A DNA stretch of 64,000 nt from Cloeon dipterum (Eukaryota; Arthropoda; Insecta; Ephemeroptera; Baetidae): contig NC_088787.1 of NCBI RefSeq assembly GCF_949628265.1, forward strand, positions 13,072,501-13,136,500, in the 5' to 3' direction. Position 1 is the stretch's first letter. The number at the start of each line of letters is the position of its first letter. The position numbers and the translations under genes were made by a program. This document shows positions 1 to 64,000 of this stretch, piece by piece. The notes under the pieces were generated by a model, which saw nothing but the letters and a program-made list of their open reading frames with translations, was not told the origin of the DNA and ran no database searches.

Positions 1-1084
1 TGAAAATCTTAGATTTTCACAAGGGGAAAATGGAATAAATTCATTTCTTGAATTTCTTGCGCAAGATATTGGTAAAAATTGAGTGGTAGAAATCGTTAAA
101 AACCAGTGGTGAAAAAAATCGGGTGGTATAATTAATAAAGCAAATACAACACTGATAGTGAGCTGTTTATTTTTCCGTATTTCTTCCGAAATAATGTCCT
201 GCTCAGCCCCTAGTTGGGACAGGAAGCTCATGAATTAGGACTACAACCAGTAGCCGAAACTAACTGAGCAGGATAGGATATTTCTGTAGAAACACGAAAA
301 AGATAAAGCTCGCTATTCACCGAGGAAGCTGCCATTAATTTCAACTGATTTTATTATTTTACGGATTATATTTATTTTAGTAGCGCAGCATAAATATATG
401 TCATCTAAAATGGATGGAGTGACGTCAAATACTTATCGACCTATTCTGGCCTAATTATTTTGGAAAACTGGGAAATCTTGACAATTGAATAAAAGGTTGC
501 GTTGCTAAAAATCTGTGTTGCTCAAAATTCAGTCTTTTAAGAGGTTCAGAGCAATAAATATTTTTTCAGATTAATATTACTTTTTATCCCTTTTTGAACA
601 AATCAGTTGGGCATTAATTTTTTTTCTTGGTAATTTTTTAAATATTTGACTTCTAAATAAAAACAGAAACGTATATACTAGAGCAATCACATCAGCCAGC
701 CTCGCCAAATCATGGCCAGCCGCTTTGGTTTTAGCTCGCCAGGCACGCCAGCCGCCGGTCAAAATTTCGAAAATGGAAAAAATAAATTTCAGCTCCTTGA
801 GCCGTTTGTTGGCCTATTCTCATCCAAATCTAATAAAAACGCAGCCCAAATAATGCATTCAGTAGTTTCCGCGCTAGTTAGAAACACGGAAAGCGAATTT
901 TTCACTCTTGAAGTGGGGGCCGCCGAGTCCTACTATCTGATCAAGCTCTCGGTTTAATTTTTATTCCTGTGTGCAAAGACAGAAAAATCAAGGATATGAA
1001 AGTTCCCCCGTTTGCTCATTCCCCAATAAAAATATGATAATACGAATTTAACGAGGAGCGGGCCAAACGGCCAAAGCGGTGGCA
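1..1084 (-). mobile_element. Truncated hAT-like element, third copy of the 4737/8854 family
   Basis: This sequence is the diverged reverse complement of the middle and right parts of the elements at 4737-6432 and 8854-10558. It matches, in opposite orientation, the block around 5013-6090 from the ATTTAACGAGGAGCGGGCC stretch to the TCTTGCGCAAGA block and the AAAATCTTAGATTTTC palindrome at the very start of the window. The roughly 270 bp that should follow near 1085, including the terminal repeat, are missing, so the copy is truncated there. It abuts the RpS10 intron repeat directly. No transposase frame is visible. Confidence 0.75.
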
Positions 1085-1363
1085 CCTCCTGATCATGAGG
1101 CTGAGACATATAGTTTTTATATCACTAGAAATCGTTCTTTTAATTGTGATTGTTTTCGAATGGCAAACATATCTGATTGTTAAAATTTAAAGTTCATTGA
1201 AACATTTAGCGAGAACAAAGTAAAAATCATGGGATGCATTTGACTGCTAATTTTTTTCTGTGATAATTGTTTGATTCATTCAAATAGCAATCATAGAAAA
1301 ATCGCCCATGCATGAAATTTACTGCAACTATTTAATATCGTTTTGTATTTTAGATTGTTCCTG
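1081..1363 (+). repeat. Duplicated intron end, copy A
   Basis: This 283 bp is nearly identical to 2145-2426, starting GGCACCTCC and GATCATGAGGCTGAGAC and ending TTTTAGATTGTTCCTG. Each copy includes a complete branch/acceptor region plus the first 10 bases of RpS10 exon B. Copy A runs straight into the WRHYYW-coding exon. Confidence 0.85.
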
Positions 1364-2706
1364 GAGGCACTACTACTGGTACCTCAACAACGAGGGTATA
1401 AATTACCTCAGGACTTTCCTCCACCTTCCCCCAGAGGTGTGTATAAATACGGCATACATAATTTAAAGTCTGTTTGCTTTCGAGTCTATTATAAATATTT
1501 ATTTGAGGAATTAACCATGCAGGAGAGTTTTAAGTTATGAATCGAAAGTGAAATAACAGGGAATGGAAACGCGAGATTACTTTGTTCTGTGATTAGCACA
1601 CACGTCTTCAATTCCATTCGGGGTAGTTTTTAATTTAACACAATTCATAAGTACATATATTAATTATTTAATTTGCTTTTTGATGTAATGGGTTTATTTT
1701 CGCAAAAATTTTTGATTTTTGCGGACCTTTTTTAACTGCTGAAAAGTGGGACTTAAAAAGTTTTTCAATTTTGATAATCTCGCCTCGCGGCCGAAAAGCG
1801 GATTTTGTTAACTGTCTAAATAATTTGCAACTTAATTTAAAATTTAAAATTCTGTTCCAAAAAATTATAAGATTTTTGCCAACGTGACCACAGGCTATGT
1901 TAGTTGAAAATTCACAAAAGATTCGTGCTTTTAATGATCATATTTTGCCATTATCAAGAATTTTGAATAAATGTAAAAATTAGTACAGTCCCATCAACCC
2001 CACAGCTGATTTTGGGTCAGTTACAGTTCAAGCTGCTTCAGCTGCAATTCATAGGTTAAACCCCCTGGATACCACGAGTCTCCTTCTTATCTGGCCATCT
2101 GTGCCTTGTAAACAATTTTTCACTTGTCAGGAAAAATTACCACCGGCACCTCCAGATCATGAGGCTGAGACATAGAGTTTTTTTTAACACTAGAAATCGT
2201 TCATTTAATTTTGATTGTTTTCGAATGGCAAACATCTGATTGTTAAAATTTAAAGTTCATTGAAACATTTAGCTAGAACAAAGTAAAAATCATGGGATGC
2301 ATTTGACCGCTAATTTTTTTCTGTGATAATTGTTTGATTCATTCAAATAGCAATCATAGAAAAATCGCCCATGCATGAAATTTACTGCAACTATTTAATA
2401 TCGTTTTGTATTTTAGATTGTTCCTGCCACTTTGAAGAGGCAGACTAGGACAGAGGCTGCAAGACCACGTCCCTCTGCACCCAAAATTAATGACGGAAGA
2501 CGAAAGATCGTGCTGCGTACAGAAAGGGCCGGACCTGGCGCTCCAGACAAGAAGGCAGAAGTTGGCGCTGGAGCTGCCGAGATCGATTTCGTAAGTGTCT
2601 ATCAGATGCACTTAAAATATTTATCATTAAATTATGGGATGCTGACTGTCATTTCTCTTTTCAGCGCGGATTTGGACGTGGACGAGATGATCCTCCCCCA
2701 CAGTAA
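1354..2706 (+). CDS. RpS10: Ribosomal protein S10, 3' exons (partial, 5' part not in window)
   Basis: Three exons encode the C-terminal two thirds of eukaryotic ribosomal protein eS10, a component of the 40S head. Exon A (1354-1436) contains [12 protein letters not shown] and LHLPPE. Exon B (2417-2590) continues with IVPATLKR and a basic stretch ending [12 protein letters not shown]. Exon C (2665-2706) encodes [13 protein letters not shown] and the stop, the Gly/Arg-rich tail typical of the family. Exon joins are in frame (A-B phase 0, B-C phase 0) with donors GAG|GTGTGT and TTC|GTAAGT and acceptors ttttag and tttcag. The N-terminal winged-helix part is absent: upstream there is only transposon sequence to the window edge, so its exons lie further left or are lost. 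The first codons of exon A read C-S before WRHYYW where the family has F-A. These bases match the start of exon B (see findings), so the copy may be rearranged. No internal stop is seen, which argues against an old pseudogene. Confidence 0.85.
2145..2426 (+). repeat. Duplicated intron end, copy B (probable original)
   Basis: This is the direct repeat partner of 1081-1363. Here the last 10 bases belong naturally to exon B (I-V-P of IVPATLKR), so this is likely the source copy. Confidence 0.8.
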
Positions 2707-2719
2707 TCCATTACTTCTA

Positions 2720-3010
2720 CTTTTTTATATTTATTAAGAATTTTTAAATATATTTTATATTCTACAGTGTTCTTTTATTATTATTAATAAATGCAACCAT
2801 AAATAATTGTTAAACCATGATCATTTGGTGATAATTGTGTGTTTAAAAAATTATTGGAATGATGGTTGCATTTCTTTTTATTTATGAAGAAACACTGTAG
2901 AATATAAAATATTTTTTAAAATTCTTAATAAATATAAAAAAATTAAGTCATTTTGAATCAACAAAACGCAATTTAATTGTATATTTACAATAAACTTAAA
3001 TAATATTTAT
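2720..3010. mobile_element. Palindromic AT-rich MITE in the RpS10 3' region
   Basis: This is an inverted repeat centred near 2830. The arm TATATTCTACAGTGTTC at about 2755 pairs with GAAACACTGTAGAATATA at about 2889, flanked by TTTATTAAGAATTTTTAAA and its complement. It starts right after the RpS10 stop, so the 3' end or poly(A) site of that gene may lie inside it. The same core occurs in the larger palindrome at 3959-4658. Confidence 0.75.
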
Positions 3011-3958
3011 TAATAGCAATTTTACCTTTTTGATTTTGCACCTAGTTTTGATAATTTTGGAGATAGTAATCAAAGCTATGTAGCTTGATTTAATCTGATT
3101 CCATCTAATTTTAGTCTGCATTTTTTCAATAACTAAACAAAGCAACATTCTTTTTCTTAGAATTACATTACAAATGTTTTTCAGATGGTAAGATCGCCCT
3201 GATTTGTATTTCGTTTGCCACTGTGTTCATAATTAATTTAACTGTCCGCACTCACATTGATTTTGTGGCTGTTGAAAATAAAGTTGCTCTAAATTATGAT
3301 CCAACTTTTTCATTAAGTTTTAAACCATAATTATGTAAGGAAGGATCTAAATAAAATGACACCCTCTTTGGAAGTGGATGGTCTTCAGATCTTGATGAAA
3401 TTCGGTGGAGATGTTGCCCTAAAAGGGACCTAAGTTGAACCCTAAAATATTAGGTCAAAATTCCCAAAATTGCCTATTTTACAGGGGTTCTAAATTTGAG
3501 ATTTTTGAAAAAGGTGATGTTTTCGGCGATTTGTAACTTGGTTTTTGTTTGTGGTAAACACAAAAACTTGTTATTATCCAAAATTATCTACGTTTGATGC
3601 AAAACAACTTCCCCACGACGACCAACTGCGTAGGTCAAAGGTCAAGGTCACTAAATTGGGGTCAAACTTTTCGAAGAAATCCCACATACCCTAGTGCATA
3701 AAATTTTGAAAATTCAAAATAGCCAAAATGTGCCTCATATCCATGGTAACAACATATAAAAAATTGGCGAGACTTATTTTTTTCTTTTTCGAGGTATTTT
3801 GAATTGAGTGTTTAAAGTCGATGTTTTTCGGGTTTTCCAATCGTAAATAAAAACACGTTTTCCGCTTAATCTCAGCTTCTATGGGTGCGATTTACGAAAA
3901 CCGCACACCGTTTGATACGTAATGACCTCCCCTTGGTAATGCAAGTGATCATGAAGGG

Positions 3959-4658
3959 TGCCAACCCCCATCGAAACCTTTACAACCCCCTGGAGTGCCG
4001 AAAATTTTTTTTTTCACTTTTTGATCCTCAATCTCGATCAATTAAGCGTGAGATACCAATCAAATATGTCTATAAATAGTTAAAACAATAAATACTTTAA
4101 TTTTCTTTGTAGAGAAACCTTAAAAAAATAAAATATCAAATTTTAAAATGGTGAAAAAATGTACTTCAGTTTATTTTAAAAATAAAATTAAATTGCAATT
4201 TTCTTTATTCAAAATAACTTAATTTATCCAGATTTATTAAGAAAATTAAAATATAAATCATATTCTACAGTGTTCTTTTATTATTATAAATAAATGCAAC
4301 CATAATTCTAATACATCTCTTAATAATATCTGTATAATAAAAGAACACTGTAGAATATGATTTTGATATATTATACTTCTTAATAAATATGGATAAATTA
4401 AGTTATTTTGAATAAAGAAAATTGCAATTTAATTTTATTTTTAAAATAAACTCAAGCACATTTTTTTACTATTTTAAAATTTGATATTTTATTTTTTTAA
4501 GGTTTATCTACAAAGAAAATAAAAATATTTATTGTTTTAACTATTTTTAGACATATTTGATTGGTATCACGCTTAATTTATCGAGATTGAGGGTAGAAAA
4601 GTGAAAAAAATAATTTTTCCGGCACTCCAGGGGTGGTAAAGGGTTTGATGGGGTGGGC
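3959..4658. mobile_element. Palindromic MITE of about 700 bp inserted in the left arm
   Basis: This is an inverted repeat centred near 4318. The left end (AACCCCCATCGAAACC and CCCCCTGGAGTGCCG) pairs with the right end (CGGCACTCCAGGGG and GATGGGGTGGG). The corresponding point of the right arm (11470-11490) is uninterrupted, which defines this as an insertion. The centre contains the same TTCTACAGTGTTCTTTTATT core as the palindrome at 2720-3010. Confidence 0.8.
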
Positions 4659-4736
4659 ACTAGAGTGTATTTCAATACCAAACTTTTGAATTGTCTGGAA
4701 CTTTTCTTGACGAAACTGGTATTGTTCCGGTATTGT

Positions 4737-6432
4737 CAGGCCCGGACTGGTAATCGGGCGCACCGGGCGAAACCCCGGTGGGCCGCGGCCCAAGTGGGCC
4801 GCCCGGACCGCCCAATATTTCCAAGACTGTCAAGCAGCCCGCGTTTGTGGCTGTCGCAGCCCATTTTTTGTGGTTTTTCCGTGCTGGAGCTGGCGGCAAC
4901 ATAAGTTCAATTCTTTGTTGTGGCTAAAACATTTTCAAAATCAAAGGAAAAATCTTGAAAATAAAAAATCGAAAAAATTTTCATTTTCGTTGCGCCCACC
5001 GGGCCACCGCTTTGGTCGTTGGGCCCGCTCCTCGTTAAATTCATGTTATCATATTTTTATTGGGGAGTGATCAAACGGGAAAAACTATCATATCCTTGAT
5101 TTTTCTGTCTTACACAGGAATAAAAATTAAATCGAGAGCTTGATCAGGTATGTACAAGGACTCGGCGGCCCCCTCTTCGAGATTGAAAAATTCGCTTTGC
5201 GTGTTTCATACTAGCGCGGAAACTATTGAATGCATTATTTGGGCTGCGTTTTTATTAGATTTGGATGAGAATAGGCAACAAACGGCCGAAGGAGCTAAAA
5301 CTTCTTTTTTCCATTTTCGAACTATTGACCGGCGGCAGGCGTGCCTGGCGAGCTAAAACCAAAGCGGCTAATCAAAATTTGGCGAGGCTGGCTGATGTGA
5401 GTGCTCTAGCATACGTTTCTATTTTTATTTAGAAGTCAAATATGTAAAAAAATTTCAAGAAAAAATTAATGTCAAGCTGATTTGTTCAAAAGGGAAAAAA
5501 GGTAATATTAATCTGAAAAAATATTTATTTATTGCTCTGAACCTCATACAAGAGTGAATTTTGAGGAACACCACAGATTTTAGCAACGCAACCTTATTCA
5601 ACTGTCAAGTTTTCCCTGTTTTCCAAAATAATTGGGCCAGAATAGGTCGATTATTGATGTATTTGATGTCACTCCATCCATTTCAGATGATATATATATA
5701 TATATGTATTTTTACTGCACAACTAAATAATCCGTACAAGTAAAAAATCAGTCGACATGAATGGCAGCTTCCTCGAAGAATAGCGCGAGCTTTATATTTT
5801 TCTGTATTTCTACAGAAATATCCTGCTCAACTAGTTTCGGCTACTGGTTGTAGTCCTAATTCATGAGCTTCCTCTCCCGACAAGTGGCTGAGCAGGACAT
5901 TATTTCTGTAGAAACGCGGAAAAACAAACAGCTCGCTATCAGGGTTGTATTTGCTTTAATAATACCACTCGATTTTGTTCACCACCTGCTTTTTAACGGT
6001 TTCTACCACTCAATTTTGCACATTTCTTGCGCAAGAAATTCAAGAAATGAATTTATTCCATTTTCACCTTATGAAAATCTAAGATTTTCGTTCGGAAGTG
6101 GTCAAAATTTCCTCTACTGTACACATTTTTTTCTTTTAAATTGCCATTTGCTGCCTCAATTTCTCCAAATGGTTCTTTAAAAAATTTTGAAGTCGAGGTC
6201 ATGAGCAAATAATTAGAAAATTATTGAAAACTGAGGTGCAAATATGGCCTGCAAGAAAATGGTAAAAAATTGGAAAAAAAGTTTTTACCACTGCACCGCG
6301 CAGGAAACTACCTTTCATTTAAATGGAAAATTATAAAAGGTCGGGGGGGGGGGGGGTAGTGGGCTGCGGTGGCTCGGTGGGCCGCGAAAATCAACAGTCC
6401 CCGGTAAAAAATTTGGTGCCAGTCCGGGCCTG
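4737..6432 (+). mobile_element. Non-autonomous hAT-type element, copy 1
   Basis: The 1.7 kb element is bounded by a perfect 14-bp terminal inverted repeat, CAGGCCCGGACTGG at the left and CCAGTCCGGGCCTG at the right. Terminal CAGG and 8-bp target duplications are typical of hAT elements. The left flank is GGTATTGT; the right flank is ATGCTCAC, so this copy alone has no matching duplication. It has no long transposase frame. It contains a G tract of 14 at 6343-6356 and a short TA run at about 5689. It differs from the copy at 8854 by only a few indels and substitutions. Confidence 0.85.
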
Positions 6433-8853
6433 ATGCTCACTGCTCGATCAATGTCAGTTTTTATACAATGAAAATGTCCTTCTTCTTTTCATGACCCCAA
6501 AAGGAGAGTGCTGTCCTTTTGTCTGCCTTCAGGAGAAAAATTCACAGCACATTTTGAATCCACTTAACAAAAGAGGGAATTCCATCCCTGAAATCGCGGA
6601 GTCCGATCCGAAAAATTCCAACGTCGGCATAAACTTTGGCTGTGGAGGAAGAGACCAATAATTGGTGTCTACCCTCCCAGGTCGATTGTTGCGCCGGTAC
6701 AATGCAAAATGCTCAGGCGAAAAAGGTGTCTTATGGAAAACTCAGGTTAAATTTTTCCGAGACACGAACCTTCGTTTTTCTATCGTGCAAACAGGTTTTC
6801 CAGGGTAAAATCTCCCGGGGATTCCGAATCTGGCAGCGGAGTGTGAATTTGCGAAGCGCAGTCGACATCGAACGATTTTGCAGAGCGCGTTGTGGCGGTG
6901 CGGGTTTTGGTTGCAAAAGGCACGATTTTGTGGTACAAAATCGAGCGCCGCCGTCGTGCTTCACAAAAAAGAGCGGCGCTAAAGTCCTGCGCTTCGCTAT
7001 AACGAGCGGCGCCGCCATCCCGCACTCCGCCAAAAAGAGCGCCTCCGCCAAAAAGAGCGCCTCCGCCACGCGCACCGCCACACCGCGCAATCCGCACCGC
7101 GCCGCCGCCGAAATTGGAAAAAGTAATTAATGATGCCAGAAAAACCGCGTAAAAACAGTCATAAGGTTGCGCGACCTGTGGAAGATCGGTTACAGTCCAG
7201 GGTTTAAAATCGTCGCGCAAAAAGGGTGTTTTTTGAGGGTATAGGGTTGCGTGGCTGACATAGGATGACGGTCGACGTCAAAGTCGACAAAAAGTGTCGT
7301 GTCGTGCATGTTTTCAGGGTGAAATTTTCCGCAAAGACCAAATTTGAGGTTGAAAACTTGAAATTGTTCGGAGTTTTTTAGATTGTTAAGAAAATTCGAC
7401 CAAAACCCGACTTTTCGTTACCAACCGAGGACCGCATTTCGTATGGGAGGTCAAATGTCATAAATCTTGACACAAAAACGTGAAATTCGGTTTGTGGGCA
7501 CAAAATAAAGTGCTGAGCAGAAAAAAATTTTGGTTTTTGAAAATCAGACAAAAATTGTCCATTTTCATAAGGGGTCTGTGTTTGGCATTGCAGCTCAACA
7601 CCTATGGGTCTGAGAGCAAAAATAAGCACAGATTCTGAAAGCTGATAAAATTTGCAATCTTCTTCGTGGCGAAAAAATTTTCCTCCGCCTTCGAATTTTC
7701 CGAAAAAATTCCATTAATAAATCACTTGACTTCTTGGGAAAAGGAAAAATATCGAGAAAAAATTTTCAAGATAGCGAAACTTTAGCTCAAGTCTTCATTA
7801 ACTTCTCATGAAAAAATAAAACCTTTCGTGCAAGCCGTTTTTGTGCTGCGCGCGATTTCCCAAGTGTCCAACTTGAAAAACCGAAAAAAAATCGAAAGTT
7901 TCCAAAAATAGTCAAATTGCACATTTTCGGACTCGTCGTGAAATGCGGATTCCAAAAATGTTTTTTTTTTTTAAATCGGATAACTTTGCGAAAAGTTACA
8001 CCATTTTTAAAATGTGGAAATTTTCAAAAATTTCTTTAATGTTTCAAAGTTCCATAACTTTTCGAATAATGCTCGGATTTTCAAAAACCAAACATTTTTG
8101 GAATCAGCACTTCGTGTGGAGTCTGAAAATGTGCAATTTGACCATTTTTGAACTCTTTCGATTTTTTCGGTTTTTTCAAGTTGGACACTTGGGAAATCGC
8201 GCGCAGCACGAAAATGGCTTGAACGAATGTTTTTATTTTTTCACGAGACGTTAATAAAGACCCCAGCTAAGTTTTGGCTATCTTGAAAATTTTTTCTCGA
8301 TATTTTTCTTTTTCCCAAGAAGTTTAGTGAATTTTCAAAGGAATTTTCCGGGAAAGTCGAAGGCGAAAGAAATTTTTGTTCCACACAATGAAGATTGCAA
8401 ATTTTATCAGCTTTCAGAATCTGTGCTTATTTTTGCTTTTTGACCCATAGGTGTTGAGCTGCAAGGCCAAACACGGACCCCTTATGAAAGTGGACAATTT
8501 TGGTCTGATTTTCAAAAACTAAAATTTTTCCAGACCAACTTGCCATTTTCTAGCAGCATACCGAATTTCGACTTTATTCGACAGGATTTGTCCCCTAACT
8601 CTCCCCTCGAGCTGAGCTTCCCGACACGTGTTGCCGGAGTTAGACATTTTCACCGATTTTCATGAAAAATCATAATTTTTTCGATTGTTTCACATCAACA
8701 ATGGCTTCGCCGGAAAATTTCAGCCAGAATCGATGTTGTGCTTCACATTTTGTGAGAAAATTTGGGAAAGCCGTAATTTTTGGTGACCTGAAATTCAAAA
8801 TTTCGCTTCCCTGAAAAATTTAACATTGCAAATCGAAAAAATAACGCCAGATT
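6433..8853. other. Segment carried between two hAT copies
   Basis: This 2.4 kb segment separates the two hAT copies. 6760-7100 is GC-rich with a short tandem GCCTCCGCCAAAAAGAGC unit near 7025-7065. The overlapping open frames there on both strands look like compositional artefacts. 7519-8531 is a fold-back repeat. No gene is recognised. Confidence 0.6.
7519..8531. repeat. Fold-back repeat of about 1 kb
   Basis: This is an imperfect inverted repeat centred near 8025. TTTGCAATCTTC at about 7650 and CAGCTCAACACCTATGGGTC at about 7590 pair with GAAGATTGCAAATTTTATC at about 8392 and GACCCATAGGTGTTGAGCTG at about 8443. Inner parts (around 7880 and 8180) also pair but less well. It is probably a fold-back element or MITE without coding capacity. 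Confidence 0.75.
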
Positions 8854-10558
8854 CAGGCCCGGACTGGTAATCGGGCGCACCGGGCGAAACCCCGGTGGGC
8901 CGCGGCCCAAGTGGGCCGCCCGGACCGCCCAATATTTCCAAGACTGTCAAGCAGCCCGCGTTTGTGGCTGTCGCAGCCCATTTTTTGTGGTTTTTCCGTG
9001 CTGGAGCTGGCGGCAACATAAGTTCAATTCTTTGTTGTGGCTAAAACATTTTCAAAATCAAAGGAAAAATCTTGAAAATAAAAAATCGAAAAAATTTTCA
9101 TTTTCGTTGCGCCCACCGGGCCACCGCTTTGGTCGTTGGGCCCGCTCCTCGTTAAATTCATGTTATCATATTTTTATTGGGGAGTGATCAAACGGGAAAA
9201 ACTATCATATCCTTGATTTTTCTGTCTTACACAGGAATAAAAATTAAATCGAGAGCTTGATCAGGTATGTACAAGGACTCGGCGGCCCCCTCTTCGAGAT
9301 TGAAAAATTCGCTTTGCGTGTTTCATACTAGCGCGGAAACTATTGAATGCATTATTTGGGCTGCGTTTTTATTAGATTTGGATGAGAATAGGCCAACAAA
9401 CGGCCGAAGGAGCTAAAACTTCTTTTTTCCATTTTCGAACTATTGACCGGCGGCAGGCGTGCCTGGCGAGCTAAAACCAAAGCGGCTAATCAAAATTTGG
9501 CGAGGCTGGCTGATGTGAGTGCTCTAGCATACGTTTCTATTTTTATTTAGAAGTCAAATATGTAAAAAAATTTCAAGAAAAAATTAATGTCAAGCTGATT
9601 TGTTCAAAAGGGAAAAAAGGTAATATTAATCTGAAAAAATATTTATTTATTGCTCTGAACCTCATACAAGAGTGAATTTTGAGGAACACACAGATTTTAG
9701 CAACGCAACCTTATTCAACTGTCAAGTTTTCCCTGTTTTCCAAAATAATTGGGCCAGAATAGGTCGATTATTGATGTATTTGATGTCACTCCATCCATTT
9801 CAGATGATATATATATATATATATGTATTTTTACTGCACAACTAAATAATCCGTACAAGTAAAAAATCAGTCGACATGAATGGCAGCTTCCTCGAAGAAT
9901 AGCGCGAGCTTTATATTTTTCTGTATTTCTACAGAAATATCCTGCTCAACTAGTTTCGGCTACTGGTTGTAGTCCTAATTCATGAGCTTCCTCTCCCGAC
10001 AAGTGGCTGAGCAGGACATTATTTCTGTAGAAACGCGGAAAAACAAACAGCTCGCTATCAGGGTTGTATTTGCTTTAATAATACCACTCGATTTTGTTCA
10101 CCACTGCTTTTTAACGGTTTCTACCACTCAATTTTGCACATTTCTTGCGCAAGAAATTCAAGAAATGAATTTATTCCATTTTCACCTTATGAAAATCTAA
10201 GATTTTCGGTCGGAAGTGGTCAAAATTTCCTCTACTGTACACATTTTTTTCTTTTAAATTGCCATTTGCTGCCTCAATTTCTCCAAATGGTTCTTTAAAA
10301 AATTTTGAAGTCGAGGTCATGAGCAAATAATTAGAAAATTATTGAAAACTGAGGTGCAAATATGGCCTGCAAGAAAATGGTAAAAAATTGGAAAAAAAGT
10401 TTTTACCACTGCACCGCGCAGGAAACTACCTTTCATTTAAATGGAAAATTATAAAAGGTCGGGGGGGGGGGGGGGGGGGGGGTAGTGGGCTGCGGTGGCT
10501 CGGTGGGCCGCGAAAATCAACAGTCCCCGGTAAAAAATTTGGTGCCAGTCCGGGCCTG
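8854..10558 (+). mobile_element. Non-autonomous hAT-type element, copy 2
   Basis: This has the same 14-bp terminal repeats and internal sequence as 4737-6432, with almost no substitutions. The G tract at 10461-10482 is 22 long versus 14, the TA run is longer, and a few 1-bp indels occur. The left flank ends CGCCAGATT; the right flank is GGTATTGT (10559-10566), which matches the left flank of copy 1, not its own left flank. Confidence 0.85.
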
Positions 10559-10984
10559 GGTATTGTTTCTGAAAGGAATGTTTAAAATTTTCTTGTCTTG
10601 TATTGTTTTTCAAACCTTCTTGTTTTGGTTTTCTGACAAAAAATCCTTGTATCTGTATTGTAATTTATTTTTTTGAAAAAATTCTTGGTTGTTTTTGGGA
10701 TTTTTTCTGAAAGACATCTTTTTTAAGTTTTATATTACCAAATCTTGCTTTGGCATTTTAATAAAATTGTCATTTTGCTTGATTATATATATTTTAAAAT
10801 TGAAAGTAGAGAGGGGACCAGGGACAGGGACTACGGGAATTTTGTATTTCGAGACAAGGGATGGGACGGGACAGGGACAATCTTCAGCGGGACGAGGGAC
10901 AGTTTTATCGGCAGCAATGGCAGAGTGCAGCATGAAAAGCCTAAAGATTCTCACTTTGTCCGTTCGAGGAGGAATAAGGAAGCA

Positions 10985-11230
10985 ATCAGGGTTCACCAAT
11001 TTTGCAATACGCAAAAATGCAACACTGGTTATTTTGAGAAAACAGTTGGAAAAACCACTAGATTTGGTTTTATCTGCATTTTACGGGATTTTACCCAGAA
11101 AGAATCATATATATATTTCGTGCCATAATAATCAAAAAATTTGGAATATTGCGATGAGAGATGAAATTTTCGGTCTCTTGGTATAACCAGTGCAGGGTTC
11201 GCAAAAACACGCATATTTTCGGGAAATATC
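10985..11230. repeat. Degenerate CAGGGTTC-family element remnant
   Basis: CAGGGTTCACCAATTTTGCAA at about 10987 and CAGGGTTCGCAAAAACACGC at about 11193 resemble the ends of the element at 51428-51819. Here they are in direct orientation, so only a scrambled or nested remnant is left. Confidence 0.5.
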
Positions 11231-12399
11231 AATTGCATTGCTAAACCTTTTTTGCGGATCTTTATGCAATTTTTATTGAAAATAAAAAATTTACGCGACC
11301 AAAAATAGGGATTTTTAAAAATTAGAAGAATTTTTCAATGAAAATTTTTCTACCACCATGATGACTTCAGGAAAAGCAATATTCTTGTATTGCCTTTTCC
11401 AGTATTGTTTGGTATTGTTCTGGTATTGAATTCCGGTATTTTTTTCGGTCTTGTTCTTGAAATACACTCTAGTGGGAACCCTTCATGATCACTTGCATTA
11501 CCAAGGGGAGGTCATTACGTATCAAACGGTGTGCGGTTTTCGTAAATCGCACCCATAGAAGCTGAGATTAAGCGGAAAACGTGTTTTTATTTACGATTGG
11601 AAAACCCGAAAAACATCGACTTTAAACACTCAATTCAAAATACCTCGAAAAAGAAAAAAATAAGTCTCGCCAATTTTTTATATGTTGTTACCATGGATAT
11701 GAGGCACATTTTGGCTATTTTGAATTTTCAAAATTTTATGCACTAGGGTATGTGGGATTTCTTCGAAAAGTTTGACCCCAATTTAGTGACCTTGACCTTT
11801 GACCTACGCAGTTGGTCGTCGTGGGGAAGTTGTTTTGCATCAAACGTAGATAATTTTGGATAATAACAAGTTTTTGTGTTTACCACAAACAAAAACCAAG
11901 TTACAAATCGCCGAAAACATCACCTTTTTCAAAAATCTCAAATTTAGAACCCCTGTAAAATAGGCAATTTTGGGAATTTTGACCTAATATTTTAGGGTTC
12001 AACTTAGGTCCCTTTTAGGGCAACATCTCCACCGAATTTCATCAAGATCTGAAGACCATCCACTTCCAAAGAGGGTGTCATTTTATTTAGATCCTTCCTT
12101 ACATAATTATGGTTTAAAACTTAATGAAAAAGTTGGATCATAATTTAGAGCAACTTTATTTTCAACAGCCACAAAATCAATGTGAGTGCGGACAGTTAAA
12201 TTAATTATGAACACAGTGGCAAACGAAATACAAATCAGGGCGATCTTACCATCTGAAAAACATTTGTAATGTAATTCTAAGAAAAAGAATGTTGCTTTGT
12301 TTAGTTATTGAAAAAATGCAGACTAAAATTAGATGGAATCAGATTAAATCAAGCTACATAGCTTTGATTACTATCTCCAAAATTATCAAAACTAGGTGC

Positions 12400-13769
12400 G
12401 TGAAGAAAGGAATACAAATTTTTTAAGACAATCTATGGCCAATTCAATGGTAATAATATTTACATACTTTCACTTGAAAATACCGTTTGATTTTACATCT
12501 GAGCCAGTCTTCAATCACCTTAATTCGCTAATCAAAATACATGCACAGTAAATTAATTTCCAAGAGGAGTTTCAAATAGAGTGAGTTTAAAAACCAGTGA
12601 TTATATTATGGCAAAACTGCATCACAAATGTGGAGAGATACTAATAATGTATTGCAAAGTTGAAAGATGCCTCGAGAGCAAATTTTAATATGGTTGATTC
12701 CCTGAATGCCATCATCGAAACTAAAAATAATTTAAGTCATAACAACAACTTGGAAATAATTAAAAAAATTTAAATCATACATATTCAGCATATCACACTA
12801 GCAACGTCATTCATACCCTAACTTTTGAAGTAAGAAAACTACAGCTAAAATACAACTCACGAAAATTTTAGTGCAAACATTTTTGTTTAGCAGCTGCCTT
12901 AAAAATTCAAAAGCCGAAGTCGTCAATTCACCAATAACTAAATTATTCACATTTATACACGAACTACCTGCACACACAGTTGATTTAAAACCAATGGATG
13001 CTTGGAAGTTGAATGCCTTGCATGTGAACGGTTGCTCGACATAAAAGCAGCTTCTCACCCAGCAACCTTATAATGGTTAGAACGTGATTTCTCAAATAGA
13101 TGCAGACCAACAAAGTAATTAATTAAATTGATGTGCTTGCTGATGACAAAACAATGCGAAAAGAATATTACGTGCATTGCCCTCTACTTCATATTACATA
13201 TTGTATCACAAGATATCAAGAGTATCACTTATGTAACAAATATTTGAATAAAAAATTAGCCTATTGTATTTTATAACCTGTCTTAAAAAGCATCCGTGGA
13301 TGGATTACAGTAACTTTATGCTTAGACAGATACTTGCGGTTATAAAAAGGGACATGGGGCAGTTCAGTAGCTTGAAAGTTTCAACTAATAGAGGCTTGTA
13401 GACGATGGACTAGGAACTGAGATAACAAAATAGCGTCTCATTAATGAAAGTACTGATTTGGTATGAAATTTAATTTCCAAAGATTTTCATTAAATTATGC
13501 GCAATCGTAAAAATTCAGCAGCATAAAAATCCTAAAAAGCTCAAAACGGTTGCCTCGTCTCCCTGCTTCATGTTATAAGCACCAGCCGCGAATGCCAGTC
13601 ATGAATCAAGAATTACATTGCTTCATTTCCCCCGTAATTTTTGGCTAGGCAACCGTAGTTGACACGTTGAAAAAAAAAGGAAAAAGATAGTCAATCCACA
13701 ACAGTTTCATCAGATATAGGAATTTTTTAAGTGAACTAGGAAATTAATTAACCTAGAAGAGAGCGATAG
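12400..13769. other. Intergenic AT-rich DNA, contains the Suv4-20 3' UTR
   Basis: No further exon is recognised between the transposon block and the Suv4-20 stop codon. The part next to 13770 should be Suv4-20 3' UTR. A single poly(A) site could not be assigned. Confidence 0.5.
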
Positions 13770-17582
<3,813 letters not shown>

Positions 17583-19199
17583 TTTATGACAGGGTTGAAG
17601 CACCTCTGCCTTTTAATGACGACAACAATACAGTATTCAACTTCCTGTAGTTCGCCTTCCAACTGTCCACGACATGAGAGTGTTTAGAATTCACCTTAAT
17701 AACAGACGCCTGAAAAATTAAAATTGTTGTTATTTATTTTACCAACGTAATCAATTATTAAGCACATGCACACTCCGAATAAAACAAATCGTAGCTGATT
17801 CGGCGAGTAAGAAAACAAAAAATCATTGTTGTTTATCGACGTCGAGCTAGCAGGGTTGCCATTTTTTAAATGGAGTATTATCACAAACACGGAATTTAAC
17901 TGAAGTAGTTTTCAAATTGAATAATATCTTGTGCTCAAAGGAATAAAATTTCGATTTGCGATGTGTAATGAAGATGTGAGAACGCAGCTTTTAGTTTTAG
18001 GGTAATCATGCGATGCAAAGCTAATCTAAACATAGAAATCCGATCGAAATACGACGGCTGCTAGTGTTATGGCCGTAACAATCCGATCCACAGACAGACA
18101 CACTCCGACACTCCCCATTCGTACACCTGCCGTTCACATGCATTTAAATGGATGAAATGTCCCAAATACCTAATATCACGGTCTGAAAAGACGAGTAAAG
18201 GATAAAATCGGGGCAACTTCAGTCATGAATTTGTCAAAATTGGAATTTAAGGGTTCCGCAAAAATGTCAAGGACAGCGAAAAGTGCTTTAAGAGTTCAAT
18301 GGCTGAGCCACTGCGTTTGCAGCGAAACGACCACTTCGCACACCGATTGCGCCATAAAATATTGATTGTTGGGATCGGAAAGCTTGGTTCTGATTGCCGG
18401 GAAAAATACCTCAAAGATTAGCATACCTAGATCAGCAGCAGGCCAGCATTTTTGGCAGAAAACCAGTCAAATATGAAAAGTTTTTAGACGCACCTAGGCA
18501 GTCAATCATGGCGATCCTGCAGAGCACGAGTTAACGGTATATCAGCTGGTTGTCGCAATTTTTCTTCGAAAACGAACTAATTGGTTTACTTTCTCTCAGG
18601 ACGTAATAGAAAATTTGAAATTAGGAGAAATGAACCCTGCGGTTTACGCAAAAGGTCCCCTGCTTCGTTGAAAAACTGAACTTCTATACGGACTTATTTA
18701 ACGTGCGCGGAGGGAACTATTTTCTCTGTCTTTTAGCTAGACGCTAGCTCCAGAGGGGAGCAAGCGAACGGCGAGCCAAGCGCTGCTCAATCTCAAGTCT
18801 CAAAAGCAAGCATCTCGTTTCATTTTTCTCGACCGCACAGCGACGTCGTCTCATCTATTCCCTATCCTTGTTGCGATGCACTCTTCTAGTGCAGCAGAGC
18901 GGAAGATTATTCATGCGTGACTTTGCAGATACGGCAAGGTATATAATATACTAATGGCACACGCGTGTTTATAAAACCCTTTCTCTAGCCATAATATCAT
19001 AATAATTATGATTTTGTGTAATTTAAGTGGCATTCAGTTACAAAATTAATTAACCTAAATAGATTATAGCATTTTTACTACACTTTCAAGCAACATTATA
19101 TTTTGCTGCCACTATCTATAGTAGTCTCATTTACGCTTTTTTTATAACTTTTCTCTTGGTTGAGGGCAGGGTTCTTGTTTTCAACATAGTTGTTGCAAT
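17583..19199. other. Suv4-20 upstream region
   Basis: This region lies between the Suv4-20 start codon and the 3' end of the harmonin gene, both on the minus strand. It should hold the Suv4-20 promoter and 5' UTR. An acceptor-like TTAAAAGGCAG just upstream of the ATG (about 17608) hints at a 5' non-coding exon. No clear TATA box was identified. Confidence 0.4.
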
Positions 19200-20228
19200 C
19201 GAGGAAATGAATAAAAAAATAGATAGTTTATTGTAGAATAATTATTTATTTAATTTATATTTACAAGCTAAAGTTAATGTTTCATTTATAAATTCTAACA
19301 ATTATTTCTAATTTACACAATATTACAGCTCAATTGTTTACTTAAAAATATTAATGCGATTTTGCACAAATTAAACACAAAATATTTCCTATACACTTAC
19401 CCATATTTAATGGCAGAGACAATAATACAAATTTTTATTCCAAATTACTAGCCGTTAGATTTATAGCACAAAAATTATTAAATATTAAATAATATAGATT
19501 TTTGTATAAATTTTATGTCACAATATGAAAGGTGCGCCGGAAATATAGCTATTTACACACAAAATACGGGTTTTTAGGTGGGAGCCAAAAACATAGCATA
19601 TATGTACTTTTCACGCGAAGCTTTTCGCAGAAAATATCTTAAAAGATATGTTGTTGATTAATTTGTTGTCAATCCCGAATGTCGACCAAGCTTCTTCTCA
19701 TCGCTTATGAGTTCGCCAATTATTCGTTTGAGCCCAGTTCTCAATCTCGAATTTCAATACATGTCATCATTGTGGTTCTGCAAAAGAAAAGTTTATTTGT
19801 CGAAACTCAATGCCAGGAATACAATAATTCTAGGAAAGTGTGTGCGAGACGGAATATAGTGCGTGTTAGTTAATATATTTTAAGCTGCGAAGAGCGAGAG
19901 AGAAGAGCTGAAAAGTATATAAAGACAAAAAAGTGCGCGATGTTGGTGAAATGAGAGGAGCGTGCATCTGACAGGAAAATTAGTTTTTACCACGATATAT
20001 ATTCACATGCTTTTTATCTCTCGTACAACCGCAGAGTATCAGATTTGACTTCTGTGGAAAGATTTTTACAATTAATAGAAACATGATTGTTGTTAATTGA
20101 TGATTTGAACAGTGCGAATGTATATATATGGATTATATCAATTAGCCGATTTTGTACAGCTTTTTACCCTGGTTAGTAAGCCAATTTTGTTTTTACTTAT
20201 AAGAAAGACACTTATTGATTACACGCCC
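19200..20228 (-). other. Probable harmonin 3' UTR
   Basis: This is a strongly AT-rich stretch directly after the harmonin stop codon, with several TTTATT (AATAAA on the minus strand) sequences around 19200-19260. No coding potential is seen. The true cleavage site is not determined. Confidence 0.45.
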
Positions 20229-21366
20229 TTACATTTCACCAAAGGTAATGCTCTTCTGTTGGATAAGCGCGTTGTGCTTTTTCTGCAGCTCAGTGTTGGC
20301 ATCATTATTCTTCAAAATACCGTGTCCGGCGGGTTCCGTCGCCAAAAGGGAGTCCAGCCCCCTCGTTCCAGCCGAGTTGGCGTTGTTGCCGTTGGGAAAC
20401 TTGATGGTCACTCTGTTGGACAGCGCGTCCATGATCATGGCGGTGCGGTTGCCGCCGTTCACGGTGACCTGATCCGGCTGCTGCTGCTTGTACACCGGGG
20501 GCGAGGGCGGCTTGTGCACCAGGGGCTGCTTGGCCGCCTCGGGGCTGGGGCTGCGGTCGAAACGTGGGCTCTGCTCGAATGCGTGGCCGGTCTGCGTCCC
20601 GATCGGCAGGTCGAAGGCCACCTGGTTGCTCTGGTTCACCAGCTCCGAGTAGGGAATGGCGATGGGCTTCCTCGCGATCACCGGCGGCGGCGACCTGGCC
20701 CTGGCCAGGGCGTTGATCGCGCTCAGCTTGCTTCGCGCCCTTCGCAGCTCCGACGACGCGTCCCCGTTCATGTCAATCCTGATGGACTCGGGACTCTGAG
20801 CCCGCGCTGGCGCCTCGTGATGGTTGTCCTGCAGGTGAGGGGACAGCGGCGGAGGCGGCGGAGTCGGCATTGGCTCCGACAACTGACGCAGGTTAGACCT
20901 GTAATTAAGCCAGTTAAACAAATTAAAATGCGACAAAAAATGCTCTCACCGATTTACTCTGTCTATAAGAAAGTAATTTCAAAGAGAATATTGACTCGCT
21001 CGTTAATTAAGCCCCAACAGGCCTCATTTTAGAGGTCTCAGCCGCGAGAGTTGTGGGGACGGCTGGCGGGACCGGTTTAGAAGAATTTTTTGCCTGACAG
21101 CGGTGGCTGACAATATTTTAAAAGTGAAGTTTGACAGTGCTTAACGCCCCGAAAGGCGCAAAGAAGTTTTTCCTCCTGCACTTTTTAATTTTTGATCTTT
21201 TTACACCGGCGGCTGGTGTGGCTGGCTGAGAATTCTACTATTTTGGACGCAAAAAATCACGTCAGCGACTACTGCGGTGTGAATTCACTTTTAACCGTAA
21301 ATCACAGCTGATGAGGCACATGCGGAACAATATCCACTTTCTATTTAATTTCCTTCGTGATCATTT

Positions 21367-21409
<43 letters not shown>

Positions 21410-24400
21410 TTATTCAGTTTCAGATAGACCTTTATTTTAAGAGTCATGCTCATCTGCTGTCAAAATTCACCTCTCAAAAAAGCTACAAAAATCGTTGCAG
21501 ACAAAAAACTCGTGTAGGTCGTAAAACTGGTGGTGATGCAAGACCATTTGCTTGATTTGAGATACGAGCCTTTATCGTCATCAACTAATTTGATACCAAT
21601 TAAAAGTTTCTGAACAATCGACCACAAAAGTTTTGAACCAATTAGGAAATTGAGTGTAAATTGAAAAATATTTTTAATAAACCAAAATGATCAGGTATAT
21701 TTTCAATTCTTTTTAAGAGCTCTTGAAATTTTAAGGTAGAGTGATAGATCATTGGAATTATTAAATCCTCCCCGGTTTTATGTATTTTTCTTTTCAGATT
21801 ATTGCCGTCATAACGAAATTTTGAACACGTTCTCAATAAAAATAAGAAATTCCTGAGAAGTTCAAAATCAAACCTTATAGAACTAAAATAAATTTGCATT
21901 TTACCTCGAGAGAGTCGAGTTAAGTTCAGAGGAGAGAGCCGACTGTTGATCATCGTGATGGTGTGTTCCGTTGTGGCCGTTGGTTTGTCCCAAGAATTCG
22001 AATTTGTTGGGATTCGGTCGTCGATCAGTGGGGTACTCGGTAATGGTCACCACCCCAGGGGTGCTTTTGCCTGGTTTGCCACCGAAGTAAACGGCCGGCG
22101 GCTTGATCTGGTTGGGATTGGGGCTGAGGGTGAGCGTGTCCAGGGAGGGCATCTCAACGACCTCGCTCGATTTTCTCGCGTCGCTGTGCATCTCCTGCAA
22201 CCGACCGAAAAATTTCTTTCCGTCATTTATATCTATCATCTCACAATCAGTGCTCGTTACATGATGGGTACATTTATTGCACAATGTAGGAAGTTGCGCT
22301 CTCAATCGCCTGCTCACTGTTGCAATTAGTGCGCTTCAGGCGTGAATTTAAGAAATGACAACAGTTGTTCGCTGGAGAAATTGGCTATATTTTCAATTCT
22401 TCAGACTCGCACCGTATTATTTTTTTAATTGAATGGAAAATGAAATCATATTTTACGCCTCTGATAAATGAAAAATGTCACCAAGTATGCGTAATCAAAC
22501 TAAGACGTATCTCACCGTATTTAAAATATTCATTATCAATCAATTATCAGTATAGAGCAAATAGTTTTTTAACTACATATTAAATGAAGATATCAAAGCC
22601 ATTAAAGGCTAACGTAGTTAATCACTACGTTATCATTGCAGCAGAAGAGAGGTCAACTTAGAAATTAATATCAAATAAACAATTTTTCTAACAGATCTGA
22701 CAATGATGAAATTTAAAAAAAATGCACTACAAACTCACCTGTCTAGTGATGAGTGCGGCGATGGAAGCATTCCTCTCCGAAACTTTCCTGGCACTCGCAA
22801 CTCTATCCTAAAGGGGAATTATTTACAATTAAAAAGTACCCGAAAATACAAGTGCGTAATTGCTTGTGCACTGGCAAGATATCGAGGGGAAAACGAAAGC
22901 ACTTAAAGGGTTCCGAAACGGCTGATAACGCGCGTACTTCGTATGCTCGAACCGTAACCAAAGGCTTGCCGGCGGCAACGGCAGACTCATGTCTCTGCGG
23001 CATGTCTCCGTCGACTGGAGTATTTCCAGCAGAATAAAAGCTTTGCCGGCTCGCGCGCTGCCATTAACAGAGAGTCAAAGTCACCACGCGATAAGTTTCG
23101 GCGCATAGCTGCTTTATCAACGGTCTGTAAACACAGAAACAATACTGCTCGCACAGACGCACAGTAAATTTCGCGATTTGAATTGAACTGCGAGCACGCC
23201 ACACGTTTCTTGACATTTTTCGAGCAAAATGTGATAAAACTAATTAATTTAGCAACGCGCTGATGTCATTGTTCGTGTACGAACACAATGTGGTCTATAG
23301 GGAAACTGCTCCAGTTGCCTAACGCTTTTGGATGACACTTTCCCTTCTTTTACCGTATTTTTACTTATGTCATGAAAATATTTAGTTATTCGGTGTACCT
23401 TATGCGAGGTGAAATCTTTGTGGCTGCTGACTGTGCTCGAAAACATTTTGGAGTGCACTTGCTGGAACTCTTGCATCAGCTACAGGGGAAATTAGAATAT
23501 TTTTAAATTTTTAATTAATTTGGTGTTGAAAATCTGATGACATAAAACAATGAATAAAAATAAAAAATTCGCTGTATGAATAATCTGGTTATTTTTGTAA
23601 TTAGTAATCATTTTAGTGTTCAAACTATTGATTAAAATTTAATTAAACGAGCGTGCATGGATAAGTAGATGATCTCAGGTACTTAAAAGAAGATTATTAA
23701 GTTATTTGCTTATCAATATCATGCTGACATTCATGCAAACGAAATTTACGATGATAATCCAATCAAGAAGCACAGACCTGGGCGTGCTTTTGCCTCCTCT
23801 CGGCAGGCAAGGCCGTGATGGCTATTTCGTGCTGTCGTCGCTTGTCCTGCGACGCCACGCTGATATTGTCGTCATCTTCGCGTCTCTGATAACAAAATAG
23901 CAGGATTAAAAAGACGATTACCATCAGCATGTTGCTGATGGTGCGTGTAATTATTCCACGCTCAATGAGCTCTTAAATCGGGATTTTAGATGTTCACCGA
24001 CAAAAGACGACTAAACACTAATGCATTTTCACCTAACGTCCCATGCCACTGATAATGATTCAGTGCATCATATGGAATTAAATTTACGGAAAGATAAAAT
24101 TCTCCATCTTCAAACGATAACAAAATGAGCAAGAGATGTGGATAAGAAATCCTTGAGATTCGGATTCGGTACTTTTGTGAAATCATTCGAATTTCCACCT
24201 GTCAACTATTATTCAGCCTCTCAATGTTAAAATTGAACTTTGATGCTTATAAAATCATGCTATAAAATAAGATACTGCATCCTACCTCTGCCCTGCGCTT
24301 GGCCTCAAGACTGACAGCAGACGAGAAGCTTGACAGTGAACTTCCTGAAGAACTCTGTGCCAGTGGGTTCATGCGAGCTTCCTCTTCCTCCTGATGAACC

Positions 24401-27400
24401 AGGACCTTGACCAATTTTTCCTGCAACTGTCATAAGAAAAAATGAATGAAATTTTCTGTAAAAATAAATAAAAATTGGTCTTAATTTCATAAATCCCATT
24501 CAGTCAGAAATTGAATTTGATAATCTCCGAGATCTTTGTTACTTATTTTTATAATTTCCTGCTGAACCTCTACAATTACTATCAAAGCTAAATGATATCC
24601 CAGGTCAAAAAATGTATCGCTTTCATTGTGAAAGTGAGAGAGGAATGAACTGTTGTTGCTAATTGAAAGCAGTTAGAGGAAGTATGCAAGCCGACACGTC
24701 GCCATGTCGAGCGGGCTGCATAGCTATTGTGCTGGCAGGCGCTCGAAATCGCTCGGTTACGGATCGTGCGTCTGATAAAATGGTAGAGAGCGTTTCACAA
24801 TGACCGACCTTAGAATCAACTGTGTCAGCAGGATGTTCCATCACAACGGCCAGAGTTTCATCAGGTCCTCTACGGCTGTTAGATCGGCTTCGTTCCCCGT
24901 CCCTGTGAAATTAGGCAGAAAAAATTTGCATGTCAGCAATTGTGCTCAGCGGCTATGCCTACGCATTAACCAAATAGACGATAACTATTTCGACCCAATA
25001 TACAGATAATAGAGTAGATTTACTATTGCACTTACTCTGGGTCTTCAGTGATCAAAGAGAGCCGTTTTCCGCCGTCTGCGTGGTGATCGCCATTGACGCT
25101 GCTTGATGACGAATTGTAACCTGAACTCTCACCGAAAAATTCCGTGCCGAGTCCACGTCTGATGACTAAGTCGAGGTTTTTGCCTTCCTTCAAAATCTTT
25201 ACAGCCTGTCAATATGAAGTCAAAATTATAAAGAGCATGATATCAAATCAGTCTAAAATCTGACATCATTGAAATCGATAAACTCGAAATTGGTGCCGTT
25301 GCACTCGATGATTTGGTCTCCAGGCAAAAATCCAGCTTCTGCAGCCAAGCTGTGCTCCCGAATGCTCTGAATGAAAATTCCAGTTCTATTCTTGTTTCCT
25401 CTGCAAATGCTGTGAAATGAATTGGCGTAAGAGAGAGAAAATTGCGTGAATTTAGAAAAAAGCGTGCTAATGGAGGTCTCAGCCACGAAATTTCAGGTGG
25501 CAGCTGGCCATTTTCACTGGCGCCTGGCAATATTTTAAAAGTTAAGTCTGATAGTGCTTTTTTTTCTCATGCACATTTTAATTTTTGCCCCTTTTTTACT
25601 GGCGTCTGGCGCGGCTGGCTGAGACCTCTACGTGCTAAACTTTTTTTCTCTAAATTAGCGGGTGTGCTGTTTTTTCCAGAACGAGCCCGGAACAGTTTTG
25701 TGAACCCCTGTTTGGTGGACACCATCGTTCTGTGACTTGAGTTAGTTTGCTTCCTTAAGTGCAAACTTGAGATGGTGTCGAAAATTACCGATACTACAAA
25801 ATATCAAGCGCTGACCTGACTCCTAAACTGTTGTGTTGGCTCAGGTCAAGGTAAAGCTTGATGTCATTGGTTTCCTCCAAATGTCTGTCGAGCACGTTGC
25901 TTTCGGACTGGGCGCGAGTCAAGACCCGACCACTCGGATATGTTGGTGATGTCGACCTGAGGCCTTCGACCACCTGCCACGACAACGGATCTTGCTTTTT
26001 GCTAGAAATACAAAAACGACACCTCAGTTTTTGAGAAAATAAATTTGGTCAACATCTTCTTGTGCTGTTGAGTGCATTTTTGATCAAGCAAGCAGTGCTA
26101 TTGTGCAAATTGTTAAGGGGTGCATACATTACAGAGCTAAGACTGACGCTTCGACCAGTTTTTCCCAAGCTTGGTGGCACCTCCCTCGCGGTCACAACGC
26201 CAGATCGTCTCGACGAACCAATGTTGGCGGGCAGCGAAACTCGCTCGGGTCGGTTGTAGCGGAGCAGCAGGGTCAATTCCTCTTCAGTCATATCGTGATA
26301 ATGCTGGCCACTTATAGTACAAAAGCGAACAAAAATTAAAGTGCGGTTAGTAAAAATATGCGTGCAAGACATGCAAATTACTTTTTAAATAGTGCAAGAT
26401 ACGCTACTGTTATATATACCAAGTTTTACTGTACAAATTCGTTTTAGGATGCAAGTCAGAATTTTTCGTGCTAAATTATGCTGAAATGAAGATAAAATTC
26501 CAATTCTATCCGGAAAAGCATTTTTTTTAAGATTGAAAAAAGGAAAATCAACTCTAAAACGCGGCCAGTATTGAATAATTCAAAAATTAATTTAGCATTT
26601 CGAATTTAAAATTAAATAGGCGACCAGCGCAAAATAAACAACTGGTTTAACAAGAGTTTTGATAAATTCCAGAAGATTCAACTTTTATGAATGCATTTTA
26701 CAATTTTATTTCTGAATTGCATTAAACGTTACACTGAATAATAAAAACTGAATACTCACTCTTTGACAGGAATCATTCCCACACCTAAAACAGTCGATGT
26801 TGCAAAATTTAGTTTTTGAAAGAAATTTATGAACAGGCACCGAATTATTTATCGAAAGCGCTAGAGTCACGTTACACTATAGATCAACCGTGGCCGTCTG
26901 GCTGTCGGACTTAAAGCGAGTGATCGAGTGGATGCAACTGACGGTGGCACCGATCAATAAAGCCGAAACGCTCTGTGCGATCCCCGTCGAATTGATTTCG
27001 CATTGAGTTTTCATCAGGGGCGGAGTGGGAGAGTGGCAGGGTGTTTCATTGCAAGGTGTATTTTTCGCCAGGTGCGCGTCCGCGTCGCGGGGAGGGAGAA
27101 ACGCGCGCGGTGTCGCTGACAGGAAGCAAGAGGGTTGCTCAAATTTGGCGTCACGCCATGCTGCCCGCGAGCAAACAGAAATGCAGTATTTGCATCCACG
27201 TAATTACAGGGACTCGAACTAATAATGCATCAGCGTGCAAGTGTGCGGAAATTGAGTAAGACAGAGTCATTTGCAAGGCTTCTTCTCTAAATAACTGTCC
27301 AACTACATGCCATGAAAAATTAAAAATGGCTTCTTTGGATATCGGTTTTCGATGAACCGTGGCGTATGTTATAAAAAAAGAAACGTCGTACAGATTTCGT

Positions 27401-30400
27401 ATGAAAAGAGATATCTATCTAAATGTTTTCTTTGCTCTATATATAGAGCGATTAGCGAGAAAAATTAAACCAACGTTCGTCATCATCCTAACATTATTTA
27501 AATACGCCTTACAATTAGTGGTAATCAATTGATAAACGTTTAAGGCGTGCCACGTCCATTTTGATATCATTAAATTACAAATTTTAATGCCTAATTTTAA
27601 ATGGAAAGTTCAAGTTCAAGTTGGTTTATTCTGACTGGAAATATTTATATGCAAATTTTATTGCGCGGCAAACAGTATTACTTAAGAGGCCTCACAGTGA
27701 CAGTCAATCTGGCTATCAGAACATTTCAATCTAATCATACTTTGGAAATTTTGACGCGGTACTGATGGACTTTGCCTCGAGAGGAATTCTCACTCGCAGA
27801 CGGCATCGCGGCGACAACTTCATATTTTAATTATTTGCGAACAACCCGCTAATTATACGTGACAGGTATCGTTACAAGCTGATTAGGACATATTATTCCG
27901 CTTCATTAACTGTCACGATTATCGGAGGTGCTAATGTGGAGATGATGTGAGATTTAAAAATAAACCAAAGTTGCTATGAGGCGTTTGAAACAGAAAATTA
28001 TCTCCCGAAGAATTTCACTCGAATAGCGAGTTGATAAGTGCAAAAGTACTCACTGCGAACTCTGAGGTAAAGGTGTGTGCTGCTCTTAATGAGTTGCAAG
28101 ACTTCTCTGTGAATGGCAAACTCGACAGAAAATCCGTTTATCCTGACGAATTGGTCTCCAACCTGCGTAACATGGCGTTAACGAAAGAATCCAACCGCTG
28201 GCTCTGATTTTACCTTCAAGTTCTGGAAAAAGGCCTCTGAGTTGGGCTCGACATGCGAAACGAAAAAGCCGGTTCCGTGCTCACGACCACCGCGAATCGA
28301 GAAGCCGAAATCGTAAGAAGGAGCCCGTCGCTTGAGCTCGACATTTCTTGTCCGGTTAGAGGTGTATGGCACTATGAGGTTGTACTCCATTTGCTGTCTC
28401 AGAGGCACAATGCGCCTGTTGAAATAAAATTTTGTTAAAACAAAACTGAACGAAATAAAAGTTAGCGAGTTACACTTGGTAGAATAAATGGACCGTTATA
28501 ATTTCAGTTTTTGGAAATGGAACGGAATTGTTTTGCACTTAAACGAACCATACTAAAATAATTTTGTATAATGATATTTTTAGAATTAAATGAGGCTCAA
28601 AACGATAACTTTAAAACATGACTTGAACGCATATTGCTATGGAAATTTAAATAATTAGAGGTCTCAGCCAGCCGGCTATTTTTGGGTCACGTGGCTAGTG
28701 AGAGCAGCCAGTCAAAAACTCGAAAATATGAAAAATTCCGAAATACAATTGGTGTTTTAACCCTCGCAATATATCAAATTTCACTAATAAAAATTGGTCT
28801 GCTGCAAAAGTTCACGGCTGACAATGGACCTCTAAAAATATTCCTAGCTTTAAAGAGGATGATACTGCAAAATCCTGGAAAATGCTTGTTGCCACTGCAT
28901 GAACTGAATCCCTTAAGGATTCAGTTGACGCCAAAATTGACTGTTAATTATTGAGAAAAGTGGCTACAAAGTTAGCATGCTTTCTAAATGGTGAGGACTG
29001 TCTCCTTACTTGAAATCTTATTTAATTTCACAACAAATAATTATTTCTCTATAAGGTTTCACACGCTGTTGGACAGATCTGGACGAGAGGAATCAACATC
29101 TGTCAAGAAAATGTGGTCAAGCGCAGTAAATTTGGGAGAAAATAAGAAAAATATGAATTTTTACTGTTGCAAGGTCCTTTTATGATTTTGTAAAATAAAT
29201 TTTATATCAATCCACTGCTTATTGAATCCAACAATTAAAAAATTTTGTTGCTCTGTATCGATATACTTTGATATTTTTATAAATCATATGCATCAAAATG
29301 ATATTTTGCATATTATTTTCATTTTTTTATGATTTATATTACAATATCTCTGATTGTGAGTGAGGAAGGCACCACCCCTGCTTTAGGCACGGTAACGAGC
29401 AATGTGCGCTCAAAAACATCGTGATCGAATAACATGGGACAGCACACGCCGAAAGAGAACCGCCGTTTGCCTCCGCAAACATGCCGTGAATTCGATTCAT
29501 GCATGCTGGTAAGGTGCTTAGCAAGTAGCGAGATTTTCATAAGCAGTGAAACCCAAGTAAATATTTAATTAGACCCTGCTATGAAATGCTTCACCGGCTA
29601 AAAAGGCTACCTGCTTGAGATTCGCGGCACCCGAGATAAACAAACTGATACTCCCGAAATGTTTCAGACTGCACAATCATACACCGCGTCAAAAGGTGAA
29701 ATTTGAAAAGTAAACCTGCGATTAAAGGAATCAGGACGAAAGGGAGATCACGAGACATTCACATTTTTGCAAAATTCTGGGTTTGCAACAGCACATAAAT
29801 TATGCTTGATGAGAGCGTTTTTAGTTTAACATGTTAATTGGTTTTGATTGGTCCTGAAGAGAGTTGGATGACACACATTTATGCGGATTTTATGAGCCCG
29901 CGAGCGAGATTGAACCTGAGCTACCTTCTGGACACGCTCTGCTGAGTAGCAAATGCTCGCAAATCTGCTGAATTTGAAGAAACTCCTCTTTGCGCGTTAT
30001 TAAATAAATAAAATGTCGTGAGCGTACACTTTCGCTGCGCGACTTTCTTTTGCAGCTTCAATCAGCGGTAACTGATTCGTTGCACACGCGTAATGATTTT
30101 ACACTAATTTGCTCTCTCACAAGGATGCGATTGTTGTAGACTAAGTGAAATCAAAAAGCTTTCTGGTGCCACACCGGCTGTCAGTACGGAAATCGACAGC
30201 TGTTTCAATCGCACAAACAAAATGAATTGAACTCTCATTGTCAGAATGGTGATTGTATCTGGCGATTCCGATTAGAATTAATTCTATTAAGAAATCCATT
30301 TATAAACTGCTTCTATAAGAATAGCTGGATGTAAAACAATAAAAATACTCAATTTCTATTGAGTGACATTAACAATAATGCTGCAGCGGAAATCGCGCAA

Positions 30401-33400
30401 TGAGAAGAGAAAATCAAAAGTTCTGTATTGGCGCTGAGAGGTTTAAAAGTGTTTAAAAGATGTTGTTGGTATGAAAACCTTTCAGATTTTCAGAAACTTG
30501 ATGTCAGTACATTATGACAACTGCATAGAAACATTGCCCCAGTTCCGGAGTGAAAAACCTGCGTCCCAAGCTCGTCACGTTGTGTTATTATTTCTCGCTA
30601 CAGTGACATTGAACTTTCGTCGCGTCAAAGCTTCATTTTAATTCCACGTCTTGCAGCTAGCGTAATTAATTGCTCTCAGCCTTGAGTATTTTTGTTTGCA
30701 ACATTTAAACAAAATACGAAGATTAATGCAAATGCACTCTTTTGAGTGTTTTGATAAATTTTCCATCATGTGATTTTCATTAACTTATTATCGGCCACTT
30801 ATTGTATCCAATGAATCACCACCGTTTGTTGACGTTTTCAGAAAGAACTCACAGTAAGTGCTACTGCAAAGTTGACTAGATAAGAGCAAGTTGTGGAAAT
30901 TTTTAATTAGGAGTAATTAATTATATTCGTTAATTTAGCATACTTTCAAGAGAAGTGTATAATATATCAGGAAAAGGCAACTGAGCTTCAAATCACATTA
31001 AGAACCAGCCACTTTACGCTAAAAATTACCCCCCTCCCCCGCACATATTCCAATTTAAAAAAATATTCCATTTACTATTTTTTTAATTATTTGATACACG
31101 AGCTTGAAGTTAGCGAAATGTAGAGCAAAATATTATTGTTACAAAGTGAATATCAATATGTACAAACGGTACTAACGGTTGTGTGATTTACCTTATGATC
31201 TAGGAGAATATTGCAAATTTCACGGCCGAGCACTAACTCATAACTCTGTGGAGTTTTGGAAGCACTCGCGAATTTAATGGAAGCAGCGACGGGAAAACGC
31301 AGCGAACATGTGCTGCGAGAGTGATTCAGAGCGACAGACAGCAGAGGAAGCGGCAGCCGGCGGTGAATTGCGCTCGGCTCCCACTCGTTCAACTCTCTGG
31401 CCACCACTGAATTAGGGCCGGAAGGAAAAGAGACCGAGGGCGTAAAAAACACGCGACCACTCAGCCGACACGCTCCTATGGCACCCGCACGCCGAATTTT
31501 CTGCGCATGCCGTCCAAAAGGCAGAATGAACATCATTTTTCGCGTGCAATCTAGCTAGGATGACAGATTTGGGTCAATGATTTTTACTTATATCTGTCAC
31601 CCGCATTTATATAATTGTTGTGCAATTTTAATTGGGTTTGGATAACCGAGTTAGGAGAGCGTAATACAAAAATGAAGCATTGCTGAAGGTCACAACTTCA
31701 TGTTTACATTCACACTAATTAACATTTGATTACAATAAGAAGAGTTAGATTTTTTATTTTGGATTTCAGCAGTGATTGGAGATCTTCTTTAACAATCCCA
31801 GAAAAATAATAGGCATATACTTTGCTAGCTCTTTTTAACTCCATTTAAAACAATATTAGATATTTGGATTCAAATGATTTTGATTGGGTTTATTTGGGAA
31901 ATTGTTGCCGATTTCGTTCCCGTTGGCTTGAGTTTTTTTTCCAGCGGTCATTCTGTTGGATCATGTGACTAAGATGCAAATAAATAGCGCAGCAACGTAC
32001 TGTTCTTCGCTTCTCTTTTAGTTACACACAACGAAGCGTAAAATAAAAGAAAAACGAATGTTTTGAATAGGTTGTCCACTTCGTTAGGTTTAGCGAAAAA
32101 AGATCGTCACTTTCCGCGGCATTAACTTTATTCCTAACTAAATAATATCCCTGAATGCTATTTAAAATTTGGAAATATCCAATGAATTTTTTAATTCAAA
32201 TGTTAGCTTTAAAGTGGATCGATACAGGGCGACAAATGAAATTATTTGAACTTATGGATGCAAAAGCAATTATGATCGACAAACAATTTGTTATACATAA
32301 TCGAAAGAGCACCTTGTTACAGTAAAAATTCGAATTTTTCAATTTTATGTTAATTTCTCCATAATTTAAAGCGCTTGACCATATTTTCTTGGCAGATTTC
32401 AATTCCTTTCGTCGAGATCTGTCCAACAGCAAATGAAACCTTTAAGGGATATTATTTGTTTTGAAATAAAATAGGATTTCAATTAAGGCATTAAGGGAGA
32501 CAGTCCTCACTCCTCACAGTATGAAAAGCATGCTACCTTTGTAGCCACTTTTCTCGAAACATTTATTTTTATATGCTACTTCGGTAAATTTTTGCGTCAA
32601 TTGGATCCAAAAACGATTTTAAGGATTTCCCAATACCAATCCTCTTTAAAATTTTTTCTTGCAAAATTTGGGCTGTTCTTGGGGCCTCTTTTTTGCTATA
32701 AATAAATATAAAATTCAAATTTTTCCATCAAGAATTTTTGGTTTAAAGACTAGATCGGTATTAAAATAATCTCTAAACGGAAAAATAAATTTTCCATGAC
32801 TGTGCCGGAATTAAAATTTAAAAAAATGAATACTGACCTTTAATCCAAGAAGAAATTTAAAATTTAAAGATAAGCCTGGAAACCTTTTTAAATATTTCAC
32901 ATATTTCACTGTTACGACAAGTTCAATGCATACACGTTGATTTTCATATCCTTCTCAGGATCATGTTGAAATAATTAATTTTGCGAGCGAAACAGGTGTT
33001 AATCGTTCCAGCTTCTATTCTTATCAGAAGCTCTCATTACTAGCTTTTTTCTGTTTGCGTATGATACGTTCACGGGCGGAAACACGGCCAGTGCATTTAA
33101 AAAACGCACAACAGAAATGAATGTGGCGGCGCGCGAGAAAAGTATAACAAACAACACAGGATGTGAGCACCTGAGCCTTTGGCGTGCGTTTCAACGCCGA
33201 AAGGAGAGCAATCAAATAATAAACAATCTCGGCACAAAGAGACCACTTTGAGGCCTGCGAGGAATTTTCTCGCACGAATGGATTTATGTGTGAAATGACG
33301 TCTAGCTTAGAACTGCACTACGAGGAAATAATATTATTTACAATGAGTTTGAACTCACCTGACATCGTCGAAAAGCTGCAGCCGGGCTGGAACTTTGATG

Positions 33401-35406
33401 ACCCTCTTTATTCCTTGCACAAGGGGTATTATTTTTCCATCCCTAAACACAATAAAAATACATTCTTGGAAAATTCGAATTAAATTGGCAAAAAACGTGA
33501 TGATGATGATGATGATGATCGATATCTCTTAATAAGTCTAATCAGAAACGACTAATTGGGGAGCTCAAAGGCTTGCACCACCACTTGTAATATGTATTAT
33601 TTAAGTCGGTGGATAAGAACAAAACCGATTCTTGCACGTTGAGAAATTAAAATTAAAATTGTTTGAAAAAAATTAAGCTGCAAAATAGTCGACCTGATGA
33701 AATCTATGCTATAATTTCTCAAATTCAAAACATAAACCCACCCACACTCAAACCCCTCAAATCGCACAATAGAAAAGTTATCACTCATACGCCCATCAAT
33801 TAGCATTTCGAAAACTGGTGTGTTTGTTTTGCGTTTCCTAAAACAAAGCGGAGAGATAACGAACGACATCAGGAAACAGAATCAAGGCGCGACTCCTAAA
33901 ATATTGTATGTTTTTAGTCGCGTGCGAAACTGGATCAATATCGAGTGTGTATTTACACGCCTGAGTGGGTTCATTAAAATTGGCTCTTGTGGAAGCAACT
34001 AATCGGATTAAATATCTCGAAGGAGGGAAATAATAACCGAGAGAACCGTGCTACGCGCGCTGTTTGCCGCTTTATTTTTCACTCTGCACGCGCTACATCA
34101 CTCAGCATCCCACTGATTGTGAGCATTAGGTGTAACAAAATAAAAATGAACTTACTTCAAGTATATTTCGATTGTGTTGTTGAACTTGTCTATTTCCTCC
34201 TTGTTGTCAATCAGGGTTAAAATCTGTGAACAAGATATAATATTTCGTTAACAGACATCATAAATTTTAAAATAATTTTTCGATTAAGTTTTTTAAAATT
34301 GTTCAACGCAATATTTTTTTATGATATGCCATGTGTGCGCTAAGCCATTGTATAGCGTTTATCAATAATTCGTGAGTCAGCGGGTGCAATTAGAGGTTGA
34401 AAAAAGATAACGAGCGTCGCTTCTGAGACAAAAACTTTTTACAGCAGCTAGATGAATCAATTTGTAAGTACATTAAAGAGAAGCTTGTCAAGAATGCTCT
34501 TAGCCGATCCACCCGTCGTTGATTATCTTTATTTTTTTTTAATCTCTGATCGTTTTGCCTCGTGTATGCGACCATTGCTAATTCTTTATCTGTTAATAAG
34601 CTCAATTATGTTTGAGCCGTCCTTCAAATTTACTAAAAAAATTACCAAAATTTTAATATTTACCTAACATTCTCTAATTTCTGGTCGATGCACCTCACTC
34701 ATATAAGCTTTCGTCACCTTCCATAACGGAAACAAATATGCTGTCAGCTTTAAACTGAACTTTGTGCTGAGCAGGCAGGAAAAACTGTTTGAACGGTATT
34801 TCTTCATTGCGGAAATTAAAAACCATGCAGCGCATAAATTAATTAAAAATTTCTACTTTTAGTAAGAATACAGATACCTGCTGTTCGTTAAATTAAAGAT
34901 ATATTATGCAAAAATACATTTTAGCAGATAAAAAATATTATTTTTGCCCATGAGATGTGGAGCTAGTTGTTATTTTCTTTCTTCCAGCTCTTCAGAGTGC
35001 ATTAATTATCAATAGAAATTGAAAGAACGAGAGCATTTTGATAACAATTGATAATATTTTAAGATACTCAAAAACTTCTAAGAGAAATTAGGCTCTTGAT
35101 ATATTTTGATACTTATTTGGCCATTTTTTCGCTTACATTTTAGAATTTATCTCTTTCACTGGGTTATAATATAGATTAAAATCTGAAAAACCTCCCTTCA
35201 CGCTCGATAATATGCTCCAACTTTTACTCACAATCAGAGAAACTCCATTAGGCTAATGACAGTATGTTTTTACCATGAATGGAAGAGTTGCACTATTTTC
35301 CCTTTTCCCATATATAGAGAAAAAAACCTACCTTGAACTGGAGGATCTGCATTGCTGTGTGCTCCAGGTGCTCGGTGGCACCGGTGCTCAGAGGGGTGCT
35401 CACCAT
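20229..35406 (-). CDS. Ush1C: Harmonin-like (USH1C family) PDZ scaffold protein
   Basis: The coding exons are 35332-35406, 34156-34223, 33359-33442, 28214-28415, 28054-28162, 26760-26784, 26128-26310, 25816-26001, 25265-25400, 25036-25205, 24809-24902, 24286-24426, 23778-23885, 23399-23479, 22739-22807, 21905-22194 and 20229-20898. They total 2691 bases, 896 aa, in phase throughout. Order: harmonin N-terminal domain (about residues 20-105, with ILTLIDNKEEID and PARLQLFDDVR); PDZ1 (about 92-180, FGFSIRGGREHGTGFFVSHV, VGDQFVRINGFS); a GMIPVK linker and LSWQVVEG as in harmonin; PDZ2 (about 292-378, SLGVRGNKNRTGIFIQSI, GDQIIECNG); a charged, probably coiled-coil stretch (about 445-560); then a Pro/Ser-rich tail ending KSITFGEM. 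Such proteins tether cadherins and myosins in microvilli and sensory cell bundles. No third PDZ domain was found in the exons. Whirlin is less likely because the linker and N-domain read as harmonin. Intron 8-9 has a weak donor, GAT|GTCAGA, after exon 9. Confidence 0.88.
21030..21237. mobile_element. hAT-like MITE, TAGAGGTCTCAGCC family, copy 1
   Basis: It lies in the last harmonin intron edge region, antisense to nothing coding. It begins TAGAGGTCTCAGCC and ends GGCTGGCTGAGAATTCTA, the decayed complement. The inside shares CAATATTTTAAAAGT and CACTTTTTAATTTTTG with the copy at 25471. Flanks do not show an exact 8-bp duplication. Note that it lies downstream of exon 16 and upstream of the last exon, thus inside intron 16. 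Confidence 0.7.
21373..21407. repeat. AT dinucleotide microsatellite
   Basis: An uninterrupted alternation of A and T of about 34 bases lies in intron 16 of the harmonin gene. Confidence 0.9.
25471..25630. mobile_element. hAT-like MITE with intact target duplication, copy 2
   Basis: This 160-bp element starts TGGAGGTCTCAGCCA and ends TGGCTGAGACCTCTA, a nearly perfect inverted pair. It is flanked by the 8-bp duplication CGTGCTAA at 25463-25470 and 25631-25638. It is inserted in the harmonin intron between the exons ending 25816 and starting 25400. Confidence 0.9.
26785..28053. other. Harmonin intron 5
   Basis: This 1.27 kb intron has a GC-richer island near 27010-27180. No exon with convincing splice sites and family similarity was found. 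Confidence 0.45.
28656..29200 (+). repeat. Interspersed repeat R1, copy 1, after a TAGAGGTCTCAGCCA end
   Basis: After a MITE-like terminus at 28656, the block from about 28780 contains AAAATCCTGGAAAATGCTTGTT, GGTGAGGACTGTCTCC and CACGCTGTTGGACAGATCT (shortened marks). The same order recurs at 38385-38700, and inverted at 32165-32700. The exact ends could not be fixed. Confidence 0.7.
31192..31540 (-). promoter_or_regulatory. Candidate alternative first exon/promoter of harmonin
   Basis: This is a GC-richer island in an AT-rich intron that ends, on the minus strand, with a good donor, ATAAG|GTAAAT at 31192/31191. Spliced to the exon starting 28415, its frame would meet a stop. Translation would then begin at the ATG inside that exon (QQMEYN), giving a form without the N-terminal domain. 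This is inference only. Confidence 0.35.
32165..32700 (-). repeat. Interspersed repeat R1, copy 2 (inverted)
   Basis: This is the reverse complement of the block at 28780-29200, with AGATCTGTCCAACAGC near 32417, GGAGACAGTCCTCAC near 32498 and GTAGCCACTTTTCTCGA near 32542. Confidence 0.75.
33500..33521. repeat. GAT trinucleotide microsatellite
   Basis: Seven consecutive TGA/GAT units lie just upstream (on the gene strand) of harmonin exon 3, inside intron 2. Confidence 0.85.
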
Positions 35407-36918
35407 GACTGCAAGCGTGTGTGAGTGTCTGGCCGCGGCTACTGGTCCCTCCGTTATAATTCAGTTAGCAAGTGAACTGGCCAACGAGCCGCTCCAGAAT
35501 TCGCTCGGCTCTTTCTACTGATATATTGCCATGGTGGGTGAACACACCATCTTATCTGGCCGCGTTGATAGAGATTACGGCGGCTGCGTTTTTGGTTATG
35601 CGCTCAAAAAGCGAGCGACAATTCGCGACTGATTAATATGCATCGGTCGGCGGCTTTTTATGTACCAAAGTGTCAATTTGAACATCTTGCTGAAGAGCCA
35701 GATTGGAGGAATTTGTTGAAACATCTTTTTAGAGCGGTAGTTGACCTAAAGTTTTGTAAAAGAATCGATTTTTCTTATTATGTATTTAATTTTTTTAGTT
35801 CTATTTACGGTGAAAGTCAGAAAATACCCTCCTTGGTGTGATCCATAAAATTATTTGCATTCCAGCTTACCATTGCGTATTGTTAAAATGCTCAGAATAA
35901 GCGTTTATTAAAATTATAAAAATATATATTTGTATAAGAGACTTGAGACATTTAAAATTAAATCAATATTTCACTCATAATAAAACATAGCTCTGATTTG
36001 TTGTAAATGGTGTTCTAAAATTTTTTGTATGTTTTCAAAACGTTATGTAATATTGAAGTAAAAAAATATTATCATTGAAAATGAAAAGATGTACATTTTA
36101 CCGCCACAAAAATATTTAATACAGTATGAAAATCAGGATTTCGATAGAGTGATGCAACTGATACATATATATATTTAAATTATTTTTTCCATAAATACTT
36201 TTCTCTGGAATAAATAGTGGCGCATATATATGGCGAGGAGGTCGACTCAAAATTTAGTTTCACACACTGTCCATGCAGTTTCTGCTTGTCATTTTTGTCT
36301 ATGGTCATCTTACGTTTTCAATGATAAATGAATAATTTCCTGTTTAGTAAAGTTTCAAATCATGATAACAATAAGTAAACATATCTACGTACAAGTATTG
36401 CAATCCTGCCAATTAGGCATAGTCAAAGATGGCAGGCGTAATGTAGTTTTGATTTAAAATAAGCAATTTTTTACAGTCTATTGTATTTGGTAAGAATGCG
36501 CTTTGTATTTTAACTTTTTTAATAAACTACTGCGTCATGAATGAAATAGGAAATAAAGCTGTAAGGGATCAAATTGCAAGCTAGGATTTGTATTCAAGCG
36601 ACACTGACTTTGAGTATAAGGTTACACTTTTTACACTTCAGTTGTGGGAAAGAAAAGTGGTTTGTTAGCACGTCCCATGTATGGAAAAAGGGTTTGCCGG
36701 TATTTCTTGCGCGCAATTGTTTGGCACGTGCTCTTTGCTTTAATTGGTTGCGAACATTTTTTGCACCGGCATTCATAGTTTAACTCGCTGATTAATCTAG
36801 ATTGATATATTTGTATTCAATTATTGCCTGTCGTTCTGAATGCCGGTGCTCATTTCTATTGCTACACACGAGGTGAATGAAAAGGGGGCACTACCGTGAC
36901 ATTAAGATGAGCTTCAAT
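35407..36918. other. Divergent intergenic region, harmonin and UGT
   Basis: It contains the harmonin promoter and 5' UTR on its left side (minus strand) and runs to the UGT promoter on its right. It is AT-rich. No RNA gene or additional exon is recognised. Confidence 0.45.
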
Positions 36919-37151
36919 CACGTGTACGTATATAACCACTCAATTGAGAGGCATCTCGACCAGGGGACGTTCGTCTTCTGAACTGCATGCGCAGAATATT
37001 ACAGGAGCTGTGTTCTTTGCAATTAGTCGTCACCTGCTATTTGCTGCGGCAGATAACGCGACTGCAAAAAAGTGATTTGATAATATCATCTGGAACACCT
37101 GAAGTATAGAAACGGGATTTTTCCGATTTTTCTCATCATCTGAACTGCAAG
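36919..37151 (+). promoter_or_regulatory. UGT promoter and 5' non-coding exon
   Basis: An E-box CACGTG at 36919-36924 is followed by TATATAA at 36929-36935. A non-coding first exon probably starts near 36960 and ends with the donor CTGCAAG|GTATGT at 37151. The matching acceptor CTGTTCTCAG lies at 37863-37872, 10 bases before the UGT start codon. This is inferred from motifs only. Confidence 0.55.
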
Positions 37152-37882
37152 GTATGTCTACATTTTTTGGCGTTTTCCTTCAATCAAATATGGTAGTGTT
37201 ATTTGGTTTACAATTTTAATCGAAAAATGTAAGAGATCGTTTAAAAAATAAGACTAACGTGTCGTGTGACGTCATATCTAAATGTGTACTCCTTCAGTGA
37301 AGAGCGCATTAGCCTATCGACGTTCATGACGTATATTAATGGCATAGCCGAATGAAATTAATTGAATTTGATAACGCGATGCTTATTTAAAATGCGTTAT
37401 GTAATTTTGTGGCGTCGCTGTTATATAGTCTTTGAGTTTGTAACTGTTTTCGCAATACGAAAAGCGCATAGTTTTTTCTTATCACTACATATGCAAGCTG
37501 TTTTGTAAAACGTTCAATAATCACAACTGCGGCACCTCAAAACCATACGTGCTAGAACAACGAGAAAAATAGGAAATATATGCTTGTCTTTTGTTCACAA
37601 GATTTTTATCTTCTATTTAGTCAAACGGAAAAACGTAAAAAAAACTCTATGCAAATTTGTACTTCGATGAGTCAACAACTTCTGGGTATGACAATTATTA
37701 GTAAGCTTTTTCTTTTTGATATACATATAATTGCTGTAGACATATATATGTATTTTGAGTTTGTTTATTTCTGCTATCAATATAATAATTAAGAAACAAT
37801 TTTAGTAAAGTGAAGGATAAAACGACACGTTTATAGTTCCTTTAATATTAAAAATTATTCAACTGTTCTCAGATCCAGAAGA

Positions 37883-40531
37883 ATGAAAGTAGTACTGCTC
37901 ATTTCGACATTAATTTTCGCGTTCTTCAATCACGGGGAAGCAGCTCGGATTCTCGGACTGTTCGCCACCCCTGCCAAAAGCCACAGTCGTGTCTTTGAGT
38001 CTCTTTTCCGAGAACTGGCAGTCAGAGGTCATCAGGTGACCTTTGCTAGTCCCTTTGATCTCCAGTGGCCCTTGGGTCTCAACGAATCCTCCGGTGGTAG
38101 CATCCAATATGTCAAGCTGGACGACCAAGGAGCGCTGGGCTCCATCATGGGCTACGTGGTTGGCCCAAACAGGAGGCCCCTGGCTGAAAGCTTCTGGCTG
38201 TGGTCTATTGCACCTGATGTTTGCAGAAACGAACTCCACTCTCCAGATTTGATTCCGATAATTGACGGCGGAAAGAACAAAACCGTGAGAAATTTTTCAC
38301 AAGAAATAATTTCTTCAATGATAAAAAAGCGCTAACATTTTCTATTCATCAAAATTTGACACTTTTGTTTTCAATTAAATCCTGGAAAATACTTGTTTAG
38401 GATTCATTTGAAGCCAAAATTGACCGAAGTAGCACTGTACATTAATGTTTTGAGAAAAGTGACTGCAAAGTTATCATGATGTTCAAATGGTGAGGACTGT
38501 CTGTCTCCTTATTTGAAATCTTATTTTACTTCACAACAAAGAGTTTCATACGCTCTTGGACAGATCTCAGAGAGGAATATCTGCCAAGAAAATGCGGTTA
38601 AGCGCTGGAAATTTTGGATAAATTTTGAAAAATTAAAATTTTAATGTGGTGGCAAGGTCCGTTTTTATTATTGCAAACTGTAGGACAAATTTTTTTATTG
38701 ATCAACTGCAATTAAAATAATTTTCAACTGTCACCCAATATCAATTCACATTAATGGAAAATAAATCTGAAATTATTCTTTTCCAGATCACGTTTGACGT
38801 CGTGATTGTTGAGTCATTCTTCTTTGACTGCTTTGCATCGATGTCAAAACTGTTCGAGGCGCCTTTGGTGCTTTTCACATCGCAATGGGCGCCTCAGTGG
38901 GCTCACCAGGCCATGGGCAACCCTGACCCCTGGGCAACCTCGCCTAATATGTTTCTCCCGTACACGCACAAAATGAACTTTATTGAGCGGCTTCATAATT
39001 TCATCCACTCTGCAATCGCCCTTTTGTCCCGAAAATATTATGAGCTTCCTCGGCAGGACGTGATTATCAAAGAGGTAAGATTAAATAAGATGGAACCAGG
39101 GTTGCAAAAAACCCACATTTTTAAACCGTTTTTTTCCAATTTTTACGAGTGTTTTGCAGGCAATTTTGGTTTCCAATAATTTTAAAAAATAATTTGCTCA
39201 TGACCTCGACGTGAGTTGAAAGTTTGTCAGAGAGAAATATTTGGGGAAATTGAGGCAGGTAGAGGCAATTTTAAAGATAATAATCTGCACAGAGAAGGAA
39301 TTTTCGACCACTCCGACCGCGAACTTTAGACTTACACAGGGAAAAATTAAAAAATTAATATCTTGTATTTCTTGCGCAAGAAATTGTTAAAAACCGGTAG
39401 TGAAAAAATCTGGGTGGTAAGCAAATGCAACCCTGGACGAGAACAAATCAAGGAAATTCTAAAATGGAAATCATTTTCCTTTAATTCGTACAGGTATTTG
39501 GTGAGAATTTCCCCACTCTGGCAGAATTGGAAAAGGAAGCTGCTCTCATGTTAATAAATTCGCACCCGATCACCAACTCGCCCCATGCAAATTTGCCTAA
39601 TGTGATCGAGGTGGGTGGCATTCACATTCAGCCAGCAGAACCTTTAGACAAGGTGGGCGATTTTTAAGTTTAATTTCGAGTGAGTGGAGCTACTTAAGAA
39701 TTTTTCAGGAGCTCGAAAGTTTTTTTGAAGGATCTCCGAACGGGGTGATTCTGTTCAGCCTTGGCTCGCTAATTAACAAAGACAACATGGATCCAGAAAG
39801 GCTGCACACCCTCACCAAAGCTATGGCTGCCATTAATTATCCCATCCTCTGGCGATGGGACACAACGGATGTGCCAAACTTGCCAAAAAATGTTAAAATA
39901 TTGCCGTGGATTCCGCAGCGAGACGTTTTAGGTATTGCAAAATAAAATCCCATCTCTGCCCAAATGATTCTAATTTGTTTTTTACAGCTCATAAAAATCT
40001 ACGCCTCTTTGTGACACACGGTGGTCTCCTTAGCACTCAAGAAGCAACTTACGAAGGCGTTCCAAGGCTTGTAATGCCATTTTTTGGAGACCAACAGAGC
40101 AACGCTCAAAAAGTTGTGCAAATGGGGGTTGGCCTGTCCCTGAATTACTATTCCGCGAGTGCTGAGGAAACTGCCAGCGCAATCAACACTATTTTAACAG
40201 ACAAACGGTTCGTTCTATGAGAATTTAAGTGAGAAAAATGCTCAAGGTTTCTAACAGGTATGCCAGCCGGGCGAAGCAACTTTCAAACGCTTTCAGGGAC
40301 CAACTGAACAGCCCCCTCGAGAGAGCCGTCTTCTGGACTGAACATGTGATTCAGCATAAAGGAGCTGCATATTTGCGTTCCGCAAGCAGTGGCTTGAATT
40401 GGTACCAAGACCTGTGTTTGGACGTGCTGGCGTTTCTCCTGTTAACGTCAGCAGTGGCTATTTTAACGGGGATTGCTCTTTTAAAAGCATTATCGGCGTT
40501 CATTGCGAGTCGGAAATCGAAAGTTGATTAA
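37883..40531 (+). CDS. UDP-glycosyltransferase (insect UGT, family 1)
   Basis: The enzyme transfers a sugar, usually glucose in insects, from a UDP-sugar to small lipophilic compounds. It is anchored in the endoplasmic reticulum membrane and faces the lumen. Coding exons: 37883-38284, 38787-39074, 39494-39652, 39709-39931, 39988-40207, 40258-40531. They sum to 1566 bases, 521 aa, the normal family length. A signal peptide covers residues 1 to about 20. The candidate catalytic His is in AKSHSRVFESL, and FDVVIVESFF occupies the position of the family acidic partner. The donor-binding signature reads FVTHGGLLSTQEATYEGVP then PFFGDQQSNA. A C-terminal membrane helix (LDVLAFLLLTSAVAILTG) is followed by a short basic tail ending KSKVD, a KxKxx retrieval signal. 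The last intron is only 50 bases. Introns 1 and 2 hold transposon remnants. Substrate is unknown. Confidence 0.93.
38385..38700 (+). repeat. Interspersed repeat R1, copy 3
   Basis: In UGT intron 1. It shares with 28860-29180, in order, AATCCTGGAAAATACTTG, GAGAAAAGTGACTGCAAAG, GGTGAGGACTGTCT and CTTGGACAGATCT. Confidence 0.75.
39097..39435. mobile_element. CAGGGTTGC-ended MITE in UGT intron 2
   Basis: It starts CAGGGTTGCAAAAAACCC and ends GCAAATGCAACCCTG, inverted with respect to each other. The right half (TTTCTTGCGCAAGAAATTG, GGTAGTGAAAAAATCTGGG) is related to the right part of the hAT elements at 4737 and 8854. The flanks GATGGAAC and GACGAGAA are only loosely similar, so a target duplication is not certain. 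Confidence 0.7.
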
Positions 40532-40546
40532 AAATCTGAGCGTTAC

Positions 40547-40552
40547 AATAAA
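40547..40552 (+). terminator. UGT poly(A) signal
   Basis: AATAAA begins 16 bases after the UGT stop codon. It is the first such signal and implies a very short 3' UTR. Confidence 0.7.
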
Positions 40553-40561
40553 TCACGGTGT

Positions 40562-40567
40562 TTTATT
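40562..40567 (-). terminator. Candidate Skp1 poly(A) signal
   Basis: TTTATT on the plus strand is AATAAA on the minus strand, about 350 bases after the Skp1 stop. It would place the ends of Skp1 and UGT transcripts within a few tens of bases of each other. Confidence 0.45.
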
Positions 40568-40918
40568 ACAAATCATGAAACAACACAATGCAAATTGAAG
40601 CCAGTATTCTTGTGTGTTAAAATGATCTGTCCCACAAATTTAGCAAATTCTTTCCACTACAGACCCCTTTTAGGAAACAATACTGAATGGAATCATTTAA
40701 CAACGAAGAGAAAAGTGGAAAAAAATCAACAAGGATTTAATTCATTAACCATATTTGAGAGAGCCCGAACTGAACGCCCGGAACAGTAAACACATGCAAA
40801 AAGGAAATGATATTGCTTAAACGGGGCATTTGAGAGCGCCAGCAAGAGGTGCGGAGATAAGATTTACATTCGAGTAATGAGAAATACAAATAAATTTACA
40901 CAGACTATGATGGTTAGC

Positions 40919-42112
<1,194 letters not shown>

Positions 42113-43450
42113 CTGCAATGGCATAGAAGAGTTAACAGGATGAGAATCGTTTTCACTAACGCGGAGAGTGACATTTGAGAATTTGCGGCAATACGAAACA
42201 AATCATGGAACGAAAGAAAAAAAAATCGGCGCCAAGAAATCCAAAATTTATAGGTCGATTTGGCGGCTCGATTTGTCGCAGGTCGCGTTTGCGGAGGGCT
42301 CATTTATCAAAGGGTTTCATGAAAAACGTGCGAATTACCTTGATTTTTGGTTAAACGGCTGTATTCAGCGGTATTCAGTCTATTTTCGAAGCCTCGTGAA
42401 GCTTGCACCAATGGACACAAAACTACGCTGGCTGGCTGGCAGTGGACGTCGAAATAACAAGAAAAGCCATTTGCATCAGCGCACTCTCGTAGCAACTCGC
42501 AGAAGTACATGGAGCGCAGTGAGCTGTCTCCTGCTATTCGAATAATAAAGGCACCATCCAACCCAATGCACAATGCAGTCAACCAGATAACATACTTTGC
42601 CGCTGCAGACGATCAGTGAGTTTTTCCCAATTTTTGTATGGATCAGTCTGAACTTTTCGTAGCACTAAATCTACAACAACTGAAAATTCGAGTTGGTTAA
42701 TGCACTCACGTGATAAGTGATAATATGTAAACAAGAAGATCCCAAATTAATTTAATGAATTAATGCACGTTATTATTTATAATACTATATATGGGGGACT
42801 CACACTTCTCGCTAGGATAGGGCATTACATTGATTCTTCCCATCAAAAAACGAGAAGTGTGAGTGAGCGGAAAGTGTGAGTCCCCCATATATGTACATAA
42901 TGAATTACACTTTTTGGTTAACCATTTAAAAATTGAGCAATTTTTCAGATCTCTGATGGTTTATAATAATAATTGTCGTGATCGGTCGTGATACTCCTCG
43001 ACTTGATCTGCCCTAACGCGCGCCCGTAGACAAAAGCAAATTTTACACATAGTGGTAGTGGTTCTTGGGAAGAAAGCCGGCGGCCGGCTAGCCTCGCGGT
43101 GCGCCTTGGGTCGGGTCTGCAGATGCGCGTTGATGGGCAGATGGCAGATCAGGCCGAGGAGTGTCATGACAATAATATATGTATCAACGTTTAAATGAAA
43201 AATGCAGTAAATTAGCTTCCTGAAGAAGTGTTAAAAATGTATTTTTTTTAAAAAAAGGCTATCAAATATTCCTTTTAAATGGTTAAAGAAATTTGGGCAA
43301 AAGGTAACTGTAATAAATTAAAAATATTAAAAATCGTTGTGGTATCGTATAGCGGAATATGTATAGCTGTGCATAGCTCAACAACCAAACGATAATTTCC
43401 TTGTTGCAAGAATAAGGCAACAATGAAAATTTGTTATTTTTTAGCGATGC
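42113..43450. other. Skp1 5' region and intergenic DNA
   Basis: It should hold the Skp1 promoter and 5' non-coding exon in roughly 42340-42700 (locally less AT-rich). It also holds a small hairpin element at 42787-42892. No other gene is recognised. Confidence 0.45.
42787..42892. mobile_element. Small hairpin MITE with nested repeats
   Basis: The left arm ATATATGGGGGACTCACACTT pairs with AAGTGTGAGTCCCCCATATAT at the right end. An inner CGAGAAGTGTGAGTG at 42851-42865 can also pair with CACTCACACTTCTCG-like bases of the left arm. This 106-bp structure could be a Tc1/mariner-type MITE at a TA site. Confidence 0.75.
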
Positions 43451-44289
43451 GCAATTTCATCGCACGTGGAATTAAAAAAATTTGACAATTGTTGCTGTAC
43501 TGCTGTATGTATTATATTGAATTCTTTTTATGGCGCCTTTTTGCATGAAGCCCGCATTAATTATAAAACAATCCCACTGAAAAACAGCAGTTTCACATTT
43601 CACATACATACTTATTACTAATACATTTGAAAGAGGGCGAGTTTCGACGTTTCGACAAGAAAAATTCCACTTAATAAAAGCATTGATTTTTTTACTTCCT
43701 TTTCCCATCAGCGAATGGGATGAAAGTGACCGAGTGACTCATCTTATTTTTGGGGAATCACCAAATTAACCTTTTCGTTAGCTTGAAAGTAGTGAGTACG
43801 ATTTGGAGGTGGAGAAGTGAGATTTTGAACTTAACTTTTAATGATTGATTGATTATAAAAATAATTTCAATGAACGAACGGAATGCTGAAAAATTTCGGA
43901 TCGACGTGAACCACGTAATTATGGGGAGTGCTTAATTGTAAAATGGGTGGTCGTTACCAAGCGATGGGTCTACTCTCCTTACAATTAGACACCACAACCA
44001 CCAACCACATCGTCAGCAAGCGCAAGCGGTGTGAAGGTGAAGTAGTAGACTTTTTGAAAATCGAGTTGTTTTACTCTCTAATTTCTTTATCAATTCATAA
44101 TATCGTAGAAGCCTTGAACAACCGCTGAAGAGAGAAAACAACAACTCAAAGGTGGCATCACGACGAGCCAGAATAACAGGCTGTGTTCTTTGGTCATCTG
44201 ACTACTTCCCGTGCAATGTAGGTGAAGGCTCGTTATCAGCCAAAAATAATCCATTTTTAATAATTGTTTTTTTCGTAAAATCTATTTTT

Positions 44290-45785
44290 TACCAAATTAT
44301 AATTATACTACATAACACCTGTCAGCGGGGGCTTTTTTGGAAAAAAATCCTCCATACCGGACCGCGCCCAGTTTTAAGGAGAGTACACTGTCACGTACTC
44401 TGTCCTTAGGTTTTTGCCGGCAACCTAATAACAGGTGGTGGTTTTTAAGGGGGTTGAAAGATCGCGATTTTCACCCTAAACGAGATGGGAACCGATTCTT
44501 GAATAAAAACGCAATCAATAGTTCTCGATGCGAGACGCGTTTTTTATACCGTTGGGTTTTTGGCACAATTGGGCCCACAGGGGCCCCGCAAAAAATTCTG
44601 GGGTCCCGAACAAGCCGATTTGGGTACCGTTTGACGCGGAATTTTGTGGTCATCATTTTCACTTTAGGTTCGACCCGATCGGGTCCATAGGGCCCAAGCT
44701 ATTAATTTTCAAGGTGGAATAAACGCAGTATTTCGACATTATTATCCACGCAGCGGGCCCGAGGGGCTCGGCGGGGCCGTGCCACCCCGCGATCGAAAGA
44801 GCATCTCAAAGGCAGTTAGCCCAGGGTCGGGCGGATTTCTCTCGCGCTCAGGGTCGGAGCAAGTCAGGGTGGAAGGAAAAACGAAAAAAACTTCTCGTGT
44901 TTAGGATCTAAAGAAACACCTTTAAAAAAAACTTTGGCATAATGTCCCTTCCCATAGAAATTATTTCTCTTCCTAGAGCCATTTTTGAGCTGTTAAATTT
45001 TTGAAAAGTAATGTTCTCACTAAAAAAACGTGAGGCCAGGGTCCTTGAATATAGGGTAAAAGCTCCGGGGGGGTTGAAAGAGCTCGCCGAGACGCGTCTA
45101 ACCATCTGCTGAAATTCGAAATCGAATAATTAGGACCTGAGAATATAGCCCCCCAAGTGCCAAATTTTTCACCACGGGTACCTTCAAAAAAGGATAAAAT
45201 ATTCAGGGTTGGAAATAAAAAAATGAACTTCACAAACCCTCAGAAGAATTTAATTTCGCATCTTTTGGTACTTAATTCATCTATTTATCTCGAAAATTGA
45301 AGGAACTAGTTAGGTTGTGATGTGAACACCATAAATGTGGTGCATAAAACAATAAACTGTGTGTTTTACGGAAATACCTCAGGGTCAGGGATGGCTCAGG
45401 GTCGCGAATAGTCAGGTTTGATACGTCTCTTTATCGCTCGTCGTTTTACATCGAATTTTCCTAAATAGCTGTGAAAACGGCCGATGTTAGAACAATATGC
45501 TTATTTGCCATCTACCGTCTGATTAAAATTGAAATAAACACTTGGAGATTTTTTATTTTTAGTTTTTTTTGCTCCTGGTTGACGCCAAATGACACTAAAT
45601 GAAACGGAACTGAGTTTCAAGTCGGTAGGTCCCGTAGAAAAATGATAAAAAAAACATGTGAAATATTAACGATGCGACATGTATCGACTAATATCCACTA
45701 AAATCGACGGTTGTTCGTTGGATGGGGCTTTTGACACGCCAACCCCCGAGAACCTCCGACTAACAGTTGGTCCCACGCGGGACCT
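44290..45785. other. Insertion private to duplication unit 1
   Basis: About 1.5 kb lies between blocks that are contiguous in unit 2 (51030-51110). It has GC-rich patches (GGGCCCACAGGGGCCCCG at about 44573, GGGCCCGAGGGGCTCGG at about 44757). No terminal repeat or long frame was recognised; it is probably a decayed mobile element. Confidence 0.5.
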
Positions 45786-46405
45786 CTTCTTGTTCTTTGG
45801 AAAATAAATGCACGCATAAACCTGACGCAATTTTATTGTGTTCATCGTGGTTTTAAAAATATTATTGAAAATTAAATGAACTGTTGGATATTATGCCGTT
45901 GCTTGTATAAAAAGAATAATAACTTAAGTACTATAATATAATACAACTACACTACACAAAAGCGGTTCATGAAAAGTCGTAACTGTATTAAATTGATTTT
46001 AGTCTACCCTGTCTAATAATGTATTTTTGTTGGCATTAATATTCATTTTCTAAAAAATCTAACCTTAAATATAATGTGTAATCTCACCAATCAGGAAATT
46101 TTTGGGAACTTTGTTTAGTATTGTATTACAACAAAAAATCAATTAATTTCACACGAATTTTACACTGCTTAGAATATTGGAAATTAGATTATTAGGGCAT
46201 GCAGGTTTTCAGGAAGGGCTTGAAGACTGTTTTAATCGAGAAAGGTACGCGTTATTGGTAGAAAGAGCCGGCGCTCTCGCCATCCGAATTTCGCATTTCT
46301 TGCGGCCGTCCATTACCCTCGCAATCACGTCTATCTCAGTCTCGCCGTCCAAACATTTACGGTAAAAATTTGATCATTGTAGCAGATCAATATAGATATC
46401 AAACA

Positions 46406-49211
46406 ATGGCTAAAAATGACAAGCATAGAAGTAGTAGGTGCGGTTCATATAAGCGTGCGCGAGATAAAAAAATTAATAAACCCTGCCATTATAGTTACTG
46501 CTTTAAATCTTATGTCCAAAAAAATCATTGAATTCAAAATTATCATATACGTGTGGCATACGTGAACATTTCGGCTATCGCTGAAAAAAAAAGTGCATGA
46601 TGTGATGTTTGGGGTCATGTAAAAATAGGCCTGCAGGGCAGTAATTGTATTATTTGCTAATCTGTGTGTTCAATCCACAGTGTTGGCCAAGATGAACGAT
46701 TATGAAGACGATGACGACCTTGTTGTGGCCATGGAAGCCTGCCTTGTTGAGAAAAAGCCTGAAAAACCACAAGACGAAGAAATGGATGTACTTCACTCTG
46801 CAGCCAGCAGTGGGAATTCGCCTCTCGTGAAAAGCCTATTGGAGAAAGGAGAAGACCCAGAAAAAACAAGAAGAAACGGCTGGACTGCACTCCACTATGC
46901 TGTCAGAAGTGGTGATATACAATCTGTTAAACTGCTAATTGAATGGGGAGACAAACGGCTATTAAACCTGAAAACGAAATCAGGGTTAACATCTCTTCAT
47001 ATTGCTGCTTTAGAAGCAGACGTTGAAATGTGCAAGCTGCTCATTGACAGTGGAGTTGACATCAAAGCTAGTAATATATTGGGACAAAATGCTTTGCAGG
47101 TTGCCTGCATTGCTGGTAACCTAGGGGTGGTCCAATATTTAGCCGAACAAAAGATTTTTAACATTGAAGAGAAAAGTAGGTTCAAAAGGAATCTTTTGCA
47201 TTACTCTGTAAGATCAAACCGTTTAGATTTACTCGAATACATTTATGAGAAAGGCATAAGCATCAATGACAGAAATTTGAGTGGAAATACTCCGTTACTG
47301 ACCGCAGCTGCGACGGGGTCATTGGAGGTGTTCAAGTTTTTCATCGAAAAGGGTGCTGACTTGAAGGCGACAAACTCTGATGAGTTTGATGCCTTATTCT
47401 TAGCTGCGAAATACGGTAATTTGGATGTTGTCAAGTACTTGCTGAACTTAGGCAAGTTTGATGTGAACAGAAAGACCTCAAAAGGCCATTACCCACTTCT
47501 TTTAGCGTCTGTTAATGACAATTTAAAGGTAATTGAGTGTTTACTTGAAGCTGGAGCAGATATTAACTTACGCGGAGTTCATGGATTTACTCCATGCCTT
47601 GCAGCAGCATTGCATGCAAACGTAGAGACTCTAAAGTTGCTAGTGGAACGCGGGGCGGATTTGCACGTCGTAGACAATATGTTAGCTGATCCATTTCAAA
47701 TAGCATGCGACAGCGATGACATTGACAAGATTAAGTACCTCGTATCTATTGGGAAGTACGACTTAAAAAGACGCAATGTCAATGAGAAAACTGCTTGGAT
47801 AAAATCATCTAGGCATGAGAGTTTAGAGGTAAAAAAGTTTTTGATCGAGCTGGGGGCAAACATCCATGACACAGATAAATTCAATTTGGGTGGTATGGTT
47901 TTAGCAGCACAATTCTCCACTCCTGAAAACTGCCAGTTCATGTTGGACATCGGACTAGGATTTGATGTTCTGACAAAAGATGGAGGGAACGCACTCCACC
48001 AGACATGTGTTTCTGGAAACTTGGCCACAGCAAAATTCATTCTGGGCCTAAAGTGCTTGAACGTGAATGCAACCATGAAATCCGGTAAAACAGCTCTGAT
48101 GATTGCTGCGGGCAGAGGGCATTTAGAATTGGTCAAGTTGCTTTTGGAAAATGGTGCTGACATTAATATCAGAAATGATTATGGGTCCCTGGCCTTCCAC
48201 GCAGCAGCTGCAACCGGAGACCTGAAGACGGTGGAATATTTACTGTCAATAAGCGAGACTGGAAGCCTACTTGAAGACCGAAACAAACGTGGTGAAACTC
48301 CTCTCATTCTTTCGTGTCGCAATATATACACGAAAGTTTTCCGCTACTTACTTAATGCTGGAGCAAACTTGCAAGCTGTTGATTACGGCGGAAGAAATGT
48401 CTTCCTGTCAGCCTGCTGGGCAGGGAATCACATAGTTGCGAAACATTTAGTAGAAAATTGTCAGTTCGATCCGTCAGCAGTGACTAAGCATGGAGAAAAT
48501 GCTGTACATTGTGCTGCTAGCAATCGGTCTTTTAATAAGGACATCCTGAAATACCTGATTGAAGACTTGAAAATTGATGTGAATCACCGTGCAATCCACG
48601 ACCAAACTCCTTTAATGGTTGCAGCTGAATTCGGCTGCGCCAGAACGTGCCGCTTTCTCATTGAAAACGGCGCCGATGTGCAGGCTGAGATGAAAAATTG
48701 GGAAAATGCTTTATTCTGCGCTTGCCTTGCTAAAAATTTTAATTTGGCCAAAATCAAACTTCTCATTGAAACAGGCAAAATATGCGTTAACAAAAAGAAC
48801 TACTTTGGTCGAACCGTTTTTCACCTGGCAGTGCGAATAGGTTTGCTAGAGGTCGTGAAGTTTTTTGTTGAAGAAGCTAATGCTGACTTAGAGGTAGAAG
48901 ATACAAACGGGTGGACTCTGCTGCATGTTGCGGCGAAATTTGCTTCCCTAGAGGTAAACGAATATTTAGTAAACACCCAGGAATCGCTTTTGTACCGACA
49001 AAACTCTAGAAATCAGTTTCCAAGAGACCTGGCAAAAGAAAACGACGATGTTGGAGTGCTGCTTTATTTCAACGAAAAAATGAAACGCCGAGAGCAACCA
49101 GCATTTCGGACTGGTGGCGGCCGTGGACGTATAAATCCTACAGATAATTTGTTCACACCCCGTAACCGAGATTATAACCACAGTTTGTTCTCTACCAATT
49201 GGAGAACTTAG
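46406..49211 (+). CDS. Ankyrin-repeat protein, long copy
   Basis: A protein of about 852 aa in two exons, 46406-46433 and 46681-49211 (2559 bases in frame). Exon 1 encodes MAKNDKHRS, followed by a donor GTAGGT; exon 2 follows an acceptor CCACAG. If this exon is not used, translation starts at the ATG at 46692 (MNDYEDDDD, 839 aa). After an acidic N-terminus (to about residue 45) nearly the whole protein is ankyrin repeats of about 33 aa, with repeated G.TALH/TPL and V..LL..GAD motifs (for example GWTALHYAVRSGDIQSVKLL and GKTALMIAAGRGHLELVKLL). It ends in an Arg/Gly patch (GGGRGR) and a tail NRDYNHSLFSTNWRT. No catalytic, death or membrane domain is seen. Ankyrin stacks bind proteins; the partner is unknown. 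It is the full-length member of a recent tandem pair. Confidence 0.85.
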
Positions 49212-49528
49212 TTAAGATAATCGGGGCTCTGCGTCGGCTTGCTTGAAAAGCCCGTAAATACAATGAGTTAAGAAATTTAAAAATGAATTATTACCTTTAA
49301 AAATTTTGGATTATTTCAATTTGTTACAATTCTCCACATTGAATATCGTTTATTGATTTCATTTTTTTAATTCCTGTTAATTCATAATATAATTGTATCT
49401 TGAATAGAGAATAAAATAATTTCAACAGATTTTAATTGTGAAAAACTTTCTCTGTCGATAATTACATAATACAGTGTTTGTATAAATTGTATTTAGCTAT
49501 ACATTTTGTAAATTATTGAATTGTATCA

Positions 49529-49534
49529 AATAAA
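49529..49534 (+). terminator. Poly(A) signal, ankyrin gene 1
   Basis: AATAAA within ATTGTATCAAATAAAGGT is conserved at the same place in the second copy (54937-54942). An earlier AATAAA lies at 49410-49415. Confidence 0.55.
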
Positions 49535-51427
49535 GGTAGAAATAGGTGAAACTTAAAAAAGTGGGTCTATTTATTTATTTCCAGTCTATTTTTTTCCTAC
49601 TTTCTTATAGAAATAGTTTGTTGCTATGTGTAAACAATACTCTACAATCAACTATGAAAAAATTATTCAAGTTTTGAGACTTCTTGATCTTGCTAATACA
49701 AATTTCTACCTTAAATTTCTTTGGCTTGGACTATTGCTAATATTTTTACTTCCCTTGTTAGCGGGAATAATGCTTATTGTGCTGGAAATATAGTAAGGTT
49801 TTTTATTCTTGCGTGGGCTGCATGTTCCTTAGGAAACCCGGGAACCATCAACTCAAACGCGCAACCTTTAAAAGTATTTCGTTGAAAAGTATGAATGCTT
49901 TTTGTATTTGCATTAACACCACCAAACACCAAATTTTGATTTGCAAAAACGTTTATTACATCAAATATATAAATTGTATCATATTTCAATTTTAATCATC
50001 AATGTGTGATTTATTATTCCATTTCAACGAAACAGGAACATTTTTAGAATGCTCCAGATTGTTTAAAAGCCGGCCCAGAGAAAAGTATTCTTCAAATGAC
50101 ATCCCACTCTTCATTGCTATAGGAAAAAGCATTTCACTTATTAACCTCTATTTGAAAGAGGTCGAGTTTGGTCAAGAAAAAATCCACTTAACGAAAGTCA
50201 TGATTTCCGTACAGCAAAGGAGGTGGAGGAGTGATTTAATCTTATCTTTGGGGAATCACCAAATTAATTTTGTATTAGCTTGTAAAAGCAGTAAGTAAGA
50301 TGAGGAGGCGGCGACGTAACAATATTATGAAGTTATTCGAACTGTTTCTGGTTTATTTTTATTAAAAAAATATTTCATAAAAATCATTTCAATGGACGCT
50401 ACAGGCATGCTGCAGCGAATCTCGGACCAAACGTGGGCCATATAAGGCAAGCGAGTGCTATAATTGTAAGACGGGTGGTCATTACCAGGCGAAGGGGTGG
50501 TTTGGTGTAATGTGCTCCAAAGTGTGGTGTGGAAATATTAATCAGGATTACTCAATATAAAAATAAACGGAGCGCAAGAACTGTAAAATTAGAAAAATAT
50601 CTAATATTGAAGTGTCAGTAGCCTATATATATATTATATTGTCAAATGAACGTAGCTATTCTTTTCACTTCTTTTAAATCACACTTCTTGCTTCTTTTTG
50701 CTACGTCAGCCTCTAAAGATAATAATATAAGCATATAAAGGCACTCAGCGAAACGCAACGCTCACACACATAAGCGTCACCAAGCCTCTCTTGTGAGATG
50801 CACTGTGCGAGCTGTTTGTAGTAAGAGGCTACTAGACTTTTTGAAAATCGAGTTTTTACTTTTTGTATCGCGCGACGTGCTTCTATTCTCTTCGTCAATT
50901 CTTGAGAACGTAGAAGCCTCTGCCTTTACCTTGAACAACCGAGGAAGAGAGAAAACGGAGGTGGAGCCAGAATAACGGGCTGTTTTTTGATCATCTGACT
51001 ACTTCCCGTGCTATGTAAGTAAAGGCTTAAACTACCAAAAAATATTCCATAATTATTTTTTTTCATTAAAATCTAACTATTTCTATTCTTTGAAAATAAT
51101 TGCACGCATAATGATACTACTTGTCATTATATTGCTCGTGCGGTTTTAAAATCACATGACCTTTATAGGATAGTATGCCGTTCCGCATTAAACTAAAAAA
51201 CTATCTACAACTACACTACACAAAATCGGTTCTTACCAGGGACGGCGATGAGCGATGGGCCGCGTTATGCATGCCCCTGAATGCGATTCTCGCTTTTTTA
51301 TGAAAGTCTGTCTGTGTCTGACTTTTCTGGCACCTGGCACCTCGAGGTCGCGGTGTTCCGCAGGTGCATAGATATGAGTCAATCTTGCTCTTGCAGGGTT
51401 TTAAGAAAGATATGTTATATTTTTTAC

Positions 51428-51819
51428 CAGGGTTCGCCAATTTTGCAATGCGCAAAAATGCACCACTTGTTTTTTATGCGCAAAAAACCGGCTGGAAAAA
51501 ACCACCAATCTTGGGTTTTTCCGCACTTTTCCGAACTTAACCCGAAAATAGTCAATTTTCGCTTGAAAAGAGTCTGAAATTTCAGAAAACTATGCTGAGA
51601 GTTAAAATTTTTAGTCTCTTGGAGGAACCAGTGGCTCTAATACTGATTTTGGTGATTTTGAAAAATCCCTATTTTTGGTCATCCATCATGAGAATTTTTA
51701 TTTTCCATAAGAATGCATGTGTTTCGGAAAAATTCGCAAAATTGCAGAAAAACCCTCAAAAAACAGTTTTTGCAATGCAGTGGGTTTTTCCGGAAAAATG
51801 CCGGTTTTTGCGAACCCTG
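51428..51819. mobile_element. hAT-type MITE with exact 8-bp target duplication
   Basis: This 392-bp element starts CAGGGTTCGC and ends GCGAACCCTG. It is flanked by TTTTTTAC at both 51420-51427 and 51820-51827. Inner arms (GCAAAAATGC, CTATTTTTGGTC) are partly palindromic. It has no coding capacity. Related remnants lie at 10985-11230. Confidence 0.9.
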
Positions 51820-52709
51820 TTTTTTACACGGTTTCTTCATGTTAAGCCATGGGCATCAATTTTCGCCAAAACTATTTATTGCACTTCAAACTACCAATAA
51901 ATAACTGTATTTTTCTTGATATTTAGTGTTAAAAAAAGATTAAATTAAATTTTCATAAAATTAACTTACAAAGTATTTCTCTTTAATTTACATAGGATAT
52001 ACATAGCTAGCCAAGAGGAAAGTCTTATAATATTAAATTATTTTAGTCTGTTGGTGGTAGCAGTTGTTTCCGTTTTTATATTCATTTTCTTAAGAATTGA
52101 TTTTAAATAAAGTTTTGATCTAGCGTACACATGAAATTTTAGGACACTTAATTTCACATTCCGAACGAAAAAATTAGTTTCACATGAATTTTACACAGCT
52201 TTGAAAATTGGAAAATAGAGAATGCATTAACACGGCATGCGTTTGTCACGGCTTCCATTATCTTCTGTGTAAAATAAAAGAATTCCATAGTTAAGCCCTT
52301 CCAGACTGTGCTTGTAAACTTGTGATAAAGAGCATGGATGGACATTTATCATTTTCTGAGCTGTGATAGAAATCAGATGAGTCTGACCCAAGCTGCAAAA
52401 TTATATACCAGCTAAATGACTGACCCAATTTATTATCATATAATCTGTTGTACACAACTTGTGTTTAAATAAATTGATTGATAATTTCCGGTAAGGGCTT
52501 GAGGAGATTCCTTTGTTCGAAACGAGAATGAGTGAGCGCCGATGTCGGTACGCGTTAATTTGACAGAAAGAACCGGCGCTCTCGCCATCCGAATTCGGCA
52601 TTTCTTGGCTGAACATTTCCCTCGCCATCGCGTCTATCTCAGCCTCGCCGTCCAAATATGTACGGTGAAAAATCATTTCATTGTAACTGTTCAACAGATT
52701 TTACTAAAA

Positions 52710-54614
52710 ATGGCTAAAGTGACAAGTAAGAGTAGTAAGTGGTTCATAAAGGCGTGCAAGAGATAAAAAATTATCAATGCTCTCATTAAAGTAACTGCTT
52801 TAAAACTTATCTAATAAAAAAATGATTATGTATTCAGAATTATCATATGTTGTGTGATTGGCATAAGTGAACCCATCATTTTGGCAATAATTGCTTATTA
52901 ACAAAAAACTGCTCAGAGTGGTGTGCATGTGATATTTTGGCCCATGTATAATGTTTGGTTTGCAGGGCTAAAATTTTATTATTTGCTAATCCGTGTGTTC
53001 AAACCATATTATATAGTATTGGCCAACATGCACGAAAGTGACAACGATGACGACCTTGTTGAGGAAATGGAATCCTGCCATGCCGAGCTTCAGGGGCCAA
53101 ATCTTAAGGCTGATAAACCACAAGACGAAGAAATGTATGTACTTCATTCAGCAGCCAGCAGTGGGAATTCGCCTCTCGTGAAAAGCCTATTGGAGAAAGG
53201 AGAAGACCCAGCAAAAACAAGAAAAAACGGCTGGACTGCACTCCACTATGCTGTCAGAAGTGGTGATATACAATCTGTTAAACTGCTGATTGAATGGGGA
53301 GACAAACGGCTATTGAACCTAAAAACGAAATTAGGGTTAACGTCTCTTCATATCGCTGCTTTAGAAGCAGACGTTGAAATGTGCAAGCTGCTTGTTGACA
53401 GTGGTGTTGACACAAAAGCCACAAATGTAAAGGAAGAAATAATCGAAGAAAATGCTTTGCAGGTTGCCTGCATTGCTGGTAACCTAGGCGTGGTCCAATA
53501 TTTAGCCGAGCAAAAGATTTTTGATATTGAAGAGAAAAACAGGTCCAAACAGAATCTTTTGCATTACTCTGTAAGATCAAACCGTTTAGATTTACTCGAA
53601 TACGTATATGAGAAAGGCATAAGCATCAATGACAGAGATTGGAGAGGAAATACTCCGTTACTGCCCGCAGCTGCGATAGGGTCATTGGAGGTGTTCAAGT
53701 TTTTCGTCGAAAAGGGTGCTGACTTGAACGCGAAAAACTCTGATGAGTTTGATGCCTTATTCTTAGCTGCGAAATACGGTAATTTGGATGTTGTTAAGTA
53801 CTTGCTAAACTTAGGCAAGTTTGATGTGAATAGAAAGACCTCAGAGGGCTATTACCCACTTTATTTTGCAACTAGTAACAATAATTTAAAAGAAATTGAG
53901 TGTTTACTCGATGCTGGAGCAGATATAAACTTACGCGGAGTTCATGGATTTACTCCATGCCTTGCAGCAGCATTACGTAAAAGGGCAAATGTAGAGACTC
54001 TAAAGTTGTTAGTAGAACGCGGGGCCGATTTGAACGTCTTAGACAATATGTTAACTGATCCATTTCAAAGAGCATGCGACTGCGATGACCTTGACAAGAT
54101 TAAATATCTCGTATCACTTGGGAAGTACGACTTAAAAAGACGTAATATCAACGGGAAAACTGCTTGGATAAAATCATCTAGACATGAGAGTTTAGAGGTA
54201 AAAAAGTTTTTGATCGAGCTGGGGGCAAACATCCATGACACAGATAAATTCAATTTGGGTGGTATGGTTTTAGCAGCACAATTCTCCACTCCTGAAAACT
54301 GCCAGTTCATGTTAGATATCGGACTAGGATTTGATGTTCTGACAAAAGATGGAGGGAACGCACTCCACCAGACATGTGTTTCTGGAAATTTGGCCACAGC
54401 AAAATTCATTCTGGGCCTAAAGTGCTTGAACGTGAATGCAACCATGAAATCCGGTAAAACAGCTCTGATGATTGCTGCGGCCAAAGGACATTCAGAATTG
54501 GTCAAGTTGCTTTTGGAAAATGGTGCTGACATTAATATCAGAACAGATAATTCGTTTACACCCCGTAACCGAGATTATAACCACAGTTTGTTCTCTACCA
54601 ATTGGAGGACTTAG
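52710..54614 (+). CDS. Ankyrin-repeat protein, short copy with internal deletion
   Basis: A protein of about 540 aa in two exons, 52710-52734 and 53017-54614 (1623 bases in frame). Exon 1 encodes MAKVTSKS and ends at a strong donor, GTAAGT; the acceptor is ATATAG. Using the ATG at 53028 instead gives 528 aa (MHESDNDDDL). The protein is closely similar to the long copy through GADINIR, then jumps to NSFTPRNRDYNHSLFSTNWRT, the same tail. About 322 codons present in the long copy (roughly 48173-49139) are missing in frame. It also has small inserts: LQGPNLKADK in the acidic N-terminus, KEEIIEE and RKR. Repeats remain regular, with no stop or frameshift, so the gene appears intact. Function unknown. 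Confidence 0.83.
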
Positions 54615-54936
54615 TTAAGCTCTGCGTCGGCTTGCTTGAAAAGTCTGTAAATAATGATTAAGGAATTAAAAAATGAATAATTATAGCTTTAAACTTTTTT
54701 TTAGTTCTTTTAATATGTGACAATTGCTCGCATTAATATCGGTTCTTGATTTGATTTTTATAAATCCTGTTTAGTCTCACAGTTTGTCGAAATATAATTG
54801 TATCTTTAAGAAATGGAGAGTAAAATAATCAATTTTTACAGTTTTTGATGGTGAAAAACTTTATTTCTTTGTCGAAAAGTTGTGTTGGTATGGATTTGAA
54901 TTACGATTACATTTTGTAAAATGTATTATTGTATCA

Positions 54937-54942
54937 AATAAA
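54937..54942 (+). terminator. Poly(A) signal, ankyrin gene 2
   Basis: AATAAA in the context TGTATCAAATAAAGGT, the counterpart of 49529-49534. Confidence 0.55.
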
Positions 54943-55340
54943 GGTTAAAATGTATTTATATAGATTTTTTCTATTTGTCCTACTTATTTTCTTAAACACA
55001 TTAACTTGCTAGGTTAAAAAAAAAATACCAAAATCAACCTTGATGCAATTTCACAATATTTTAGACTTGATCTTGCTAGTGCAAATTTCAACCTAAAATT
55101 CCTTTTACTCCGACTATTGCTAGTATTTTACTTTCCGGTTAGCTGGAATAGTGCTTGTGCTGCATAGTACGGTCCATTCTTGCGTGGGCTGCACATATCC
55201 CTTGGGAGAGCCATCATCAAACGCTCCTTAGGCGAATCGACTCTCCCCCAAGACCCACACGTGTTGCACCTATAAGGGTCTAACAATCTTGTTAGGTTCA
55301 TGAATGCGGCGGAGAATGGCGGAAAAACATCTATCCCGTC

Positions 55341-56190
55341 CACTGCACTCTCGTCACACGATGAGTTTGAATTTCATCTTCTTCGATTGTCATCAATACG
55401 CCGTCACCTCTGAATGTACCTAGGTGCGAAAGAATGCAATTGGCTTCGCACGAGGAAACGAACAGTGGAAAAAATAGCTCGGTATAAATAGCCACCGTGG
55501 TAATAATAATTTATTCATAATTTGAATTAAGATTACAGCTGAACTAAGATATCTGAATGGAAAGATGGTAAATTTTCATGAGAAATGGTCAGGTTATTTC
55601 TGTTTTTAAATTATTTTGTTACTTTAAACGAAAACTAGATATTCTAGTTAACAAAAAAGAGCAAGGTCTTAATTAGTTAATAAAAGGTTTGAATGATAAA
55701 AAGTCATGATATTAATCAAGCCCTCTTCTCGTTGAACTGGAGATTGTTGGCAGCATGTAAATTTTATTATCTCAATAAGATTTGTTTGCAATTATAAATT
55801 TCATGCAGCATTGAAAAGGAATAAGAAATAATGAGTTCCTCCAGCACACACATGTACAAGGTGCCTCATGAAATTGCGTTTTGAGGATGCTTCATATTGC
55901 GAGTTGAGCTTTGAGTAGATGTGCTCAAAAGACGCGCTTTTTCTCCTCGCGCGTCGCTTTGAGAGCGAAACTTTTTTGATAAATGTGTCGTTTAATTAGA
56001 TAACGTGTTGCGTTGATTGTCTTTGTCACCTGCATGCAAAACAAGCAATATGTGTAAGCTGCGCGTGGGCGTTATACATTCAGTGCCGGTTGGTACGTGA
56101 GAGGCCTAGAAGAAGAGCGGCCCCCTGAAATCTGCTCTTAATACCTTTGGTTGCGCGCATATGCGGCGCTCGAACGTTTTTCTCGCCGCC
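55341..56190. other. Intergenic DNA before elevenin
   Basis: AT-rich in its first half and more mixed from about 55930. No exon or RNA gene is recognised. The last part should include upstream control sequence of elevenin. Confidence 0.45.
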
Positions 56191-56201
56191 CGCCGCAGGT
56201 A

Positions 56202-56278
56202 CATATAAGCGCCTTGGCGATCGCGTTTGCACCCTCTATCGCTTCCAGCCTCCGGTGACATCAACACAGGCAGCACAG
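56202..56278 (+). promoter_or_regulatory. Elevenin TATA box and 5' non-coding exon
   Basis: CATATAAG at 56202-56209 lies in a GC-rich context. A first exon starting about 25-30 bases downstream would end at the donor GCACAG|GTGAGC (56278/56279). The acceptor TTTGCAG at 57871-57877 precedes the start codon by 9 bases, giving a 1.6 kb 5' intron. This is inferred from motifs. Confidence 0.6.
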
Positions 56279-57886
56279 GTGAGCATCTTCCTTCTTCTCC
56301 TGCGCTATTTTATTTTTTACTTTTTGGAGCCAGTCTCTTTCACAAGTGTGGCAAGGGAAAAATTAAATAATTCTAATCATCTAGAAAACTTTGCTTTCTC
56401 GTACTCTTCTAGCAGGAAGAAAGTTAAGGGTATTGTGAAAAGAGACAAAAAACGGATTAACTCGATCGTATTCTTGGCAAAACAAGCACGGAGATCTATT
56501 TCTTGGCATAAAAGGTTCCAGTTCTTTTATAGCGATCCTATTTCTTAATCCGGAATTGCTTGGCGCAAGCGGTTAGTTCTTTATTTTAACCGGCACCAAT
56601 GCCAGAAACCTGGGCAGATTCAAGTCCTTCGATTCGGAGCGATATAATATTTGAATTTAGATATTAAATAGGAAAAATAAAATCTCAAGACGGCATGATT
56701 TCCCCCCAAAATTGTACGGTCATATAATTCTGTTTATATCTACAATTTCTATTTCCTTTAAACATCTAAACATTATGCTACCGGTGCAGTCTTCTCATTC
56801 TAAAACAAAAGTTCCGGATGAAACTGTAATGTTAACATTATTTATTAAATCCTGCCAATAACGTAAATTTATTTGTCTCAAAGAGTGCCTGTAAATGAAA
56901 TAAAAACATCCGTGTGTTTTATTTTGATAAACAACTCCAGGAGCATTGGTTTTTAAGGTTTTCAGCAATAAATATAGATTTGGAAATCCAACAAAGAGAT
57001 ATAGTTATTTTTCAGGGATTACAATTTCAATTTTTGGCAAGTTAATATAATCAGAGTTTCTCGCAAAGGTTTAGTATATGTTTGGACTCAGACGACTGTA
57101 GCATTTCTTAATAGACTAAACCTGCACAATTTGATTCTCTAATGAAAATAGGAAGTCCAGAAAGGCCCGTATAAATTTCAGGCCGTCTTACAATTTACAA
57201 CCAATAAAAATAGAGGATCCTGGAATGTGTTTCGTGCCATTTTAACAGATTACACCCCTTATTGAATCCCGAAAGTTTCTTTTTTCTGGAACCTGCAAGC
57301 GGCAAGCAGCACAAGTTGCCAATAAAATTACAAATTATATCGTGGAGGCGAATACCGTGAAATAAAAAGATAACTTTCTGAAGCCCGTGATATGCAAAAA
57401 GTTGGTTATGTGCAAGTCTGAGAGTATTGGTGGCTTCTCACCTTTCCATTCATCGCCAGTTTTGAAAAGATTGAAAGTTATGCTTTCGCCTGCAACTTCC
57501 ATGCCCGTCGAAGTTATATGCAACCTGCTAGACGCCCGCGCTTGGCGGGATGGCCTATTCTTCCTTTCACGCACCTTGGCCGCCAGTGCGCTGCAGGCAA
57601 TATCAAGTCAGCTTTTGTGAGCGAAATTGAGCATTTCTTGCATTAACTGAGCATGTAAAGGCGGAAAATTGAAGCAGTGCTTGGAACTTTGCAATGCCAA
57701 TCCGAAAGAAAATTGCAGTTGTAGATATTCAGGTCAAAATGATCAATGGAAAATCATGGAGTTCATGAATTTTAAACAGCGGGCATCGCGTTCCTTTGGT
57801 GCCTTTGATCTCCTTCTAGGTCAAGCGGCGAAATCCAGCAATATAATTTTTTGTGCCTGATTGTGAGCGATTTGCAGCTTCCTTCA

Positions 57887-59252
57887 ATGGCGACTTCGGT
57901 GACATCGGTTCCGCGGGTGTTGCTGGCCGCTTGTGTGCTGCTGGCCGCAATCTCGGCCTCCCACCAACAAAAAAGAGCAATTGACTGTCGGTGAGTACAC
58001 CTAATGAAAACAGAGCAATGCATTTACCAGCCCAACCACCGCATGATCTCGCACAAAGACGGCCATCACTCTTTATTATTTGGAAACGCCAGAGATTGGT
58101 CCGAATAATAATGCGGCAGCACGCGCATCAAAAAGAAAGTGCTGCTGTCCGGTCCTGCGTAGGCTGGCGATTTATCCTGGTTTTATTAATTTCGTCTGTG
58201 TCTGCCGGTCGGCCGGCCGCCGCTGTGCACATATAACAGCCGATTTCATTTCCTGAATACATGAGGGTTGTTTCTCTAGCAAGCAAATATTGCCTTTTAA
58301 GAAGTTTCGGCAAGTTGCACAATTCTTTTGATGATAGTCTCAAGTCTCATAAGACTTTTACAATCTTTTTTTACTAACGGGAGATATTCATCATCATGCT
58401 AGCTCACATGAAGAATAGAATCCTGAAAATCTACAAAGAAACGGAAAATAGTGAAAATTTCTTAAAAAAACCTTTTACATTCTAGGAGGTTTGTCTTTGC
58501 ACCCATTTGCCGCGGAGTGGCCGCTAAAAGGTCAGACCCGGGGCTAGGACGATTCGTTAACATCGTCCAACATCATCACAGGTGTGTACTTTTTTAACAA
58601 ACGCCTATCACCATAGAGTCACATAATTTTATTTTTGAATTTAATATAAATCTATCAAACGTGTATATGATTTCAAAATATTTAAAAAAATGTTACAGGC
58701 TGCCAGTTGAACGTGAATCTGATTTCAGACAAGCTGCAACAGCGTCGCCAGAAGTTAGAGAATTGGCGGTCCCCGCACCTCAAGTCGCGAGCAATGAACA
58801 GGTTAATTCGAGTTTCTTTTTTTATCTCAGGTGTTTAAAATGAAACAATTCAAGGTGATCTTTTTCTAGTACTTTTTCTTTGCATAAAATTGCATGGCTT
58901 AATAAATTTTGTTATTGGTCAGAATAAAGCTGAATTTCGTTCGTGTTTGCCCCTAACACGAAACTCAACAAAAATGTAAGGCTTGCTTTTAATTAAATAT
59001 GAAACTCAATTGATTAAAGTGACTGGGGGATAAAAGGAAGTCGACCAAAGACGCATTAAAGTTTTAGTGTTTGTCAGTTTAAAACAGAAAAAATATTTAA
59101 TTCTACTAACTTTGGGAATTTCCATAGGGAAATTATGTAATAAATTTTTGTCATCATTCTTTCAGGACTTGGATGGACACCGGGACACCGCATATCGACT
59201 GTACATTCCGGCACGCTTTCCAGGCGCACCGCATCCGGAATACGAATACTGA
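57887..59252 (+). CDS. Elevenin: Elevenin neuropeptide precursor
   Basis: Four coding exons, 57887-57990, 58486-58581, 58699-58801 and 59166-59252, give 390 bases and 129 aa. A signal peptide with a Leu/Ala core covers about residues 1-26. Next comes Lys-Arg (29-30), then AIDCRRFVFAPICRGVAA (31-48), then Lys-Arg (49-50). Two cysteines eight residues apart (34 and 43) would form one disulfide ring. The ring with FVFAPxC-R-G and the place directly after the signal peptide are the marks of elevenin, first known as molluscan L11. Elevenin acts through a G-protein-coupled receptor and affects body colour in a planthopper. The peptide core is split by intron 1 inside the Arg-35 codon. The remaining 79 aa (ending PGAPHPEYEY) are less conserved and have no clear second peptide. 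Elevenin is, to my knowledge, missing from Drosophila melanogaster, so the host is not a close relative. Confidence 0.9.
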
Positions 59253-59408
59253 AAACACTCGGTCTTCCCAGGAGTGTTTGATTTAATTGATTTATTATTA
59301 ATTTCCCATCACTCGATGCATTAAGATGAGAGAACGCTCCCTTAATTAAGTCAATTTAATTATGTTAAGAGGCTGGAATCTTATACTGTACACACACGCT
59401 CTCTCTCT

Positions 59409-59414
59409 AATAAA
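59409..59414 (+). terminator. Elevenin poly(A) signal
   Basis: AATAAA lies about 157 bases after the elevenin stop codon and is the first on this strand. Confidence 0.6.
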
Positions 59415-61999
59415 TACCCCTTTATGCGCATACTAATTGTTCTGCGCGACACCTGTCGATGGTAATTGAGACGTGTTTTATTAGAATGTACTCCTAGCTG
59501 ATGCAGTAATTTCCTCGCATGGCAAACTCTGTTGCGCTCGGTAATCACGAATTATCAAAATACATCGTAAGAGGATAAATGATAATGAAAACATTATTTC
59601 AAGTGTCACGATAAATTGATTACATTTTCTAAAAAGAGCAGGGAAAGAAGAAATACACACAATTTCAAATTCGATGATTTTTTCCAGTTGTTTTCAAACT
59701 GGACATGAAATAAACACTGATAAAACTTTTGATAATTATCATAATTATAAATCATGAGCAATTATTTAAAATGAAACGTTTTAAATAGCAACAAAAGGGG
59801 AGGTTTCTAATTTAAATCAATCGATTTTGAAGGAGTTGAGAAAGAAAATGCTGATATCTTCTATCATCCTTCGTTTTTATTCATAGTAATAATAATTGGC
59901 ACACATTCTTTTTACAACAAAGGCAATGATAATTATTAGATCTGTTAATACCAAAAGATGCGTGTCCGCGTGTGTCTGTGTTTTTTAGTGATTTGAAAAT
60001 CGGCATCGTACATAACCGCAGATCATCTCTGCTCGTGAATTAAACGTTTGCGACAAACCAACGTGGAGACAAACCTAAATTATGTCAACGAGATGCCATG
60101 CGTTCATTCATTTTCCAGTTTGTATCCCGTTTTGATCCAACAACGATGGATTTGGATTTCGTTCCTTTAGCAAGAATGAATGAACCTGCGTGATTAAGTA
60201 ACTTCCGGAATTATCCTCTGCTACTTTGTTCTTTTTTCAATATCATTATTATATAATTTTCTTTTTAATTTAAGTCTGGCTTATATTTCCCTTAATTATT
60301 TACAAATCTTCAGATTTGAAAGAAGAATCGACATTATTTACAGACAGATTTTCGTACATGGTGTTTCCTTAAGTAATAGGCCTGTGAAGAAAACCAACTC
60401 AACGCGCACGTTCATTGCTTTGCATCGTGTTTTTTTTCCATTTCAGTGTCTGTGTCTGCGTGTGATCCGAAAATTTTCCTTAGCTTCGGCTGAGATCAGA
60501 GACTATAACAGCTCTGACGGACTAGATGATGAAAGGAGCATATATTTAATTTAAGTTCGTTATTTAACAGCTGAATTTTCATTCGTGTTTTTCTTGAGAT
60601 GGGATTTTAGTTGAAGCATGGTAGTGCTATGTTAAAATGCATCACGACTATTGCGCTGCACAGACGCATTAAATTTGTGCTCGACCGAGATTTTGCCAAA
60701 CCGAGAGGCGAAAGTTTGTTCGTAATTGACCCCTATTAGATAATTTTCTGGATATGCAGCGAACGTCTGTCAACTATGCACTATTGTGTGTTCAAAATTT
60801 TACTTTCGAGTAATTTTATTTGAAAATACTAATCTCTAGGCAGCTGTTGCGGTGGTTCGCACGCGCTACGTTAGTGTTTCTTTTGCAACAAAACCGAGAG
60901 ACTGAGATTGACTTCTTTGGATTTAACAAAATACGAAAGACTACTTTGAGAATCATAGATTTAGTCTTTTTCTTCTCTATTGCCGATCAGACAGAGATGA
61001 TATTCATTCCATCACGCTCAATTTAATGTTTTCAGTCAAGGATAAAGGTTGTATTTTAGCTTCTCTTTTGAAATTGAACGAGCATGCTTAGCTTAGAGTT
61101 ACATCGCCATTTTTTTTGTTCGAAAAATTGCTTCTCCCAGCTCTCGCGATTGAATGCACATTTTATAGTTCGAAAACAAGTTCTTGATATCGATTTTTGT
61201 CTCACATAGTTTAGTACCTTTCAGTAGGAAGACACTTTGGATTTTCATAGAGCGACATCTTTATCAGGCAATCGACAAATTTAACACACAAATTTGAAGG
61301 CCCAGAGCTACGCGTTTTCCACTTATATTCAGCAGAAATTCGACCCAAAGTTTTCAAATTACAGAGGAAACAAAACAGAACGATCCAAAACGTGTTTGCG
61401 TTGGAAGTCAGTATTTGACCAATCACAAATTTGACTAGTAGCTGCCTGCTTTTTGTCGAAATTCACTGCTTCGACACGCGCCAAATTCATTTTTCCAAGT
61501 TGCGCGGTTACATTAAAAAACTCCATGCCTCGAAATTTGAGTTCTTTTAGTATATGTGTGTGTATGTGTATGTATGTGTGTGTGTAAGAGTGAAATCTTT
61601 TGCATTTCCTTGTGTTTGTATTATTTTTGACAACACCTGCACAGTAACAATTCATTCATGAGATTAAAACTTCCTATTTATCAGAAAGAGAAAGAGAGGA
61701 ATGTTAATTTTCTCGATGGTTTTTCTTCAAATTTCCCTCCGTTCTTCACGACGGACGGTGCCATTAAATTACTCGAAAACCTAACAAACTAAATCAACTT
61801 TCAAAGCGCATGGCACCCTCCCTGAAAGCGGACCTCGGCGACTTTCCTCTCAGAATTCGCAGTTTAGCATATAGTGTACTCGATTTTAACATTACATTTT
61901 ACATATTAATCAGTCTGTTGGAATGAAGGCTTCACCCCTTCTAATAATGTACAATTGTTAATAAATATCGGCGGCCTGCTGAGGGTCTGCCGCTGCGGC
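59415..61999. other. Gene-free intergenic stretch
   Basis: AT-rich, with no exon, RNA gene or clear mobile element recognised. A TG/TATG microsatellite lies at about 61550-61585. The right end may be 3' UTR of the minus-strand gene starting to the right. Confidence 0.5.
61550..61585. repeat. TG-rich microsatellite
   Basis: Alternating TG with TATG interruptions over about 35 bases. Confidence 0.8.
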
Positions 62000-62221
62000 T
62001 TATCTGCTACCGAGCGGTAGCGGCAGCGGCGGTGGCGCCGACGGCGGGTTCGCCGGTCCCCGACCGCTCGGATCAGCCAGTGCTTGCGGTGCTGGGGGCT
62101 GCTGTGACACGGCCGGGGGCGGCTCGGGGCGCTGCTGCTGCTGCTGCTGCTCGAGGCCGTCGTCCACGAGATTAGCAGTACCAACGCACTGGTTGCCATA
62201 ACTGCAGCAGAGCCGTCCATC
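62000..62221 (-). CDS. Candidate terminal exon, Cys then Gln/Pro-rich (unidentified)
   Basis: On the minus strand an acceptor, CTGTTGCAG, is followed at 62221 by a frame starting DGRLCCSYGNQCVGTANL, then six Gln, a Pro-rich stretch and a stop at 62000-62002. A possible upstream exon begins at 63494 after ATTTTAG, with VPYCDRL and a donor CTG|GTGAGC at 63474 (phase 0). The join YCDRL-DGRLCCSYGNQC would be a small cysteine cluster. A later donor at 63446 gives a different frame (MDGSAAV...), so the choice is unsettled. Cysteine spacing recalls secreted modules but no family could be named. If real, the gene extends beyond the right edge. The low-complexity, GC-rich body could also be chance open frame. 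Confidence 0.35.
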   Translation of the reverse strand, partial: DGRLCCSYGNQCVGTANLVDDGLEQQQQQQRPEPPPAVSQQPPAPQALADPSGRGPANPPSAPPPLPLPLGSR

Positions 62222-62227
62222 CTGCAA

Positions 62228-64000
62228 CAGGAGAACTCACATCAGCACTGCGGTCTGCCGGGCGGCGCTCGGCTTTGAAAGTGTACTGTGCATATTGCAG
62301 ATAAAAAAGAGTGAACATCAAAATTCAGTCTCGTAGCGGTGCCGATCCAAAATCAATATCCAGCAGGTTTAATCAATTTTCGTTCAGCGAAAATTACAAA
62401 ATAATGAAAAATCGTGCATTTGCGATTTTACGATTTTGAGTTGACCAAAATAAAACTCAATATTTTCATTTTTGAAAAAACCTGTTTTGGAGTTAATCCC
62501 AGTTATTTGGGTAGCCAAGCGCCAAAAGCGTTTCTATCACAGTCAAGCGACGCGCTCTCCAGCCTACAGAGTGCAGATATTGATTTTAGACAGCTCTGCA
62601 AAAGCTACGTGCAAGCTATGACAAGTTGTGTGAGTCTGACGTGAATCTCGAAACATTCAGCAACACCGAACAATCGCTAGAGGCCGTCGGATTGCAGAGT
62701 TTATTGATTTAACTTGATTGAAAAATAAAATCTGCAATCCGAGGCGCAGGCAAGAGGCCACACTGAGTCAAGTCTGTCGCAAGTGAAGTCAAATAGTGCC
62801 AGCGTGCGCCAATCAGATGTGAAGTTTTGTGCCCAAAAGTCATGAGAGAAGTGATTTTGGTGTTTGCGATTTAAGTGTTGTCGTGTAAATTGAAAGTTAG
62901 TCACCAGCGCGCGCCTATCCTTTAATCCTTACCGCAGACAACTCTCAAACTAATCGCAACTACAGTGAATATTTCTTAAGAGCTGTCTGCGCAACAGGCG
63001 ATGGTGCTGGTCGAATCAAGATTTAATTAGATTTTATAATTGCTGATCAATTGATACACGTACATCTCACACGGTGCAATCTGATATGCAACTTTCAAAG
63101 AAAAAAACCAGGTATAGACGGTTAGTGGATCAAATTCTTTATTTTTTTATTTTTTTTTTATTTTTTTTGAATAAGTATACTCTGGTTTTATTATTTAAGT
63201 GCATATCAAGAGTAATTTCGCAAGAATTCCAGTAAAAACATGCATCAAATATAGAAAGTGAGAGTATAGTAAAAAACGGATTCCCGGCCACTCAATAGAA
63301 TTTTGGGGTCAATCAATTTTGGTCAATCCACTGTCGCTTGTTGAGATGTGAGTGAGAAATGGTTAATAGGCGGATGATTGATTCAGTCAAGACAGAGTTA
63401 GTAGCAGCAGCAGTGAGAGTGAGGGGATTGGGTTAAGTGATTACCGATGCACACAAAACGCGCTATTGCTCACCAGACGGTCGCAGTACGGCACCTAAAA
63501 TAGAGAGCCCAAATTACATTCACACACTAAATTTTAGTATTGTCGGCGACCAATGCTTTGTTTCGCACTTTAGCCAGGGGATTATTTTAGTGAGAATTAG
63601 TTCAAAAACGGGTTAGGCGTGGTTAGCGCTCCCAGCAAGCAAAAAACCATGCTGTTTTTTTTATTTGTTGCACAGATTTCCCTTGTATTTTAATGTGATG
63701 TGTATTGGTATTTGACGATAAGAAATTTCATTGGTATGGAAAATGGACTCTAAATCTATCAAGTGAGCGCTCTAATTATGGTTTTATGTACAGGATTTTG
63801 GAATTTGTAAAATCAAGGCTTCTCTAAAAATATTTAAATCCGCAGTTTGCAATCAATTATCGAGTCAGAAAATTACTCTACGCGGAATAAAATGGAATTT
63901 ATTAATTTCTAAAATTACTATAGAAATGCAAAAATCTGCGGAGAGTAAAATTTGAAGATGCCGGCAAATTTAAATTAAAAAATTTAACGAATTGCCGCAA
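62228..64000. other. Probable intron/upstream DNA at right edge
   Basis: Apart from the candidate short exon at 63446/63474-63494 (minus), no coding segment is supported. A poly-T/A-rich patch is at 63138-63170. Confidence 0.4.

Follow-up and report, generated by a model that had tools for sequence, protein, structure and literature searches.

Macrotransposition, in which two nearby transposon copies and the DNA between them move en bloc, is best known from maize Ac/Ds genetics. The Ac/Ds macrotransposons of maize are reportedly the subject of work by Huang and Dooner in 2008 and by Wang et al. in 2022. In one maize report, macrotransposon excision leaves an 8-bp footprint, and one allele had the macrotransposon in place while a second copy had appeared near p2 (PMC9910405). 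In the Composite Insertions of maize, duplicated flanking DNA is enclosed by transposon ends, a join inside it arises at the event, and the whole has an 8-bp outer duplication (PMC4270019). In Anopheles gambiae, a study of paired P elements proposes macrotransposition as the possible origin of a MITE (PMC1562414). The titles and abstract openings listed in our literature search include no natural hAT macrotransposon from an insect, a result that does not establish absence from print.

Here we describe a block of two hAT-type elements and intervening cargo in a 64,000-nucleotide stretch of the Cloeon dipterum genome (the window, C2:13072501-13136500). This block is very probably a hAT macrotransposon, moved to its present site as one unit of element, cargo, and element. 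It resembles the maize Ac/Ds macrotransposons in being hAT-type and in the presence of a copy at the old place beside a second copy (PMC9910405). Unlike the Ac/Ds cases, both elements here are short and have no long open reading frame, and the event is a natural one read from one assembly, the source of all our genome evidence. The block shares with the Composite Insertions the enclosure of flanking DNA by transposon ends, a join inside, and the 8-bp outer duplication, but its join is already present in the donor (PMC4270019). With the A. gambiae pair it has in common the movement of two nearby copies and their intervening DNA, but that case concerns P elements and a proposal on the origin of a MITE (PMC1562414).

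Results

Two elements within one target-site duplication

The two elements, E1 and E2 (Table 1), lie in the same orientation and have the same 14-bp terminal inverted repeat (TIR), CAGGCCCGGACTGG, perfect in both. Of the 1707 columns of their alignment, 1693 are identical, 1 is a substitution, and 13 are gaps; a poly-G run accounts for 8 of the gaps, a TA repeat for 2, and single C bases for 3. No open reading frame of at least 120 amino acids overlaps either element, so both are probably non-autonomous. Read from left to right, the locus is GGTATTGT, E1, ATGCTCAC, then the cargo ending in GCCAGATT, E2, and GGTATTGT again: the outer flanks are the same 8 bp, an identity expected between two random 8-mers from the window about once in 17,000, and the inner flanks do not match each other. 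The earlier note on this DNA had reported the two elements with perfect TIRs, GGTATTGT outside both, unlike inner flanks, and no duplications of their own, and it was exact on all of these points, coordinates included. An 8-bp duplication of its own is likewise absent at both elements of the donor block described below (E_L and E_R).

Table 1. Features of the composite block and its target, in window positions.
Feature	Position	Strand	Remarks
E1, hAT-type element	4737..6432	+	1696 bp; 14-bp TIRs 4737-4750 and 6419-6432
E2, hAT-type element	8854..10558	+	1705 bp; 14-bp TIRs 8854-8867 and 10545-10558
Target-site duplication GGTATTGT, left copy	4729..4736	+	empty repeat copies have one unit fewer
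Target-site duplication GGTATTGT, right copy	10559..10566	+	empty repeat copies have one unit fewer
Dispersed target repeat, left part, split by block	4661..4736	+	extent as matched in search
Dispersed target repeat, right part	10559..10699	+	extent limited by query
Cargo	6433..8853	+	2421 bp; donor copy C2:13068214-13070634
Cargo part 2-162	6434..6594	+	matches paralogous C2:12721622-12721781, 92.6%
Cargo remainder, from fold-back repeat X	6595..8853	+	boundary with preceding part approximate

The joined target flanks, with a single GGTATTGT, match a dispersed repeat. Of the 40 matches listed, two come from the split repeat of the window itself; the remaining 38, elsewhere in the genome, each cross the junction, at 80-94% identity, and these empty sites are paralogous repeat copies and not alleles. 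Two of them (L039 and L040), aligned base by base, are uninterrupted at the junction, and the exact 37-bp pattern of the empty junction occurs 13 times in the genome. There are two GGTATTGT units in the empty copies (GGTATTGTTCCGGTATTGTTTC) and three at the filled site; therefore 8 bp were added with the insertion. The earlier note had cautioned that several GGTATTGT units at the target would make the outer match less surprising. The caution was correct, but the case stands with one unit fewer in the empty copies, and we rule out old units mimicking a duplication on the same count. The note had also proposed reading a single junction in related individuals; the single junction is there, in paralogues that take the place of such alleles.

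A second copy of the block 6 kb to the left

Among the matches listed for the cargo there is one other full-length copy (Table 1). Its end is 1.9 kb to the left of the window, and the two cargo copies start 10.7 kb apart on the same chromosome. This other copy lies between two E copies of the same orientation, with inner junctions identical to those of the window block, and together they form a donor-like block, E_L-cargo-E_R, at C2:13064547-13071201, outside the window and approximately 6 kb to the left. The earlier note had proposed a search for the cargo flanked by single elements elsewhere; it was found flanked by the same elements, but by two of them. The two cargo copies share 2420 identical bases and differ by 2 single-base indels in homopolymers, with 0 substitutions. 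E1 and E_L compare in two stretches, one with 963 identical bases and 2 gap columns, the other with 726 and 7; for E2 and E_R the two stretches have 395 identical bases without a gap and 163 with 6 gap columns. Neither pair shows a substitution. Over all compared stretches of donor and window there are 4,667 identical bases, indels, and 0 substitutions. Two larger differences separate the blocks: E_L carries a 1965-bp insert with inverted-repeat structure (C2:13065517-13067481, in L010) that is absent from E1, and E_R has a deletion of about 1.1 kb, from about E position 396 to 1527.

No variant is common to E1 and E_L only, or to E2 and E_R only. At three single-base indels E_L is like E2 and the single copy and unlike E1, and we take these to be changes, or errors of the assembly, in E1 alone. 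The one substitution of E2 sits in the middle of the element, in the region with no counterpart in E_R.

Homology between donor and target goes no further than the outer TIR ends. On its outer sides the donor is flanked by CTCCGCTA and ATGCCTCT, which are unlike each other and unlike GGTATTGT. When the 3-kb flanks on each side of donor and target are compared, there are three matches, none touching a block: one is over 2.8 kb from both blocks, one is over 2.3 kb from both, and the nearest, which is inverted, is separated from the donor by about 300 bp and from the target by about 430 bp. The locus thus shows the marks of a macrotransposon, namely a shared outer duplication, inner ends without a matching duplication, and a source locus with the same pair and cargo. 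We call it a macrotransposon by this structure, and propose from the sequence that it moved in one step by transposase.

The cargo and the probable direction of the move

Most of the cargo comes from X, a dispersed repeat whose inverted arms lie in the cargo at window 7523-7907 and 8145-8529, and the cargo version of X is rearranged at cargo 402/403 (window 6834/6835). The join there, AATCTGGC/AGCGGAG, has one T fewer than the X centre, TAGCGGAG, possibly an excision footprint left by a third element.

The surroundings of the donor suggest which copy came first. The DNA right of it (13071211-13072131) matches C2:12722200-12723113 at 94.2% identity, and cargo 2-162 and this right flank occur in the same order in one paralogous segment at C2:12.72 Mb. 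At the position of AACGCCAGATT and E_R in the donor, each of the five X copies compared has AACGCTGGATTCGGAATCC, and the left flank of E_R is therefore X sequence. At the donor's left flank, the final 42 bp match the X centre, inverted. Given the paralogous order and the X flank, the block appears to have been assembled at the donor site; the copy in the window has the clean duplication and looks derived. The donor elements may have come to lack duplications of their own through recombination between E copies or through other reactions that use the ends.

A second composite on C5

In a sample of 40 family ends (28 in 14 pairs and 12 single), a second composite came to light at C5:29642743-29648001 (parts in L085-L087, L099, and L100). 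Its left end at 29642743, with flank CTTGTGAT, shares these 8 bp with a right end at 29648001, and the left element's own right end, at 29644630, has the flank CCTACTCA, unlike CTTGTGAT. Apart from the stretch from about 29643646 to 29644610, the interior of the left element is known from a match only. The stretch between the two right ends begins with about 3.1 kb of other DNA, after which E is represented only by a match to its last 214 positions (74%). Right of 29645701 there is no left TIR at up to 4 mismatches; between the two right ends, with CAGG, CAGA, or CAGT starts and up to 5 mismatches, the sole match to the left TIR is the right TIR reversed. Just inside the TIR, 3 of 6 bases differ between the two right ends. 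Two right-TIR-like sites (4 mismatches) also lie within the repeats.

The main relatives of the C5 cargo are on C3, at 8.77-8.83 Mb, with 87-95% identity. Where the C5 element's right end joins the cargo, two C3 relatives were compared, and the sequence at the join is non-E in both (CGTACTCA in C3, CCTACTCA in C5); on the other side of the cargo, in one C3 relative, the repeat continues in C3 and turns into the E fragment in C5. The source of the C5 cargo may be a lost C3-like copy. An empty site for this block was not found at up to 3 mismatches. Of the two composites, the one on C5 is the older.

The family across the genome

Exact TIR matches number 101 in the genome (51 forward and 50 reverse), and those to a reversed control pattern 5 (2 and 3). 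Excluding the four block copies, 28 members had both TIRs found and both flanks read: 13 in loci read whole (L014 and L036 being one element, counted once), 1 in L056, and 14 sampled pairs. The 8-bp duplication is perfect in 22 of the 28, has one mismatch in 2, and is absent in 4, among them the C5 composite's left element. L019, L029, L031, and the local pieces yielded no pair of ends and stand outside this count. L022 and L025 are probably copies of one insertion, given their near-same flanks and same length. With its 8-bp target-site duplication and short terminal inverted repeats, the family looks like a non-autonomous member of the hAT superfamily.

The window also holds older relatives of E: one at its left edge (2-1083, reverse, extending left to C2:13072131; about 85-87% identity), and a fragment at 39129-39384 with 75% identity.

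The genome has 13 matches to PF05699. In the search for an autonomous partner, no transposase was found inside this TIR pair at the 8 of these 13 loci that were read. One locus (L053, G000:C5:29276554-29280787), with the inverted repeat TAGAGCACTGT, the 8-bp duplication GTGGAAAC, and a PF05699 match inside, may be another kind of hAT element, 4.2 kb long.

Discussion

Other routes to the block

The block could instead have grown in place. A single E would have been inserted at GGTATTGT and later converted to E-cargo-E, either by donor-templated break repair (gene conversion or synthesis-dependent repair) or by recombination with a circle of cargo and one E. The products would be the same outer duplication and inner junctions, and homology is at hand in local E copies that are nearly identical and all within 36 kb. 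Nor does any variant contradict this, since the differences are the single-base indels of E1, the one substitution of E2, and run lengths (the poly-G run is 14 in E1, 22 in E2, 18 in E_L, 19 in E_R, and 12 in the single copy). This history, however, takes two events where macrotransposition takes one, and at least 2.4 kb of cargo must be copied; moreover, the pattern recurs in the C5 composite, whose unlike right ends argue weakly against exchange between like copies. Because of the two events needed and the repeated pattern on C5, we weigh it lower than macrotransposition and consider it unlikely.

The internal join at cargo 402/403, together with the likeness to the maize Composite Insertions noted above, would be accounted for if the block had arisen at the window site through reversed-end transposition and re-replication. 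The donor, however, already contains this join, and the donor's flank and cargo start follow the paralogous order; the join was therefore not made at the window insertion. We regard such an origin of the window block as very improbable; reversed-end transposition could have contributed to forming the donor.

An assembly error, or a tandem or segmental duplication (an assembly duplication and a tandem duplication breakpoint being named in the earlier note as possible refutations), might be suspected from two near-identical blocks so close on one chromosome, but this is scarcely credible, and we rule out duplication of either kind, because homology ends at the outer TIRs, none of the three donor or target flank matches abuts a block, the blocks differ by the 1965-bp insert and the deletion of about 1.1 kb, and neither duplication nor misassembly is expected to give an 8-bp duplication.

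How the block may have moved

The suggestion that the outer ends of the pair acted as the ends of one composite is supported by the donor block, the empty sites, and the polarity. In the macrotransposition that we propose, E_L and E_R lie in direct orientation about 2.4 kb apart, and a hAT transposase acting in trans would have brought together the left end of E_L and the right end of E_R. The whole block, 5822 bp at its new site, would then have been inserted about 6 kb downstream into the dispersed repeat, duplicating GGTATTGT, presumably by cut-and-paste chemistry and in a single step. One counterpoint is that the donor is still present, which cut-and-paste alone does not give. The donor may have been retained through a move around replication, or the gap may have been refilled from the sister chromatid; the deletion in E_R would fit interrupted gap repair, and the insert in E_L most simply postdates the move.

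En-bloc movement may be a recurrent habit of this short hAT family, in which pairs, perhaps unlike ones, carry 2-3 kb pieces within and between chromosomes, forming blocks that can themselves serve as new composite transposons; we put this forward tentatively, as a real possibility that falls somewhat short of probable. Macrotransposition itself is already known but seldom described, and the window block appears to be a well-documented natural example. Its value lies in completeness: the target, a paralogous empty site, the donor, the polarity, and a second case are found in one genome. Since the target, empty site, donor, and cargo setting can be read, and a second case appeared among 40 ends, assemblies could be used to measure how often short hAT elements move en bloc. 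More generally, macrotransposition can duplicate or move DNA and leaves a clear mark when it does.

Other features of the assembly

Seven of the 20 contig ends (L044-L050) were sampled, and in none do the first 200 of 400 bases contain a simple telomere repeat; several of these ends are AT-rich and repetitive. Further along the window, at 46680-49211 and 52923-54614, are two long ankyrin-repeat open reading frames with very similar translations, a likeness that suggests that they arose by duplication.
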